Of a DNA stretch of 64,000 bases, positions 1 to 64,000 are shown one piece after another. Both the position numbers and the translations under genes were made by a program. Source of the DNA: Euzebyella marina (GTDB taxonomy: Bacteria > Bacteroidota > Bacteroidia > Flavobacteriales > Flavobacteriaceae); contig NZ_JACYFK010000005.1 in the NCBI RefSeq assembly GCF_014855515.1, positions 124,001 to 188,000 of the forward strand, written 5' to 3'. The notes under the pieces are model-generated. The model was not told the DNA's origin. It made no database searches and saw only the letters and a list, made by a program, of their open reading frames with translations. How positions within the stretch are numbered: position 1 is the first letter of the stretch; each line of letters opens with the position of its first letter.

Positions 1-921
1 TAGTTCTGAAAAACAAAAAAGTACGATTGAGCCTAAACCAATAGCAATTAAAGACAATCTTAGAAGCTGGGTTATTTTTAAAGAAAATTTCTCATCGTTC
101 TTAGAAACTGCACTTCGAGCAAAAACTATTGTACTAAGCAGCATTGGAATTTGCCAAAGATATTGGGTTATTGCTGAGCCCTTAGAATAAATACCTGTCT
201 CAAAAGCGTTACTTAGCGAATCCAATAAAATTATATCTACTTTATAGTTCAAATTTATTATTAGAAGAGAGAAAGCATAAATTAATCCTAAACCAAGCAT
301 TTGCTTGATGACCGACCATTCAAATCTTGAAGAAAATGATTTCAAAAAATCATTTTTAAACAGTAAAAACAAAGAAATAAATAAAGGGCCACCAATCATT
401 GCAATCAAATAACCGGCTATTCCCAATTCTAAAAATATAACTAGTAGAGTTGTAAGCAGTAGCAAAATTAAGGTAGGTACCCAGTTAATTTTGTTGAAAG
501 TTCCTATCTCATTCTTTCCCAGAAAAATACCGCTATTGTAAGTTGCGAATAAAGAAAAAGGAACAGGTATTAAGGCAAGTAAAATAAGAAATAAATTATC
601 CCCTGCTTTACTTAAATACCTTATTAAAATAAAACAAATTAAAACACTTAAAATTGAAGTAAAAAACCATATTTGCGTTATGGCAGTCTTAATCCTCTCC
701 TCCTCGAATAATTTCTTACCCAAAAAGTATGCTGTTGATTGTCTTATACCTAAAGATCCTATACTCATGAATAAAGATGGGTAGACCATGAGCGTCGCTA
801 TCACTCCGTTATTTTCCGGTCCTAAAAATCGAGCTGTAATAATTGAGGTCGCTAAACCGAACAATATCATCAAAACCTTCGAAATTCCTACTCGAATTAA
901 ATCAGATATGAATGATCTCAT
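1..921 (-). CDS. Oligosaccharide flippase (Wzx-like), partial
   Basis: The frame stays open from an ATG at 921 to the window edge, so about 307 N-terminal residues are visible and the C-terminus is missing. The protein is very hydrophobic, with repeated transmembrane segments (roughly eight in the visible part), and starts MRSFISDLIRVGISKVLMIL, followed by a TARFLGPENNGV stretch typical of polysaccharide flippases of the MATE/MVF superfamily. Such proteins flip undecaprenyl-linked repeat units across the inner membrane for Wzy polymerisation. Its ATG overlaps the TGA of the upstream acetyltransferase gene in an ATGA arrangement, which suggests translational coupling. The family is clear; the glycan it carries cannot be read from sequence. 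Confidence 0.85.
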   Translation of the reverse strand, partial: MRSFISDLIRVGISKVLMILFGLATSIITARFLGPENNGVIATLMVYPSLFMSIGSLGIRQSTAYFLGKKLFEEERIKTAITQIWFFTSILSVLICFILIRYLSKAGDNLFLILLALIPVPFSLFATYNSGIFLGKNEIGTFNKINWVPTLILLLLTTLLVIFLELGIAGYLIAMIGGPLFISLFLLFKNDFLKSFSSRFEWSVIKQMLGLGLIYAFSLLIINLNYKVDIILLDSLSNAFETGIYSKGSAITQYLWQIPMLLSTIVFARSAVSKNDEKFSLKITQLLRLSLIAIGLGSIVLFCFSEL

Positions 922-1457
922 TTATTTTTTTCTATTATCCTACATGGAATACCGACAGCGACACTATTGGGGGGAACGTCAATATTTACTACAGAATTAG
1001 CTCCTATAACGGCATTTTCTCCGATGGTTATCCCACCGATAATTTTTGCCCCGCTGTAAATTCGTGCGCCTTTTCTTATAACAGGATAAGAATTCTGTAA
1101 TTTTTGTTTACCATGACTCCCAAAAGTAACTTGTTGAAATATAGAAACATGATCCTCTACAATTACTCCATCACCAATAACAATACCTATTGGATGTGGC
1201 ATAGCAACTTTCTTGCCTATTACTGCGTTATATGAAATATCACAACCCCTTTTTACAATTAGCCGCCTCTTGTAATAAGCAGCTAAATGATTCGAAAAAA
1301 GAATATTGCTTTGAGAGAAGAACTTACCTATCCTATGGTTCAGTAAAACCCTAAATCTTGGACTATAAAAATAATTTAAAATGAATACTTTAAAGCTGAT
1401 GTTTTCTTCCCTGAAATCATTTTTAATTTTCGAAACCGTATCCCTTAACAGACTCAT
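918..1457 (-). CDS. Serine-acetyltransferase-like hexapeptide O-acetyltransferase
   Basis: This 179-residue protein has a helical N-terminal part followed by left-handed beta-helix hexapeptide repeats. The segment MPHPIGIVIGDGVIVEDHV, the FGSHGK loop and the late run GARIYSGAKIIGGITIGENA resemble the CysE/WcaB group of acetyl-CoA-dependent acetyltransferases. It lacks the long N-terminal domain of housekeeping CysE and sits inside a polysaccharide cluster, so I infer O- or N-acetylation of a sugar in the repeat unit rather than cysteine synthesis. It follows the MurA-like gene after 7 bases and overlaps the flippase by 4 bases, so the three are very likely one transcript. Acceptor sugar unknown. 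Confidence 0.82.
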   Translation of the reverse strand: MSLLRDTVSKIKNDFREENISFKVFILNYFYSPRFRVLLNHRIGKFFSQSNILFSNHLAAYYKRRLIVKRGCDISYNAVIGKKVAMPHPIGIVIGDGVIVEDHVSIFQQVTFGSHGKQKLQNSYPVIRKGARIYSGAKIIGGITIGENAVIGANSVVNIDVPPNSVAVGIPCRIIEKNK

Positions 1458-1464
1458 TTTATAT

Positions 1465-2709
1465 TTAAATTATCACGCCAAGCCCCTTAAGCTTTCCTGC
1501 CAAATTTTCGTAGCCACGACCTATTTGCCATGCGTTTTGAATAATGGTCTCCCCATCTGCTGTTAATCCTGCCAACAATAAAGATATTCCAGCACGTAAG
1601 TCTAGAGCAGTGACCTTCGCACCACTTAATGGGATTCCTCCTTTGATTTTTAAAAGGTCACCTATAACCTCAAATTGCATTCCCATTTTTGATAATTCTT
1701 CTGCGTAACCATATCTTCCGGGAAAACGTAAATCCACAATTTTTGAGATTCCGTTAGACATTGCTCCATAAACAGCAAAAAGAGGCTGCATGTCAGAATT
1801 TATACCTGGATATGGTCCGGTGCTTATTTCAATAGGAAATGCTTCTCCTCCTTTGACTATTAAACTTGATTCTCCTCTAAAAAACTTCATACCACTTTCT
1901 CTTAAATAAATAAGAGGAACTTCTAAATGTTCAAAAGGAAAATTCCTTATTTCAACCTCACCTTTGGTTATTACCGCCCCAATTGCCCAAGTCAATGCCT
2001 CTATATTATCCGGAACCACATTATGTCTTACACCACTCAACATATCGACTCCATCAACAACAATACATTTCTGTCCAAAAACCGTAATTTTAGCCCCCAT
2101 TTTATTGAGCATATCAATTAGATCCATAATTTCTGGTCTTATATGAGGATTCCAAATTGTTGTTACACCTTTAGCCAAAGTTGAGCAAAGTATTGCATTT
2201 TCTGTGGCTCCCGTAGACCTAATAGGCAAATGTATATCCGCTGCTTTCAGACCCTCTTTGGCCTCCGCGCATAAATAATCACCTTCTTCCCAAACTTTAG
2301 CACCTAATTTCTCTAATAGCATAACGTGCAAGTCATACTTTCTTTCTCCCAGTTTACAACCTCCGGGTAAAGGTACTTTACCTTCGCCATATCTTGCTGT
2401 CAAAGACCCCAAAATCAGCAGAGTATTTCGAATAGATCGTCCTTCCCAATCTAAAACAGTACTATTATTTCCATTTTCACTTATATGTATAGTATCATGG
2501 TGAGTATTACAAACTTTACCAAGAACTTTAAGCATTTCAACATGCACCTCTATATCAAGTAAACCATTAGGAAAATTACCTAAGAGAACAGGTTCTGATG
2601 TCAATAATGAAGCGGCTAACAACCTTAAAGAGCTGTTTTTAGCTCCGCTCACCTCTACAATTCCCTCTAATTTTCCTTTTGTGATGACTAGATTTTTGTC
2701 ATTATCCAT
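1465..2709 (-). CDS. MurA-like enolpyruvyl transferase in the polysaccharide cluster
   Basis: The 414-residue product belongs to the EPSP synthase/MurA fold and resembles UDP-GlcNAc 1-carboxyvinyltransferase. Residues that are essential in E. coli MurA all have counterparts: Lys-Asn in SGAKNSS (residues 24-25), Arg94, the catalytic Cys118 in LPGGCKLGERKYDLH, Arg123, Asp306 in SDMQPLF and Arg372 in DLRAG. It is therefore expected to be active and to move enolpyruvate from PEP to a sugar nucleotide. It is somewhat short and diverged for a bacteroidetal housekeeping MurA and is enclosed by a glycosyltransferase and an acetyltransferase, so I infer a dedicated paralog making an enolpyruvyl or, after reduction, lactyl-ether sugar for the surface glycan. 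No MurB-like reductase is in the window. A displaced essential murA is the alternative. Confidence 0.83.
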   Translation of the reverse strand: MDNDKNLVITKGKLEGIVEVSGAKNSSLRLLAASLLTSEPVLLGNFPNGLLDIEVHVEMLKVLGKVCNTHHDTIHISENGNNSTVLDWEGRSIRNTLLILGSLTARYGEGKVPLPGGCKLGERKYDLHVMLLEKLGAKVWEEGDYLCAEAKEGLKAADIHLPIRSTGATENAILCSTLAKGVTTIWNPHIRPEIMDLIDMLNKMGAKITVFGQKCIVVDGVDMLSGVRHNVVPDNIEALTWAIGAVITKGEVEIRNFPFEHLEVPLIYLRESGMKFFRGESSLIVKGGEAFPIEISTGPYPGINSDMQPLFAVYGAMSNGISKIVDLRFPGRYGYAEELSKMGMQFEVIGDLLKIKGGIPLSGAKVTALDLRAGISLLLAGLTADGETIIQNAWQIGRGYENLAGKLKGLGVII

Positions 2710-2814
2710 ATTATTTTTTTTAAGGTGATTACACCATTGCTACAGTTAAATTCTAAAGATTGACATGATGTCGCTAAGCGTATAAATTCAATCTTGAAAT
2801 TATTATTAATATTA

Positions 2815-3927
2815 TTAAACAGAGTATACCAACTCTGTCTTTCTACCTATATTAGACCAGTCATAGTATTTGAACAACCTTGTCCAAACAGACTCATCTG
2901 GATAATTGTCCTTCTCGTCTATAGCCCTTAGAATTGCTCTGCCTAAACTGTCAGAGTTAACCTTGTCTAAAACATAACCTATTTCTCCAATCTCGAAGGG
3001 CTCGGTCAAACCTCCTACATTAGACACAATCACCCTCTTTTTTTCTCCGATTGCGGTTAACAAAATACCACTTTGAGATATCTTTGTATAAGGCATTAAA
3101 ATAAAATCTGACATCCTTACGCAAGCTAGAAATTCGTGAGATGATAAAAATCTGTTAATTACAATTGCGTTGTTTACTCCTTTTAATTCTAGTAGTTTTT
3201 CATTTTTACCGCTACCAGCTATCAATAAGACAACGTCATCTCTATTGATTAATTCTTTCTTTTTCCAAGTATTTATAATTATATCTATTCCTTTATAACT
3301 GCTGATACTACCTAAACTAGAAAAAACAGTCTTATTATTCAGTCCATATAAATCGTTGAACATCTTTGCTGACTCTAATACCCTGTTATTCTCAGTTTGG
3401 TCAAGCACATCAAGTATACCATGCGGTACAACATGAATTTTGTTAGTAGGAACTTCAAAAAGGTCAACTAAATCATTTTTAGTCTCATTAGTATGAACTA
3501 TTAACCTATCGACTTTATGATAGATTTTTTTATAAATACTCCTGTATTTGTTACCCGAACCATGAGGTAATATATTATGAGCGGTTAAAATTATTTCACT
3601 TTTCTTTGAAATCATCTTCAACAAGAGAAAATCTAGATGTGGGATTTTAAGCCATTGAAAGTGAATTGCCCTAATTTTATCTTGATTTAATTTAATTTTT
3701 CTATATAAAAGAAATTGAGATTTCAGATAACTCAAAATTTTTAAAATTCCTTTTTTGCTTGAATAATGGTATATTTTATTTGTGTTAAGGTTTTTTTCTT
3801 CGTAATCATATTTCGAGCTACAAAAGTATTCAACTTGATAATTTTTTATATTTGAAATCAAAGAGTAATCATAAACTGAAAGGTTATTATAACTCATAGG
3901 ATTTACATAATAAATATAATTCTTCAT
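2815..3927 (-). CDS. Glycosyltransferase, GT4 family
   Basis: This 370-residue protein has the two-domain GT-B layout. The N-terminal half contains RAIHFQWLKIPHLDFLLL and TAHNILPHGSG, and the C-terminal half contains FSSLGSISSYKGIDIIINTW and the acceptor/donor region SGILLTAIGEKKRVIVSNVG with a following TEPFE loop, as in GT4 enzymes. It probably adds one sugar from a nucleotide donor to the lipid-linked repeat unit on the cytoplasmic face of the inner membrane. It lies between two other cluster genes on the same strand, 41 bases after the upstream glycosyltransferase and 105 bases before the MurA-like gene. Donor and linkage cannot be predicted. The stretch is strikingly AT-rich, as is the rest of the leftward arm. 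Confidence 0.85.
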   Translation of the reverse strand: MKNYIYYVNPMSYNNLSVYDYSLISNIKNYQVEYFCSSKYDYEEKNLNTNKIYHYSSKKGILKILSYLKSQFLLYRKIKLNQDKIRAIHFQWLKIPHLDFLLLKMISKKSEIILTAHNILPHGSGNKYRSIYKKIYHKVDRLIVHTNETKNDLVDLFEVPTNKIHVVPHGILDVLDQTENNRVLESAKMFNDLYGLNNKTVFSSLGSISSYKGIDIIINTWKKKELINRDDVVLLIAGSGKNEKLLELKGVNNAIVINRFLSSHEFLACVRMSDFILMPYTKISQSGILLTAIGEKKRVIVSNVGGLTEPFEIGEIGYVLDKVNSDSLGRAILRAIDEKDNYPDESVWTRLFKYYDWSNIGRKTELVYSV

Positions 3928-3968
3928 AATTCTTTATACCTCTAGGTAGACTTAGATTAATTTTGAAT

Positions 3969-5099
3969 TTAAAGAATATTATCAGATATATAAGCCATGA
4001 TTTTTCTTGCCCGTGTGGTAATATCAAATTTTCTGGAATATTCATAAGCCTCTGAACCCATATCAGTCAACTTTCTGTTATCACTTATTAAACTTTTTAT
4101 AGCTTTATTTATTTCCTGAACATTCATGGGGTCTACTAATATTGAAGACTTATGGTCACACTGAAATTTAATCTCAGGAATGTCAGAAGAGATAATTGGT
4201 AAACCACAGGCCATAGCTTCAACTATGGCATTGCAAGAACCCTCATGTAGAGTGGGTAGAACAAAAATATCGGATGCAGATAAAAATTCATGAACGTCGT
4301 CTGTAGGAACTCTATTCTTGAAGAGGATTTTCTTATCATTCAATACTTGTGCTCCACTACCAATAAAAATGACTCGAACATCTGGCAAATCATTTAAGGC
4401 CTCTAAAACCCGTAAGGGTCCTTTGTCATGAACAAATCTTCCGACAAAAATGATAATTTTCTTATTTAAAGGAAAGCCCAACTTTTTCCTCATTTCAATT
4501 TTGTCTTTTCTAGCAAATTGATCAAAGTTCACAGCATTTGGACTCACCATGATTTTTGATTCATCAACTCCCACTTCAATTAAGTTTTGTTCAATTTGAG
4601 GCGATACTGCTATAAATCCATTAATTTTTGATATTAGCTCTTGATATTCTTTATCTGAATAATACTTCTTTCTTTTATTAATATTTTTAAGTTCTCCTTC
4701 TGCCACAACGATTGGCTTACCCATCTTTTTCAAAGCTTTAACAGCGATAATACCATTAACGAGAAAATGAGCATAAACTACATCGAATTGTATATTTTCT
4801 TCACGCACAACCTTTCTAACCGCCCTAACCATGAAAATCTCACCAATCAAGTGCGTGTTGAAATTCAGTATTTGCTTGTTGGAAGCTGATATTACATATG
4901 GCCTATAGACCGTTGCTAATTCGTCACCATAATCAACATTATTCTTTGTGTATTTAGATTTTTTCCAAATTGTTCGCGGGGCAATTACCGTGACCTCATG
5001 CCCAATTTTTACAAATTGCTGTATTAAATTATATACAAAAATTCCGTAAGTGGGGCTTTCAGTAGAAGGATAATTATTAGATACAACTAATACTTTCAT
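3969..5099 (-). CDS. Glycosyltransferase, GT4 family
   Basis: This 376-residue GT-B glycosyltransferase starts MKVLVVSNNYPSTESPTYGIFVYNL, the usual N-terminus of GT4 enzymes of capsule and O-antigen clusters. The C-terminal donor domain shows IIFVGRFVHDKGPLRVLEAL, FLSASDIFVLPTLHEGSCNA and IVEAMACGLPIISSDIPE, which carries the E-x7-E type catalytic/donor motif. It probably adds one sugar to the repeat unit from the cytoplasmic side. It sits 104 bases after the polymerase gene and 41 bases before the next glycosyltransferase on the same strand. The closest general type is an N-terminal GT4 (glycosyl transferase 4-like) plus Glycos_transf_1 pair. Specificity is unknown. Confidence 0.88.
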   Translation of the reverse strand: MKVLVVSNNYPSTESPTYGIFVYNLIQQFVKIGHEVTVIAPRTIWKKSKYTKNNVDYGDELATVYRPYVISASNKQILNFNTHLIGEIFMVRAVRKVVREENIQFDVVYAHFLVNGIIAVKALKKMGKPIVVAEGELKNINKRKKYYSDKEYQELISKINGFIAVSPQIEQNLIEVGVDESKIMVSPNAVNFDQFARKDKIEMRKKLGFPLNKKIIIFVGRFVHDKGPLRVLEALNDLPDVRVIFIGSGAQVLNDKKILFKNRVPTDDVHEFLSASDIFVLPTLHEGSCNAIVEAMACGLPIISSDIPEIKFQCDHKSSILVDPMNVQEINKAIKSLISDNRKLTDMGSEAYEYSRKFDITTRARKIMAYISDNIL

Positions 5100-5203
5100 A
5101 TATATTAATTTAGGAATACTTTACGTTTCATATGATTTATGGATTTCAAAGTAGAAGAGCAATCTTAGAAGTTCTTCCTTTCTTTTAAGACGACTATTTT
5201 ACT

Positions 5204-6385
5204 TCAAGTCGTATCACTGTGCCTAGACCCTAAATTTTTAAATGTCGACCCAATCAAAACTGCAAAGAAAAACCAAAAAAAGATTTTACTTATTGCACCA
5301 CCAGTCTTACCCATATTAAATACTACTACTGCCAACATGACCATATAAACAACTTCTCCATTCTGCCTAAATTTCTGATACAAATTTTTACTAAGTCGCA
5401 AAATAAAAATCAAATAAAACAACAGCCCAAAAACGCCTGTAGTCATTAGAACATATAAAAAAACATTATGTGGGTCGATCAACCTTCCTGTATAACGAAG
5501 CATTTCGGGCAAAGCTCCTGCCAAGCCTACACCGAAAAATAAGTTATCCTCAATTATTAAGAGAGATGACTGCCATAAATCACTTCTTCCTGTATCCCCA
5601 GATTCAATTGTTCTTAAAATTCTTTCTTTAAAAACCGGATTAGATTTCATTATCATAGTCATAAATAGAACTGAAAAACTAATTCCTATTAGAAAGAAGA
5701 TCATTTTCTTAAGAATATTGATCCTCATGAACAAAACAAGTAAAGCTAAACTTATAAAAACAGAAACAAGTGCCCCTCTCGAGCCACTCAATATTATAAG
5801 GTTAAGACAAGAAATGATTGCAACAGAATAGAGCAATAATTTTTTCCAATCGAATTTTTCAGTTATAAGACGCGAAACACAAATTAAAAAGGCAATTACA
5901 ACTTTTACACCAATTGAATTTGGATTTTCACCAAATAATAGAAGACGCCCACCTTTGAAATCACTTCCTATTCCAATTAGAAAAAGAAAATATAGGAGGG
6001 AAATACTAACAACATAAGCATTCAGAGCTTTATCCACAAGTGTGCTATCTTCATAAAAATGACTAACCATCAAAGTCATCAATATAATTAACGTAATAAC
6101 TCGCTCATTATAAGCCCCTTCAATTGACTCAGCATAGGAGCTGTTCAAAGCTGTTGAAATAACACCAATAATTGTAAACAGTATTAAAGGAATTAAATAC
6201 TGTCTTACAGATATAATACGAAAACTCTTTTTCAATCTCGGCAGCCATGAAATAATATAAATAACGCTAGCCATATAAGTCACTGATATCGATCCACCTA
6301 GTTGAAATGGGTCCCAATTCTCAAAAGTAACAGAGAAAACTAGAATAAAAAGGCAGTAATTATTTAACTTTTCAAAAATACTCAC
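5204..6385 (-). CDS. O-antigen polymerase/ligase family membrane protein (Wzy-like)
   Basis: The 393-residue product is an integral membrane protein with about ten to eleven hydrophobic segments. It shows the features of the Wzy_C/O-antigen ligase family: LSGSRGALVSVF in a central membrane segment, a periplasmic loop with GRSDLWQSSL, and RLIDPHNVFLYVLMTTGVFG, which matches the PHN-x-x-L signature seen in WaaL and Wzy enzymes. It probably joins lipid-linked repeat units at the periplasmic face. It is the first gene of the leftward arm, next to the divergent intergenic gap. Polymerase is more likely than ligase because of its place in a Wzx/Wzy-type cluster, but the two cannot be told apart by sequence alone. 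Confidence 0.8.
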   Translation of the reverse strand: MSIFEKLNNYCLFILVFSVTFENWDPFQLGGSISVTYMASVIYIISWLPRLKKSFRIISVRQYLIPLILFTIIGVISTALNSSYAESIEGAYNERVITLIILMTLMVSHFYEDSTLVDKALNAYVVSISLLYFLFLIGIGSDFKGGRLLLFGENPNSIGVKVVIAFLICVSRLITEKFDWKKLLLYSVAIISCLNLIILSGSRGALVSVFISLALLVLFMRINILKKMIFFLIGISFSVLFMTMIMKSNPVFKERILRTIESGDTGRSDLWQSSLLIIEDNLFFGVGLAGALPEMLRYTGRLIDPHNVFLYVLMTTGVFGLLFYLIFILRLSKNLYQKFRQNGEVVYMVMLAVVVFNMGKTGGAISKIFFWFFFAVLIGSTFKNLGSRHSDTT

Positions 6386-6720
6386 AGTTTAAAAAATTGA
6401 CAATAATTAATATCTTTTGCTGTTATCATAAAGTAAATACAAATTAAGTTTCACCTGTTATTTTACTTGGCTTTCAACCAAAACCGACATATGTCCTAGA
6501 AGCAAAAGGCCAAAGCTACTTCAAAGTTTCTTTTAAAAAAACAGAAGTATGACAAACTGCAGAAAACTTCTTTATAAACGACTTAAATTTTTGCTTTTGT
6601 TCAATGGCTAGCTTAATTAAAACTTAAAAAGAATATTTAAATAAATCCTTTTTTTCCAATAGTTATTGTACTCAGAAAGACCACTATATTCGCACAATAT
6701 TATAATAACGTCTACTAGAT
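6386..6720. other. Divergent intergenic region of the glycan cluster
   Basis: These 335 bases separate the leftward polymerase arm from the rightward glycosyltransferase arm. The sequence is AT-rich with no convincing ORF, no strong hairpin and no tRNA-like fold. It must hold the promoters of both arms. For the rightward arm a candidate is described separately at 6666-6692. For the leftward arm I found no perfect TAnnTTTG box; the best is TTAATTTG on the minus strand at 6440-6447, one mismatch. Confidence 0.6.
6666..6692 (+). promoter_or_regulatory. Candidate promoter of the rightward glycan arm
   Basis: TTG at 6666-6668 and TATATTCG at 6685-6692 (one mismatch to TAnnTTTG) are separated by 16 bases, slightly shorter than the usual Bacteroidetes spacing. 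Transcription would start near 6699, about 20 bases before the ATG at 6721. Read by eye only. Confidence 0.3.
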
Positions 6721-7923
6721 ATGAAAATTCTATACCTACATCAATATTTTCACACGCCTTATCAACCAGGAAGTACGAGATCATATTGGATTGCTCAAGA
6801 ACTGATTAAGCACGGTCATTCAGTTACTATGCTTACTATGAACAAAAAAATCGACTCTAAAGTAGAAAGAGTTGAAATTGATGGTATTGACGTAATATAT
6901 CTTAATATCCAATATGATAGCGGTACAATGAATATAACGCAAAGGTTAAAAGCTTTTTTAAGTTTTGTTTTTAAATCAATACCAGTTGCCGCCCGAGAAA
7001 AGGATGTCGACCTTGTCATAGCGACTTCAACACCCCTAACTATTGGTATACCCGCTCTTTTTCTAAATTGGTTTAAGAGAAAACCTTTCCTTTTTGAAGT
7101 TAGAGACCTTTGGCCAGAAGTTCCAATACAAATGGGAGGATTAAAGAATAAATTTTTGATTCAGATGGCTCTTTTTTTAGAAAAGACCATCTATAAAAAT
7201 GCTAAACATATTGTTGCACTATCTCCGGGAATGTATGATGGGGTGATTAAGAGAAGTATTTCACCCAAAAAGGTCACAATGATTCCGAACATGTCCAAAA
7301 TATCTGAATTTTGGTCAAGAGAAAAAGACACAAAATTATTTAAGAGATTAGGTTTAAGACCTGATAGTTTCAAAGTGATATATTTTGGAGCCATGAATAT
7401 CGCTAATGGAATGCATTATATCATTGATGGAATAGAATCACTTAAAAACAATGATGAATTTGAATTCATCTTCTTGGGTAATGGTGCAACAAAATCCGAG
7501 ATTGAAGAAAGGTGTAGAAAAAGCGGAATTAATAACGCAAAATTTCTGGGGAGTTTTCCAATGGAAGAGCTATCTGAAATTGTAAATCTCTGCGATGTAT
7601 CCTTAATAACCTTCCAAAACCTACCCATATTGGCAACTAATTCTCCAAACAAATTATTTGATTCTTTATCAGCTGGAAAAACAATTATAGTAAACTCTGC
7701 AGGGTGGACCAAAACTCTGGTTGAAGAACATAATTGCGGTTTTTACGTATCGCCAGAGCATCCGGAAGAATTGGCTGAACAACTATTATTCTTAAAGAAC
7801 AACCCTATAATTCTAGAGCAGATGGGAAAAAATTCAAGAACCCTTGCTGAAACAGTTTACGATAAAAGTATACTCTGTGATAAATTCGCAAATTTAGTCG
7901 ATAAATTGTTGAAAGAAGCATAA
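6721..7923 (+). CDS. WbuB-like glycosyltransferase, GT4 family
   Basis: The 400-residue protein begins MKILYLHQYFHTPYQPGSTR and contains PFLFEVRDLWPEVPIQMGG, both characteristic of the WbuB/WcaI group of GT4 enzymes, several of which transfer a FucNAc- or GlcNAc-type sugar as an early step of O-antigen assembly. The C-terminal half carries the donor-binding Rossmann domain, with NSPNKLFDSLSAGKTIIVNS and CGFYVSPEHPEELAE. It is the first gene of the rightward arm, 172 bases upstream of the initiating phosphoglycosyl transferase, so it may act on the first lipid-linked sugar. Substrates are inferred from group resemblance only. Confidence 0.87.
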   Translation: MKILYLHQYFHTPYQPGSTRSYWIAQELIKHGHSVTMLTMNKKIDSKVERVEIDGIDVIYLNIQYDSGTMNITQRLKAFLSFVFKSIPVAAREKDVDLVIATSTPLTIGIPALFLNWFKRKPFLFEVRDLWPEVPIQMGGLKNKFLIQMALFLEKTIYKNAKHIVALSPGMYDGVIKRSISPKKVTMIPNMSKISEFWSREKDTKLFKRLGLRPDSFKVIYFGAMNIANGMHYIIDGIESLKNNDEFEFIFLGNGATKSEIEERCRKSGINNAKFLGSFPMEELSEIVNLCDVSLITFQNLPILATNSPNKLFDSLSAGKTIIVNSAGWTKTLVEEHNCGFYVSPEHPEELAEQLLFLKNNPIILEQMGKNSRTLAETVYDKSILCDKFANLVDKLLKEA

Positions 7924-7998
7924 TTAATGTCCCTTGTCAAGTTCAAAACTTTTAATGCCTTCTCTCTAGGCACTTTAGCCATAATCTATATTTTGACT

Positions 7999-8006
7999 TA
8001 ATTTTG
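7999..8006 (+). promoter_or_regulatory. Candidate -7 box upstream of the initiating sugar transferase
   Basis: TAATTTTG matches TAnnTTTG perfectly. A weak TTTA lies 20 bases upstream (7974-7977). The predicted leader to the ATG at 8096 is about 80 bases. This would make the sugar transferase operon partly independent of the upstream glycosyltransferase. Confidence 0.35.
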
Positions 8007-8095
8007 TCCAAAATACTTGAACTTAATCTAAGTAGAGAGTCTATTCGAAATATTTATGTTTATTTTGCCTCTACTTATGAAACAGAAATAAAAGT

Positions 8096-8701
8096 ATGTA
8101 CCGACACTTTCTTAAGAGAGTTTTCGATTTTCTAATAGCTTTTTTTGCTTTGCTAATTGCTTCTCCAATTCTCGTCTTAGTAACACTTTTATTAAGTATT
8201 GCCAACAAGGGCAAGGTGTTTTTTATTCAGGAAAGACCCGGAAAAGATGAGCGTATTTTCAAGATTTGGAAATTTAAGACTATGAATGATAATCGGGATT
8301 CCGACGGAAATTTATTGTCTGACAAAGAACGTTTGACCAATGTGGGTAAATTTGTAAGAAAGACATCATTAGATGAGCTTCCCCAACTCTTCAATGTATT
8401 GAAAGGAGACATGAGCCTAATAGGCCCCCGACCACTTCTTGTCTCATATTTGCCCTTGTACAACGAAACCCAGAGAAGAAGACACGAAGTTAGACCCGGA
8501 ATTACCGGATGGGCCCAGGTAAATGGAAGAAATGCTATTGCTTGGGAAAAAAAATTTGAATATGACGTATACTACGTTAATAATTACTCCTTTTTATTTG
8601 ATTTGAGAATAATTCTTTTGACTATCCAGAAGGTTCTAAAAAGTGATGGTATTAATTCGACCACTAGCGCAACCATGGAGGTTTTCACTGGAACCAAATA
8701 A
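8096..8701 (+). CDS. Initiating phosphoglycosyl transferase (PglC/WcaJ-type sugar transferase)
   Basis: This 201-residue protein is a monotopic phosphoglycosyl transferase of the short, PglC-like kind. It has one N-terminal hydrophobic re-entrant segment (about residues 10-36), then [20 protein letters not shown], the catalytic Asp-Glu pair in [19 protein letters not shown] (Asp93-Glu94, the same numbers as in Campylobacter PglC), LIGPRPLL and [14 protein letters not shown]. It moves a sugar 1-phosphate from a UDP-sugar to undecaprenyl phosphate at the inner membrane and so starts repeat-unit synthesis. The long N-terminal membrane domain of WcaJ/WbaP is absent, which is normal for this class. 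It is followed after 5 bases by a GT2 gene. The sugar is probably an N-acetylated hexosamine, but this is inference. Confidence 0.92.
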
Positions 8702-8706
8702 CTATT

Positions 8707-9729
8707 ATGAAATTAAGCATCATAATTCCGTGTTACAATATGGAGCTCTATCTACCGGAATGTGTAGATAGCTTGTTGGCACAAAATCTCGATTCGTCAC
8801 AATACGAAGTTATTATCGTTAATGATGAATCTAAGGATAGAACCCTAGAAATAGCGAGGAAATATGAAAGCAACTATTCGAATGTAAAAGTTATTGACAA
8901 GAAGAATGCAGGGGTCGGTGCAGCTCGAAATTCAGGCTATGATCTGGCCCAAGGAGAATATATATACTTTCTAGACCCAGATGACTATCTGGCTCAAGAC
9001 ACCTTACCCGTTTTGCTTTCGAAAATGGATCAGCTCCAACTCGATATCTTAAGTTTTCGTACCAAATCGGTTTATGAAAAAAAATATCCTGTTTCCGAAA
9101 ACCCTATAGACAATAATCACGTACAAATAAAGGTTACCGACGGTATTACATATATTGCCAACAAAAAATATCAAAATGAGATTTGGTGGTATCTGATAAG
9201 AAGAGATTTTATTAAATCGACCGGAATTAGATTCATAGAAGGAAAATGGATGGAAGATGCCATTTTAACCGCAGAACTTTTTTGCGAAGCGAAAAGAATG
9301 GCTCACATCGATTTAGATGTACACAGATATCGAATTTTGCCGACGTCGGCAATGCGAAATAAAAGTAGAGAGCATTATAATAAAGTAATATATGATAATG
9401 CTAATGCGGCTCACGTCTATCATTCGCTAATGGAGCGTTTGCCTAAAGACCATGAGTATGCTGACCTTTGTTTAAAGAGACTTAAAACCAGACAACAATC
9501 ATTTGTTTTCTTTCTTTTGGTAAGATTAATGAAATCGGATATATCGGTGGCTGAAATACCCAAAATGCTTGACGGCTTTGAAAAAATAGATGCCTACCCC
9601 TTGAAAAGGTTTCTTGGTGAAGACTATCATGGTTTTAGTTATTCGTTTTTGGTTTTTATCTTTAACCGCAAGGCATTGATCAATCCATTTATAAAGATAT
9701 TTAGGTCATTATATAACCTGAAAAAATGA
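8707..9729 (+). CDS. Glycosyltransferase, GT2 family
   Basis: The 340-residue product has an N-terminal GT-A domain (about residues 1-220). Visible motifs are LSIIIPCYNMELYLPECVDS, VNDESKDRTLEIA, KKNAGVGAARNSGYDLAQGE and the metal-binding YFLDPDDYL. The C-terminal 110 residues are helical without membrane segments. It probably adds a sugar to the lipid-linked intermediate in the cytoplasm. It starts 5 bases after the phosphoglycosyl transferase gene and its last four bases overlap the start of the ATP-grasp gene, so the three form one tight translational unit. Confidence 0.9.
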   Translation: MKLSIIIPCYNMELYLPECVDSLLAQNLDSSQYEVIIVNDESKDRTLEIARKYESNYSNVKVIDKKNAGVGAARNSGYDLAQGEYIYFLDPDDYLAQDTLPVLLSKMDQLQLDILSFRTKSVYEKKYPVSENPIDNNHVQIKVTDGITYIANKKYQNEIWWYLIRRDFIKSTGIRFIEGKWMEDAILTAELFCEAKRMAHIDLDVHRYRILPTSAMRNKSREHYNKVIYDNANAAHVYHSLMERLPKDHEYADLCLKRLKTRQQSFVFFLLVRLMKSDISVAEIPKMLDGFEKIDAYPLKRFLGEDYHGFSYSFLVFIFNRKALINPFIKIFRSLYNLKK

Positions 9730-10694
9730 ATATTTTAATTTCATCGGCAGGAAGACGCGTTTCACTTGTAAGAGCTTTTCAAAAAGAGCTTAAGAAGTTA
9801 TACCCGAACGGTAAGGTCTATGCTTCCGATGCCAACCCAATATTGTCGGGCGCATGCCAGATAGCTGATGGCTATTTTGAGGTTCCTTATTTGACAAATG
9901 ACGATTACTTTGATGTTTTAATAAAGGAATGTAAAGAGCGTGATATTCAACTGATCATCCCGACTATCGATACCGAATTGCTTCCCCTTGCCCAACACAG
10001 AAAGAAACTGGAGGCAAACGGAATAGTACCATTGGTTGCTTCTGAGGATTTCGTGGCCAAGTGTAGAGACAAACGTCAGATTCACAAGTTTTTCGAATCT
10101 TATGGAGTAGGTATTGCGAAAGAATATGATAAAAGTAATTTCGAACTACCCATATTCATTAAGCCAATCGATGGTAGCAGAAGTGTTGATACGTATTTAA
10201 TTCAAGATAGAAGTGAGTTGACCGACTATCACTTAGAAAACCCGAAACTAATGTTCCTGGAATATTTAGACCATGATACATACGACGAGTTTACCTGTGA
10301 TATGTATTATTCGAAGGACCATAAACTAAAGTGTATTGTTCCAAGAAAACGTATTGAGGTTAGAGACGGGGAGGTTTATAAAGCACTTGCGGTATTCAAT
10401 GAACTTGTACCTTACTTGAAAGATAAATTATCTACCGTAGAAGGTGCTGTGGGCTGCTTAACTGCCCAATTCTTTTTAAATTCTGATAATAACGATATCA
10501 GAGCCATTGAAATCAATCCTCGTTTTGGGGGTGGTTTTCCCCTATCCTATTTGGCCGGTGCTAATTACCCTAAGTGGATTATAGAAGAGTATGGAAAAAA
10601 TAAGGAAATACCTGATTCTTTCGAATGTTGGGAGAAAGATTTATTAATGATCAGGTATGACGATGAAATCTTAGTTCATGGATATAAAGATTGA
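9726..10694 (+). CDS. ATP-grasp ligase (carbamoyl-phosphate-synthase-like)
   Basis: The 322-residue protein begins MNILISSAGRRVSLVRAFQK and follows the layout of small ATP-grasp enzymes resembling carbamoyl phosphate synthase large chain: an N-terminal pre-ATP-grasp Rossmann-like domain (to about 110), then the ATP-grasp fold with CRDKRQIHKFFESYGV, LPIFIKPIDGSRSV and the magnesium-binding segment AIEINPRFGGGFPLS. Such enzymes activate a carboxylate as an acyl phosphate and ligate it to an amine or other nucleophile. In this place it may add an amino acid or similar group to a sugar, but neither substrate is visible. The gene overlaps the upstream GT2 by 4 bases and the downstream HAD gene by 17 bases. 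Confidence 0.87.
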   Translation: MNILISSAGRRVSLVRAFQKELKKLYPNGKVYASDANPILSGACQIADGYFEVPYLTNDDYFDVLIKECKERDIQLIIPTIDTELLPLAQHRKKLEANGIVPLVASEDFVAKCRDKRQIHKFFESYGVGIAKEYDKSNFELPIFIKPIDGSRSVDTYLIQDRSELTDYHLENPKLMFLEYLDHDTYDEFTCDMYYSKDHKLKCIVPRKRIEVRDGEVYKALAVFNELVPYLKDKLSTVEGAVGCLTAQFFLNSDNNDIRAIEINPRFGGGFPLSYLAGANYPKWIIEEYGKNKEIPDSFECWEKDLLMIRYDDEILVHGYKD

Positions 10695-11334
10695 TTCCAG
10701 CACTGTAATTGTCTTTGACCTCGACGACACCCTTTATAACGAACTATCATACTTAAAATCGGCCTATATAGAAATTGCCCAATCTTTGTCTCCAAAAAAT
10801 TGGCAATCGCTCTACTCCAGAATGTTCTCATTATATAGAGACCAAAAAAATGTTTTTCTGTACTTAAGTGAAAACTGGCCAATTGAAAAGGCTAAATTAA
10901 TTGAAAGTTACAGAAATCACTTTCCAAATATTACCCTGTTTGAAGGCGCAAGACAACTGCTTACTGACATAAAAGCAAAAGATGGCAAGTTAGCATTGAT
11001 TACCGATGGAAGGAGCCTAACTCAAAGAAATAAGCTAAAAGCGCTACAAATAGAAGATTTGTTCGATGAAGTAATTATCTCGGAAGAAATTGGCTCTGAA
11101 AAACCGAACATAAACAATTATCTGGCCATTGAAAGACAATTTCCGAACTCATCGTATTGCTACATTGCCGATAATCTCAAAAAAGATTTTATCGTACCCA
11201 ATGAAAGAGGATGGAATTCTATTGGATTGATAGATAATGGGATGAATATTCATTTTACTTCCCACCAATATTTGAACGATTCAACATCTCCAAAAGGTCT
11301 TATAGTCAGTCTAAAGGAAATTACAATAGCTTAA
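10678..11334 (+). CDS. HAD-superfamily hydrolase
   Basis: This 218-residue protein carries the HAD motifs in order: motif I DLDDTLYNE (nucleophile Asp and general acid Asp two apart), motif II LALITDGRS, the motif III lysine in SEKPN and motif IV in YIADNLKKDF. A helical cap lies between motifs I and II (residues about 20-80). It probably hydrolyses a small phosphate ester. The start lies inside the last 17 bases of the ATP-grasp gene, an unusually deep overlap that points to coupled translation and a joint pathway, for example removal of a phosphate from a modified sugar or ligand. The substrate is unknown. Confidence 0.85.
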   Translation: MDIKIDSSTVIVFDLDDTLYNELSYLKSAYIEIAQSLSPKNWQSLYSRMFSLYRDQKNVFLYLSENWPIEKAKLIESYRNHFPNITLFEGARQLLTDIKAKDGKLALITDGRSLTQRNKLKALQIEDLFDEVIISEEIGSEKPNINNYLAIERQFPNSSYCYIADNLKKDFIVPNERGWNSIGLIDNGMNIHFTSHQYLNDSTSPKGLIVSLKEITIA

Positions 11335-11696
11335 AACTTGGTCTTTGTCAAAATCTTAGCCAAAGAAAAATACTCGCAATTTTAATTCAGACCGTTCATC
11401 GAAGAAATAATCTACAAAAAAGTAGAAAGAGTGTAGTTTATCGAAATTTTTCCTAATATTTTCCTAAAACACGTCCAAAGAGTGTATTTCATCGTAGATA
11501 TTTGCACTTAAACCCCGTAAAAGAGTTCGCGTGTACACTAATGAAAATCCCTCGAAAAGGTCTAGCCTAAAATCATGGTTTGATGATTTAAAGGAAGATA
11601 TTCTAGTATTCCTTTATCACAAGCATCCTGTTTTCTTTCTACTTTTTATAAAGTAGTAGTTGTTCACTTTCAGCACTATACTTTAGTTACCCCACC
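11335..11696. other. Intergenic region with imperfect direct repeats
   Basis: These 362 bases hold no convincing ORF. Two 18-base copies, aaagagtgtagtttatcg (11426-11443) and aaagagtgtatttcatcg (11477-11494), match at 16 positions and start 51 bases apart. Between them ttttcctaa occurs twice in near tandem (from 11448 and from 11459). A small inverted repeat, AAATCAT/ATGATTT with a 6-base loop, lies at 11570-11589 and lacks a T-run. A weak promoter-like TACTTTAG at 11679-11686 is only about 10 bases before the downstream TTG start. Confidence 0.6.
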
Positions 11697-13739
11697 TTGA
11701 ACACTATTGAAAAAAACATCAGAAATACTGGAAAGCGTGTCATTTTTACCGATTTCTATGATACTCTTGTTCACCGCAAAGTACACCCGAATTACACACT
11801 GCGTATCTGGGCCAAAATCCTAACTCGTGAACTTGGTCTTGAAATAAACCCGGAACTTCTCTTTCAGATTAGAAGAGACTCTTTACACTACGTTTCAAAA
11901 AGAGAGAATAAAAACTCTTTAGAGCTGGAATACAATTTCGTCGTAGAGGAGGTTTATAAAAGGTTATTTAACAATAATTTACTAAGAAAGATTGATTATA
12001 CAGTTTTTTATGAATTATACAAAAAAGCAGATATTCTTTCTGAGATAACAGTTCAATTTAAGAATGAACAACTCATTCAAGCTTTATATAACCTAAAAAA
12101 CGAAGGTTATAAAATTTATCTAATTTCTGACTTCTATCTTTCAAAAGAAATCATTGCTGAAATAATTCAGCAACATCAATTTGCTGACTTATTCGAAGAT
12201 TTATTCGTATCCAGTTCAGAATCTAGCTGTAAGGAAAACGGCTCTCTATATTCTTATGTGCTTAACCAATTAAATATTGACCCTGAACAGGTTGTTATGA
12301 TTGGTGACAATAAAAAAAGTGATTATGACAATGCCCTTGCTAAGAATATTGCGTCCATTCACCTTAAGCATACCTTCCATAAATTAAGAAACAAAAAAGG
12401 CCTTTTCGGCAACGATTTTGACGAATTTGCAAATGCTTGCCAAGGCGTCGAAAGAAAATGCACCAAAAGCAAGTTTGTTTTTAGTGAGTATATTCTTCAT
12501 TTTTATTTCTTTACAGAAAGACTGTATCTTCAAGCAAGAAAGCAGAACATCAACAATCTGTTTTTTTTGGCACGGGAGGGACATTTTCTAAAGCAGCTCT
12601 TTGATCAATATCAAGAGATGAATGGGTTTGAAAAAGAAAACAGAATAAAAACTCATTATTTAAAAGCCTCTAGACAATCTGCGACGCAACTGGCTCTTCA
12701 ACCTCTTAAGGACGAAAAATTCGCGTCTTTGATGAAGAAATTTGGGTCAATGTCCTTCAATGATTTTCTAGACTGGTTTCCTTTTTCCGATCAGACCAAA
12801 AATCAAATCAAAAATGAAATTGCTATTCCTCAAGACGAAGTCCACGCTCGTTTTTTTGAATCAGAGGCTTTAGATTTACTGAAGTCTAATCCTACTTTTA
12901 CAAATGCCTATGAAGACAGTAGGTTATATCAAAGAGAAGCCTTTATAAACTATGTTGATTCGTTTGAAGTCGATATAAATTCGGAAGGCTTACATTTGGT
13001 AGATGTAGGATGGGGCGGAACAATGCAAGAGGCTTTATTCAATCATTTTGAGCAAAAAATACCGGTTACCGGCTTCTATCTAGGTCTTAAGGAAATTTAC
13101 AACATTCAAAAAGGAACTAAACGCTACGGACTTAACTTCTCAATATATCCGAACAAAACATTTTCTGACGATATACTAATGGCCAATGGTCAACTGTACG
13201 AGCAACTATTGGCAGCCCCACATGGCAGTACTCTTTATTATAACAAAAATGCAGAATCGCCTACCGTAGAATTTCACGATGAAAATGAGAAATTCGTTTA
13301 CGAAGAATATGTAGGTCCAATACAGGAGTTCATGCTTGAAAAATTTCAAGAACTATTTAAAGTTCTTAGGCCAATCGATTATGACCAGGAAATGGCTCAA
13401 GATTATATGACCGATATGGCCTTGAGAATCGGTATTTTTTCAACTAAAAAGCGTATTAAATTTGTTCGTCAAATTTCGAAAGGTTTTTACCAAAATGTGG
13501 GAGCCAACAAAGTAGGAATCACTTATGACCCTACACAGCTAAAAACCTCTAAGACCACCCTTTTTAAAAGATTTATCACCTCACCCGAAAAGGTTTTCCG
13601 GTATATAGTTAAACTAAAACCATTTCTTTATAGCAAAGGCCTATACTGGGCCTCCAAACCTATTGACCTGATATATTACTATATAAAAGTAAACCTTTGG
13701 GCCAAGAAAAAATGGTTGAGTAAAGGGTTGATACCCTAA
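11697..13739 (+). CDS. Large HAD-fusion protein of glycan clusters (COG5610-like)
   Basis: The 680-residue protein has an N-terminal HAD domain (about 1-230) with motif I TDFYDTLVHR (Asp19, Asp22), motif II LISDFYLS and motif IV MIGDNKKSD (about 200-209). The C-terminal 430 residues form a separate conserved region with FFLAREGHFLKQLFDQYQ near 290 and LVDVGWGGTMQEALFNHF near 434; I recognise this two-part layout from the HAD-like proteins of LPS and capsule clusters grouped as COG5610, whose function is not established. The start is TTG: between the upstream in-frame stop at 11649-11651 and this codon there is no ATG, and the HAD motif begins only 15 residues in. It ends the rightward arm and converges with the OmpA gene after 9 bases. 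Confidence 0.78.
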   Translation: MNTIEKNIRNTGKRVIFTDFYDTLVHRKVHPNYTLRIWAKILTRELGLEINPELLFQIRRDSLHYVSKRENKNSLELEYNFVVEEVYKRLFNNNLLRKIDYTVFYELYKKADILSEITVQFKNEQLIQALYNLKNEGYKIYLISDFYLSKEIIAEIIQQHQFADLFEDLFVSSSESSCKENGSLYSYVLNQLNIDPEQVVMIGDNKKSDYDNALAKNIASIHLKHTFHKLRNKKGLFGNDFDEFANACQGVERKCTKSKFVFSEYILHFYFFTERLYLQARKQNINNLFFLAREGHFLKQLFDQYQEMNGFEKENRIKTHYLKASRQSATQLALQPLKDEKFASLMKKFGSMSFNDFLDWFPFSDQTKNQIKNEIAIPQDEVHARFFESEALDLLKSNPTFTNAYEDSRLYQREAFINYVDSFEVDINSEGLHLVDVGWGGTMQEALFNHFEQKIPVTGFYLGLKEIYNIQKGTKRYGLNFSIYPNKTFSDDILMANGQLYEQLLAAPHGSTLYYNKNAESPTVEFHDENEKFVYEEYVGPIQEFMLEKFQELFKVLRPIDYDQEMAQDYMTDMALRIGIFSTKKRIKFVRQISKGFYQNVGANKVGITYDPTQLKTSKTTLFKRFITSPEKVFRYIVKLKPFLYSKGLYWASKPIDLIYYYIKVNLWAKKKWLSKGLIP

Positions 13740-13748
13740 TTTGTCAAA

Positions 13749-14933
13749 TTAAAATTTGATAATTGTAAACTCTGAACGCCTATTCAATTGATGTTTGGCC
13801 TCACTACAATAAGTATGGTCGTCACATTCATTGACCAAATTCTCCTCCCCATAAGCAGCTCCTTTCAGTCTGCTTTCACTAACTCCCATTTTTACTAGGT
13901 ATTCAATCGTTCTATCGACCCTTCTCTCAGAGAGCCATTTATTATATTTTGCAGTTCCTCTAGAATCTGCATACGAAGAAACTGAAAGCTCTAACTGCAT
14001 ATTTTCTTTCATTATCTGGGCTAGACCATCAAGTACCTTTTTCGCTTCTGTAGATAAATAAGACGAATTCAAGTTGAAGTAAGCATTGCCCAAACCGTCT
14101 ATTTTACTTCGAATAGCATCTTTTCTTTGCTTTTCCAAAGCCTTGGCCTCTTCTTCCGCCCTTTTCTCCGCTAAAGCCTTCTCCCTTGCCAGTTGATCCG
14201 CCAGAGCTTTAGCTTTCTCTTTCTCAACTTCATCGATTGAATCTCTTTGCTTTTGCAGTTCTTCTTCAAGTGCCAACATGCGTTCTAGCTTATCTTTTTC
14301 TTCATTAGTCAGTTCTTTCTCGATTCCAAATCGATAAACGACCCCGACCCCATGCTGAAGATGGTTAGTCGCATTGTCATTGCTAATTCTCCATTTACCT
14401 GTAGAGTTAAAATCTAATCCGAAGTTCTCGGTAATCCATGTTCTAAATCCAACAACTCCATTATAGGTACCCCTTCCCACATTATCGGCTTTTGTATAAC
14501 CCAATCCCACACCAACATAAGGATCGAACCACGAGTCTTTTCCAAAAATGCGCATCAAATCATAGGTCAAGCGAGAATCTATGGCGTAATAATCCTTTTC
14601 TTCCTGATTAATTTCTCCTTCGATCAGTTTGCCCACTTGATATTTATTGTACGTACCAATAGCTTCCACTCCCAGGCCACTTTTAAAATATCTACCAATA
14701 TTCAGTCTAGTAGGATAGGGCAAAAAATTCCATTGCGAATCAACCGCAAAAAGCTCATCGAACATATCGCCCGAATCGTCAACAGCATTGAAACCAAGGC
14801 CTACATGCCACGAACGCGCAATTAGACTATCTTTTGAAGTCAAGACCAAATCAGGGTTCTCTTCTTGTGAAAAAACGGTTTGGTAACCGGAAATATATAG
14901 GAGCAATAATACGAATAGCGTAATTCTTTTCAT
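13749..14933 (-). CDS. OmpA-family outer membrane protein
   Basis: I take the ATG at 14933, ten codons inside the longest frame, because it opens a signal peptide (MKRITLFVLLLLYISGYQTV, cleavage after FSQ or nearby). The mature protein has an N-terminal beta-barrel-like domain (about 30-200) with the glycine/aromatic pattern of OmpA-like barrels, a charged coiled-coil of Glu/Lys/Ala heptads (about 205-265) and a C-terminal OmpA peptidoglycan-binding domain with YADSRGTAKYNKWLSERR and a NRRSEF ending. It probably anchors the outer membrane to peptidoglycan. Two cysteines in the last 25 residues (NECDDHTYCSEAK) may form a disulfide in the OmpA domain. It is a single gene with its own promoter candidate. 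Confidence 0.87.
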   Translation of the reverse strand: MKRITLFVLLLLYISGYQTVFSQEENPDLVLTSKDSLIARSWHVGLGFNAVDDSGDMFDELFAVDSQWNFLPYPTRLNIGRYFKSGLGVEAIGTYNKYQVGKLIEGEINQEEKDYYAIDSRLTYDLMRIFGKDSWFDPYVGVGLGYTKADNVGRGTYNGVVGFRTWITENFGLDFNSTGKWRISNDNATNHLQHGVGVVYRFGIEKELTNEEKDKLERMLALEEELQKQRDSIDEVEKEKAKALADQLAREKALAEKRAEEEAKALEKQRKDAIRSKIDGLGNAYFNLNSSYLSTEAKKVLDGLAQIMKENMQLELSVSSYADSRGTAKYNKWLSERRVDRTIEYLVKMGVSESRLKGAAYGEENLVNECDDHTYCSEAKHQLNRRSEFTIIKF

Positions 14934-14960
14934 GTAATTAAGATTTGGGTGTTCTAACAA

Positions 14961-14968
14961 CAAAATTA
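14961..14968 (-). promoter_or_regulatory. Candidate -7 box of the OmpA-family gene
   Basis: On the minus strand TAATTTTG matches TAnnTTTG perfectly. Transcription would start about 21 bases before the chosen ATG at 14933, which supports that start over the upstream one at 14963. No good TTTG element is seen at the -33 distance. Confidence 0.42.
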
Positions 14969-15054
14969 GGTATTGAAGCTACCTCATATGAATATATCTC
15001 TTGAACAACCAGATTATTCGACGTGCAACTAAATCAGCAGTAAGAAATACACTG

Positions 15055-15564
15055 TCAATCGGAATCAATTATAATCTTCTTATCTATTTCCGATATTCTA
15101 TAGACTAAAAAAGGGCGTAATCCCGAAGTTGATGAGGATGCTTTATTTGGGTCCTTGGTTTTTAAATAGACTGTGTCTTCTGTAACCTGTTTAACCCGCA
15201 AACTACCTTTGTCAGACTCTTGCACATTAGGAAAATACACAAGAAGTGCATTCTTGCTAAAATCAATGTCTGGTAAAGGAATACCAGGTTTTCTTGTTTT
15301 ATTGATTTTGGAATAGAACTTTTTAAGTGCTCCCGAATCTTTAATTACAAAATAATCCTCTTCAATAGAACCATCGTAATAATCGGATACTAAAAGTTCG
15401 ATTAAGTTATCGGAATCTTCTTGCTCGGTTTGATTGTTCGTAGCACCATTCTTTTGCCCTTTACAAGAATGGATTAAGACTGGAATCAGTAGAATTGCGA
15501 GATATGCCTTAACTAAATGTCTTGTCAAACCTACTTTTATAAGCCTCTTCGTATAGATTTTCAT
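15055..15564 (-). CDS. Small lipoprotein of unknown function downstream of bshA
   Basis: I do not recognise this protein. With the ATG at 15564 it has 169 residues; the N-terminus contains a hydrophobic segment followed by a lipobox ending in HSC (LLIPVLIHSC), so it is probably a lipoprotein. A TTG at 15528 would give a more normal signal peptide (LTRHLVKAYLAILLIPVLIH) and a smaller overlap with bshA, and may be the true start. The mature part is small and charged, with LLVSDYYDGSIEEDYFVIKD and DFSKNALLVYFPN, and no known catalytic motif. It overlaps the 3' end of bshA (by 56 bases from the ATG, 20 from the TTG) in another frame, so it is probably co-expressed with it. Confidence 0.65.
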   Translation of the reverse strand: MKIYTKRLIKVGLTRHLVKAYLAILLIPVLIHSCKGQKNGATNNQTEQEDSDNLIELLVSDYYDGSIEEDYFVIKDSGALKKFYSKINKTRKPGIPLPDIDFSKNALLVYFPNVQESDKGSLRVKQVTEDTVYLKTKDPNKASSSTSGLRPFLVYRISEIDKKIIIDSD

Positions 15565-16654
15565 ATAAGGGAAGTACTTTAAGAATATCAAATCTTTCAG
15601 AAGATTTTCGGGCGTTTGTTTTGAATTTTTCCAAAACTTCATCATCCCCTAGTATTTTCAGGGCATTTGCCGCCATTCCTTCCACATCGCCTACATCATT
15701 CAAGTAACCGGTAATACCATCAAGATTAACTTCGGGTATACCGCCAGCATTACTAGATATAACCGGCACCTTATTGATCATCGCCTCCAATGCAGCCAAA
15801 CCAAAACTTTCCGATTCCGATGGAAGAAGAAACAAATCGGAAAAACAAAGAATACGGTCTATCTCATTACTATTACCAAGAAAGATAACCTTGTCTGAAA
15901 TACCCAAAGAATCACATAAACGCTCGGCTACTTCTTTTTGTGGCCCTTCGCCCACCATTATTAGCTTAGCGGGCATTTCTTTTTGAATACGATGAAAAAC
16001 CTGAACCACATCAGGAATGCGTTTAACCTTTCTAAAATTACTTATATGCGTAATTATTTTCTCGTCATCATCGGCCATTAATGACCTTTGACAATCGGTA
16101 AATGAATTACTGTATTTTTTCTTATCAATGAAATTGGGCACTACCTGAATATCTTTCTCAATATTGAAAAACTCTAAAGTTCTTTCCTTTAAATTTTGAG
16201 AGACCGAGGTAACGACGTCAGATTGGTTAATGCTAAAGGTAACCGCTGGTTTATAAAACGGATGTTTCCCGACTAAAGTAATATCTGTTCCGTGCAGGGT
16301 TGTTATCATTGGAACATAGATACCTTCTTCCTCAAGCATTTTTTTAGCCATATAACCCGCATAAGCATGAGGAATGGCATAATGCACATGCAATAAATCT
16401 ATGTTATGAAGTTTAATGGTATCAACTAACTTGCTAGAAAGCGCCAACTCGTAAGGCTGATAATGAAAAAGAGGATACTCAGGAACATGAACCTCGTGAA
16501 AATAGATATTATTATTTAAGAGGCTTAGTCTAACGGGCTGTCTATAAGTGACAAAATGTACTTCGTGACCTCTATCTGCCAAGGCGATGCCCAATTCTGT
16601 GGCTACAACACCACTACCCCCAAATGTCGGGTAACATACAATAGCTATTTTCAT
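15509..16654 (-). CDS. bshA: N-acetyl-alpha-D-glucosaminyl L-malate synthase BshA
   Basis: The 381-residue GT4 enzyme begins MKIAIVCYPTFGGSGVVATE and contains HVHYAIPHAYAGYMAKK, TTLHGTDITLVGKHP and FGLAALEAMINKVPVISSNA, the signature of BshA rather than of polysaccharide glycosyltransferases. It joins GlcNAc from UDP-GlcNAc to L-malate, the first step of bacillithiol biosynthesis, in the cytoplasm. Bacillithiol is the low-molecular-weight thiol of Firmicutes and many Bacteroidetes. The deacetylase BshB and ligase BshC are not in the window. The gene follows the NagZ-type fusion on the same strand after 94 bases that include a promoter candidate and an inverted repeat. Confidence 0.92.
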   Translation of the reverse strand: MKIAIVCYPTFGGSGVVATELGIALADRGHEVHFVTYRQPVRLSLLNNNIYFHEVHVPEYPLFHYQPYELALSSKLVDTIKLHNIDLLHVHYAIPHAYAGYMAKKMLEEEGIYVPMITTLHGTDITLVGKHPFYKPAVTFSINQSDVVTSVSQNLKERTLEFFNIEKDIQVVPNFIDKKKYSNSFTDCQRSLMADDDEKIITHISNFRKVKRIPDVVQVFHRIQKEMPAKLIMVGEGPQKEVAERLCDSLGISDKVIFLGNSNEIDRILCFSDLFLLPSESESFGLAALEAMINKVPVISSNAGGIPEVNLDGITGYLNDVGDVEGMAANALKILGDDEVLEKFKTNARKSSERFDILKVLPLYENLYEEAYKSRFDKTFS

Positions 16655-16668
16655 CCTTCAAATTTAAC

Positions 16669-16676
16669 CAAAACTA
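16669..16676 (-). promoter_or_regulatory. Candidate -7 box of bshA
   Basis: TAGTTTTG on the minus strand matches TAnnTTTG perfectly. The predicted start of transcription is only about 8 bases before the ATG at 16654, so the leader would be very short. The region where a -33 element should lie is occupied by the inverted repeat at 16681-16721. Confidence 0.35.
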
Positions 16677-16680
16677 CTAT

Positions 16681-16721
16681 CTATGTCGTTATGCCGCTTT
16701 CGTAATTTCAAAACGACATAG
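16681..16721. repeat. 10-base perfect inverted repeat upstream of bshA
   Basis: CTATGTCGTT (16681-16690) and AACGACATAG (16712-16721) are exact inverted copies separated by 21 bases. It lies between the 3' end of the NagZ-type gene and the bshA promoter candidate. No T-run follows on the minus strand, so it does not look like an intrinsic terminator; an operator or an RNA processing hairpin is possible. Confidence 0.6.
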
Positions 16722-16748
16722 TTAAGATTTAGTTAACGCCTTCTAAAG

Positions 16749-19661
16749 CTACTGTACCATAGCATCATAAATAGCTTGCTGTATACGCGTACGAAGACCT
16801 GATTTTACTAATAGGGTATTAGATGCCGTAGGATAGGTTCGGTTTGAAAGAAAGACGTACACAAGCTCTTCGTCAGGGTCTGCCCATGTATACGTTCCTG
16901 TAAACCCACTATGACCAAAACTTTTTCTGGAAACACAGCCACAGGTAGGTCCCTTTTCTTCTAGTTGGGGCTTATCGAACCCTACCCCTCTTCTGACATT
17001 GTTATCACAGAAATAACAGGTATTGAACTTTTTTACCGTTCGGTTGTCTAAAAATCTAGTGCCGCCATAATAGCCACCCTGTAGGTACATTTGCATTATT
17101 TTGGCCACATCTTCAGCATTGCTAAAAAGGCCGGCATGACCTCCTACCCCACCTTGCATAGCTGCTCCCATATCGTGCACATAGCCCTGAACGGTTTCAT
17201 AACGATAATATTTATCTTCTTCACTGGGTACAATACGCTCTTTAGAAAATTTTTCAAGGGGATTATAGCTGGTATTGAAGGCTCCTATCGGGGCATATAG
17301 AAAATCATTAACCAGCTTATCAAGTGGCTTACCTTTCTTATCCTCGATGTATTTTTTCATTACGTAATAAGCCACATCACTATAGCGGTACCGGTTAGAT
17401 TTTAATTCTTGCCTGCCTATTCTATTATAAATAGAGTCTCGGTAGGCATCGGTCAAGTATAAATGGTCTGTCACTTTTATAGAATAGCCATCTACAGGGG
17501 CGGTTCGATAAAATTCATCGGATGGTTTCCTGTTCTTATCCAACGTGTCTACATAAAAAGCAATCCATGCAGGTAGTCTCCCGTAGTGCGAAAGCGCTTT
17601 TAGAACGGTAACATTTTTAAGTTCTGAATGAGCATATTCAGGTATCAGGTCTTGAAAAGTATCGTTTAGGGCAATATCACCGTCTTCCTCCATCTTCATA
17701 ATCATTGGTAATGTTCCCAATATTTTGGTAATGGAAGCTAAATCATAAATATTATTCGATTTAATACTGTCCTTTGAATTATATGTAGGCTTGCCAAAGC
17801 CCTTGTTATATACAACTTTTCCTTTTCGGGCCACCAATACCTGCGCTCCTGGAAACATCAAAGAATCAAGTCCATCCTGTACCAAGTGGTCGATTTCCGC
17901 TAATTTATTCGGGTCGAAACCCACCCTTTCAGGAAAACTATACCCCAATCTTGATAGTGATTTTAGTTCTATCTTCGTGTTTACGGGAAATTCTTTATGA
18001 GCGCTTACTGGTAATTTTCCATTGGCCGAAATAGCACCGAAAATTACTTCGGCCGTTTTCTCTTGCGCCAGCGGGCTATTTTGGTAAGAAACAACTACAC
18101 CATCTATATTATCAAAAGACGGGACATCTAATAAAGCATAAGGCTTTGCAAAAACGGATAAAATAAGGTTTGAACTTCGCATTGCGGCAATTTCCTTCAA
18201 CCAGTTCAATTCTTTTTCGCTGAACTTATATGCTTTCCAAGGGCTTTCATTGCTTTTATGATGGCCCACGATTACCAAATTAAAATCTTCTAACTTCTTT
18301 TTTAAAGTATTGATATCGCCAGCATTGACTTGGGTTACGGTCGTGTATTTATTTAAGCTTTCAACGAACACATCGCTGTCGGAATCACCAAATTTAACAT
18401 ATGCTATTTTTTTGTTCTCCAATCTCTTGATTCCCATCAAAAAGAAATCGTTCTTGACCACCGTAATCGCATTCTCTATTGCCTCTTCGTATAATAAGTC
18501 ATCTTCCCGCGAATTCAAATCATTATATAGGTTCTCAACCTGAACAGGTTGATATCGATTCAAACCCACTTTGTATTTGGCCATCAGAATCTTCTTGACC
18601 GAATATGCCAACCTTTCTTCTGAGATTCTTCCTTTTTTATAGGCTTTGGTCAACTTTTCTTTTGCCTTTTCAATTTCCGTAGGCATGAGTAAGATATCGT
18701 TACCGGCCATAAAAGCGGCCAGTTCGGCCTCTCCATCTTTTCTTGATTCAGTGACTCCTTTCATGTTGAGGGCATCGGTAAAAACCAACCCTTCAAAACA
18801 CATTTCTTCCTTAAGAATTCCGGTAATCACCTGCTCCGAAAGTGATGAGGGCAACCCTTCTTGTAGTTCAAATGCAGGTACTTCTAAATGGGCCACCATT
18901 ACACTACTAAGCCCCTCATCAATCAATCTTTGAAAAGGATAAAGTTCAAGACTATCTAAACGATTACGGCTAAAATTGATCAAAGGTAATGCGTGATGCG
19001 AATCAGTAGCTGTATCACCATGGCCAGGAAAATGTTTTCCACTTGAAAGAACTCCGGCACTCTCCATGCCTTTCATAAACGCAATTCCTTTCTCCGCGAC
19101 GTTCTCTCTATCTTCACCGAACGATCGGTTACCTATGATGGGGTTTTTAGGATTGGTGTTAATATCTAAATCAGGCGCAAAATTGATGTGCACACCCAAT
19201 CTTTTTGCATGCTCACCAATTCTTCGCCCGACATCGGCCACAATAGTATTGTCTTCTATAGCGCCCAATGTCATATTCCAAGGGAAAGCATACGTAGAAT
19301 CCAAACGCATAGAAAGTCCCCATTCGGCATCCATGCCAATAAGCAAGGGCAATTTTGAGGCTTGTTGATATTCATTGGTCAGTCTGGCCTGTCTAACCGG
19401 TCCTCCGGTCGAAAAAATGACACCACCTATACCCTCTTCCTCAATCAACTTTTTAATTTGATCCGTACTCGACTTACCTTGATCAGAAGCGACCATCACC
19501 ATAAACAACTGCCCCAACTTCTCATCTAAAGTCAAGGAATTATATTTGGCATCTACCCAATTCTTTTGGTCGAGGCTATCAGAAGTAACCAAGGGATTTT
19601 TCTGTGCAAACGCACCGTTCAAAACAAATAAAAGTATGGGGAAAAGTATGAAAAAACGCAT
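16749..19661 (-). CDS. GH3 beta-N-acetylhexosaminidase (NagZ-type) fused to a beta-lactamase-fold hydrolase
   Basis: I take the ATG at 19661; the longest frame begins at a TTG three codons earlier. A signal peptide (MRFFILFPILLFVLNGAFA) exports it. Residues about 30-380 form a GH3 domain with the NagZ signature KHFPGHGDTATDSHHALP (near 210), which holds the catalytic Asp-His dyad, and a GH3 C-terminal-like part follows to about 570. Residues about 590-965 form a serine beta-lactamase/penicillin-binding-like domain with LASITK (Ser-x-x-Lys near 642), the Tyr motif in RYSDVAYYV and GGHAGLFSNAEDVAK. NagZ enzymes release GlcNAc from muropeptides; the fused hydrolase may act on the peptide or an ester. 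I infer a periplasmic or surface peptidoglycan-recycling enzyme. At 970 residues it is normal for the bacteroidetal fusion. Confidence 0.9.
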   Translation of the reverse strand: MRFFILFPILLFVLNGAFAQKNPLVTSDSLDQKNWVDAKYNSLTLDEKLGQLFMVMVASDQGKSSTDQIKKLIEEEGIGGVIFSTGGPVRQARLTNEYQQASKLPLLIGMDAEWGLSMRLDSTYAFPWNMTLGAIEDNTIVADVGRRIGEHAKRLGVHINFAPDLDINTNPKNPIIGNRSFGEDRENVAEKGIAFMKGMESAGVLSSGKHFPGHGDTATDSHHALPLINFSRNRLDSLELYPFQRLIDEGLSSVMVAHLEVPAFELQEGLPSSLSEQVITGILKEEMCFEGLVFTDALNMKGVTESRKDGEAELAAFMAGNDILLMPTEIEKAKEKLTKAYKKGRISEERLAYSVKKILMAKYKVGLNRYQPVQVENLYNDLNSREDDLLYEEAIENAITVVKNDFFLMGIKRLENKKIAYVKFGDSDSDVFVESLNKYTTVTQVNAGDINTLKKKLEDFNLVIVGHHKSNESPWKAYKFSEKELNWLKEIAAMRSSNLILSVFAKPYALLDVPSFDNIDGVVVSYQNSPLAQEKTAEVIFGAISANGKLPVSAHKEFPVNTKIELKSLSRLGYSFPERVGFDPNKLAEIDHLVQDGLDSLMFPGAQVLVARKGKVVYNKGFGKPTYNSKDSIKSNNIYDLASITKILGTLPMIMKMEEDGDIALNDTFQDLIPEYAHSELKNVTVLKALSHYGRLPAWIAFYVDTLDKNRKPSDEFYRTAPVDGYSIKVTDHLYLTDAYRDSIYNRIGRQELKSNRYRYSDVAYYVMKKYIEDKKGKPLDKLVNDFLYAPIGAFNTSYNPLEKFSKERIVPSEEDKYYRYETVQGYVHDMGAAMQGGVGGHAGLFSNAEDVAKIMQMYLQGGYYGGTRFLDNRTVKKFNTCYFCDNNVRRGVGFDKPQLEEKGPTCGCVSRKSFGHSGFTGTYTWADPDEELVYVFLSNRTYPTASNTLLVKSGLRTRIQQAIYDAMVQ

Positions 19662-19763
19662 AGTGAACAACTGGTCTATGGCAATAACTGAAAACTAAAA
19701 AAAATATTGCATTTCATCGAACAGATATAATGAAATCAATACTTAACAAATGGGAATTAAAAT

Positions 19764-20246
19764 TTACATGAACCTAGAATGCCAACTTTCAGAGGCAGGC
19801 ACCTCCCAAAACTCTTCATACTCTTGCTTGTTATTGACCAAGTTGTTAAAGACTACCGTATTTTTAGAAACTGCTTTCTGCTTTGCCATTTTTTTGAAAT
19901 CGGCAAGAGGTTTATAAGCAATGAATTCGCCTTGTTTATAAGAGACGTTCATCTTATCCAATAAATCTACATTGTACTTTTGCTGTAGCTGTTGAATGAA
20001 ATGAACTGAAGCATCAATCGAACAGCCGGAAGCCGAGCTTACGGATTGGTCTAAACCTAAAATAATGAATCGGTTGTATTTTATTTCGTAACCGGCGCGA
20101 AGCGAACTACCATGCGCCGTCCATTGTTCTACAAAGGCATCTAGCTCACTTCTTAACTCAGACATTTCTTCTTCAGAAAAAGGCCGGTTGGATTGATAAA
20201 TCCAAACCCTTGAAGTTTCGGGCAAACTTTTGAACTCTACTAGCAT
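19764..20246 (-). CDS. Conserved Bacteroidetes protein, often labelled ABC transporter ATPase
   Basis: This 160-residue cytoplasmic protein begins MLVEFKSLPETSRVWIYQSN. I recognise it as a small protein conserved next to Fe-S/MCE genes in Flavobacteria that databases often call an ABC transporter ATPase. No Walker A, Walker B or ABC signature is present, and it is too short for an ABC ATPase, so that label is not supported. Visible conserved-looking segments are FVEQWTAHGSSLRAGYEIKY, RFIILGLDQSVSSASGCSID and a C-terminal AYKPLADF and NNLVNNK. It follows the CCG-domain gene after 48 bases on the same strand and is probably co-transcribed. Function unknown. Confidence 0.75.
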   Translation of the reverse strand: MLVEFKSLPETSRVWIYQSNRPFSEEEMSELRSELDAFVEQWTAHGSSLRAGYEIKYNRFIILGLDQSVSSASGCSIDASVHFIQQLQQKYNVDLLDKMNVSYKQGEFIAYKPLADFKKMAKQKAVSKNTVVFNNLVNNKQEYEEFWEVPASESWHSRFM

Positions 20247-20294
20247 ATTTATTTTTAATCAAAAATTTAATCTCTCCATTCGTTCAATTGCTAT

Positions 20295-21086
20295 CTATAA
20301 GTCTCCCGCTGAAGCCAATAGCTCAGCAATATCCATAACGGCAACCTTATCTTCCTTTTCCTTGTTCTTAACACCGTCTGTCATCATCGTATTACAGAAA
20401 GGGCAGGCTGCTGCAATTATTTCCGGGCTCGTATCTAGTGCCTGTTCGGTTCGCTCGATATTTACATCTTTATCGCCTTTTTCAGGCTCTTTAAACATTT
20501 GTGCACCACCGGCACCACAACAAAGACCTCGTTGCTTGCAACTTTTCATTTCTACCAGTTCGGCATCCAACTTACGAATGAGCTCTCTTGGAGCTTCGTA
20601 AACATCATTGGCCCGACCAAGGTAACAAGGGTCATGATATGTAATTCGTTTTCCTTTGAACTTACCACCTTCTAAAGAAATTCTATTATTGTTAAAAAGT
20701 TGTTTCAAAAATTGGGTATGGTGAACCACTTCATAAGTTCCTCCAAGACCAGGGTATTCGTTTTTAAGGGTGTTAAAGCAATGAGGGCAAGCGGTTACTA
20801 TTTTTTTTATGCCATAGGCATTCATCACCTCTATATTGGTCATGGCCTGCATTTGAAACAGAAACTCGTTACCAGATCTTTTGGCCGGATCACCCGTACA
20901 ACTCTCTTCAGTTCCTAAAACGGCAAAAGAGACATTGGCCTTGGCCAGAAGCTGTACAAAGGCCTTTGTTATTTTTTTGGCCCTATCGTCAAAACTACCA
21001 GCGCAACCTACCCAAAAAAGTACTTCAGGACTTTTTCCTTCAGCAAAAAGTTCGGCCATTGTAGGCACTTTTATATCATTTGCCAT
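20295..21086 (-). CDS. Cysteine-rich (CCG-domain) Fe-S oxidoreductase subunit
   Basis: The 263-residue protein has two cysteine-rich domains of the heterodisulfide reductase B/GlcF type. The first shows FWVGCAGS, EESCTGDPAKR and ACPHCFNTL; the second shows YHDPCYLGR, RGLCCGAGGAQMF and ACPFCNTMM. Such domains bind a noncubane [4Fe-4S] cluster and act in electron transfer. The first domain has a single Cys where the second has CCG, a common asymmetry. Its partner is the membrane ferredoxin-like protein encoded 35 bases upstream. By analogy with the heterodisulfide-reductase-related membrane proteins that link electron-transferring flavoprotein to menaquinone, I infer a role in passing electrons from fatty acid or amino acid oxidation to the quinone pool; this is not proven. 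Confidence 0.85.
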   Translation of the reverse strand: MANDIKVPTMAELFAEGKSPEVLFWVGCAGSFDDRAKKITKAFVQLLAKANVSFAVLGTEESCTGDPAKRSGNEFLFQMQAMTNIEVMNAYGIKKIVTACPHCFNTLKNEYPGLGGTYEVVHHTQFLKQLFNNNRISLEGGKFKGKRITYHDPCYLGRANDVYEAPRELIRKLDAELVEMKSCKQRGLCCGAGGAQMFKEPEKGDKDVNIERTEQALDTSPEIIAAACPFCNTMMTDGVKNKEKEDKVAVMDIAELLASAGDL

Positions 21087-21121
21087 TTTTGTTATTCTTT
21101 TCTTTTTACAGAAGTATTACA

Positions 21122-22444
21122 TCAATCATTTGCCCAGTTCAATCGATCCATTTGATTAAATGGCCAAGGGGCACCGTTGTTCTCGATATTGCCCATCATA
21201 TTGTTGAGTTCGGACGGTGCCGAAGATTGTTCCATCACCAAATATTGGCGCATATCCATAATTATGGATAAAGGATCAATACTGACCGGGCAAGCTTGAA
21301 CACAAGCGTTACACGTAGTGCAGGCCCAAAGCTCTTCTCGTGTTATATAATCATCAAGTAATTGCTTACCGTCATCAGCAAAAGTACCCTTGTTTTTCTC
21401 AATGTTCTTTCCTACTTCTTCCAACCTATCCCTTGTATCCATCATAATCTTACGAGGAGATAGTTTCTTTCCAGTTTGATTTGCCGGGCATTCATCGGTA
21501 CAACGACCACACTCCGTACAGGTGTAGGCATTCAATAGTTGAACCCAATTCAAATCGGAAACATCGGAGGCACCAAACTTGCCTGGTTCACCTTCATCTT
21601 CCGCTGGAGCTGCAAAAGGGTCCGCAGAAGGGTCGAGCATTAGCTTGACCTCGTCGGTAACGGCATCAAGATTTTTGAACTTACCTTTAGGAACCACTTT
21701 GCCATAGTAAGTATTCGGAAAAGCAAGTAATATGTGTAAGTGCTTTGAATAATACAGGTAATTAAGAAAAACGAGAATGCCAATGATATGTAACCACCAT
21801 GCCGTTCTTTCGATGACTATAAGTGATGAAACCTCCATACCCTGAAAAAGAGAAGCCAAATGTTGACTTATAGGAAATGCCCCTGCCTGGGTATAGTGTT
21901 CGGCATTCAATTGTTGAAGCTGAAAATCGGCAGCATTCATGGTAAGAAATAGAATCATCAAAACAAATTCTATGTAAAGAATCATGTTGCCATCTTTCTT
22001 AGGCCAACCTTTCATTTCAGGCTTTATAAACCTGCTTAAGCGTATAATATTTCTTCGAACCCAAAATGCCGTTACCGAAATTATTACCAGAAGAGCAAGT
22101 ATTTCAAAACTGGCAATCAAGAAATTATAAATGCTACCCAACGGAGCAAACACTCTATGCGTACCTAAGAGCCCGTCTATGATGATTTCCAGAACTTCAA
22201 TGTTTATTATAATGAAGCCCAGATATACTATAATATGTAAAAGCCCTGCAACAGGCCTAACCACCATTTTTGTCTGACCCAAGGCAATTCTAGCCATGTT
22301 CTGCCAGCGCTGTGGTTTATTATCAGATACGTCTACATCTTTGCCCAGTTTGATATTGCGAAGCAATGAATTTACGTTACGGGAGAAAAAACCAATTCCC
22401 GCAATCAATAACACACCGAATAATATGTTAGGCAGGTATTCCAT
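21122..22444 (-). CDS. Membrane-bound 4Fe-4S electron transfer protein (Hdr/EMO-like)
   Basis: The 440-residue protein has about five to six transmembrane segments in the first 260 residues, with histidines such as those in PVAGLLHIIVYLG and AWWLHIIGILVF that could ligate b-type haem. The C-terminal part binds two [4Fe-4S] clusters through CTECGRCTDECPANQ and CTTCNACVQACPVS. The combination resembles the membrane part of heterodisulfide-reductase-related quinone oxidoreductases. Together with the CCG protein downstream it would make a complete module on two genes. Its ATG overlaps the stop codon of the MCE gene by one base (TAATG), so it is coupled to that gene. Partner proteins (for example EtfAB) are not in the window. 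Confidence 0.87.
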   Translation of the reverse strand: MEYLPNILFGVLLIAGIGFFSRNVNSLLRNIKLGKDVDVSDNKPQRWQNMARIALGQTKMVVRPVAGLLHIIVYLGFIIINIEVLEIIIDGLLGTHRVFAPLGSIYNFLIASFEILALLVIISVTAFWVRRNIIRLSRFIKPEMKGWPKKDGNMILYIEFVLMILFLTMNAADFQLQQLNAEHYTQAGAFPISQHLASLFQGMEVSSLIVIERTAWWLHIIGILVFLNYLYYSKHLHILLAFPNTYYGKVVPKGKFKNLDAVTDEVKLMLDPSADPFAAPAEDEGEPGKFGASDVSDLNWVQLLNAYTCTECGRCTDECPANQTGKKLSPRKIMMDTRDRLEEVGKNIEKNKGTFADDGKQLLDDYITREELWACTTCNACVQACPVSIDPLSIIMDMRQYLVMEQSSAPSELNNMMGNIENNGAPWPFNQMDRLNWAND

Positions 22445-23418
22445 TATTGTTCTTGTTCATTCGGTACGGCTGCCGGGTCATTTTCAGGCAACTCATAGTC
22501 TTTTTGCTTTTTCCCGAATACAGATACATTCACGTAGCGCTTGGGGTTCAACCTAAAATCTTGCAAGAGCAAATCCAATTCTCTCGAAGCATTGTTCAAG
22601 TTTGCGTAAAGCTCTTCATCTTTCATCAGTTTACCCAACGTACCGTCTCCCCTTTCAATTCTGGCCATCAAGGTATTCAGATTCGCCATTGTCGACTCTA
22701 GACTTGCTAGTGTTCTACCCAAACCTGCATTGTTCAGAGAATCTGAAAGTTTGCTAAAGTTGGCCGTAAGTTCTTCAAAGTTCTTTAAAGAGCCTTCTAG
22801 TTTGCCCTCGTTGTTGCTTAAAATTCTATTCAAAACTTCGGCACTTTTCTGAAAGCTAGCTACCGTGGTATTTAGGCCACTAAGGGTTTCTCTCAAATCG
22901 CGCCTTGCCTTTTCGTCAAGAACATCGTTCACATTTCTTAATAAGGTATCTGCATTGGTCATAGCTCCTTCAACCTTTTTCTGAAGGGGGGTCAACTGTT
23001 TTTGTACTAGTTGAGTTAAACCTGGTTGCGATTGGCTTGGAAGTGTATCGCCAGACTTCACCATTGGCGACCCATCGAATACGGGTTTTATCTGAATGCC
23101 TTTTCCACCGATAATACCTGTATCATAAAGCTCGGCCAAACTTTGGTTGGAGAAATTAAAATCGCTTTTAACGAAAAATGTGACCAAAAGACTACCGTCT
23201 TGATCTTTAAAACTTATATCGGTTACATTACCGACTGCAAATCCGTTGATAGTTACAGGTGTACCCGTTTGCAAGCCACCAACATCTTTATAAACAGCAT
23301 ATAAAGTCTTACCGTTTTCGAAGAGCGGAGAAGATTTTAAATAGCTAAATCCTAATATGAACAACAAAATACCACCAATTACAATGATACCTGTCTTAAT
23401 TTCCCTTGATAGTTTCAA
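22444..23418 (-). CDS. MCE/MlaD-family lipid transport protein
   Basis: The 324-residue protein has a single N-terminal transmembrane anchor (TGIIVIGGILLFILGFSYLK) and then one MCE domain with YAVYKDVGGLQTGTPVTING and GIIGGKGIQIKP. The C-terminal half is a long helical region rich in Leu/Asn heptads (about 140-290), as in MlaD relatives that build a periplasmic tube or needle for moving lipids between the membranes. No MlaE or MlaF gene is adjacent in the window. It lies 97 bases after the amidase gene and overlaps the next gene by one base, so amidase, MCE and Fe-S genes are probably one operon. Confidence 0.88.
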   Translation of the reverse strand: MKLSREIKTGIIVIGGILLFILGFSYLKSSPLFENGKTLYAVYKDVGGLQTGTPVTINGFAVGNVTDISFKDQDGSLLVTFFVKSDFNFSNQSLAELYDTGIIGGKGIQIKPVFDGSPMVKSGDTLPSQSQPGLTQLVQKQLTPLQKKVEGAMTNADTLLRNVNDVLDEKARRDLRETLSGLNTTVASFQKSAEVLNRILSNNEGKLEGSLKNFEELTANFSKLSDSLNNAGLGRTLASLESTMANLNTLMARIERGDGTLGKLMKDEELYANLNNASRELDLLLQDFRLNPKRYVNVSVFGKKQKDYELPENDPAAVPNEQEQ

Positions 23419-23515
23419 ATGTCAATTTTTTGGGTTAATAGGGACTACCTAAAATCTCTGTGTCCTTAACAAAATTAGAAATAATTTATGGAAGGGCGCA
23501 CCAAACTTGTTGCGG

Positions 23516-24877
23516 CTATTTCAAACTTTCTTTAAACGGTATACGCTCTCCATTCCGGTAAGCCACTATATACGAAGTTTTATACCCTTTTAAATCTGCA
23601 TTTGATTTCAACATTTTTGCCTCGCGTAACGACCTGGTGCTACCATACACATATCTATACAAGTTTTTGTAAGGTTCTTTGGCTACTAAATTAAGGCCGT
23701 TAAAGGATTCTGGTCTTAATGGAAGGTCTTTGGCACTAGCCATGATTTGAACCTTATATATTATCAAGTCTTCACTGGACTCGGCCGATGGATTATTGTT
23801 CGATGAAGCCTTTTCAGCTTTAGCGCTACCAGTATTTTGCTTATTGGTGTCAGATTCAGAACTTTTCTGGGCCTCTTCAATTATCTCTGCAGCACCCTTA
23901 CCCGCATTATCTTCCGGTTTCGTGACAGAGCTGTTTATGGTCGGTGATTCTTGCTGAGCCACTTCTTTGTTTTCCTTCGCGGTTTCAACTACCTGTTTTT
24001 CATCTGGTTTCTTATCTTCAACAGGTAACTCTTTTTTGGTCTCAACAACTGGATCAAAGTCGGCGATATTACCCATTGCATTGTTTCTGTAAGCAACAAT
24101 AGCATCGGCGATGGCCGTACCCATTTCAGATTGGCCTTTTTTAGAATTCAAGTAAGCGCCTTCTTGTTTGTTTGTCAAAAAGCCAGTTTCGACCAAGACA
24201 CTGGGCATAAAAGTTTGATGCAATACGATAAAACCAGCTTGCTTCACTTTCCTATCGTTTCTTTTCAACTTACCAGAAAAATTATCCTGAATTGTCTTGG
24301 CGAGGGCTATACTATTATCTAAAAACTCCTCTTGCATAATGGTCAACCCAATTATAGACTCCGGCGAGTTAATATCATAATCGGCATATCTATTTTGGTA
24401 ATTATCCTCCAAATAAATAACCGAGTTCTCTTTCTTGGCGACCTCAAAATTCTGTTTGTTGGCATGAAGACCTAAAACGAAGGTACCGGCACCATACGCA
24501 TTAGAGGTATGCGAATCACAATGAACCGAAACAAAAACATCTGCATTCGCCTTATTGGCTATTTGCCCTCGAACATAAAGATCAACAAAAGTATCGTCTT
24601 TACGGGTGTACACCACTTTGATATTCGGATTCTTCTCTAAAATAGAACCCACCTTCAATACAATATTGAGGGCAATGTTCTTTTCTAAATAACCGTTACC
24701 TAAATTACCAGGATCATGGCCACCATGGCCCGCATCCAAAACAACGGTAAATTTATCGTCATTTTGAAATGTAGCCTTATTTTTGCCAAAAATATAAATT
24801 GGTAGTGCCAATGCGATAAATAGAAGTAATCTTAACTTCGACAAACACATAATTACACTGTATTTCGATGCATTCAT
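23516..24877 (-). CDS. N-acetylmuramoyl-L-alanine amidase (Amidase_3) with SPOR-like C-terminus
   Basis: The 453-residue protein is exported by an N-terminal signal (a second start at 24850, MCLSKLRLLLFIALALPIYI, would also serve). Residues about 43-268 form an Amidase_3 zinc hydrolase with its metal and catalytic residues visible: VVLDAGHGGHDPG (His), YLEKNIALN (Glu), SVHCDSH (His) and VLVETGFLTN (catalytic Glu). A low-complexity linker rich in Glu, Lys, Asn and Ser follows, then a C-terminal domain of about 80 residues (IIYKVQIMASAKDLP onwards) that resembles a SPOR peptidoglycan-binding domain. It cuts the amide between MurNAc and L-Ala of the stem peptide in the periplasm, probably in cell division or turnover. 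Confidence 0.9.
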   Translation of the reverse strand: MNASKYSVIMCLSKLRLLLFIALALPIYIFGKNKATFQNDDKFTVVLDAGHGGHDPGNLGNGYLEKNIALNIVLKVGSILEKNPNIKVVYTRKDDTFVDLYVRGQIANKANADVFVSVHCDSHTSNAYGAGTFVLGLHANKQNFEVAKKENSVIYLEDNYQNRYADYDINSPESIIGLTIMQEEFLDNSIALAKTIQDNFSGKLKRNDRKVKQAGFIVLHQTFMPSVLVETGFLTNKQEGAYLNSKKGQSEMGTAIADAIVAYRNNAMGNIADFDPVVETKKELPVEDKKPDEKQVVETAKENKEVAQQESPTINSSVTKPEDNAGKGAAEIIEEAQKSSESDTNKQNTGSAKAEKASSNNNPSAESSEDLIIYKVQIMASAKDLPLRPESFNGLNLVAKEPYKNLYRYVYGSTRSLREAKMLKSNADLKGYKTSYIVAYRNGERIPFKESLK

Positions 24878-24926
24878 TATGGTTAAATTTATGGTAACGC
24901 CCTATCAGCGGAAGAAAAAATATATG

Positions 24927-24934
24927 TAAGTTTG
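24927..24934 (+). promoter_or_regulatory. Candidate -7 box of lptD
   Basis: TAAGTTTG on the plus strand matches TAnnTTTG perfectly and would give a leader of about 40 bases to the TTG start of lptD at 24982. No clear TTTG is seen at the -33 distance. It faces the amidase promoter at 24962-24992. Confidence 0.4.
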
Positions 24935-24961
24935 ACCTCCGAAAGTCTGGCCAAACGCTTA

Positions 24962-24992
24962 CAAAAATAGGATATATAGCCTTGCAATCAAA
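24962..24992 (-). promoter_or_regulatory. Candidate promoter of the amidase-MCE-Fe-S operon
   Basis: On the minus strand TTTG (24989-24992) and TATTTTTG (24962-24969) are separated by 19 bases, an exact fit to the Bacteroidetes promoter consensus. Transcription would start near 24955, about 78 bases before the amidase ATG at 24877. The -33 element lies inside the first codons of lptD. Confidence 0.55.
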
Positions 24993-27732
24993 CAAACACT
25001 TTTTTCTTTTAATGGCATTGCTATTACTCGGTGTTCTTTCGGCCGCTGCCCAGGAAGATGGCGTCATCCCCTTACCAATCAAAGCAGAACAAGACACAAT
25101 TATCGCGCCACTCTTCCCTGGCCCTATACAACAAACTGCTAGTCAAAAAGATAGTACAGCTCAAGATACGGTCAAAACAACGCAGTCGATGCTTTTGGAT
25201 AAAATAAAATACAAGGCCAAAGACTATGTAAAACTTAGTCAAAGCGACCAGAAAATCTATTTGTACAATGAGGCCGAAATCTACTACCAAGATACCGAAC
25301 TAAAAGCCGGCATTATTGTGATGGATTACGTAAAAAACGAGGTTTATGCGGGAAGAATAAGAGATTCGTTGGGCAATTACACACAGCTTCCTTTTTTCAA
25401 ACAAGGCGACAATGAGGTGCGGCCAGACAGTATTCGCTTTAACTTCGATACTGAAAAGGCCCTTATTTTTAATTCTCGAACCGAGCAACAGGCCGGTTTG
25501 GGGCAGTTGGGCAGCGACGCAATGAAGGTTTATGCCGAAACCACCAAAAAAGAGAACGACTCGGTCTATTTCATGAGCGAAGCGAAGATAACCACCTCAA
25601 AAGATACCGTTAACCCTGATTATTACATTCGAGTCAGAAAAGCGAAATTCGTTCCTAAAAAGAAGGTTATCGCAGGTTTCAGCAACCTTTATATCGCCGA
25701 CGTACCCACCCCTGTTGCACTGCCTTTTGCCTATTTTCCATTAACGGTCGGGCGAACTGCGGGGTTAATGATGCCCACCTTTGGCAACGATCCCAATAGA
25801 GGGTATTTTTTACAAAATGGTGGTTACTACTTGCCATTTAGTGAATATGCAGATTTGACCGTCACAGGTGACTTTTATACAAATGGTAGTTATGGCTTTA
25901 GAACGGCAACCATTTATACGAAAAGGTATAAGTATCGAGGTAACATCAACTTTAGGTACGAAAACTTGGTTACCAGCCAAAGAGGTTTTGATGACTATGG
26001 AAATCAAAAAATATGGAATTTCCAGATGTCTCACTCACAAGATACCAAGGCAAGTCCCAACTCAAGGTTTTCCGCCAACGTCAACTTAGGAAGTAGCTCG
26101 TACTATCAAAATTCTTTGAACCAAGTCAACTTGCCTCTTACTCAGAACAACACCTTATCATCGTCGATATCCTATTCAAAGACATTTCCGAACTATCCTT
26201 CGGTGAATATGAGCTTAACGGCCTCTCACTCTCAAAACACGAGTGCCTCGGCGAGGGCCAATCCTGACGAAAAAAACATACAAATGACGCTTCCGACCTT
26301 TCAGGCCAGTGTTGAACGTATATTCCCCTTTGCCAAAAGGGATGGGATCAAAAAGGGAGCTTTACAAAATATCAACTTTCAGTACGATGTTAATGCCAGA
26401 AACCAGCTAACGACCAATGACGAAGACTTTTTAAAAGCCGCCATGTTCGACGATGCCAAGGTTGGGGCCAGACATCGATTGCCCATCAGTACCAACTTCA
26501 AGGTGGCCAAGTTTTTTAGTGTGAGTATGGGTGGTAGCTATGAAGATGTATGGACGCTGGAAACCTATCGTCAACGATATGAACTGGGAGAGGGAGATGA
26601 ACTAGGCTCGGTCGTAAGAGATACCATCCCTGGTTTTGACCGTTACAACAGATACAATCTGAGTGCCAGTGTAGGTACAACCCTTTATGGAACTTTCAAT
26701 TTTGGGGAAGAAAAGAAAATTCAAGCTATTCGCCACGTTATGCGTCCCTCTTTAAGCTACGGTTATGCCCCCTCTTTTGACCAGTTTTATGATGAATACC
26801 TGAACAACGATACCGGAGAGGTCGTTCAATACAGCCGGTTTGAAGGAACATTGAACGGCGCCCCAAGTTTAGGAAAATCGAATAGTTTAAGCTTTTCTTT
26901 GGCCAACACCCTTGAGGCCAAGGTGACCGATAAAGATTCGACGGCTACCGAACCCAAAAAGATTTCAATACTGAACAACTTTAATATTTCTACCGGTTAT
27001 AATTTCGAATCAGATTCATTGAAATTGAGCCCTTTGCGAGTCAACGGGGGTACGAACATTTTGAACAACAAAATGTCAATTAACTTTTCGGCAGGCTTAG
27101 ACCCTTACGCCATTGACAACAACGGTAGAAGAATAGACGTATTTAATGTCGATAATGGTGGTAGTCTTTTCAGGCTAACACAAGCAAATATAAATGTGGG
27201 CTATTCCATCGATAGCGAAACATTCGGAAGACGCAAAGAAGATGATGAGGAGGACGAAGAGGAAACCGGTGCCTACGATTATGTTGCGCAAAGTGGGGGT
27301 CGAGATGATGATCTCTTTGGCCGGTCCGATAATTACAATAATCAGCTCATTGAAGACCAGTATAATGACCGTGATGAAGATGAGGATATTGAAAACCCAC
27401 CTTATGCCACAAAAATACCATGGAATTTTAGGCTGGCTTATTCCGCAAGCTACTTAAATTCCGCGCGACAGAACGAGTTTAGCAGCCACTCACTCATGTT
27501 TTCCGGAGATATTGAACTATCTCCCCGCTGGAAAGTTGGTGGTTCTTCTGGATACGATTTTAAAAACAAAGGATTCACCCTAACACAGCTACGTTTTGAA
27601 AGGGACCTTAAGAGTTTTAGAATGAATTTTAACTGGACACCTTTCGGAACATACACCCGTTGGTACTTCTTCATTGGAATCAAAAGTTCTATACTTAGCG
27701 ATCTTAAATGGGAAAATAGAAGCCAGCGATAG
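24982..27732 (+). CDS. lptD: LPS assembly protein LptD (bacteroidetal OstA-like)
   Basis: The 916-residue outer membrane protein has a signal peptide (MQSNKHFFLLMALLLLGVLS), an N-terminal OstA/LptA-like beta-jellyroll domain (about 70-230, with YNEAEIYYQDTELKAGIIVM and a FVPKKKVIAGFSNLYIADVP transition) and a large C-terminal beta-barrel. It inserts lipopolysaccharide into the outer leaflet. Length and layout fit the family called putative LPS assembly protein LptD in Flavobacteria. The start is TTG: the frame is open back to a TAA at 24895-24897 with no ATG, and the first internal ATG (25012) would destroy the signal peptide. An acidic low-complexity loop (DDEEDEEETGAYDY and RDEDEDIENPP) sits near residues 753-810. 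ridA follows after 25 bases. Confidence 0.9.
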   Translation: MQSNKHFFLLMALLLLGVLSAAAQEDGVIPLPIKAEQDTIIAPLFPGPIQQTASQKDSTAQDTVKTTQSMLLDKIKYKAKDYVKLSQSDQKIYLYNEAEIYYQDTELKAGIIVMDYVKNEVYAGRIRDSLGNYTQLPFFKQGDNEVRPDSIRFNFDTEKALIFNSRTEQQAGLGQLGSDAMKVYAETTKKENDSVYFMSEAKITTSKDTVNPDYYIRVRKAKFVPKKKVIAGFSNLYIADVPTPVALPFAYFPLTVGRTAGLMMPTFGNDPNRGYFLQNGGYYLPFSEYADLTVTGDFYTNGSYGFRTATIYTKRYKYRGNINFRYENLVTSQRGFDDYGNQKIWNFQMSHSQDTKASPNSRFSANVNLGSSSYYQNSLNQVNLPLTQNNTLSSSISYSKTFPNYPSVNMSLTASHSQNTSASARANPDEKNIQMTLPTFQASVERIFPFAKRDGIKKGALQNINFQYDVNARNQLTTNDEDFLKAAMFDDAKVGARHRLPISTNFKVAKFFSVSMGGSYEDVWTLETYRQRYELGEGDELGSVVRDTIPGFDRYNRYNLSASVGTTLYGTFNFGEEKKIQAIRHVMRPSLSYGYAPSFDQFYDEYLNNDTGEVVQYSRFEGTLNGAPSLGKSNSLSFSLANTLEAKVTDKDSTATEPKKISILNNFNISTGYNFESDSLKLSPLRVNGGTNILNNKMSINFSAGLDPYAIDNNGRRIDVFNVDNGGSLFRLTQANINVGYSIDSETFGRRKEDDEEDEEETGAYDYVAQSGGRDDDLFGRSDNYNNQLIEDQYNDRDEDEDIENPPYATKIPWNFRLAYSASYLNSARQNEFSSHSLMFSGDIELSPRWKVGGSSGYDFKNKGFTLTQLRFERDLKSFRMNFNWTPFGTYTRWYFFIGIKSSILSDLKWENRSQR

Positions 27733-27757
27733 AGGTTTAATATAAAATTACGCTCGA

Positions 27758-28138
27758 ATGAAAACAATTATCAATACCGAGAATGCACCCGCCCCCATAG
27801 GCCCATACAACCAAGCTGTTCTAAGTGGAAATACCCTATATATTTCAGGTCAAATTCCTATTGATCCGGTTTCTGGAAATTTAGTAGAAGGAGATATAAA
27901 GCTAGAGGCAAAACAATGCATGGAAAACCTGAAAGCGATTTTGAATGCTGCTGATATGGGTTTTGATAATGTTGTGAAAAGTAGCATATTTCTTGCCGAC
28001 ATGAACAAGTTTAGTTCTGTTAATGAAGTATACGGTTCCTACTTCGATGAAGCTACCGCCCCGGCAAGAGAAACCGTAGAAGTAGCAAATCTGCCCAAGT
28101 TCGTCAACGTAGAAATTTCGATGATTGCCATAAAATAA
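27758..28138 (+). CDS. ridA: RidA family enamine/imine deaminase
   Basis: The 126-residue protein is a full-length Rid/YjgF member: GPYNQAVLSGNTLYISGQIP, the active-site Arg in APARETVEVANLP and the closing NVEISMIAIK. It hydrolyses reactive 2-aminoacrylate and related enamines released by PLP enzymes, in the cytoplasm, as a trimer. It starts 25 bases after lptD and ends at a strong hairpin terminator, so it is probably the last gene of that transcript. Confidence 0.93.
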   Translation: MKTIINTENAPAPIGPYNQAVLSGNTLYISGQIPIDPVSGNLVEGDIKLEAKQCMENLKAILNAADMGFDNVVKSSIFLADMNKFSSVNEVYGSYFDEATAPARETVEVANLPKFVNVEISMIAIK

Positions 28139-28163
28139 AAAAGGCCCTTCATTTGGGCCTTTT
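28139..28163. terminator. Bidirectional intrinsic terminator between ridA and the BadF-type kinase
   Basis: AAAAGGCCC and GGGCCTTTT form a perfect 9-base stem with a 7-base loop. The A-tract and T-tract make it work in both directions, ending ridA (plus) and the kinase gene (minus). Confidence 0.85.
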
Positions 28164-28187
28164 ACTTACTGTATCGGAAATAAAGAC

Positions 28188-29039
28188 TTAAAGGGTTTCC
28201 CTGTGAAACTCCATCAAGCCCTCTATCGGTCTCTGTCTTATAACACCGACGATTAAATCATTTCTTTCTAGCACGGTAGTCAACTCATCCTTTAAATAAT
28301 GAGCTATACTACCAACAAAGTTAATTGGCACTTTTGTGGCCAATTCAAATTGCATGATGTAATTATTGACAAACTGCTGAAAACCTTTGTCTATCACTCC
28401 TTTGGAATAAGGGTGGTTTTTGTTTTCAATCAGAAATCTCGCAAAGGTGGCCAAATAAGTATTGGGGTTTGGCTGTTTGTAAAGATTCTCTTTGATGACA
28501 TCTGGATCAAGATCATACTCCTTGGCAAATTTAAGGGCCAAGTCTTGAGGGATTTTGTGAAAGTAGTAATCTCTTATCAGCTTACGCCCAAAGAAGTTAC
28601 CACTACCATCATCCATCGGAATGTACCCAAGAGAAGTCACCTTTTGAATAAGTTGATGCCCATCGTAATAGCTACAGTTGGAACCTGTACCCAAAATACA
28701 GACGATACCTTGGTGACCAATTTTAGTGGTTGAAAAAATAGCCGCATAGGTATCTTCTTTCACATCGGCAATGGCATTCGGAAAGAAATCTTTAAAGATG
28801 TTCTTTAAAAATTTCTTCATTCTATCGGTTCCGCATCCGGCACCATAAAAATGCAAGCGCGTTACTTCCTTCCTATTTCTAGAAAGTTCAAAATTATTGG
28901 CTAAGCGATCTTCAATCACTTCGCGGGTCAACACTTCTGGGCTCAGGCCCAATGTCTGTGTCAAAAATAGCTGGTCGCCCTTTTCGTCAAGAGCGATCCA
29001 ATCTGATTTCGTCGCGCCGCTATCTACAATTAAAATCAT
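28188..29039 (-). CDS. BadF/BadG-type ATPase, probable N-acetylglucosamine kinase
   Basis: The 283-residue protein has the sugar kinase/actin-like ATPase fold: phosphate 1 motif VDSGATKSDWIAL at the N-terminus, phosphate 2 region GIVCILGTGSNCSYYDG (about 103-119), and PMDDGSGNFFGRKLIRDYY. These match the BadF/BadG/BcrA family, whose best-known relatives outside anaerobic CoA reductases are GlcNAc kinases. I infer phosphorylation of GlcNAc or a related amino sugar salvaged from peptidoglycan or chitin. It lies downstream of gapA but is separated from it by a hairpin terminator at 29051-29096. The precise sugar is not determined. Confidence 0.8.
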   Translation of the reverse strand: MILIVDSGATKSDWIALDEKGDQLFLTQTLGLSPEVLTREVIEDRLANNFELSRNRKEVTRLHFYGAGCGTDRMKKFLKNIFKDFFPNAIADVKEDTYAAIFSTTKIGHQGIVCILGTGSNCSYYDGHQLIQKVTSLGYIPMDDGSGNFFGRKLIRDYYFHKIPQDLALKFAKEYDLDPDVIKENLYKQPNPNTYLATFARFLIENKNHPYSKGVIDKGFQQFVNNYIMQFELATKVPINFVGSIAHYLKDELTTVLERNDLIVGVIRQRPIEGLMEFHRETL

Positions 29040-29050
29040 AAAATCAGTTT

Positions 29051-29096
29051 AAAAAAGAATCCTGAAAATAAGCAAAAATCGCTCACTTTCAGGATT
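29051..29096 (-). terminator. Intrinsic terminator or attenuator after gapA
   Basis: AATCCTGAAA (29058-29067) and TTTCAGGATT (29087-29096) form a perfect 10-base stem on a 19-base loop, and on the minus strand it is followed by CTTTTTT (29057-29051). It stands between gapA and the sugar kinase gene, which starts only 12 bases later. Confidence 0.7.
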
Positions 29097-29117
29097 TCCA
29101 TATACAACTCTTTAAAA

Positions 29118-30131
<1,014 letters not shown>

Positions 30132-30141
30132 TTAGGATTAA

Positions 30142-31128
30142 TTATGTTGTCATTATTTCGGATACCCTAATGAGCTCCTTATCAATTTTGGTATGCCCCT
30201 TGATTGCCTTGCTGATCGGGGTCAAAATAATCTTATTGTTCTGAACGCCCACCATAAAATTGGTCTGGCCCTCCAATAGGCTTTCAACAGCCTTTACTCC
30301 CATTCTACTGGCAAGTACCCTATCGTAACACGAAGGTGCCCCACCTCTTTGCATGTGGCCCAAAACGGAAACCCTTACATCGTATATTGGTAAATGCTCT
30401 TCAACGTATTCTTTTAATTCGAAGACGCTTTTTCCCGTTTTATCACCTTCGGCAACCACTACGATACTTGATGATTTACCGGACTTCTTACTTCTCTTCA
30501 AAGATTCCAATAAACGCTCCAGACCTCGGTTTTGCTCTGGTATCAAAATCTCTTCGGCACCCGCACCGACACCTGTATTTAACGCAATATGGCCTACATC
30601 TCGGCCCATCACCTCTACAAAGAACAATCTGTTGTGCGAACTTGCCGTATCTCGAATCTTGTCAATTGCCTCAACAACGGTATTCATTGCGGTATCATAC
30701 CCTACCGTATTGGAGGTACCGAATATATCGTTGTCTATCGTACCGGGGATACCTATTATGGGAAAGTGGTATTCTTGGCCAAAAATCATGGCACCCGTAA
30801 AACTTCCATCTCCACCAATAACTACGAAAGCATCTATACCTTCTGCTATTAATTGGTCATATGCCTTTTTACGGCCTTCCGGGGTTCTAAAGTCATCACA
30901 ACGGGCCGATTTTAAAATCGTTCCTCCCTTATTTATAATATTGTTTACACTACGCGCATCCATTGGTTTAAAGTCACCCTCAATCATACCCTGATACCCT
31001 CTGTAGATGCCCACGCAATCTACCTTCATATAGGCACAGGTGCGAACGACTGACCGGATGGCTGCGTTCATGCCCGGAGAATCACCTCCAGACGTTAGTA
31101 CACCTATCTTTTTTATCTCTGAAACCAT
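30142..31128 (-). CDS. pfkA: ATP-dependent 6-phosphofructokinase
   Basis: The 328-residue protein has all PfkA hallmarks: GVLTSGGDSPGMNAAIRSVV, VIGGDGSFTGA for ATP binding (Gly at the position associated with ATP rather than pyrophosphate use), GIPGTIDNDI with catalytic Asp, VEVMGRDVGHIAL for fructose 6-phosphate, and LGHMQRGGAPSCYDRVLASR. It phosphorylates fructose 6-phosphate, the committing step of glycolysis. The length is standard for the bacterial tetrameric enzyme. A perfect TAnnTTTG box lies just upstream. Confidence 0.95.
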   Translation of the reverse strand: MVSEIKKIGVLTSGGDSPGMNAAIRSVVRTCAYMKVDCVGIYRGYQGMIEGDFKPMDARSVNNIINKGGTILKSARCDDFRTPEGRKKAYDQLIAEGIDAFVVIGGDGSFTGAMIFGQEYHFPIIGIPGTIDNDIFGTSNTVGYDTAMNTVVEAIDKIRDTASSHNRLFFVEVMGRDVGHIALNTGVGAGAEEILIPEQNRGLERLLESLKRSKKSGKSSSIVVVAEGDKTGKSVFELKEYVEEHLPIYDVRVSVLGHMQRGGAPSCYDRVLASRMGVKAVESLLEGQTNFMVGVQNNKIILTPISKAIKGHTKIDKELIRVSEIMTT

Positions 31129-31154
31129 TAAAAAAAACTAAGTTGCAATAATAA

Positions 31155-31162
31155 CAAACTTA
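31155..31162 (-). promoter_or_regulatory. Candidate -7 box of the pfkA-gapA operon
   Basis: TAAGTTTG on the minus strand matches TAnnTTTG perfectly, with a predicted leader of about 20 bases to the pfkA ATG at 31128. The nearest TTTG is 26 bases upstream, longer than ideal. The rest of the 250-base gap 31129-31378 shows nothing else I can name. Confidence 0.45.
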
Positions 31163-31378
31163 TTTGAAATTTGGAGCCAGATGAATATCAAATTTACATC
31201 AAAGATTGTTACGAAAACGTTTTAAAAATTGAGGTTTCCGTAGGAATTTTAGAATATGTTACCAGCAAATATCACTAAAACAACTTATTACTAGTATTTT
31301 GCATTTTTCGGCAGTTATCTGCAACCTGATTCTTGCCTTCTATTTCACAATTACTTAGTCGCAAAAGAAGTCTAAAGT

Positions 31379-34300
31379 TTACTTTAAGTTTTTGCCTTTA
31401 GGATAGAATCGCAAAAGACTATCCCTACCCATAACGGCTGTCGGGGTTGCGCTGGTAGATGGCAGATTTTTCTTGGGCTCTTCTTTGGGTTCTTTTCTTA
31501 ACAACGAACGAAAGAGCTCTCTAAAGCTATTAAAATCGACCTCATATTGAAGACCTACGCCTTGCGTATAACCAAACCGATCTGCCAGATATTCTTGAAT
31601 CTCATTCTCACGATTGAAAAACTTGGCACTTAACGTACCCTCTTCGTTTAACAAGAGCTGAATTTCAAAATTTCCGGCAACCACGGTTTCCGTTGTTCCG
31701 CCGACCGGTACACCTACTTTTCCATTAAAAAGTAGCCGATCGCTAATTTGTGTGCTTACGGTAAAACCGATTCTGTTTTCAGTTTGAAAATCGGCGTTTC
31801 GATCCAATATGCCCTGTTCATACGATAAACCCAAGTTGAACTTATCATTTTCCCCCAATACTTGGTTCAATAGTCCTGAGGCACTTTGTAATAAATTACC
31901 AGTCACGGCTTGTTGATTAATACCTGTCTGGTCATTGACAAAAGAGCCTTGTGCCAGCAAGAAAAGGGCGTTCTGCTCTTCAACAGTAGGATCTTGTAAT
32001 CGATATTGTAATTCAGACTGAATAATAGAGTTGGTACCGGGAAAATCGATGTTAAACTCTATATCAGGGCTCTCCAGGTCATCGGTCAATTTGATGACCA
32101 CCTCAGTAGGTATTCGTCGGGTATAACCGGGATTGTCCAATAGTGGTGCCGGGTTGGCGTTCAAAGAGTAAACGGCTTCCAAATCTAACGTTGCTTTTAA
32201 AGGCTCTCGATCCCATACAATGGTACCCCCAGGTTTCACCTGAAAGGTCTTATTGATTACACCACCAAATTTGTAATTATATTGACCGTTCACTACAACG
32301 AAATCTCCATACATCTCGAACGCCCCCCTAGTATTGATCCTTATCAACAAAATTCCGACCCCACTACCCTTTAATGAACTGCCCGTTTTGGTGTCGGTTA
32401 CTATTTCAACCTCAGCATCTGGTGTTACGTCTAAATCAAATGTCAGCTCGAGGCCCTGAAACTCGTCTATTACCCTTGTTTCCTCTATAGTATTGTGTCC
32501 ATTTTTACCAACAAAATTTATAAACGAATAATCGCCTATCGAAGCGACATCACTTAGAGGTATTTTTAACGAAGTTCCTGCTGCGGTACTACCTTCGACA
32601 TTTATATTAAGGGCATTGGTCGGGCCGAATATTCTACCTTTGCCGTTTAGATAGCCCGTACCATAATACAGAACCTCTTCCTCATATTCCGTATTAAGTA
32701 TTAATAAAGGATTGTCATTGGTATCAACATTCAAATCAAGCAACCAGTTATCAAAAAAAGAATGGCTGATCGTACCGTCTAGGGTTGCCTTCGTTTTTTT
32801 ATCAACGTCTGTGACCCTGATCTGATCAAAATCAAAGGTCTGCTTCGTCAAGTTCACCCTTGAATTCTGCGCAAAGTCATAATCAACGTTTAAATACGGT
32901 ATTCCTAAGCCTGCATTATCTAAAGTAAGTATTCCACTAAAATCCGGATTGTTAACTGGCCCATCAATACGAGCGTTACCGCTGACATCTCCGCGAATAT
33001 TACTTAGTATATCCTCACCTAAAGGAGCAAAGGGTTCTAAATCAAAACCGTCGAAATTCACTAATAATTTAGCCTCGGGCATATCACCCTGATTTAGAAT
33101 ATTACCGACAATACCCAGCTTTTCACGGCCCTTATCGGTTATTTGGGAGTTGACCACGAAATCGGTCAAATCTTTATTACCCACAATACCCAACGACAAA
33201 TCACCCAAACGGATATCGTTTATCGAAAAATCTTCTACTCCTAAATTTGAGGAAGGCAAGTAAACATTGTCTTTTTGTAGAATATTCAAAGTACCATTGA
33301 CCTCCCCTTGTAACTTTAAGCTATCAATGGCCGGTGTAATCTTATTCAAGGATACAATCTTGAACTGTAACTGAAGATCTTTGTAAGTCGAGTCAGCCAA
33401 CTCTCCCCTGAGCCTAATTTGCTCCTCTTCACTATTGTTCATAACAATTTCTTCAATACTAATACTATCTAAGGTTCTATTGAGAACGACTTTGTTCTTA
33501 TCATTGCCCTCTTTGTTCAGCACCCAAGTATTCCCCTTAAAACTAACATCAGAAGTTTTCAGACCGATAACCGATTTATTCTCTTTGTTAAAAGTGTGAT
33601 AGAAATTAAGATTATAACTATCGTTTAGGTTGCTACCCCCTTTGAATTCGGTTCTAAAGAACAAAGTGTCTTTCAAAGTGGTATTTATCAGCCTAAAATC
33701 TTTAACATCGTAGTAATTTGTTTTCAAATCACCAACCGAAACAAACGTGTTGAAAAGCGGATTTTTGTTATCAATTCTAACATCAATACTATCGGCCTCG
33801 TTACCATAGGCGACGATACTTGGTGATTTAAAATTCAGTTTAAAATCACCATCATCGGCCACGATGTTACCCCTAATGAAAGTATTGGGGTCAAATTTCA
33901 CTTCAGGAAAGAAAACATCAACAATCTTATTATAGATTTTAAAGTTAAAGGCCAACGATTGCCCTTTAGAAATGGTAAACGGTCGATAATTGGTGTAAAT
34001 ACTACCCAATGAGTTTTGCACCAGCTTACCGAGTTCACGAACCTTGAAGCTACCTTTCATATACCCGGTAATGATATCAGGGGAATTGATGTCTATAATG
34101 CGGGTAGAATCGTTTTCAAATTTGGAAGAAACTTTAAAGTCTTCGAAATAGTAGGTGTCATTTTTATTTTGAAAAACCGTTTTGGTAAAATTGATGTCAC
34201 CCATCAAATTATCTAAAGTATTACCGGTAATGTTCATGTTGACATTACCCTTGAAGATGGAAATACTATCGTTGATGAAGTTCAGTTTTTTAAGGTCGGC

Positions 34301-35812
34301 ATAATCAACAGAAGCAATGAAATTAAAGTCATTTCTATTTTCCCCAAAGTCTGCCAGCCCTTTAAAACTGAATTTTAAATTTTCGTCATTACTGATCAGC
34401 GTACCATCGAACAGTTGCTCTTTTAGAATACCACTCACCTTAATATCGGTGTACTCATAATTATTAAAAGATACCGAGTAAACCTCGCCAATTACCTCGG
34501 TATTCAAGGTTTCTTGCACAAAACCCTTACCCTCAACATTAAAATCAAGGGTGGCCTTGCCTAAACGCTTATTTTCTACAAAATCACCTAAATCAAAGTC
34601 AATCAAAGAAACAAAACCTTCATAGGTGGCATTATCGATATTATTCACATTGGCTAGCTCTAAATCAGCATAACTGCTACCAATGGCAGTGTTTAGGTTA
34701 ACTTTGGCATCGATAGATGATTCTGTAATAAGAGCATCACCCCTAATAGTGAACTGACCTAGTTTTTGAAAGGAAGATGGTAAAGATTTACCCAAAATAT
34801 TGGGCATTAATGACCTAAGTTCGTAATAACTCGAGGTAACATTTCTCATGTCGGCCTTCATGATAAAAGGGTCAGCACGACTAAAAAGATTTTTAAAATT
34901 GAAATCACCTCTGATGCCCGTATTATCCGACTGAAGAAACAGTTCTTCGGTGTTCAGGTCGTTTAATACACCGCTTACCTTGGTAGAAAAATTAACTTCT
35001 TTACCCCTCCCGAACTGATCATACAACAAATTGATTTCATCGAAGGCCACTGCCGAATCTTCAAAATCGGCCGTCAACTTAACCTTGTTCAGGAAATCGG
35101 CAAAGTCTTTTCGCTCATATTCAAAAATCAAATTTCCTTTCAAGTGCGAGCTATGAGTTCTTATGGACAGGGAGTCAAAGCTCATTTGCTGTTTCGTATA
35201 CTTGAAATCAGTGGTCATGTGCTCAACATTGATTCCCCTTTGGCTTAAAAACGCCATTTCTTCAATAGAGACACTAACTTCTGGTCCCAAAATCTGAAAA
35301 TCATTTGCACCGATATTCAACTCGGCAAAATTGAGCATTTCTTCAGTCTCCCTATTTTCATCCAACAGGCGAAAAGTACTGTTGGCGATATTAACGCGAG
35401 AAGAAGAAAAGAAAAATGGTTGTGTGCCCGGTTTTCTCGGCTGCCCATCATCAAGCTTATCGATAAAGACCTCTAGATTGGTATTCTTATCATCTCGATA
35501 AGTTTTCAGTTTAAAATCGAGCTTCTCAATATCAATATCACCAAATTCTAATTGACCGTTGACCAAATTTCTAATGCTCAAAACCGAGGTGGTAAGCCTA
35601 TCGATGTAAAAAAGAGTGTCTTTTTTATAATCCTCGATAAAAACACCTTCCAAATTAGTGTCCCAAGAAATCAAGGAGACTCTTAGCTTATCGATATTGA
35701 TATTGACCCCAAAGTCTTTATTGATGGTATTTGTAGCATATTTAGCAAAGCTTGTTTGAACGAAAGGCAAAGAAAGCACCAGTGTACCTAGAACACAGAT
35801 CAAAATGATCAC
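31379..35812 (-). CDS. tamB: Translocation/assembly module protein TamB
   Basis: This 1477-residue protein has an N-terminal membrane anchor (IILICVLGTLVLSLPFVQTS) followed by very long beta-rich sequence with the repeating DFKL/GNI pattern of AsmA/TamB proteins, and a C-terminal TamB (DUF490) domain (about 1000-1470) with FVVVNGQYNYKFGG, LDLEAVYSLNANP and NALFLLAQGSFVNDQTG. TamB-like proteins form a hydrophobic groove across the periplasm and move phospholipids or help outer membrane protein assembly. The start is uncertain: GTG at 35812 follows the frame, but the upstream in-frame codons encode IDPIKKLRKILVRTVL, which looks like the normal basic n-region, and the first in-frame stop is only at 35876-35878. 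No ATG or TTG exists there; an ATT at 35860 is possible. Confidence 0.9.
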   Translation of the reverse strand: MIILICVLGTLVLSLPFVQTSFAKYATNTINKDFGVNINIDKLRVSLISWDTNLEGVFIEDYKKDTLFYIDRLTTSVLSIRNLVNGQLEFGDIDIEKLDFKLKTYRDDKNTNLEVFIDKLDDGQPRKPGTQPFFFSSSRVNIANSTFRLLDENRETEEMLNFAELNIGANDFQILGPEVSVSIEEMAFLSQRGINVEHMTTDFKYTKQQMSFDSLSIRTHSSHLKGNLIFEYERKDFADFLNKVKLTADFEDSAVAFDEINLLYDQFGRGKEVNFSTKVSGVLNDLNTEELFLQSDNTGIRGDFNFKNLFSRADPFIMKADMRNVTSSYYELRSLMPNILGKSLPSSFQKLGQFTIRGDALITESSIDAKVNLNTAIGSSYADLELANVNNIDNATYEGFVSLIDFDLGDFVENKRLGKATLDFNVEGKGFVQETLNTEVIGEVYSVSFNNYEYTDIKVSGILKEQLFDGTLISNDENLKFSFKGLADFGENRNDFNFIASVDYADLKKLNFINDSISIFKGNVNMNITGNTLDNLMGDINFTKTVFQNKNDTYYFEDFKVSSKFENDSTRIIDINSPDIITGYMKGSFKVRELGKLVQNSLGSIYTNYRPFTISKGQSLAFNFKIYNKIVDVFFPEVKFDPNTFIRGNIVADDGDFKLNFKSPSIVAYGNEADSIDVRIDNKNPLFNTFVSVGDLKTNYYDVKDFRLINTTLKDTLFFRTEFKGGSNLNDSYNLNFYHTFNKENKSVIGLKTSDVSFKGNTWVLNKEGNDKNKVVLNRTLDSISIEEIVMNNSEEEQIRLRGELADSTYKDLQLQFKIVSLNKITPAIDSLKLQGEVNGTLNILQKDNVYLPSSNLGVEDFSINDIRLGDLSLGIVGNKDLTDFVVNSQITDKGREKLGIVGNILNQGDMPEAKLLVNFDGFDLEPFAPLGEDILSNIRGDVSGNARIDGPVNNPDFSGILTLDNAGLGIPYLNVDYDFAQNSRVNLTKQTFDFDQIRVTDVDKKTKATLDGTISHSFFDNWLLDLNVDTNDNPLLILNTEYEEEVLYYGTGYLNGKGRIFGPTNALNINVEGSTAAGTSLKIPLSDVASIGDYSFINFVGKNGHNTIEETRVIDEFQGLELTFDLDVTPDAEVEIVTDTKTGSSLKGSGVGILLIRINTRGAFEMYGDFVVVNGQYNYKFGGVINKTFQVKPGGTIVWDREPLKATLDLEAVYSLNANPAPLLDNPGYTRRIPTEVVIKLTDDLESPDIEFNIDFPGTNSIIQSELQYRLQDPTVEEQNALFLLAQGSFVNDQTGINQQAVTGNLLQSASGLLNQVLGENDKFNLGLSYEQGILDRNADFQTENRIGFTVSTQISDRLLFNGKVGVPVGGTTETVVAGNFEIQLLLNEEGTLSAKFFNRENEIQEYLADRFGYTQGVGLQYEVDFNSFRELFRSLLRKEPKEEPKKNLPSTSATPTAVMGRDSLLRFYPKGKNLK

Positions 35813-35900
35813 CAGAACAGTTCTAACCAGTATTTTTCTTAGTTTTTTGATAGGATCAATATGTTTTACCTTTGCTCATCCAACTTTTATTCCAAACTCG

Positions 35901-36932
35901 GTGGAAAAAGAACCAATTTACATCCTTGCCATTGAATCATCATGTGATGATACATCGGCCGCAATACTGAACCATAAAAATGTGCTCAGCAACATAACCG
36001 CATCACAAAAAATTCATGAGGAATATGGGGGTGTCGTACCTGAACTCGCTTCACGGGCACATCAGCAAAATATTGTACCCGTAGTGCATCAAGCTTTGAA
36101 CAAGGCAAATATCGACAAAAAACTTATATCGGCCATAGCTTTTACGAGGGGGCCGGGCTTAATGGGATCTCTTTTAGTAGGCACTTCATTTGCAAAATCT
36201 CTTGCCCTTGGACTCGACGTGCCGCTCATTGAGGTAAACCATATGCAAGCACATATTTTGGCCCATTTTATTGAAGGTCAAGAAGACGGCATACCAGAGT
36301 TTCCTTTTCTTGCGATGACCATTAGTGGTGGCCACACCCAAATCGTTCTTGTAAAGGATTATTTTGACATGGAAATACTTGGCGAAACTTTGGATGATGC
36401 CGTGGGTGAAGCTTTTGACAAAAGCGCCAAAATTTTAGGCTTACCTTACCCTGGCGGGCCGCTAGTTGACAAATATGCCAAAGAGGGAAATGCCGATGCA
36501 TTTCAATTTCCAAAACCAAAGGTCGAAGGACTCAATTTCAGCTTTAGCGGATTAAAAACAAGTATTCTTTATTTCATTCAAAAAGAGACCGCTAAAAACC
36601 CGAATTTCATTGAAGAAAACTTAGTTGATATCTGCGCCTCCATACAGAAAACAATCATTGGTATTTTAATGGACAAATTGAAAAAAGCAGTCAAGCAGAC
36701 CGGAATTAAAAATATTGCCATCGGAGGTGGCGTTTCTGCCAATTCGGGCATTCGCAATGCCCTTCGAACGGCCGAAAAAAATCGAGGATGGAAAACTTAC
36801 ATTCCAAAATTCGAATACTGCACCGACAATGCCGCCATGATTGGTATTGTTGGTTACCTAAAATTCAACGAGATGGATTTTACCAACCAATCAGTTAGCG
36901 CAAAGGCACGATACAAGATAACCCAAAATTAA
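35901..36932 (+). CDS. tsaD: tRNA N6-adenosine threonylcarbamoyltransferase TsaD
   Basis: I take GTG at 35901, giving 343 residues starting EKEPIYILAIESSCDDTSAA after the initiator; this matches the family length and avoids an overlap with tamB that the upstream ATG at 35805 would create. The metal site HMQAHILAH and the motifs GGVVPELASRAH, FTRGPGLMGSLLVG, MTISGGHTQIVLV and IGGGVSANSGIRNAL are those of TsaD (Kae1/YgjD). It forms the t6A modification at position 37 of ANN-decoding tRNAs together with TsaB, TsaC and TsaE, none of which is here. It leads a plus-strand run of five genes. Confidence 0.95.
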   Translation: MEKEPIYILAIESSCDDTSAAILNHKNVLSNITASQKIHEEYGGVVPELASRAHQQNIVPVVHQALNKANIDKKLISAIAFTRGPGLMGSLLVGTSFAKSLALGLDVPLIEVNHMQAHILAHFIEGQEDGIPEFPFLAMTISGGHTQIVLVKDYFDMEILGETLDDAVGEAFDKSAKILGLPYPGGPLVDKYAKEGNADAFQFPKPKVEGLNFSFSGLKTSILYFIQKETAKNPNFIEENLVDICASIQKTIIGILMDKLKKAVKQTGIKNIAIGGGVSANSGIRNALRTAEKNRGWKTYIPKFEYCTDNAAMIGIVGYLKFNEMDFTNQSVSAKARYKITQN

Positions 36933-36935
36933 ATC

Positions 36936-37643
36936 ATGCAGCTTTTTTACCACCCTCATCTCGACCAAAGCGTATCGCAATTCACCTTTCCGGAAGAGGA
37001 AAGCAAACACATTGTAAGAGTTTTAAGAAAAAAAGCAGGTGACACCCTTAAAGTTACCAATGGCAAGGGCTTTCTATTTGAATCGACTATTGTGTCGGCT
37101 GAGCCAAAGAAGTGTGTTGCCGAAGTCACATCCTCTGAAAAACAACATCAAAAAATGCATTGGTTTCATATGGTGGTTGCGCCGACCAAGACCAACGACA
37201 GATTTGAATGGTTTCTAGAAAAAGCTACCGAAATCGGGGTCAATGAAATCACACCTATATTTTGCGAGCATTCAGAAAGAAAGAGCGTTAAAAAAGAACG
37301 TCTTGAAAAAGTCGTTCTCTCGGCAATGAAGCAAAGTTTAAGAACTTATTTACCCAAATTGAACGATGCTATTACTTTCTCTGAATTTATGGAGAGTGAC
37401 AAAGGCGGACTTCTATTTATTGCTCATTGTGAGGATGAGGAAAAAGTAGACCTCAAAAGACGTGTTGCCCCTGACCAAGATATTACCATAATGATCGGTC
37501 CTGAGGGTGATTTTTCACACCATGAGATTAAGACTGCTTACGACAAAGGCTTCCTTCCCGTCTCCCTCGGTCATTATCGTCTAAGAACAGAGACCGCTGC
37601 CTTGGTAGCCTGCACAACCGTTAACCTTATCAATAATGGATAA
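36936..37643 (+). CDS. rsmE: 16S rRNA (uracil1498-N3)-methyltransferase RsmE
   Basis: The 235-residue SPOUT methyltransferase has an N-terminal PUA-like domain (HHxxH style LFYHPHLDQSVSQF, EESKHIVRVLRKKAGD) and a C-terminal knotted domain with ATEIGVNEITPIFCEHSERK, IMIGPEGDFSHHEI and SLGHYRLRTETAALVA that binds S-adenosylmethionine. It methylates U1498 of 16S rRNA. It begins 3 bases after tsaD and is clearly co-transcribed. Confidence 0.95.
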   Translation: MQLFYHPHLDQSVSQFTFPEEESKHIVRVLRKKAGDTLKVTNGKGFLFESTIVSAEPKKCVAEVTSSEKQHQKMHWFHMVVAPTKTNDRFEWFLEKATEIGVNEITPIFCEHSERKSVKKERLEKVVLSAMKQSLRTYLPKLNDAITFSEFMESDKGGLLFIAHCEDEEKVDLKRRVAPDQDITIMIGPEGDFSHHEIKTAYDKGFLPVSLGHYRLRTETAALVACTTVNLINNG

Positions 37644-37768
37644 ACAACTTTCTAAAAGAGATTGTAACGAATTAGCTTACAAATAATTAAAATAAGAAAG
37701 GTGAACTATTAATTGAATTGAAAGGAATGCTGCTTCAAAATTATCAATCTAAACCGGTGCATTATTCA

Positions 37769-37776
37769 TACATTTG
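37769..37776 (+). promoter_or_regulatory. Candidate -7 box upstream of the DUF4159 gene
   Basis: TACATTTG matches TAnnTTTG perfectly in the 164-base gap after rsmE; the leader to the ATG at 37808 would be about 25 bases. No TTTG is seen at the -33 distance. It would let the DUF4159 and AI-2E genes be expressed apart from tsaD-rsmE. Confidence 0.38.
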
Positions 37777-37807
37777 ATTATCAGGCCAAGGCTCAGACTT
37801 TAAGCAA

Positions 37808-38455
37808 ATGAAATACTATTTATTATGGGTTTTTATTGCAACCCTGACTTTAAACTATAGTGCCGCTCAAGAAATTGCCGTATTAAAATATAATGGTGGG
37901 GGCGATTGGTACGCCAACCCAACTGCACTACCGAATCTAATTCGCTTTTGCAATACCAATTTAAAAACTACGATAGACGAGAAACCGGAAACCGTAGAAG
38001 CTGGCAGCAGCTCTATTTTTCAATTCCCGTTTCTTCATATGACCGGACATGGAAACGTTGTTTTTTCGGAAGAGGAAGCGGAGAATATAAGAACATATCT
38101 TTATTCAGGCGGTTTTTTGCACATAGATGACAACTACGGTATGGCCCCTTACCTTAAAAAAGCACTACAAACCATTTTTCCCGAAAAAGAGCTTGCAGAA
38201 CTCGACCGAGAACATGCTATTTTCAACAGCGCCTACCCATTTCCCGACGGGTTGCCCAAAATTCATGAACACGATGGAAAGCGACCCCAGGCAATGGGCA
38301 TTTTTCACGAGAACCGGCTAGTTTTGTTATTTACCACGGAAAGTGATTTAGGTGACGGATGGGAAGACCCCACTGTGCACAATGATCCGAAAGAAGTTAG
38401 AACGAAGGCACTGCAAATGGGGGCGAATATTATTTCATATGTTTTCAGGAATTGA
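37808..38455 (+). CDS. DUF4159 domain protein, exported
   Basis: The 215-residue protein has a signal peptide (MKYYLLWVFIATLTLNYSAA, cleaved before QEI) and otherwise consists of a single DUF4159 domain: VLKYNGGGDWYANPTALPNL, FPFLHMTGHGNVVFSEEE, YSGGFLHIDDNYGMAP and RLVLLFTTESDLGDGWEDP. The fold is related to class I glutamine-amidotransferase-like domains, but I see no catalytic Cys-His-Glu triad, so a binding role is more likely. The place between rsmE and an AI-2E family gene is a usual flavobacterial order. Function unknown. Confidence 0.85.
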   Translation: MKYYLLWVFIATLTLNYSAAQEIAVLKYNGGGDWYANPTALPNLIRFCNTNLKTTIDEKPETVEAGSSSIFQFPFLHMTGHGNVVFSEEEAENIRTYLYSGGFLHIDDNYGMAPYLKKALQTIFPEKELAELDREHAIFNSAYPFPDGLPKIHEHDGKRPQAMGIFHENRLVLLFTTESDLGDGWEDPTVHNDPKEVRTKALQMGANIISYVFRN

Positions 38456-38478
38456 GCAATATTAATTAATCAAATGCC

Positions 38479-39600
38479 ATGGCGGAAGTAAATAAAAAAA
38501 TTAGCTCTAAGATTATCTCCCAAGGTATATTACGAGCCGTTGGCATTATTTTGGGCATAGCGCTATTGCTATATTTTTTATGGAAGATTCAATCGGTAAT
38601 AGCCTACTTGGCTTTTGCCGCAGTTATCGCTTTAATCGGAAGGCCAATTGTACTTTTCTTGCGCCGAAAATTGAGATTGCCCAATACACTGGCGGTCATT
38701 CTCACCATGTTGTTTATGGTAGCCATTTTAGCGGGAATCATATCTCTTTTCGTTCCCTTGATTTCCGAGCAAGGAAAGAATTTGTCGCTACTGGATATCA
38801 ATAAATTACAAACCAACGTCAGAACACTTTACCTCGAGATTATGGATTATTTTGGGGCTACTCCAGAAGTAGTGGGCGAAATAATACAGGAAAGTGAACT
38901 GGAAAAAACAATCATCGACCGATTGGATATTGGGTTCATACCCAATTTCTTAAACTCCTTTTTAAATGTTTTAAGCTCTGCCAGCATCGGGCTGTTCTCG
39001 GTACTGTTCATTACTTTTTTCTTTTTAAAGGATAGCAAGTTGTTCCAAAGAGGCATTTTAGCCTTTGTTCCTCAAAATCGGGAAGCAGGAACCGTCAACT
39101 CCATGGAAAAGATCAACAATCTTCTATCGCGCTATTTCGTGGGGCTTTTGCTGCAAATTTTTATTCTTTTTGTCATTTACACCATTACGCTTTTGATTAT
39201 TGGAATTGAAAATGCTATCGTAATCGCCTTTCTATGCGCTCTTTTCAACATCATACCCTATGTAGGCCCTCTTATTGGCGGAGCGATTATGATAGTACTA
39301 ACCATGACCAGCAATTTAGGAATGGATTTCAGCACGGTAATCTTACCTAAAACAGGTTACGTTTTAATAGGTCTGGTGGTAGGTCAATTGGTCGATAATT
39401 TCTTCTCCCAGCCGTTTATTTTTTCAAACAGCGTTAAATCGCATCCCTTAGAAATATTCTTGATCATTATCATTGCCGGATTACTTTTTGGAGTCGTCGG
39501 AATGATAGTTGCAGTACCTGGATATACGGCAATAAAGGTGATTTTAAAGGAGTTTTTAGCAGAGAACAAGCTTGTTAAATCCCTCACCAAAACCTTATAG
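38479..39600 (+). CDS. AI-2E family transporter (PerM/TqsA-like)
   Basis: The 373-residue protein has about eight transmembrane segments in the order usual for this family: two to three at the N-terminus (GIILGIALLLYFLWKIQSV, IAYLAFAAVIALIGRP, LAVILTMLFMVAILAGI), a central soluble part, and a C-terminal group with NIIPYVGPLIGGAIMIVL, the best-conserved motif. Members export autoinducer-2 or sodium ions, or are uncharacterised permeases; the substrate here is unknown. It starts 23 bases after the DUF4159 gene and is followed by a methyltransferase gene at 7 bases. Confidence 0.9.
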   Translation: MAEVNKKISSKIISQGILRAVGIILGIALLLYFLWKIQSVIAYLAFAAVIALIGRPIVLFLRRKLRLPNTLAVILTMLFMVAILAGIISLFVPLISEQGKNLSLLDINKLQTNVRTLYLEIMDYFGATPEVVGEIIQESELEKTIIDRLDIGFIPNFLNSFLNVLSSASIGLFSVLFITFFFLKDSKLFQRGILAFVPQNREAGTVNSMEKINNLLSRYFVGLLLQIFILFVIYTITLLIIGIENAIVIAFLCALFNIIPYVGPLIGGAIMIVLTMTSNLGMDFSTVILPKTGYVLIGLVVGQLVDNFFSQPFIFSNSVKSHPLEIFLIIIIAGLLFGVVGMIVAVPGYTAIKVILKEFLAENKLVKSLTKTL

Positions 39601-39607
39601 TCATATT

Positions 39608-40786
39608 TTGAATAAGAACATACTAAAATCTGGTGTTCAAGAATTTATAAGTAAAAAAAAGTCTACTGACATCATGTCAGTACTGCTTAAAAAACAATAT
39701 TTTGATGGAATAGACAACAAAGAGCTGGCCGAGCAGATTGTGGCTAGAGAAAAGTGCCAGAAAAAACTTCCTACTTGGTTCAACAGTAAAGAAATTTATT
39801 ACCCCAATAAACTAAATATTGAACAGACATCTTCTGAAACAACGGCCGAATACAAGTCTGATTTGGTCAGCGGAAAATCGCTCATTGATCTTACGGGCGG
39901 TTTCGGTGTCGACTCGTTTTATTTCAGTAATTCATTTGATAAAATTATTCACTGCGAGATTGACCAAGAGTTATCAAAAATTGTAGCCCATAATTATTTA
40001 AAACTCCAAAAAAAGAATGTAGAGACTATTAATGCAGACGGCATCGAGCACCTTCAAAAAAGCACTGAAAAGTTTGATTGCATTTATTTAGATCCGTCAA
40101 GGCGCGATGAATCACTCAACCGGGTTTTTCTTTTTTCTGATTGTTCACCTAACATTGTAGAAAATCTACCCCTGCTCTTATCAAAATGTCGAAAGCTACT
40201 GATCAAAACTTCACCCTTGATTGATGTATCTTCAGGTATGAGAGAATTGAATTCAGTAAAGCAGATACACATTGTAGCCGTTGATAATGATGTAAAAGAA
40301 ATACTTTGGCTGATAGATAAAGGCGAAGAAACCGAAGTTGCTGTACATACGGTCAATTTTGTCAAGACCGAAATTCAAAAATTTTCTTTTCAGTTAGATA
40401 CCGAAAGGCAAATATCAACTGAAACGTCAGAACCACTCACCTACCTTTACGAACCTAATGCAGCCATTCTGAAATCAGGTGCCTTTAAAAGCATTGCTCC
40501 AGTGTACAACTTAAAGAAACTGGCCACGAATACTCATTTGTATACTTCAAAATACAAGATGGATTTTCCCGGGCGGATTTTTAGGATTCAAAAAGTGATT
40601 CCGTTTCAGAAAAAAGCCATTATAAAAGAAGGAATAAAAAAGGCAAATGTAACTACCCGTAACTTTCCAGAATCTGTGGCGAAAATCAGACATAGATTCA
40701 AAATAAAAGATGGCGGAATAGATTACCTTTTTTTCACCACTCTTTCCAATGGCGATTTGGTCATTATTTTCTGTCTGAAAGAGTAA
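39608..40786 (+). CDS. SAM-dependent methyltransferase with THUMP-like C-terminus
   Basis: I take TTG at 39608, 7 bases after the AI-2E stop, giving 392 residues beginning NKNILKSGVQEFISKKK after the initiator; a TTG at 39572 inside the AI-2E gene is the alternative. A helical N-terminal domain precedes a class I methyltransferase fold (about 85-210) with SAM motif I LIDLTGGFGVDSFYFS, the acidic end of strand two in IIHCEIDQELS and YLDPSRRDES. The C-terminal part (about 290-392) with LYEPNAAILKSGAF and RNFPESVAKIRHRFKIKDGG is the THUMP-like domain of this family. It probably methylates RNA; the target is not known. Confidence 0.85.
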   Translation: MNKNILKSGVQEFISKKKSTDIMSVLLKKQYFDGIDNKELAEQIVAREKCQKKLPTWFNSKEIYYPNKLNIEQTSSETTAEYKSDLVSGKSLIDLTGGFGVDSFYFSNSFDKIIHCEIDQELSKIVAHNYLKLQKKNVETINADGIEHLQKSTEKFDCIYLDPSRRDESLNRVFLFSDCSPNIVENLPLLLSKCRKLLIKTSPLIDVSSGMRELNSVKQIHIVAVDNDVKEILWLIDKGEETEVAVHTVNFVKTEIQKFSFQLDTERQISTETSEPLTYLYEPNAAILKSGAFKSIAPVYNLKKLATNTHLYTSKYKMDFPGRIFRIQKVIPFQKKAIIKEGIKKANVTTRNFPESVAKIRHRFKIKDGGIDYLFFTTLSNGDLVIIFCLKE

Positions 40787-41206
40787 TTTCCTTAATCTTC
40801 TCTTTCGCAATATCGAGAGTGTTCGTAACAATCTAGACATTAAAGAATGACAATTTTCAATTTTATAATTCAAATTGATTCTCGAAATTTCATTAACTTA
40901 AATTTGTAGGAAAATATACCTTAATTACCTCGATGAAGAATTTTCTTATCAATAGTGATATCCTCAAAAATATATCCCTTAAAATAGTACAAAACCAGTA
41001 TTATCAGCGTATTGAAAGAATTCAATAAATTAATAGAGAAAATTTAAACTTTCCAAAAATCAAAATATCACAATTATCATCTTTATGATTCATAAAATTT
41101 TGTTATTATTACTCAAGTTTTAGGCTTTTGTTAACTTTTACCAAAAGTAATTTTAGCGATTGGCTTATAAACTAGACTCAATTAAAACTAACAAACAACA
41201 CGTATT
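40787..41206. other. Intergenic region upstream of susC
   Basis: These 420 AT-rich bases separate the tsaD-methyltransferase run from the SusC locus. I see a promoter candidate at 41127-41155 (listed separately) and no ORF, tRNA or strong hairpin. The length leaves room for an activator site or a small RNA, but nothing specific can be named. Confidence 0.5.
41127..41155 (+). promoter_or_regulatory. Candidate promoter of the susCD operon
   Basis: TTTG (41127-41130) and TAATTTTA (41148-41155, one mismatch to TAnnTTTG) are 17 bases apart. Transcription would start near 41162, leaving a leader of about 45 bases to the ATG at 41207. Confidence 0.45.
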
Positions 41207-44200
41207 ATGAATCAAAAATGCGATTACAATTCGTTAAAGTCCAAGGGGAGATTTTCCCTAGCAGGATTAGGACTTTTTTCGATTTTTATGCTGGGGTCAC
41301 AAGTGACTTTAGCGAATCCTGAACCAACAGTTAGTGTTTCGGTAAGTATTTTTCAATCAACCGTATCAGGAACTGTTGTAGATAGTGAAGGTGTTCCCCT
41401 GCCCGGAGCCAATGTTTTTGAAAAAGGCACCACAAACGGGACCCAAACCGACTTTGATGGTAAATTTAGTTTAGAAGTCGATTCGCAAGCTACGCTTGTC
41501 ATTAGTTATTTAGGCTTCAAATCACAAGAGGTAGCCGTCAATGGTCAAACAAGTATTAATATTACGTTGGCGGAAGACTCAGCTCAATTAGACGAGGTGG
41601 TTGTTACGGGTTATCAAACCGAAACAAAACGTGAGACCACAGCTGCGGTTTCCGTTGTTCAAGCTGAAAAATTAGCCGCCATACCATCGGGTAACGTCGA
41701 ACAGCAGTTACAAGGTAGAGTTGCAGGTGTAACTGTCTTAACAAACGGACAACCAGGTACAACTAGCCAAATTAGAATTCGAGGGTTTGGTGCTTTCGGT
41801 GGTAATGAACCATTATATGTAGTTGATGGTCTACCGGTAGGAAACACTGAATTCTTAAACCCTGATGACATCGAGACTACAACAGTTCTAAAAGATGCGG
41901 CGGCAGCTTCTATTTATGGTGCTAGAGCCGCGAACGGGGTTGTTGTCTATACGACTAAATCTGGTTCAAGAGGTAAACGCAAAACTGAAATGACAATTAA
42001 CATTTCTAGTGGTGTAAGCGACCCTAATTCTAATGGTGCAATAAAAACCCTAAGCCCTTATGACCAAGCGAGGTATACTCATATTGCCTACGAAAACAAT
42101 GCTGCAGTAAGTGGTGATCCAGTAGAATACAATCACCCTCAGTACGGATCCAATCCAACACCGGTATTACCTGAGTATTTGTATGCAGATGGTCTGAACG
42201 GCGTGTCCGCCAGTGAAATCAATTTTGCCCAGATAGCTCAAAATTACGAAAATGACCCAGAGAACACTTTCTTGATTAAGTCGAACTTAGCTGGAACCAA
42301 TTGGTATAAAGAGATTACCCGAATTGCCCCCATAAGCCGATTTTCTGTAGGTTTTAATGGCGGTACTGACAACGGTCGCTTTTACACTGGTATATCAGGT
42401 CAGACTCAAGCTGGTATATTATTAAACAATGATTTTGAAAGGTATACGGCCAGATTTAATTCTGAATGGGATATTGCTCCTTGGTTAAGCATCGGTGAGA
42501 ATTTTCAGGCAACCTATAGGTCTGTAACTGGCGGCTTTGGTGGTGAAGGCGGTATCGGTGGCGCAGATGACGAATCCCGTATTACAGATGCTATTCGTAT
42601 GTCTCAAATAATACCCGTTTATGATGAATTCGGAAGTTTTGCCAGTACGAAAGCGGCAGGTTTCGGTAACCCTAGAAACCCTGTGAGGGTTCTAAAAAAT
42701 GATGATGGAAATGATCAAGCTTACGGAATCGGTGGAACCGGAAATGTTTATGTGCTTTTAAAACCTATCGATGGGTTAACGTTGCGCTCGAGCCTAGGAG
42801 GAAGCTATAATAATTCTCATTTTGTGGGTTATAGCTATAGATATCTTGGAGATGCAGAGCCTCAAGCAAACAATGGCTATAGTGAAGGAAGTAGCTACTT
42901 TTTTAGCTGGACTTTCACTAATACAGCTAGTTATGACAAATTGTTCGGCAAACACAGAATTAAAGCTTTGGTAGGCGTTGAAGCCTTAAATACCGGTAAA
43001 GGTAGAAATATTAACGGATCAGGCACCAACCCTTTTTCAACTGATGTTGATTTTCAAAGTCTGAGCGTTGTACAAAACCCTGTGGTCAACAGTAGCCAAT
43101 TTAAAGGTGTTAACTTCTATTCCATTTTTGGTAAACTTGATTATAATTTTGATGAAAAGTATTATCTGACAGGCGTACTTCGTCGAGATGGTGCCTCCCG
43201 TTTTGGGGGTAACAACAGATACGGGGTGTTTCCTGCCGTATCCGGTGCTTGGAGGGTAATCGCTGAACCATTTATGCAAAACCAAGATTTTGTTTCAGAT
43301 TTAAAAGTACGTGGTGGTTGGGGCCAAATGGGAAATTCCAACAATGTAAACCCTAACAATCAATATTCTTTGTATGCCTCTAATAGGGCTGGAACCTTTT
43401 ATCAAACAACAGGTCAGGCCTCAGGCGCTGATGAAGGTTTTGCAGCTAGCCGAATTGGTAATCCAAATGCCAAATGGGAAACGAGTACATCTACAAACAT
43501 AGGTTTTGATTTAAGTTTGTTTAACAATAGACTTGAATTTATCTTCGATTGGTGGAAAAAAGATACTGAAGACCTACTTTATCAATTGCCTTTACCTGGA
43601 GTAACTGGTAACTTTGCAGCAGCGCCCTCAGTAAATATTGCCAAAATGTCCAACAAAGGTGTTGATTTTGAAATCATTGGCAGGGGCAATCTAACTGAAG
43701 ATTTTACTTTTGAAGCAAGTGTAACAGCGGCTTTCTTAAAAAATGAAATTGTCTCTTTGGCTCCTGGACTCGAATTTTTTGACGGACCAGCAGTTAGAGA
43801 TATCGTTGCTACAAGAAATGCGGTCGGGCAATCGCTTTCTGCCTTTTATGGCTATAATGTGATTGGTTATTTTAATTCTCAGGCCGAAGTAGATGCCAAT
43901 GTATATACCAACGAAGAAGGCCAGACTGTGCCCGCTCAAGATGGACAGGGTCTAGGGCGATTTAAGTATGAAGATGTAAATGGAGATGGAAGAATTACTC
44001 CGGACGATAGGAAATTTTTAGGAAGCCCTGTTCCTGACTTCACTGGAGGTCTAACCCTTAACCTTAAGTACAAGCAATTAGAATTCGAGACTTATTGGTA
44101 CACTTCTATCGGTAACGAAATATGGAACCAAACCAAATGGTATACCGATTTCTATGGAACATTCGAAGGAGCTGCGAAAGGTACAGCTGCATTCAAGTCG

Positions 44201-44536
44201 TGGACACCTGAACTTGGTAATAATGCCGTAGCCCCTCGGTGGGAAAGCGCTTCTAATTTTAGTACCAATACCGTTGGCAATTCTTGGTATGTTGAAGATG
44301 GCACCTACGTGCGCTTACAACGTTTGGCTCTTTCTTATGACTTCAGAGATTTAACCGAAAGGCTAGGCCTTACAAAACTAAGAATAGGTTTAGCGGCCAA
44401 TAATATCTGGACGATAACTAACTATGGCGGTATCGATCCCGGTGTGGGCGGTGGTGTTGATACCAATTTCGGTATTGACATTGGGAATTATCCAGTATCC
44501 CCACAATATCTGATTAACTTTGAAATTGGTATATAA
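41207..44536 (+). CDS. SusC/RagA-family TonB-linked outer membrane transporter
   Basis: The 1109-residue protein has a long signal sequence (to about residue 37), a CarboxypepD_reg-like domain (about 48-135, VSGTVVDSEGVPLPGANVFE to SYLGFKSQEVAV), a TonB-dependent plug with LDEVVVTGYQTETKRE, GRVAGVTVLTNGQPG and the SusC signature EPLYVVDGLPVGN, and a beta-barrel that ends YLINFEIGI. It imports an oligosaccharide or similar nutrient across the outer membrane with TonB energy, working with the SusD lipoprotein encoded 66 bases downstream. No STN domain for anti-sigma signalling is present, and no regulator lies beside it. The substrate cannot be told from the sequence. Confidence 0.95.
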   Translation: MNQKCDYNSLKSKGRFSLAGLGLFSIFMLGSQVTLANPEPTVSVSVSIFQSTVSGTVVDSEGVPLPGANVFEKGTTNGTQTDFDGKFSLEVDSQATLVISYLGFKSQEVAVNGQTSINITLAEDSAQLDEVVVTGYQTETKRETTAAVSVVQAEKLAAIPSGNVEQQLQGRVAGVTVLTNGQPGTTSQIRIRGFGAFGGNEPLYVVDGLPVGNTEFLNPDDIETTTVLKDAAAASIYGARAANGVVVYTTKSGSRGKRKTEMTINISSGVSDPNSNGAIKTLSPYDQARYTHIAYENNAAVSGDPVEYNHPQYGSNPTPVLPEYLYADGLNGVSASEINFAQIAQNYENDPENTFLIKSNLAGTNWYKEITRIAPISRFSVGFNGGTDNGRFYTGISGQTQAGILLNNDFERYTARFNSEWDIAPWLSIGENFQATYRSVTGGFGGEGGIGGADDESRITDAIRMSQIIPVYDEFGSFASTKAAGFGNPRNPVRVLKNDDGNDQAYGIGGTGNVYVLLKPIDGLTLRSSLGGSYNNSHFVGYSYRYLGDAEPQANNGYSEGSSYFFSWTFTNTASYDKLFGKHRIKALVGVEALNTGKGRNINGSGTNPFSTDVDFQSLSVVQNPVVNSSQFKGVNFYSIFGKLDYNFDEKYYLTGVLRRDGASRFGGNNRYGVFPAVSGAWRVIAEPFMQNQDFVSDLKVRGGWGQMGNSNNVNPNNQYSLYASNRAGTFYQTTGQASGADEGFAASRIGNPNAKWETSTSTNIGFDLSLFNNRLEFIFDWWKKDTEDLLYQLPLPGVTGNFAAAPSVNIAKMSNKGVDFEIIGRGNLTEDFTFEASVTAAFLKNEIVSLAPGLEFFDGPAVRDIVATRNAVGQSLSAFYGYNVIGYFNSQAEVDANVYTNEEGQTVPAQDGQGLGRFKYEDVNGDGRITPDDRKFLGSPVPDFTGGLTLNLKYKQLEFETYWYTSIGNEIWNQTKWYTDFYGTFEGAAKGTAAFKSWTPELGNNAVAPRWESASNFSTNTVGNSWYVEDGTYVRLQRLALSYDFRDLTERLGLTKLRIGLAANNIWTITNYGGIDPGVGGGVDTNFGIDIGNYPVSPQYLINFEIGI

Positions 44537-44602
44537 TCTCTAATCGATAAGAAATAATCATGATAATATCATATATAAAAACGATATATTTAGAAAATAG
44601 TT

Positions 44603-46348
44603 ATGAAAACAAATAGAAATACTAACAGATTGATAATTGTATTGGTGACCATGCTTGGTTTTGGTTCGTCTTGCAGCGATGAGTTTTTGGAGGTCCCTCC
44701 TACTGGTGTACTAGCGGACGCCCAAGTAAGCACTGCCGATGGAATTGACGGACTATTGATTGGTGCATACTCAATGTTGAATGGGTATCTTACAGGAAAT
44801 AGAGGTTCTACCCCGAATAATTGGTTAACTGGATCTATACTAGGAGGTGATGCCAATAAAGGTACTGATCCTGGTGATGGGGCTAATTTAGCTACTTTTC
44901 AAAGGTTTCAAGCTGATGCCACTTTTGCTGAAGTTAATGAGTTATGGAAAGCTCGGTATGAAGGAGTAAATCGCTGTAACGTAGTTTTGAGAACAGTCGC
45001 GGAAAACATAGATGTTCTGACTGCGGAGAAAAGTACCAGTGTTCAAGCACAAGCAAGAATGTTGCGAGGTCACTTTTATTTTGATTTGAAGAAGCAATTT
45101 AATAATATAGTTGTTTTTGATGAAAATGTGCCAACAGAAGAAATTCCGAACATTCCGAATAATGGAGACGCTTGGGCCCAAATTGAGGCAGATTTTCAAT
45201 TTGCCTATGATAATTTGCCCGAACAAACCGATGCAGGAAGGGTAAACAAATGGGCCGCTGCCGCCTATATGGGTAAAGCAAAGCTATATCAGGGCAAATT
45301 TGACGAAGCAAAAGATTGGTTCGACGATTTTATAGCTAACGGCGTTAACTATAATGGTGAAAAATTCGCTTTAGAACCTAGCTATCCACAGATTTTTAAT
45401 GCAGAAAATGACAATCATAATGAAACAGTTATGGATGTCGAATCTTCTAATGCCACAGGAAGTGTAAATAACTCAAACTGGTTTGATGACTTGAACTATC
45501 CATATCTAACAGGTGTTGAAGGGCCAGGTGATTGCTGTGGTTTCTTTCAACCTAGCTTTGAATTGGCCAACTCTTTCAGAACTACTCCAGAAGGTTTACC
45601 ACTTCTTGATAAATCTTATAGAGATTCCGAAAATGAACTTGTTACGGATATGGGTGTTGCTTCCACTGCTGATTTTACGCCCGACAGTGGTCCTTTAGAC
45701 CCAAGAATTGACTTTTCTATAGGTAGAAGAGATATCCCCTATTTAGGTTGGAAACCTCACCCTGGTCAAGCTTGGATTCGTGTTCAGAGCTATGGCGGCC
45801 CTTATTCTCCTAAGAAATTTGTTTACTATGCCGGTCAAGATGGATCATTTACTGATACCAGCTCATGGACAAGGGGTTACGCTACTATGAATTATCCTAT
45901 CATTCGTTATGCCGATGTACTTTTAATGGCTGCGGAAGCAGAAATAGAAGCTGGAACCTTAGAACAAGCAAGAACTTATGTAAATTTAGTTCGGGCAAGG
46001 GCTGCAAACTCAGAATTTTGGATCAAGAACGATGATGGTAGTGATGCCGCCAACTATGTTATTGCCGAATATCCCGAATCGCAATTTGCAACTCCTGAAT
46101 CTGCAAGAGAGGCAGTATATTTCGAAAGAAAACTTGAGCTTTCAGGCGAAGGACACAGATTTTTTGATTTAGTTCGTTGGGGTATTGCTGACGAAGAAAT
46201 CAATGAATATCTTGATTACGAAGTACAATATTTACAAAGTGCTTATTCCGGTGCTCAATTTACACCTGGCAAAGATGAGTATAGAGCTATTCCACAAACT
46301 CAACTAGATTTACAACCTGGAGTACTAACTCAGAACCCTGGTTATTAA
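44603..46348 (+). CDS. RagB/SusD-family nutrient-binding lipoprotein
   Basis: The 581-residue protein has a lipoprotein signal (lipobox GFGSSC, Cys about residue 24) followed by SDEFLEVPPTG, the classic start of mature SusD proteins. The N-terminal half contains the TPR-like helices (LLIGAYSMLNGYL, MLRGHFYFDLKKQFNNIVVF, KWAAAAYMGKAKLYQGKFDE) and the C-terminal half the PIIRYADVLLMAAEAEIEAG and YFERKLELSGEGHRFFDLVR motifs. It sits on the outer surface as the lid of the SusC transporter and binds the substrate. It ends at a strong terminator and is probably the last gene of the susCD transcript. Confidence 0.95.
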   Translation: MKTNRNTNRLIIVLVTMLGFGSSCSDEFLEVPPTGVLADAQVSTADGIDGLLIGAYSMLNGYLTGNRGSTPNNWLTGSILGGDANKGTDPGDGANLATFQRFQADATFAEVNELWKARYEGVNRCNVVLRTVAENIDVLTAEKSTSVQAQARMLRGHFYFDLKKQFNNIVVFDENVPTEEIPNIPNNGDAWAQIEADFQFAYDNLPEQTDAGRVNKWAAAAYMGKAKLYQGKFDEAKDWFDDFIANGVNYNGEKFALEPSYPQIFNAENDNHNETVMDVESSNATGSVNNSNWFDDLNYPYLTGVEGPGDCCGFFQPSFELANSFRTTPEGLPLLDKSYRDSENELVTDMGVASTADFTPDSGPLDPRIDFSIGRRDIPYLGWKPHPGQAWIRVQSYGGPYSPKKFVYYAGQDGSFTDTSSWTRGYATMNYPIIRYADVLLMAAEAEIEAGTLEQARTYVNLVRARAANSEFWIKNDDGSDAANYVIAEYPESQFATPESAREAVYFERKLELSGEGHRFFDLVRWGIADEEINEYLDYEVQYLQSAYSGAQFTPGKDEYRAIPQTQLDLQPGVLTQNPGY

Positions 46349-46365
46349 TCAAATCCAATTTTTAT

Positions 46366-46397
46366 AAAAAGCTGCCCCTTTTGGGGTGGCTTTTTTT
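46366..46397 (+). terminator. Intrinsic terminator of the susCD operon
   Basis: The hairpin AAAAAGCTGCCCC / GGGGTGGCTTTTT with a TTTT loop pairs completely if two U-G wobbles are allowed, and it runs into seven Ts. It lies 18 bases after the susD stop. Confidence 0.85.
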
Positions 46398-46425
46398 GTT
46401 TCTTGCAGAGGCTTTGCCATATTTG
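46395..46425 (+). promoter_or_regulatory. Candidate promoter of the FG-GAP/ASPIC-UnbV lipoprotein gene
   Basis: TTTG (46395-46398) and CATATTTG (46418-46425, one mismatch to TAnnTTTG) are separated by 19 bases. The -33 element uses the last bases of the susD terminator T-run. The leader to the ATG at 46462 would be about 30 bases. Confidence 0.45.
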
Positions 46426-46461
46426 CTTAAACTTTCAATTTAATTTCGATAATATTACTAG

Positions 46462-49400
46462 ATGAAGCAATTCACGAATAAAGTAAGGCTAGGTTTTTAC
46501 ATTTTCGCATGCCTCGCGTTCATCCACTGTAAAGAAAAAAAGCCTACTTCTAGGTTCAGTTTGGTCGATTCAAAAGATTCAGGTATTATTTTCAACAATC
46601 AACTTACTGAGAACGACTCTATAAACATCATCGATAACGAATTCGTTTACAACGGTGCCGGAGTCGCTCTAGGAGACCTGAACGGTGATGGCTTAGATGA
46701 CATCTTTTTTGCAGGAAACCAAGTTTCAAATAAGTTATTTTTAAATAAGGGCAATCTTAAATTCAAAGATGTTTCCCTTGAATCAAAAATAGAGAAGCGA
46801 GATACGCTTGAATGGTCTTCAGGTGTTTCACTTATTGACATCAATACTGATGGCAAACTTGATATCTACGTATGTAATACTTTTAGGAAAGAAGAACACT
46901 TACGAAAAAATTTGCTCTATATCAACCAAGGTAACAACCAAGAAGGTGTTCCGTATTTCAAGGAGGAGGCGGAAACTTATGGAATAGCAGATGATACTTA
47001 CTCCTCACACGCACAATTTTTTGACTTTGACCAAGATGGCGATCTAGACCTTTTTATCGGGGTTAATCGAATTGAAGGTATTGATCCTACCCAGTTTAGA
47101 CCACTTGATGATGACGGTACATCACTAAGCAAGGACAAACTCTATGAAAACACCTATAATGACAGCCTTCAAAAACAGGTCTTTATTGATGTCTCAGATA
47201 AGGCCGGAATTAAATACCATGGCTACAGTCACAGCACCATCATTAATGATTTCAATCAAGACGGCTGGTTAGATATTTATGTAGCGAATGATTTCTTAAG
47301 TAACGATTTGGTCTACATCAATAACCATGATGGCACATTTACCAATAGAGCAAGAGAGATGTTCAAACATTTCAGTCTATCATCAATGGGTAGCGATATA
47401 GCCGATATAGATAATAATGGCACTTTAGAGCTCTATACTACAGAAATGCAGCCTTACTATAACAAGAGAAAGAAACTTTTTCAAGGGCCTAGTAGCTACC
47501 AAAAAGAGATTTTTACAAAAAAGTACGATTACGAAAAACAATATACCCGCAACACCTTACAGACCAGCCAAGGGGTCAACCCCGATACCGGTCTCCCCAT
47601 TTACGGAGAGATAGCAATGCACTCCAATGTAAAAGAAACTGATTGGAGTTGGACACCACTTTTTGCCGATTACGACAATGATGGATTGCAAGATCTTTTT
47701 ATCACAAACGGATTCCCCAAAGACGTAACGGACAGAGATTTTGGCGATTTCAAGGCCGCCGCCAGCAGATTAGTAAGTAAACAAAAACTTATTGACGCTA
47801 TTCCTGAAATAAAAATTCCAAATTTCATGTTTAGAAATTCTGGTCACTTGCAGTTTGATGATGTTACCGCTTCATGGGGGCTTAACTTCCCGACTTATTC
47901 GAGCGGAGCAGCCTATGGAGATTTAGATAATGATGGTGACCTAGACCTAGTAGTCAATAATATTAATGATAATGCCCTTCTACTAGAAAACCATACACAA
48001 GAATTAGATGGTGCCAACCACTTCTTAAGAGTGTTTTTAAAGGGATCAAATAAGAATCCTGCTGCTATTGGAACATTTGTAGAAATTTTTTCCGATAGTA
48101 TAAGACAGAAAAAAATGCTCTTATCTGGGCGGGGGTATTTATCGCAACCAGAAAATATACTTCACTTTGGCCTAGGAACGAAAGACCAAATAGACAGTTT
48201 GCAGATAACATGGCCAAATGGGTTAAAACAGATTGTTACCAATTTCGGTATGGATACATTGCTTACTATTTCTTATGACGAAAGCAAAACCATTTCCAAG
48301 TCTTCTATTACTCAAAACAATCAGGCGATATTAAAAAATGTTGGAAAGAAGTATAATTTAGAACATTTAAGCAGAGATCATGACTTTATCGATTTCAACT
48401 TTCAAAGAACCATACCCCATAAGTTTTCACAATACGGACCATCCATAGCGATTGGTGATATAAACGGTGATTTCCTTGATGACATGTTCGTGGCAGCCAG
48501 CCGAAACTTTGAACAAAAATGGTTTATTCAACAAAAAGATGGCACTTTCAAACAAGAAGGTGTCGCCTACAAAAAATCTGAAAAATTGGAGGAGGAAGAT
48601 GCAGGTACCTTGCTCTTTGATGCAGATAATGACGGTGATTTAGATTTGTACATTGCCAGAGGTTGTGCCCAGTACCCTGAGGGTCATGATTATTATCAAG
48701 ACTTGCTCATGATCAATGATGGCAAAGGCAACTTTGAACAGTTGGATAATGCTTTACCCCATATGAAGGCGAACGCTTCAGCGGTAAAAGCCGCAGATTT
48801 TGATAGAGACGGCGATCTTGATCTCTTTGTAGGAAGCAGGGTATTACCATTTACCTACCCAAAAGCTGACCGTTCGTACATACTGCGTAACGATAGTTCT
48901 AGCGATGAAATTAAATTTACAGATGTCACTCAAGAAATAGCAACCGAATTATCATATCCTGGGCTGATCAGTGATGCCTTGTGGACGGATTTCAATGGTG
49001 ATTCTTGGCCTGATTTAATTTTGGCCGGTGAATGGATGCCTTTGAGATTCTTTAAAAATGACAGAGGGAAACTAAGAGAGATTACTGAATCTACAGGCTT
49101 GGCCAACTATCTTGGTTGGTGGAATAGTTTGGCCTCAGCCGATATAGATAATGATGGAGATATAGATTATATCGCGGGCAATGTGGGTGAAAACATCAAT
49201 TTTAAAGCGACCAAAGATGAGCCGGTCAGGGTATATGCAAAGGATCTGGATAACAACGGAACAGTAGACCCGTTAATTTCTTATTTCTTACGGGATAGCG
49301 TCGGTGTGAAAAAAGAGTATTTGTACCACCCGTGGCAAGATGTAACCAAGCAATACGTAGGCATTCGAAAAAAGTTCAATTCGTTTGGAGATTTTGGAGA

Positions 49401-50043
49401 ATCGACCTTGCCTGAAATGTTTTCTGATGGCCTTTTGGATGATGCTACCGTTCTATCTATGAATTATATGAAAACCTCATGGATTGAGAATCTAGGCGAT
49501 GGTCAATTCAAAATGCATGCTTTACCTGTCGAAACACAACTTGCTCCAGTTTATGGCATTCTGCCCTACGATTTCGAATCTGACGGAAACATCGATTTAT
49601 TCCTCATTGGAAATGACTTTGGCATGGAGGTGCAACAAGGTCCCGCAGATGCCCTTGTCGGCGTGTCATTAAAAAATAATGGGAAAGGCAAATTCAGCAC
49701 CCTACCATTAGAGAAAAGTCATTTTTTTGTACCGCGTGATGGAAAGAGTATTGCATCTCTAAATATTGCCAATTCTAGTAATCTAATTATTGCTTCACAA
49801 AACAATGACTCCCTAAGAACTTTTGAGCCGAACATTAAACTTCAAAAACAACTTATTCGCCTAGAGAACAACGAAGTGAAAGCAATACTTCACCTTTCTA
49901 GCGGAAAGACACAAATTCGCGAATTCTATTGGGGCTCTACTTTTCAGTCGCAATCCAGTCGTTATATTGAGCCTTCCGAATCGATTCGAAAAGTTGAATT
50001 ATTCAATAATAATGGCGAATTGACCAGAACATTGGAAGATTAA
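46462..50043 (+). CDS. FG-GAP/VCBS repeat lipoprotein with ASPIC/UnbV domain (CRTAC1-like)
   Basis: This 1193-residue protein has a lipoprotein signal ending in FIHC (about residue 23). Two arrays of FG-GAP/VCBS beta-propeller repeats, each with a calcium-binding DxDxDG loop, flank a central ASPIC/UnbV domain (about 545-615, LLSGRGYLSQPENILHFGLG and WPNGLKQIV). The first array holds DLNGDGLDDIF, DINTDGKLDIY, DFDQDGDLDLF, DFNQDGWLDIY, DYDNDGLQDLF and DLDNDGDLDLV; the second DADNDGDLDLY, DFDRDGDLDLF, DFNGDSWPDLI, DIDNDGDIDYI and DFESDGNIDLF. It is probably a calcium-stabilised surface protein. Proteins of this kind often sit beside SusC/SusD in Bacteroidetes; I infer a binding or accessory role in the same uptake system. 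No catalytic site is seen. Confidence 0.88.
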   Translation: MKQFTNKVRLGFYIFACLAFIHCKEKKPTSRFSLVDSKDSGIIFNNQLTENDSINIIDNEFVYNGAGVALGDLNGDGLDDIFFAGNQVSNKLFLNKGNLKFKDVSLESKIEKRDTLEWSSGVSLIDINTDGKLDIYVCNTFRKEEHLRKNLLYINQGNNQEGVPYFKEEAETYGIADDTYSSHAQFFDFDQDGDLDLFIGVNRIEGIDPTQFRPLDDDGTSLSKDKLYENTYNDSLQKQVFIDVSDKAGIKYHGYSHSTIINDFNQDGWLDIYVANDFLSNDLVYINNHDGTFTNRAREMFKHFSLSSMGSDIADIDNNGTLELYTTEMQPYYNKRKKLFQGPSSYQKEIFTKKYDYEKQYTRNTLQTSQGVNPDTGLPIYGEIAMHSNVKETDWSWTPLFADYDNDGLQDLFITNGFPKDVTDRDFGDFKAAASRLVSKQKLIDAIPEIKIPNFMFRNSGHLQFDDVTASWGLNFPTYSSGAAYGDLDNDGDLDLVVNNINDNALLLENHTQELDGANHFLRVFLKGSNKNPAAIGTFVEIFSDSIRQKKMLLSGRGYLSQPENILHFGLGTKDQIDSLQITWPNGLKQIVTNFGMDTLLTISYDESKTISKSSITQNNQAILKNVGKKYNLEHLSRDHDFIDFNFQRTIPHKFSQYGPSIAIGDINGDFLDDMFVAASRNFEQKWFIQQKDGTFKQEGVAYKKSEKLEEEDAGTLLFDADNDGDLDLYIARGCAQYPEGHDYYQDLLMINDGKGNFEQLDNALPHMKANASAVKAADFDRDGDLDLFVGSRVLPFTYPKADRSYILRNDSSSDEIKFTDVTQEIATELSYPGLISDALWTDFNGDSWPDLILAGEWMPLRFFKNDRGKLREITESTGLANYLGWWNSLASADIDNDGDIDYIAGNVGENINFKATKDEPVRVYAKDLDNNGTVDPLISYFLRDSVGVKKEYLYHPWQDVTKQYVGIRKKFNSFGDFGESTLPEMFSDGLLDDATVLSMNYMKTSWIENLGDGQFKMHALPVETQLAPVYGILPYDFESDGNIDLFLIGNDFGMEVQQGPADALVGVSLKNNGKGKFSTLPLEKSHFFVPRDGKSIASLNIANSSNLIIASQNNDSLRTFEPNIKLQKQLIRLENNEVKAILHLSSGKTQIREFYWGSTFQSQSSRYIEPSESIRKVELFNNNGELTRTLED

Positions 50044-50069
50044 AAAGATATCCTCCAAAGAAGAAGAAG

Positions 50070-50092
50070 AAAAGCCCCAAATTGGGGCTTTT
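50070..50092. terminator. Bidirectional intrinsic terminator
   Basis: AAAAGCCCC and GGGGCTTTT form a perfect 9-base stem with a 5-base loop between the convergent FG-GAP lipoprotein and sulfatase genes. It serves both directions and touches the sulfatase stop codon at 50093. Confidence 0.85.
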
Positions 50093-51571
50093 TCAATACT
50101 CATTAGGGTGTTTATAATCGCCGTAACGATATTTAATGGTTCTTTTTAATGGTATCTGCATGCCGTCAGTAGCTTCTAACCAATCGTAAATAGCTGTAGA
50201 CATTTCTTTAACGATTTCCTGTTTGTCGGGATCGGCAATCAGGTTGTACATTTCATCAGGGTCATTTTCCAAATCGTATAGTTCGTTTCGGTCCCAGATA
50301 CCCTGAAATTTCATGTATTTGTATTTGTCGGTTCGCATACCAAAAACTGTTGGTGTCATTGGAAAATCGTATTCCCAAAAATATTCATAGAATACTTCTT
50401 TTCTTGATGACTCCTTTTCCCCTGAAAGGATTGGAATAAATGAAACCCCCGGCATATGCTCAGGTTTTTGAACACCGGCTTCGGCTAAAACGGTTGGGCC
50501 AATATCAATATTCTGTACCATAGCTTTAGGCTTCACTCCTCCCTCAAAAATATCAGGACATCTAACCAATAGCGGTACTTTTACCGATTCCTCATAAAAA
50601 TGCCTCTTGTCGATAAGGCCATGTTCGCCCCAACTAAAGCCGTTATCACCCATATATATTACTAACGTAGATTCGTCTAGGCCTTCTTGTTTTAACCACT
50701 CCATTACGCTACCTATACTTTCGTCCACCCCCAGAAGAGTCTCACAATAATCGACCACCATTTCGTGAATATCACGATTCTCATGGTACATATAATCAAC
50801 CCCATGCCAACTGACCCGTTGATCAGCGACCCATTGGGGCCATTTCAAATCTCTATACTTTCCTGTTTTGGTTTGGTCATAAGTTGATGGCAAGGCAATT
50901 TGTTTGCCCTTATACCTGCCTTTATGCCGGCGCGCAGGTTTAAATGCGGCATGTACCGCCTTATGTGAAAGGTAGAGAAAGAAAGGCTTCTTTTTATCCC
51001 GATTGTCAAGCCACTCCAAAGCGTGATCGGTAAGTAAATCGGTAATATAGGTAGAATCTTTATAAGCAACTCTTTCGCCGTTAATATTTAGGGTGGGGTT
51101 GTAATATACGCCTTGGCCAGGAAAACTTTCCCAATGACTGAAACCTGGTTGGGGTTCATCACCATGGTCGCCCATATGCCATTTTCCAAAAAAACCCGTC
51201 TGATACCCTGCTTTTTGGAGATACTGGGGAAAATAGGTGAGATTACCGGGATCTGGCGCCTGATTATCGACGATGGTGTGGTTATGTGAAAATTGACCTG
51301 TTAAAATTGATGCTCTACTGGGGGAGCATAAAGAAGTAGTAACAAAGGCATTGGAAAAGTAAGCGCCTTCAGAGGCAAGCTTATCCATATTTGGGGTTTC
51401 CAACCACGGAACCTTACCAGTGAACCCCATGTAGTCATACCTATGATCATCGGTTAAAATAAAGATGACATTTCGACGTTTCTTTTTAGTCTTAAGCATG
51501 GGGTCAGTTTTTGCTTGGAGCTGCATTGGTGCAAATACCATAAAAACAAGCCAAAGTTTGATGAAGTTCAT
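50093..51571 (-). CDS. Sulfatase, FGly-type (S1 family)
   Basis: The 492-residue exported enzyme has a signal peptide (MNFIKLWLVFMVFAPMQLQA) and the alkaline-phosphatase-like sulfatase fold. FILTDDHRYD supplies calcium-binding Asp residues, LCSPSRASILTGQ carries Cys82, which must be converted to formylglycine, and GFFGKWHMGDHG, YLSHKAVHAAF and YMGDNGFSWGEHGLIDKRHF complete the active site. The Cys in C-x-P-x-R needs a formylglycine-generating enzyme encoded elsewhere. The neighbourhood of the motif (SRASILTGQFSHNHTIVDN) recalls GlcNAc-6-sulfatases, but I would not fix the substrate. It lies 27 bases after the esterase gene on the same strand and next to the susCD locus, which suggests a sulfated glycan or ester as target. 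Confidence 0.93.
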   Translation of the reverse strand: MNFIKLWLVFMVFAPMQLQAKTDPMLKTKKKRRNVIFILTDDHRYDYMGFTGKVPWLETPNMDKLASEGAYFSNAFVTTSLCSPSRASILTGQFSHNHTIVDNQAPDPGNLTYFPQYLQKAGYQTGFFGKWHMGDHGDEPQPGFSHWESFPGQGVYYNPTLNINGERVAYKDSTYITDLLTDHALEWLDNRDKKKPFFLYLSHKAVHAAFKPARRHKGRYKGKQIALPSTYDQTKTGKYRDLKWPQWVADQRVSWHGVDYMYHENRDIHEMVVDYCETLLGVDESIGSVMEWLKQEGLDESTLVIYMGDNGFSWGEHGLIDKRHFYEESVKVPLLVRCPDIFEGGVKPKAMVQNIDIGPTVLAEAGVQKPEHMPGVSFIPILSGEKESSRKEVFYEYFWEYDFPMTPTVFGMRTDKYKYMKFQGIWDRNELYDLENDPDEMYNLIADPDKQEIVKEMSTAIYDWLEATDGMQIPLKRTIKYRYGDYKHPNEY

Positions 51572-51598
51572 AAGTTAATTGAGTTGGATTAAATCGTT

Positions 51599-52333
51599 TT
51601 AGTTTAAATTCTCTCGTGATTGTTGCATCAACCATTCGTAAAGTTCTTCGGTATTGTATGCCTGCACCCAAGAATCGTGGCCAACTCCAGGGTATTTGGT
51701 GAATCGAACATCATAGCCCATCGATTTCAGCTTACCGACCATCTCTTCCGACTCACTGATGGGTATCGATTCATCTTCTGTGCCATGAAAAACCCAAATG
51801 GAAGTTTTCTTGTCAATCCATGCGGCATAGGGCGCCGGGGCCATACCGCAAACGATAGCTAATGCAGCGAATTTTTCAGGATATTGAACGGCCATCTCCC
51901 ATGCCGCTCCTCCACCCCTACTAAGGCCTGTAAGCAGTAACCTGTTTTTATCTATCCTATTATTCTCAACAATAGTGTCAAGAAGTTGGGCCAAAGCCCT
52001 GGTATTCCACCATTTCTTTCGGTGTGGATTTTGAGGTGCCAGTATCAAAAATGGAAACTTTTTGCCCCTGGCAATCAATTTTGGTGGTCCGTTTCGCTTT
52101 ACGGTTACCAAGCTATCACCAGATTCTCCTCCCCCGTGCAAAAACAGTAATAACGGAAACTTTTTATCCGGCTCATCTTCATATTCTTCTGGGTAATAAA
52201 GATAATAGTCAAAATTTTCTTTAGTAACCGTTTCTTGTCTTGCATCAATGAGACGTGAAGACGATTGCGAAGCGCAACCTTGGGCAAACAATACTAAAAT
52301 CAGGAGCAATACTAGAATTCTTGTTTTCAACAT
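51599..52333 (-). CDS. Alpha/beta hydrolase lipoprotein (esterase-like)
   Basis: I take the ATG at 52333, because it opens a lipoprotein signal (MLKTRILVLLLILVLFAQGC); the longest frame begins 32 codons earlier without a plausible signal. The 244-residue product has the alpha/beta hydrolase fold: LLLFLHGGGESGDS (oxyanion hole), nucleophile Ser in LTGLSRGGGAAWEMA, acid Asp in VFHGTEDESIPIS and His in YPGVGHDSWVQAY. It resembles the feruloyl/acetyl esterase and PHB-depolymerase-like group. It is anchored in a membrane, and its gene stands directly upstream of the sulfatase, so I infer deacylation of the same substrate. The exact ester is unknown. Confidence 0.85.
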   Translation of the reverse strand: MLKTRILVLLLILVLFAQGCASQSSSRLIDARQETVTKENFDYYLYYPEEYEDEPDKKFPLLLFLHGGGESGDSLVTVKRNGPPKLIARGKKFPFLILAPQNPHRKKWWNTRALAQLLDTIVENNRIDKNRLLLTGLSRGGGAAWEMAVQYPEKFAALAIVCGMAPAPYAAWIDKKTSIWVFHGTEDESIPISESEEMVGKLKSMGYDVRFTKYPGVGHDSWVQAYNTEELYEWLMQQSRENLN

Positions 52334-52392
52334 AGATGATGATTTGGGGAAAAACCGCAACCACGTTAAAGTACAAAGAAATAAAAATAGGT

Positions 52393-52426
52393 ACAAAAAA
52401 GAAACGGATGCCCTTTGGCATCCGTT
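52393..52426 (-). terminator. Intrinsic terminator of the giant adhesin gene
   Basis: AACGGATGCC (52403-52412) and GGCATCCGTT (52417-52426) form a perfect 10-base stem with a 4-base loop. On the minus strand it is followed by TTCTTTTTTG, so it ends the giant gene, whose stop codon lies about 20 bases upstream. Confidence 0.85.
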
Positions 52427-52446
52427 CAAGATTTAGTTTTTAAAAT

Positions 52447-55400
52447 TTATCTGTAGAGCGTAAAGTGACCGACATATCTTATATCACGATCATCATTTTG
52501 GTTAACGACGTACCAGTAATCACCCGTCGGAAGCTCTTTACCTTCATAAGTTCCATCCCATTTACTTACCTGATCTAGCTCGGCAACCACACGACCGTAA
52601 CGATCATAGATAATAACCTCAATATTCGGGAAGAAATCTCGATTACCCGGCGCCCAAAAATCGTTCTCATTATCACCGTTCGGAGAGAAGAAATTTGGTA
52701 TTTCAAGCATTCCAGTAAACTCAAATGGTATTGCCGCTACCGCTTCACAACCATTATCATCCACTACTCGAATTTCAACTGTTCCGCTATCGGTTGTGGT
52801 GTAGATACCAACATCGCCATACGATTGTCCGTTAAAGAAGAACTCATAGCCTCCGAAGCCACCCTCGGCCATAGCCGTGATTTCATTCGGACCAGTTTTC
52901 TCGGCAGTCAAGGTCAAAGGGTCATACCCTTCGATACTGAACTCCACAAAGTTAGTACAACCATTTTCGTGATAGATGTAAACAGTATAGTCACCCGCTG
53001 GTAAATCTCCCCATTCACGATCTGTGGTCGCTAAAGAAGTAATGGCATCGGTCGGATCAACAGGATTCAAAGCGAACAACAGATCAGGAAGAACACTTGA
53101 ATCTTGCATTTCAACTCTGGCCGTACTATTAGGGAAGATACCTTCACAGCCATATTGAACAATAGGTTCAGCTGTTAAATCAACACCAATTTCAATAGGT
53201 ATCAACACGTCTGTATCACAGAGGTTGGCGTCTTGTATGAAAACTATGTAGGTTTCACCACCTATTAAGTTATCAAAGAAAAGATTATCGTTACGCTCGA
53301 ACACTTCGGTACCATCTGAATTTGGACCGATAACCCTTGTTTCATAATACGTTTCAAAGGTCACAGGATCAACGAACGGTGTGCCTCCAGCAATTGTTAT
53401 CTGAGCCGTACCATCGGCAAACCCTATACAGGTTTCCGGTGAGGTAACTACGTCGGTAACCTCCAGTTCATCGGGTTCGGTCACCACGATTTCAAATGTC
53501 TGTGGACAACCTTCTGCATCTTGGGCCAAAACCGTATAAGACGGATTACTCGGGGTATTAGCTGCCAAATCGGTAAAGGTATATGTTAACGGATTATCAG
53601 GATCTGAGAAAAACTCACTCAAGTTCGGTTCGATAGCAAACTTCACGAGCCCTGGGGTCGCACTGGTAACCTCCATAGTAATCGTACCGTCAGATTCACC
53701 AAAACAAGATGTTGGAGTACTACTATAATCAATAGTCACAGGTTCCGCCGGAGCAATAGTAAATGGTCCTTGCACAACACCACAGTTTGCACGGCTAATC
53801 ACGGAAATCCAGTAATCACCCGCATCAAGGTTCTCAAAGGTACCAAAGTCTTGCATCGGCAAGTTATTGTAGGTTGGCAACGATTCAGCCACGAAAGCAT
53901 CAGAACCAGGGTCTGAATTATAAATTCTAAATTCATAAATACCCGTACCTCCATTAGCAACTGCCTCAATTCTACCGTCTACCTCGTACGCACACGAAAC
54001 ATCAAAAGTGGGCGATGTTGGATCAAGACTTAAAGGCTCTGCATCTGTAATAGTAATACCATTGGTTTTTCGGGCCAAACATGAGCTCAAGCCACCCACC
54101 TTTCGAACTTCGAAACGATATGAGTTACCAATGGTTCCCGGTATATTGGTCTTAACCGGCAATCCGTTGACATCGGTCTCATCGATTGGCAACCATGGTC
54201 CTCCAGAATTATTTACGCTATATTCATAAGTGCCACCCTGCGGATTGTTCACACGAATCATCATTGTTGCGATGTTACCACATGCTGGTACCGAAGTTTG
54301 AATCAATACCGGGTTGATTGGCGGCGGCGGAATGACCTGAACCGGAGGAGTTACGAAGCTACAGTTCATAGTTGAAACCACTTCTACGGCATACCATCCA
54401 CCAGGAATAACTCCCGTTCCGGCCGTACCCACAAACTCTGGGTCACTTTGATACCCTGTTGAAGATACCACATCGGTATTATCAGAACTGCCCAAATGCA
54501 ACAAGCGATACTGATATCCGGCGCCTGGCACACCTCCAATAGCACCAGGGTTCGTTGTTCCTGGCTCAACGGCCACAATCACGGCGTCGTTACCTTGAGG
54601 ACACTCCAACTCTCTTGTTATAATGGCCTCTGCATCGATTTGTGCAACCGGTAAAAGCTCTAGTTCTTCAGAGTGTTCACATCCTTCTGTATCTCTTACT
54701 ATTACACGATAATTGCCACTCGAAAGCCCCGTAAACCTATCATTACTTCCATTGGCAGCAAATGTTGCGTAGGCCGCATTAGAATGCGGTGCAAAGCCGC
54801 TACCTACTGGATTTTCGTACTCTAATCGGTATTCATAAGGGGCATTATCCCATCCTCCTTGAGTACTAACGATAATTTCACCTAAATCATCATTACACCC
54901 CACTCTTCCGACCTCGTCCATAGTCGTTATGAGAAGTTGCTCGTTAGGCATTTGAACGGTAGTCATATTACTGAATACATTACAAGCTGAAGCTGTCATG
55001 CCCATTTCGCGGATTACTACACGAAGATTACCACCTTCCAGACCGGTTATAACAGCCGGGTTACCATCTACAGCAGTGTCGATTGTTCCGGTTGAATTAC
55101 CTGCGACCGGCGTACCGAAGGAACCGCCACTGAACCCTGGATCATTGGCAGCGTATACGAAGTATTCATAAACTCCCGTATATCCGCTTACATCAATGGT
55201 CAATTCACCATCAGTAGCGCCAAAACAACCAACTGGGTCATTTTGTGAAATGGAAACCGTAGGTAGAATAGGTTCTGCAACGACATAGGCGGTTATCGGA
55301 TAAGTACAGCCTCCCACATCATTTACCTGTAAATTGTACTCACCGGCAACCATTGGCAAATCGAATTCAACAAAAGAACCACTTGGTTGAGAAACACTTG

Positions 55401-58400
55401 AAACCGGCGTTACCGAGAAACCTTGGTCTTCAATTATAAAATTGGTACTGCCTGTTACGTCAATTCTAATCCTTTCAGGATTTTCACAATCCATAGGAGA
55501 AATCTGTGTAATAGTTGCGGTTACCGTATTTGGAGCCAAAACCGTCACCGAATCACTGAATTCACAACCATTTGAATCTATGGCATAAATAGTAATGACT
55601 TGATCAGAACCCGTATCAACTATCTCGAATGTCGGACTCGACTGGTAGCTATCGGCAAGGTCTAGTTTATAGCCGTAAGGGCCACCATTGCCAACATTAC
55701 CACCCACGATGGATGCTGTTACATTCGTTGTACTAAACTGATTTGCCGCCGGATTACAGACAAGTGTACCTGCCGTTACATCGATTTCAAATGGTGGTGG
55801 TTCGTTGATAACCACTTCTTCTCTATCAAAACAGCTGCGGTCGGTAACAACTTCAATTACGTAAGTGCCCGGAGTTAAGTTCAAGAAAGTACCTGAAGCA
55901 TTTGTACCGGTTCTTCCAGAGGTGTCAAGACCTGATGGCATTGAAGCCAAAGTGGTCGTATATAAATTGAATTCTCTAATTCCATCAATATCGGTTCCTG
56001 CTTGCAAAGAAGCCGAAATACTTCCGTCTCCAACCCCATTACAACTAACATCACTTGCACCCGTATCGTCAATAATTGGCGAAGTTGGGGCTGTTCTAAG
56101 AATGTCATCGACCAAAAAGGTACAATTGTTGACACCATCATCGACTTGATTATCGGTTACTTCCACTTGATAATCTCCCGGAGGGATATTCGGAAAAATA
56201 CCATCATTATCAGGGTCGGTAATACTTACAGGAGAACCAAACATATCGGTTCCTGTGAGAACATAAGTGAAATCACCACTACCTCCATTGGCCGTAATTG
56301 TAACAACTCCATCACTTTCTTCACAACTTGGTTCGGTACTAAAGCCTCCAGATGCTGAAAGAACTTGGAACACTTCGGCAACATCATCTACATCACACCC
56401 ATTGGCATCAATAACATGTACCGGATATGAACCAATATTGTTAACAAAAAATATTGCTTGTGTAGGTGTACCTGGAGTATAAGCAGGTGTTTGACTAACC
56501 CCATTCAAAGTAAATGTCGGTGTCTCTATATGACCTGGCATTTCTAATGTAATTTGGAAACCACCTGATGGTGTAGTTACATCACATTGATTGTCTACGC
56601 TGATAGTCGGTGCCGGTAAATCAGGATTCAGCTGAATCACCGCTGCAGATACACGATAAGAACAGTTGTTCGCATCGATAACCCAGATATCATAATCTGT
56701 ACCAGGTGCCAGTGATCCCGGCAAGGAAACTGTAGAGGCATCACTGAAATCATCAGATGGGTCTGCAGGTGTTAGGGTACCGTCAGTATCAACAGGAGTA
56801 CCAGCGGGAACATAAGCATACAAGTATGGGCTACCAGTAGCAAAAGGTGTTCCGCCGCTTCCCCTAACAGTCAATTGACCGAGAGCATTACAGTTGGCAT
56901 TTTGGTTATCAATAATATCTACCCGTGGCATGTTGATAACCGCTTCGTCTTCGTCTCCGCTAGAACAACCGTTAGCATCTTCTACCGAGATTCCATACCT
57001 GCCTTGAGGCACTGTCAAATCACTTGCTAGAGCTGTTAAAGAGGAGTTGGTTACATTGTAAACCTCTTCTCCTGTTTCTAAATTGGTAATAATAACATCG
57101 TAAGGTGCTGTACCTGACGTAATATTATAGTTGATACCTACATCGCCATTTCTACATGTGGCACCGTCGACCGTCAAATCTACAGCAGAACCAGGTCCGT
57201 TGGGTAAAGTGATCACTTCTTGATATGTACAACCTGTAGATGTATCCCTTACTTCTACTGTATAAGAAGCACCCCATAGCAAATTGCTAAAGCAATGGTT
57301 AGTAGCTGTAGTATTAGGTGAGACCCAGCCTACTAGAGGGTCGGGATCGGCCAATCGTATTTCATATGGACCTGTTCCATTCACTATTTCAACACATACT
57401 GTACTTCCACCAGGAGTACAGAAGGCAGGGGGTGTTGGATAGGTAGGAATTATATCAAGATTGGTTGTTCCGATGGTCACGGGTTCAATATCATTACATC
57501 CTCGAGAATCAATGATAATCACCTGATAATCACCTGGAATCAGACTTGGATCAGTTACCGACAAAGGAAAGTCCGCGTCCGTTACATTATTTTGAGTCAC
57601 ATAAGGGTTTCCAAAGTTATCCTCAATAATAACTGTATAATTCTGAACACCAGGGGTTGGTAAACTAACAGTCACCCCACCGGAAAGATCACCAGAAGTA
57701 CACGTAGCATCAATAGGCGCTACCGTAGCATCGGGTGTTGGGTTGGGGTCGGTAGTCACCGTCACGGGTGTTACCGCAGTAATACAATCTCTTGAATCTT
57801 TTACTAGATACTCATAGTTACCCGCTGCAAGACCTGAATAAACAGTTTGTGAAGAAAAGTTATAAGTATTTGTAGGGTCAGGATTATTAGGATCCGGAAC
57901 CAATGTACCCGCAGGAGCGAAAACCACCTCAAAAGGAGGAACACCAGAAGATACAGTTGGAATAATTTCTACAAAACCGCTATTAGGATCACCACAACTT
58001 GGGCCCACTATTCGCTCTGTAGCGGCAATATTTGTAGGTTCAGCAAAGGTCAACCCTTCTGACGTATTGGTACATGAATTATTATCGGTTACTTCAACGG
58101 TATAAACACCGTGCTCACCGTAGGGTACAGTATAGTTAAATGGATTTGATGGAATATTAATTCCTGTCTGCCCTGGTACAGCAATTCCGTCTTTGTAGAT
58201 GGTGTATGAAGTGGAACTTAGGGTTGAGATATCTCCTCCGGAAACAGTCACTTCCATTTCACCGTCTCCTCCACAAGGAATTTCAGTAACCAAATCTAAG
58301 TTTACTTGAATTTGAGGAGGTATTCTTACAGACGTCGTTTGGGCAATACAATCATTTCCGTCGACTACTTGAATTATGTAATTACCCGGAACAAGGTTGG

Positions 58401-61215
58401 TAAAGGTGTAAGTACCCGGTGTACCTGGCGTCTGCAGGGGTCCACCATTAATTCGATATCTATGGCTGGTCAATGGTGCAGAGCCTGCAGTTGAAGAAAC
58501 CGTAATTTCGGCATCGTTAGTAGCCGAATAACAATAGTCGGCACTATCAAATGATATGGATGGCGCTGTTACACTTGTTAAGGTAAAAGTGGTTGAGGCA
58601 GTACAACCCTCGGAGTCTATAACTGTTAATGTATAGGTGCCCTCGGCGGTTAAACTACCAAAAGTACGCCCAGTTTTTGGGCCCTGTAGGGTTCCTGGAG
58701 GTGATGGCCACTGAAGTTCATACCTATAACTACCGAATCCTCCGGCAGCATTGGCTCGAACCCTACCAATATTATTGTTTTGACAACTCATATCAGTCAC
58801 ATCAGCGGTAATACTCAAAGGAGTAGCAGCTTCTTCCACATCAAAAGATGCTGTCGATGTACAGTTGGTATCGTTGTCGGTTACCGTAATTTCGTAAGTA
58901 CCAGCTCCTAAACCGGAAATTGGTATCTCAAACGCCGAACTATTCGTTCCACTTGTTATTATGGCAGCAGTCGGTGCAGTTCTGTTCACCACATAATCAT
59001 AATCGGTGGCAAACCCATCGACCAAGAATGCTCCATCGCCATCAGTGGCAGCGGGACAAACTCTTCGATCCCCTCCAGATTTAACTCTAGCTCGTATAGT
59101 ACTGATACCTCCCGTGGTAAAACTGGCTGTGTAAGTACACCCATCGGTATCGGTAATTTCAAATTGATACGAAGTATCTAAGTTAAGTCCGTTAAACACA
59201 TTACTTGCCTGAGCAGGAGGCAATGCCGTTGCGGGATTAGAGGAGATGATTTCATATTGCGCAACTGGAAAACCTGCAGGTTGCACATCAATAGTTACCC
59301 TACTGGTTCCTGTGGCGCAATCTAAATTGTCTTGAACAAAGTTAATAGCAGTTGGTGGAACCGGTTCAGAAACCGTAATAGGTGACAGAGCCTGATAGCA
59401 TCCTGAATCGTCTCTTATATAAGGTATGTAGGTGCCTGATGCCAGTCCTGTAAAACTTGTGCCAGATTGAAAGTTGGTGTTATCAATACTATACTCATAA
59501 CCAGAACCAGAACCTCCACTAGCGGGGGCAAAATCAATGATTGCCCCACCATTGTTACAAGTATAATCTTGTGTTAAGCTGGCCGAACCGTTCAAGCCTC
59601 CTTCGGAAGTTACTGTTACCGATGGAAGTGCCAGAACGCACGAAAATGCACCTTGAGAATACCTTACCTCTACAATATTATAGGTGCCATCGGCCACTGG
59701 TATGGTCGACGATGTGGTAAAGGGATCACCAGCATTATTGGTCGCCCTGAATTCTAAGTTGAAACCTCGTGGGTCGTTAATGGCGAAATCTACTTTTCCT
59801 CCCCCATTGGTACAGGTACCGGTAATAGGGCCAGCAGTTACATCGGGCGGATCAAGTTCGGCCACGTATTCAGATTTTTCGGCTGTACAACCTTGGTCAT
59901 CCGTTATATAAAAGGTGTATGTACCAGGGCTAGTTACCGTATAAGAATTAGTACCTGTGAAAAATCCTCCAGAATTTCCACCATCGCTAACAGTATAGCT
60001 ATAGTTTCCGGAACCACCAGAAGGCGTTACGTCGATATCTACACTGGTAATGGTCGAACATCCGAAACTCATTCCGTTGGTATCGGTAATCACCTCGATT
60101 GGACTCAATCCTACACCAACGGTAATAGGATTACCATTTACGTCTGTATATTGTATCGGAGCCGGAATGCCATTAGGAATATCCTCATGACAGTCATTAG
60201 TTTCAACTTTTACCGCATAAGTACCTTCGCTTACTGCCCCAAATGTATAGGTGTTACTTGAAATTGTAGAAGTAAACTCAATTTCGGCACCGTTCTCATC
60301 TAATAAGGTATATACATAAGGCCCAGGTACCTCCGGATTAACGGTTACGTCGATACTTCCTGTTTCCCCACTACATACCGGATTGGTAAAGGTTACATCG
60401 ATTTCGATTTCAACTTCTTCTATTTCAATGACCTCATACAAATATTCACATACTTGGCCAGAGATATTCAACCTAGCCTGTACTTGGTATAATCCAGGGT
60501 TTAGGTTATCAAATATAGAAGATGATTGGTAGGGCCCGAACGGATTCGCACCTTCGCGAATTCTAAATTGATAACTATTGGGAAGACCGGTAATCTCGAT
60601 ACGACCCGGGTTATTACAAACAAAATCTTTTTTAGTATAGGTTTGGGTAATGGTACTTTTTACCACTTCAAAATAATAGTATTGCCCCCCATTGACCTGA
60701 ACCCTAAATTCGGCTCCGTTCGCTGCTGAGATAGTACTGGCGTCTAGGTTGAAAGATGAACCGTTATGCACCTCTGTGTAGGCCGATGTATAATCAGGGC
60801 ACTCTACATTCGTATTCGGGGTGGCCCCGGTCAACTGTTGCCATGAAACACTTCCGTAAGGCCCTCCGGAGAGTGTAATGTTTCTATCATCAGAGTCACC
60901 GCATAGAATAAACCTTGCAACGGTGGCCCCATCGTTGGTACAGCTTACCGTTTCATCGGCTCCTTGAATTATGGTCGTGAACATGGGAGCGCTGACAGCC
61001 TTACCTGATTTCTTGTTCTTTTGGGTATTGACGAGAAATTTAGACTCGGTTTCTCGCTGTGAGGTCTTCTCTAGAGAAACAGCATCCTTGACCTTTTCGG
61101 CAACCTCGGAGATCAAGGTATACACTTTAGGATTGGCGATGGCCGTAGTACCGACTACTGAAAATGATATTAACAGTAGGGCAAGAAGAACATGCCGCAT
61201 TTTCTTTGGGAACAT
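52447..61215 (-). CDS. Giant SprB-like repeat protein with type B T9SS C-terminal signal
   Basis: The 2922-residue protein starts with a signal peptide (MFPKKMRHVLLALLLISFSV...AIA), has a short charged linker and then consists almost entirely of tandem beta-rich modules of about 80-100 residues. Each carries the SprB-type pattern: an opening Cys with a G-x-x-x-G-x-I segment, a Y-x-Y-x-x-D stretch, a G-L-x-x-G-x-Y turn and a closing V-x-D-x-x-G-C; I estimate 25-30 modules. The last 90 residues (IPNFFSPNGDNENDFWAPGN, IYDRYGRVVAELDQVSKWDG, LPTGDYWYVV) are the gliding-motility-associated C-terminal domain that sends type B cargo through the type IX secretion system. It is probably a filamentous cell-surface adhesin, possibly used in gliding. 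The usual PorP/SprF partner gene is not adjacent. Confidence 0.92.
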   Translation of the reverse strand: MFPKKMRHVLLALLLISFSVVGTTAIANPKVYTLISEVAEKVKDAVSLEKTSQRETESKFLVNTQKNKKSGKAVSAPMFTTIIQGADETVSCTNDGATVARFILCGDSDDRNITLSGGPYGSVSWQQLTGATPNTNVECPDYTSAYTEVHNGSSFNLDASTISAANGAEFRVQVNGGQYYYFEVVKSTITQTYTKKDFVCNNPGRIEITGLPNSYQFRIREGANPFGPYQSSSIFDNLNPGLYQVQARLNISGQVCEYLYEVIEIEEVEIEIDVTFTNPVCSGETGSIDVTVNPEVPGPYVYTLLDENGAEIEFTSTISSNTYTFGAVSEGTYAVKVETNDCHEDIPNGIPAPIQYTDVNGNPITVGVGLSPIEVITDTNGMSFGCSTITSVDIDVTPSGGSGNYSYTVSDGGNSGGFFTGTNSYTVTSPGTYTFYITDDQGCTAEKSEYVAELDPPDVTAGPITGTCTNGGGKVDFAINDPRGFNLEFRATNNAGDPFTTSSTIPVADGTYNIVEVRYSQGAFSCVLALPSVTVTSEGGLNGSASLTQDYTCNNGGAIIDFAPASGGSGSGYEYSIDNTNFQSGTSFTGLASGTYIPYIRDDSGCYQALSPITVSEPVPPTAINFVQDNLDCATGTSRVTIDVQPAGFPVAQYEIISSNPATALPPAQASNVFNGLNLDTSYQFEITDTDGCTYTASFTTGGISTIRARVKSGGDRRVCPAATDGDGAFLVDGFATDYDYVVNRTAPTAAIITSGTNSSAFEIPISGLGAGTYEITVTDNDTNCTSTASFDVEEAATPLSITADVTDMSCQNNNIGRVRANAAGGFGSYRYELQWPSPPGTLQGPKTGRTFGSLTAEGTYTLTVIDSEGCTASTTFTLTSVTAPSISFDSADYCYSATNDAEITVSSTAGSAPLTSHRYRINGGPLQTPGTPGTYTFTNLVPGNYIIQVVDGNDCIAQTTSVRIPPQIQVNLDLVTEIPCGGDGEMEVTVSGGDISTLSSTSYTIYKDGIAVPGQTGINIPSNPFNYTVPYGEHGVYTVEVTDNNSCTNTSEGLTFAEPTNIAATERIVGPSCGDPNSGFVEIIPTVSSGVPPFEVVFAPAGTLVPDPNNPDPTNTYNFSSQTVYSGLAAGNYEYLVKDSRDCITAVTPVTVTTDPNPTPDATVAPIDATCTSGDLSGGVTVSLPTPGVQNYTVIIEDNFGNPYVTQNNVTDADFPLSVTDPSLIPGDYQVIIIDSRGCNDIEPVTIGTTNLDIIPTYPTPPAFCTPGGSTVCVEIVNGTGPYEIRLADPDPLVGWVSPNTTATNHCFSNLLWGASYTVEVRDTSTGCTYQEVITLPNGPGSAVDLTVDGATCRNGDVGINYNITSGTAPYDVIITNLETGEEVYNVTNSSLTALASDLTVPQGRYGISVEDANGCSSGDEDEAVINMPRVDIIDNQNANCNALGQLTVRGSGGTPFATGSPYLYAYVPAGTPVDTDGTLTPADPSDDFSDASTVSLPGSLAPGTDYDIWVIDANNCSYRVSAAVIQLNPDLPAPTISVDNQCDVTTPSGGFQITLEMPGHIETPTFTLNGVSQTPAYTPGTPTQAIFFVNNIGSYPVHVIDANGCDVDDVAEVFQVLSASGGFSTEPSCEESDGVVTITANGGSGDFTYVLTGTDMFGSPVSITDPDNDGIFPNIPPGDYQVEVTDNQVDDGVNNCTFLVDDILRTAPTSPIIDDTGASDVSCNGVGDGSISASLQAGTDIDGIREFNLYTTTLASMPSGLDTSGRTGTNASGTFLNLTPGTYVIEVVTDRSCFDREEVVINEPPPFEIDVTAGTLVCNPAANQFSTTNVTASIVGGNVGNGGPYGYKLDLADSYQSSPTFEIVDTGSDQVITIYAIDSNGCEFSDSVTVLAPNTVTATITQISPMDCENPERIRIDVTGSTNFIIEDQGFSVTPVSSVSQPSGSFVEFDLPMVAGEYNLQVNDVGGCTYPITAYVVAEPILPTVSISQNDPVGCFGATDGELTIDVSGYTGVYEYFVYAANDPGFSGGSFGTPVAGNSTGTIDTAVDGNPAVITGLEGGNLRVVIREMGMTASACNVFSNMTTVQMPNEQLLITTMDEVGRVGCNDDLGEIIVSTQGGWDNAPYEYRLEYENPVGSGFAPHSNAAYATFAANGSNDRFTGLSSGNYRVIVRDTEGCEHSEELELLPVAQIDAEAIITRELECPQGNDAVIVAVEPGTTNPGAIGGVPGAGYQYRLLHLGSSDNTDVVSSTGYQSDPEFVGTAGTGVIPGGWYAVEVVSTMNCSFVTPPVQVIPPPPINPVLIQTSVPACGNIATMMIRVNNPQGGTYEYSVNNSGGPWLPIDETDVNGLPVKTNIPGTIGNSYRFEVRKVGGLSSCLARKTNGITITDAEPLSLDPTSPTFDVSCAYEVDGRIEAVANGGTGIYEFRIYNSDPGSDAFVAESLPTYNNLPMQDFGTFENLDAGDYWISVISRANCGVVQGPFTIAPAEPVTIDYSSTPTSCFGESDGTITMEVTSATPGLVKFAIEPNLSEFFSDPDNPLTYTFTDLAANTPSNPSYTVLAQDAEGCPQTFEIVVTEPDELEVTDVVTSPETCIGFADGTAQITIAGGTPFVDPVTFETYYETRVIGPNSDGTEVFERNDNLFFDNLIGGETYIVFIQDANLCDTDVLIPIEIGVDLTAEPIVQYGCEGIFPNSTARVEMQDSSVLPDLLFALNPVDPTDAITSLATTDREWGDLPAGDYTVYIYHENGCTNFVEFSIEGYDPLTLTAEKTGPNEITAMAEGGFGGYEFFFNGQSYGDVGIYTTTDSGTVEIRVVDDNGCEAVAAIPFEFTGMLEIPNFFSPNGDNENDFWAPGNRDFFPNIEVIIYDRYGRVVAELDQVSKWDGTYEGKELPTGDYWYVVNQNDDRDIRYVGHFTLYR

Positions 61216-61348
61216 AGGTTAAGTCTTAGGTATTAAGAATAGCTGCGTTTGGGGAGCATTTATTCTTAAGATGTAATTATTTATACTTATAAATTCTCTT
61301 TATATTTATCCGCTAAGCATACATTAATATTATTTTTAACGTACATCC

Positions 61349-62470
61349 ATGAAAAATAGTGTATTTCTACTTTGTTCAACTCTAGTTTTCTTTTACACAT
61401 CTTGTGCTCAAGACCCTGAAAACCAAGTTAGTGACCCTTCTTCCACTCCTTTTGAGGCTGAATTACTGATCGATGAAATGCAAATTCCGTGGGGAATGAC
61501 CTTTTTACCGGATGGCAGTATGCTGGTGACCGAGAAATCAGGCGAAATCGTTCATTTTAAAAACGGTGCCAAAACCAAGGTTAAAGAAGTACCACAAGTT
61601 TATACTAGAGGGCAAGGCGGACTTTTGGATATTGAGGCACATCCTGACTATGCCAATAATGGTTGGATCTATATTTCATATTCTTCCGAGGAAGGAGATG
61701 AAAAAGGTGGAAACACCGCTCTTATGAGAGCTAAGCTAAAGGATAATGCATTGGTCGAAAAGCAATTACTCTACAAAGCGACCCCCAACACAACCAAAGG
61801 TCAGCATTTCGGTTCTAGAATCGTTTTCGATAATGAAGGCTATCTTTTTCTTTCAATTGGTGAGCGCGGGGCCAGAGATGAAAACCCACAAGATATAACT
61901 AGGGATGGCGGCAAAATTTATCGTTTTCATGATGATGGCAAAATACCCCAAGACAATCCTTTTGTTAGTAAAGATGGTGCCAAAACAGCAATTTATAGCT
62001 ATGGGCACCGTAACCCACAAGGCCTAGCTAAACATCCGGAAACCGGAAAAATATGGGATAATGAACACGGTCCGAGAGGTGGTGATGAAATCAACATTAT
62101 AAAACCAGGTGCCAACTATGGTTGGCCGGTCATAACTTATGGTATCAATTATAGTGGTACACCTATAACCGATAAAACCGAAATGGACGGAATGGAACAA
62201 CCTTTTCACTATTGGGTACCAAGTATCGCCCCGAGTGGCATGGCATTTGTTACATCCGATAAATATGGAGACTGGAAAGGAAGCATTCTTGTTGGGTCAC
62301 TAAAATTTCAATATTTGGAACGATTAGTAGTTGAAGGAGAAAAAGTTACCGACAGAGAAAAATTAATGGCCGAAATAGGTCGAGTAAGAGACGTTAAAGA
62401 AGGGCCTGACGGACTAATTTATGTAGCAGTAGAAGGAAAAGGTGTTTATAAACTAGTACCAAAAAGCTAG
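61349..62470 (+). CDS. Soluble PQQ-type sugar dehydrogenase lipoprotein
   Basis: The 373-residue protein has a lipoprotein signal ending in TSCAQ (Cys about residue 19) and the six-bladed propeller of the glucose/sorbosone dehydrogenase family: PWGMTFLPDGSMLVTEKSGE, GQGGLLDIEAHPDYANNGWI, GSRIVFDNEGYLFLSIGERG, YSYGHRNPQGLAKHPETG and GDEINIIKPGANYGWPVITY. Members use pyrroloquinoline quinone to oxidise an aldose or related sugar to a lactone; the natural substrate here is unknown. No PQQ biosynthesis gene is seen in the window. The gene for a small cytochrome c follows after 44 bases and is the likely electron acceptor. Confidence 0.9.
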   Translation: MKNSVFLLCSTLVFFYTSCAQDPENQVSDPSSTPFEAELLIDEMQIPWGMTFLPDGSMLVTEKSGEIVHFKNGAKTKVKEVPQVYTRGQGGLLDIEAHPDYANNGWIYISYSSEEGDEKGGNTALMRAKLKDNALVEKQLLYKATPNTTKGQHFGSRIVFDNEGYLFLSIGERGARDENPQDITRDGGKIYRFHDDGKIPQDNPFVSKDGAKTAIYSYGHRNPQGLAKHPETGKIWDNEHGPRGGDEINIIKPGANYGWPVITYGINYSGTPITDKTEMDGMEQPFHYWVPSIAPSGMAFVTSDKYGDWKGSILVGSLKFQYLERLVVEGEKVTDREKLMAEIGRVRDVKEGPDGLIYVAVEGKGVYKLVPKS

Positions 62471-62514
62471 TAAAGTTCTTTTCTAAAGGTTCCATTACTA
62501 CCATAAGTATCATT

Positions 62515-62916
62515 ATGAAATTTTTAAACATTCTGTTGTTTCTAATCTTTTGTGCTGTACCGACAGTTCAGGCGCAAGAGGCAGATTTAGAAGAAAGTAT
62601 GGCACGTGGCGAAGCTGTTTATATGGATTTCTGTGTGACGTGCCACTTAGAAAATGGCGAGGGAGTAGCAAATACTTTCCCACCCCTTGCCATGTCAGAT
62701 TATTTAAAGAAAAACCGTGAAGCCAGCATCCGCGGGGTTAAGTACGGCCAGCAAGGCGAATTGACCGTCAACGGCGTTACCTATAACAGCGTAATGGCAC
62801 CCATGGGATTGGATGATAGTGAGATTGCCGATGTAATGAACTACATTATGAACTCGTGGGGCAATTGGTCGAGCAAATTGGTCACTACAGACGAGGTAGA
62901 GGCCATTTCAAAATAG
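62515..62916 (+). CDS. Class I cytochrome c, periplasmic
   Basis: The 133-residue protein has a signal peptide (MKFLNILLFLIFCAVPTVQA) and one haem-binding CVTCH motif in MDFCVTCHLENGEGVANTFP, with a likely axial Met in NSVMAPMGLDDSE and a closing helix ADVMNYIMNSWGNW. It is a mono-haem cytochrome c of the usual length. Because it is encoded just after the PQQ-type dehydrogenase, I infer that it takes electrons from that enzyme and passes them to a terminal oxidase. Confidence 0.92.
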   Translation: MKFLNILLFLIFCAVPTVQAQEADLEESMARGEAVYMDFCVTCHLENGEGVANTFPPLAMSDYLKKNREASIRGVKYGQQGELTVNGVTYNSVMAPMGLDDSEIADVMNYIMNSWGNWSSKLVTTDEVEAISK

Positions 62917-62917
62917 A

Positions 62918-63727
62918 TTAAGAACCCGCTTCTATAGCTGCTTTGACCGAGCCATGCTTCTTTAAAAGAGATTCAGCTTTCTCATAAGGTATTCCCAACC
63001 CTTCTGCGACATAGCGTGCGCCACGATCAACAAGTTTGTTATTACTTAGTTGCATGTTGACCATCTTGTTCCCTTTTACCCTTCCAATCTTAATCATCAG
63101 GGCAGTAGAAATCATATTTAGGGCTAGTTTTTGAGATGTTCCGCTCTTCATACGCGTGCTGCCCGTAACAAATTCAGGTCCAACGTTCATCTCGATAGGT
63201 ATATCGGAATTTTTCGCCAACGGCGAACCTGGGTTGTTGGTTATTCCTGCGGTTAAAAGTCCGTTCTTTTTAGCCTGTTCAATGCCTCCTAACACATAGG
63301 GCGTTGTACCGGAAGCGGCAATACCGACTACCGTATCAAGTTCGGTCATCTCATACGCCATCATATCTTTCCACGCCTGTTCAGTGTCATCCTCTGCGTG
63401 TTCGACCGATTTTCTAATGGCAATATCGCCTCCAGCTATAAGACCGATTACCCTTGTATGTGGCATACCGTACGTAGGTGGTATTTCAGAAGCATCGAGT
63501 ACACCTAAACGGCCGCTTGTACCCGCCCCTATATAAAAAAGACGCCCTCCTTTTTCAAATCGTTCGGCCAGCGCATCGACCAATTTCGTGATTTGAGGAA
63601 TAGCCTCTGAAACGGCAACGGCCACTTTTTGGTCTTCCTCGTTCATTTTCTTTAAAATAGAGTTGGTTTCTAACAACTCTAAATCGTCATGGTTCGATGG
63701 GGTTTCGGTAATCTTGGTATAGTCCAT
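62918..63727 (-). CDS. murQ: N-acetylmuramic acid 6-phosphate etherase MurQ
   Basis: The 269-residue SIS-domain protein contains GGRLFYIGAGTSGRLGVLDA followed by SEIPPTYG with the first catalytic Glu, RKSVEHAEDD with the second, VGIAASGTTPYVLGGIEQAK and GPEFVTGSTRMKSGTSQKL. It removes the lactyl ether from MurNAc 6-phosphate to give GlcNAc 6-phosphate and D-lactate, in peptidoglycan recycling. It is slightly shorter than the E. coli enzyme, as in many Bacteroidetes. It begins 5 bases after the end of a DeoR-type regulator gene on the same strand, which probably controls it. It converges with the cytochrome c gene with one base between stops. Confidence 0.95.
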   Translation of the reverse strand: MDYTKITETPSNHDDLELLETNSILKKMNEEDQKVAVAVSEAIPQITKLVDALAERFEKGGRLFYIGAGTSGRLGVLDASEIPPTYGMPHTRVIGLIAGGDIAIRKSVEHAEDDTEQAWKDMMAYEMTELDTVVGIAASGTTPYVLGGIEQAKKNGLLTAGITNNPGSPLAKNSDIPIEMNVGPEFVTGSTRMKSGTSQKLALNMISTALMIKIGRVKGNKMVNMQLSNNKLVDRGARYVAEGLGIPYEKAESLLKKHGSVKAAIEAGS

Positions 63728-63732
63728 GGTAT

Positions 63733-64000
63733 TTATAAAATATGTATATCGTGGTTTTTAAAAGAATTCAATAGCGAATCTTCCGGCTCTAGCTCGGTTA
63801 TCATCGTATTGATGGCATTAATATCGCAAGTTTTGTAACGATGTTGTGAATTCAGTTTTTCTGATATGGATAAAAGTACCGTTTTTTTTGAGCTCTTTAT
63901 CACCGCTTTCTTCACTTGAACAATGTCCCAATCAAATTCGGTAAGACCGTAAAAAGAGTCAACATACCCTGTACCGATAAAACTAAAATCAACCCTGATT
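63733..64000 (-). CDS. DeoR-family transcriptional regulator, C-terminal fragment at window edge
   Basis: Reading in from the window edge, the frame is open to a TAA at 63733 and gives 88 residues beginning IRVDFSFIGTGYVDSFYGLT, then FDWDIVQVKKAVIKSSKKTV, LLSISEKLN and CDINAINTMITELEP. This is the end of the DeoR sugar-phosphate sensor domain (SIS-like ISOCOT fold), where FIG-x-G-x-x-x-x-x-G, the Val-Lys-x-x-x-Ile-x-x-x-x-x helix and the L-x-D-S strand sit. An internal GTG at 63915 would start too late. The helix-turn-helix half lies outside the window. The five-base gap to murQ suggests a regulator of MurNAc or amino sugar catabolism. Confidence 0.8.
   Translation of the reverse strand, partial: IRVDFSFIGTGYVDSFYGLTEFDWDIVQVKKAVIKSSKKTVLLSISEKLNSQHRYKTCDINAINTMITELEPEDSLLNSFKNHDIHIL

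Follow-up and report, generated by a model that had tools for sequence, protein, structure and literature searches.

Peptidoglycan precursor synthesis begins with MurA and MurB, the first two enzymes on the way to UDP-MurNAc, and a MurA-like enzyme has also been recruited outside the cell wall, namely NikO (PDB 4fqd), which transfers enolpyruvate to UMP in the biosynthesis of nikkomycin (PMC6801904). Enolpyruvyl transfer is listed for MurA and NikO alone in a review of the field (PMC6801904). Surface glycans can also receive a PEP-derived three-carbon acid from ketal pyruvyltransferases of the PF04230 type, and these enzymes form cyclic pyruvate ketals and are unrelated to the protein described below (PMC6801904).

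Here we describe a MurA-type enolpyruvyl transferase, designated MurA*, that is encoded in the window (the whole stretch of 64,000 nucleotides of Euzebyella marina DNA that was analysed; Table 1). MurA* has in common with MurA the fold, the PEP-binding and catalytic residues including the cysteine of the C115 loop, and approximately 34-39% identity to solved MurA structures. There are also clear differences from MurA, as MurA* forms a separate clade, lies in a glycan-cluster context, has V161, V163, A186, E188, R232 and I327 (E. coli numbering) replaced, and occurs as a second copy beside a canonical MurA. As in the pathway to UDP-MurNAc, its relatives pair MurA* with a MurB-type reductase (MurB*), but here the two are co-encoded in polysaccharide operons and the window lineage lacks the reductase. 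NikO, at 25% identity, differs from MurA* in serving an antibiotic pathway and in using a nucleotide acceptor. With the PF04230-type enzymes MurA* would share the delivery of a PEP-derived three-carbon acid to surface glycans, and no such ketal pyruvyltransferase was identified in the examined part of the window cluster.

Table 1. Features of the glycan cluster and other genes of the window (window positions).
Feature	Position	Strand	Remarks
Wzx-type flippase, 427 aa	1..921	-	Extends past the left end of the window, complete in locus L004; 4-bp overlap with the acetyltransferase gene
Left-handed beta-helix (hexapeptide) acetyltransferase	918..1457	-	Closest NCBIfam profile is EpsC serine O-acetyltransferase, with a score under the cut-off
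MurA*, MurA-type enolpyruvyl transferase, probably dedicated to the glycan cluster	1465..2709	-	414 aa; K24, N25, R94, C118, R123, D306, R332, D370, R372, R398 present
GT4-type glycosyltransferase	2815..3927	-	Directly upstream of MurA*, 105-bp gap
GT4-type glycosyltransferase	3969..5099	-	
Wzy-type polymerase	5204..6385	-	PF04932
Glycosyltransferase-like protein	6721..7923	+	Opposite-strand flank of the same cluster
Priming sugar-phosphate transferase	8096..8701	+	PF02397
GT2-like glycosyltransferase	8707..9729	+	Right half of the cluster; named from sequence alone
GH3/beta-lactamase fusion	16749..19670	-	Likely cell-wall remodelling or recycling
Amidase_3 protein	23516..24877	-	Likely cell-wall remodelling or recycling
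MurQ, N-acetylmuramic acid 6-phosphate etherase	62918..63727	-	TIGR00274 above cut-off

A preliminary description of this DNA had proposed that the gene encodes a complete MurA-like enolpyruvyl transferase, and this is borne out by an intact open reading frame, profile searches, matches in the PDB and a structural model. In a Pfam profile search of the genome, MurA* matched PF00275 (EPSP_synthase) with an E value of 3.8e-71 and 240 bits against a gathering cut-off of 22.8; this score, together with the two-domain enolpyruvyl transferase fold, places it within the superfamily. It also scores 394 bits against the MurA subfamily profile PRK09369 of NCBIfam (cut-off 297). In the PDB, MurA structures match best (E 6e-80) and NikO matches distantly, and the AlphaFold2 model (mean pLDDT 92) superimposes on MurA structures over its full length with TM scores of 0.87-0.94. 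The six catalytic residues for which counterparts had been claimed, Lys24, Arg94, Cys118, Arg123, Asp306 and Arg372, are all present and do not vary across the 22 family members that were aligned; R332, D370 and R398 are found as well. In contrast to these matches, the score of 380.1 bits against TIGR01072 (murA) is slightly below the equivalog cut-off of 392.7, and other MurA* proteins range from 311 to 404 bits, some of them barely above the cut-off. The window MurA* probably resembles MurA in function, yet is not the cell-wall MurA, as it misses the equivalog cut-off and falls outside the canonical clade. Wherever at least 28 of 29 relatives share a residue, the window protein has it too, and on this ground we rejected the idea of a decaying duplicate. 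Comparison with the MurA* of Pseudozobellia gives a dN of 0.18, with dS saturated and hence no dN/dS ratio. As part of the explanation preferred below, we consider it likely that MurA* is a working MurA-type enzyme.

The genome (4.67 Mb, 99.97% complete) contains three PF00275 genes, which encode MurA*, AroA and a canonical MurA. This last, a second murA of the 435-residue type for which a search had been suggested, encodes 435 aa and lies on contig C2 (L006 4157-5464). A comparison set of 29 other MurA* loci was assembled from named genomes, giving 30 MurA* proteins with that of the window, at 60-78% identity; each of the 29 other host genomes likewise carries one canonical MurA. In a maximum-likelihood tree, 35 canonical MurAs are split from the 30 MurA* proteins with branch support of 100/100, so that the paralog stands in a separate subfamily, apart from the essential MurA of close relatives. 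The edge of the MurA* clade itself is weaker (60/95), with a very divergent protein, L111, near it. The hosts, mostly Bacteroidota in this sample, also include Pseudomonadota, Desulfobacterota, Verrucomicrobiota and Cyanobacteriota, and phyla are mixed inside the clade, with Desulforapulum, Aliidiomarina and Psychrobacter among Bacteroidota, on which ground the gene appears to have moved between phyla. Members from Rhizobium, Qingshengfaniella and Agrobacterium are plasmid-borne; phage records gave only matches below 60% identity, the best at approximately 38%. A search for an E. coli O-antigen relative with the DNA of the Psychrobacter gene gave no match, and such a nucleotide search would miss a distant one. 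MurA* was found in 6 of 399 Flavobacteriaceae genomes, with the divergent type in 2 more, and is absent from the two other genomes of the genus of the window. A separate search of the phylum (L123-L141) returned a MurA match of 36-40% identity and approximately 410-420 aa, unlike the 435-aa type, in 22 of 395 genomes, where it is possibly the canonical MurA.

In the window, the minus-strand genes follow an operon-like order of Wzy, two GT4 enzymes, MurA*, acetyltransferase and Wzx, with a further glycosyltransferase just beyond the window. With Wzy, Wzx, glycosyltransferases and a priming transferase flanking it, the MurA* gene is part of a complete Wzx/Wzy cluster, and a member of the MurA* clade thus shares an operon with Wzx and glycosyltransferases. 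The placement between a glycosyltransferase and an acetyltransferase given in the preliminary description is confirmed, the acetyltransferase gene following only 7 bp after MurA*; hexapeptide-cluster homologues of this acetyltransferase occur in 19 of the 30 loci. A homologue of the glycosyltransferase-like protein on the opposite strand is also kept next to the clusters of Kriegella, Pseudozobellia and Aurantibacter. In line with the preliminary description, no cell-wall gene was seen within about 14 kb of MurA*, and the sequence read extended over 16.8 kb of genome on the left side of this gene. Inside the window, the closest candidate for a role in peptidoglycan recycling is the GH3/beta-lactamase fusion, which lies at 16.7 kb. 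MurQ removes a lactyl ether, but it lies 60 kb from MurA* and probably serves peptidoglycan recycling. To the left of the window there are two lipoprotein-like proteins (L004 8591-10156 and 10449-13646, plus strand; also L152 9-4617) that have in common a C-terminal domain of approximately 350 aa without a Pfam match, one of them with PKD repeats. The pair is also found beside the cluster of the Pseudozobellia genome G638, a cluster that likewise has no MurB gene, and may represent polysaccharide-acting enzymes.

When the surrounding genes of all loci were clustered, the most constant neighbour of MurA* was a gene for a MurB-type reductase. Of the 29 other loci, 25 have this gene beside MurA*, as do three plasmid loci that were checked, at distances of -75 to +2541 bp, and the common order is MurA*, acetyltransferase, Wzx, MurB* and glycosyltransferase. 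The Kriegella and Aurantibacter clusters resemble that of the window, but with MurB* after Wzx. The MurB* proteins retain the MurB core, and one that was tested exceeds the TIGR00179 (murB) cut-off. In an unselected sample of 399 Flavobacteriaceae genomes, MurB* occurs in five, in each of them next to MurA* or the divergent MurA, a co-occurrence with a chance of approximately 7e-10 if relatedness is ignored. By comparison, the canonical murA and murB genes of the MurA* host genomes are separated by no less than about 26 kb or lie on separate contigs. The MurB partners do not form one clade but come from more than one MurB branch, and the divergent MurA L111, 40% identical to MurA*, is also adjoined by a MurB*. 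The pairing therefore appears to be a recurring functional one rather than a strict co-inheritance. This frequency of adjacent MurB genes suggests that the ancestral module consisted of MurA* and MurB, whose expected product is a nucleotide sugar with a lactyl ether, destined for a surface glycan. The 40%-identical protein itself, followed directly by MurB* in a glycan cluster (L111 7809-9955 in genome G111 and L153 in G720), may belong to a sister module acting on a further acceptor. The open-licence literature searched yielded no case of MurA and MurB paired in a surface glycan cluster, and an earlier notice is possible.

The window departs from this pattern. The preliminary description had suggested a search for a murB-like gene to the left of the window; no MurB-type gene was found in the window cluster or in the 16.8 kb to its left, nor was a MurB remnant found in the cluster. 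The sole MurB of the genome is a 340-aa protein of the housekeeping type, encoded on another contig, that groups with canonical MurBs, and a hidden MurB remnant or distant MurB copy was rejected because none was found. The same state is seen in the sister genus, as Pseudozobellia WGM2 and the closed genome G638 each have a MurA* cluster without MurB and one canonical-type MurB, and in G638 the cluster order is the same as in the window. Four of the 29 other loci are without MurB, namely that of Pseudozobellia and L026, L033 and L034, and these last three, being metagenome assemblies or near contig ends, cannot be judged for MurB absence. Because the window and Pseudozobellia MurA* proteins are sisters in the tree (98/89), a single loss of MurB* would be the simplest history for both. 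The most fitting description of the window MurA* is as the opening enzyme of a mobile MurA*-MurB module for surface glycans that here has no second enzyme.

The residues around the active site bear on the acceptor. By E. coli numbering, the PEP-binding and catalytic residues K22, C115, R120, D305, R331, D369, R371 and R397 are all present in the window protein and are invariant across the 30 MurA* proteins, except for R397 in one. Around the sugar-nucleotide site, the same replacements, V161R, V163T, A185P, A186H, E188R, R232N and I327R, occur in all 30, whereas A186, E188 and V163 are invariant or nearly so in the 35 canonical MurAs. At the positions that we take to form the UDP-GlcNAc site (after UniProt P0A749), N23, R91, R120, D123, S162 and D305 are kept, while P121, V122, V161, V163 and I327 are replaced. 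That residues around the sugar-nucleotide site are replaced in every member while the PEP residues are kept suggests a different acceptor, and MurA* is most naturally read as catalysing the MurA reaction on a changed acceptor; the pocket changes could still leave UDP-GlcNAc as the acceptor. The loss of Lys160 was set aside as a sign of altered specificity, as this position also varies among canonical MurAs. Uronic-acid pathway genes are frequent but not constant in MurA* clusters, and no acceptor can be deduced from them. In addition, Cys118 of MurA* (E. coli 115) corresponds to Asp in all 28 Bacteroidota canonical MurAs compared (that of the window genome and 27 others), and the change from Cys to Asp at this position is known elsewhere to confer fosfomycin resistance (PMC6801904). 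Because of this difference from the essential MurAs of Bacteroidota, fosfomycin may serve as a selective probe of MurA*.

Taken together, we consider it likely that MurA*, which has no dedicated reductase beside it in the window lineage, serves a surface glycan. MurA* would transfer enolpyruvate from PEP to a hydroxyl group of a UDP-sugar, and this sugar would enter a Wzx/Wzy surface polysaccharide and not peptidoglycan. In most relatives, a MurB-type flavoenzyme of the same operon would then reduce the enolpyruvyl ether to a lactyl ether, giving an acidic sugar similar to muramic acid, which a glycosyltransferase would add to the repeat unit before Wzx flips the unit. In the window lineage, the dedicated reductase would have been lost or never acquired, with MurA* still under full constraint, and the sugar in the polymer would bear either an enolpyruvyl ether left unreduced or, if the housekeeping MurB takes part, a lactyl group. 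Two quite different readings are very improbable. A back-up peptidoglycan MurA, comparable to the second MurA of Firmicutes and placed in the glycan cluster by chance, would account for the MurA fold and the full catalytic set, but nearly all loci read are glycan clusters in which MurA* has its own MurB and adjoins Wzx and glycosyltransferases, the gene is absent from two congeners and from most of the Flavobacteriaceae, and the window protein is under the murA equivalog cut-off; it was rejected on context, tree and MurB pairing. Enolpyruvylation of a nucleotide or another non-sugar acceptor is no more credible: among characterised MurA-like enzymes, PMC6801904 names NikO alone as having a different acceptor, and NikO is a distant match to MurA*, but the low identity to NikO argues against it, and so do the MurB partner and the setting among Wzx, Wzy and glycosyltransferases of a polysaccharide cluster.

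Within the preferred reading of a glycan-dedicated MurA*, two outcomes have to be weighed. MurA* might make ordinary UDP-GlcNAc-enolpyruvate that the housekeeping MurB reduces, so that the glycan holds N-acetylmuramic acid; this is a real possibility, if short of an even one. Retention of the N23, R91, R120, D123, S162 and D305 equivalents and the canonical MurB of the genome are consistent with it, and on this reading MurB* could be lost without harm, in keeping with the three genomes that have none. However, other lineages retain a dedicated MurB beside MurA*, and the replacement of A186, E188 and V163 by other invariant residues throughout the clade also speaks against it. The enolpyruvyl ether could instead stay unreduced as the final glycan decoration, an outcome that we entertain tentatively in view of the lack of a dedicated reductase in the window cluster or genome, the same state in the closed sister-genus genome and the full conservation of MurA*. 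Against this, the housekeeping MurB could act in trans, or a different reductase may be present elsewhere in the genome. It is a cautious suggestion that some marine Flavobacteriaceae might make a polysaccharide with an unreduced enolpyruvyl ether, through a MurA paralog with a new acceptor in a module that lost its reductase. No description of an enolpyruvyl ether on a polysaccharide, and no biochemistry or glycan chemistry for any MurA* member, was found in the open-licence literature searched. The proposal in the preliminary description, an enolpyruvyl sugar nucleotide used directly or reduced by a MurB-like enzyme, gains support from the MurA-then-MurB route in relatives, and for the window, which lacks the dedicated reductase, either an enolpyruvyl or a lactyl group would fit. 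The two findings that were to refute this proposal, a genome with no other murA and a grouping with the essential MurA of close relatives, were not obtained. Its remark that such decoration would be unusual for a bacteroidetal glycan stands as far as the gene is rare in Flavobacteriaceae, but the module itself is spread over at least five phyla and, in this sample, is found mostly in Bacteroidota.

Since automatic annotation names the MurA* and MurB* genes murA and murB, such names should be read with caution. Fosfomycin might turn off one glycan while leaving the cell wall untouched, given the Cys of MurA* and the Asp of the housekeeping enzyme. The lineages without MurB offer a natural experiment that separates enolpyruvyl from lactyl decoration, and the MurA*-MurB module itself would provide a concrete genetic route to lactyl-ether sugars. 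Overall, the opening two reactions on the way to peptidoglycan precursors seem to have been duplicated, specialised for surface glycans and spread as a module across phyla.
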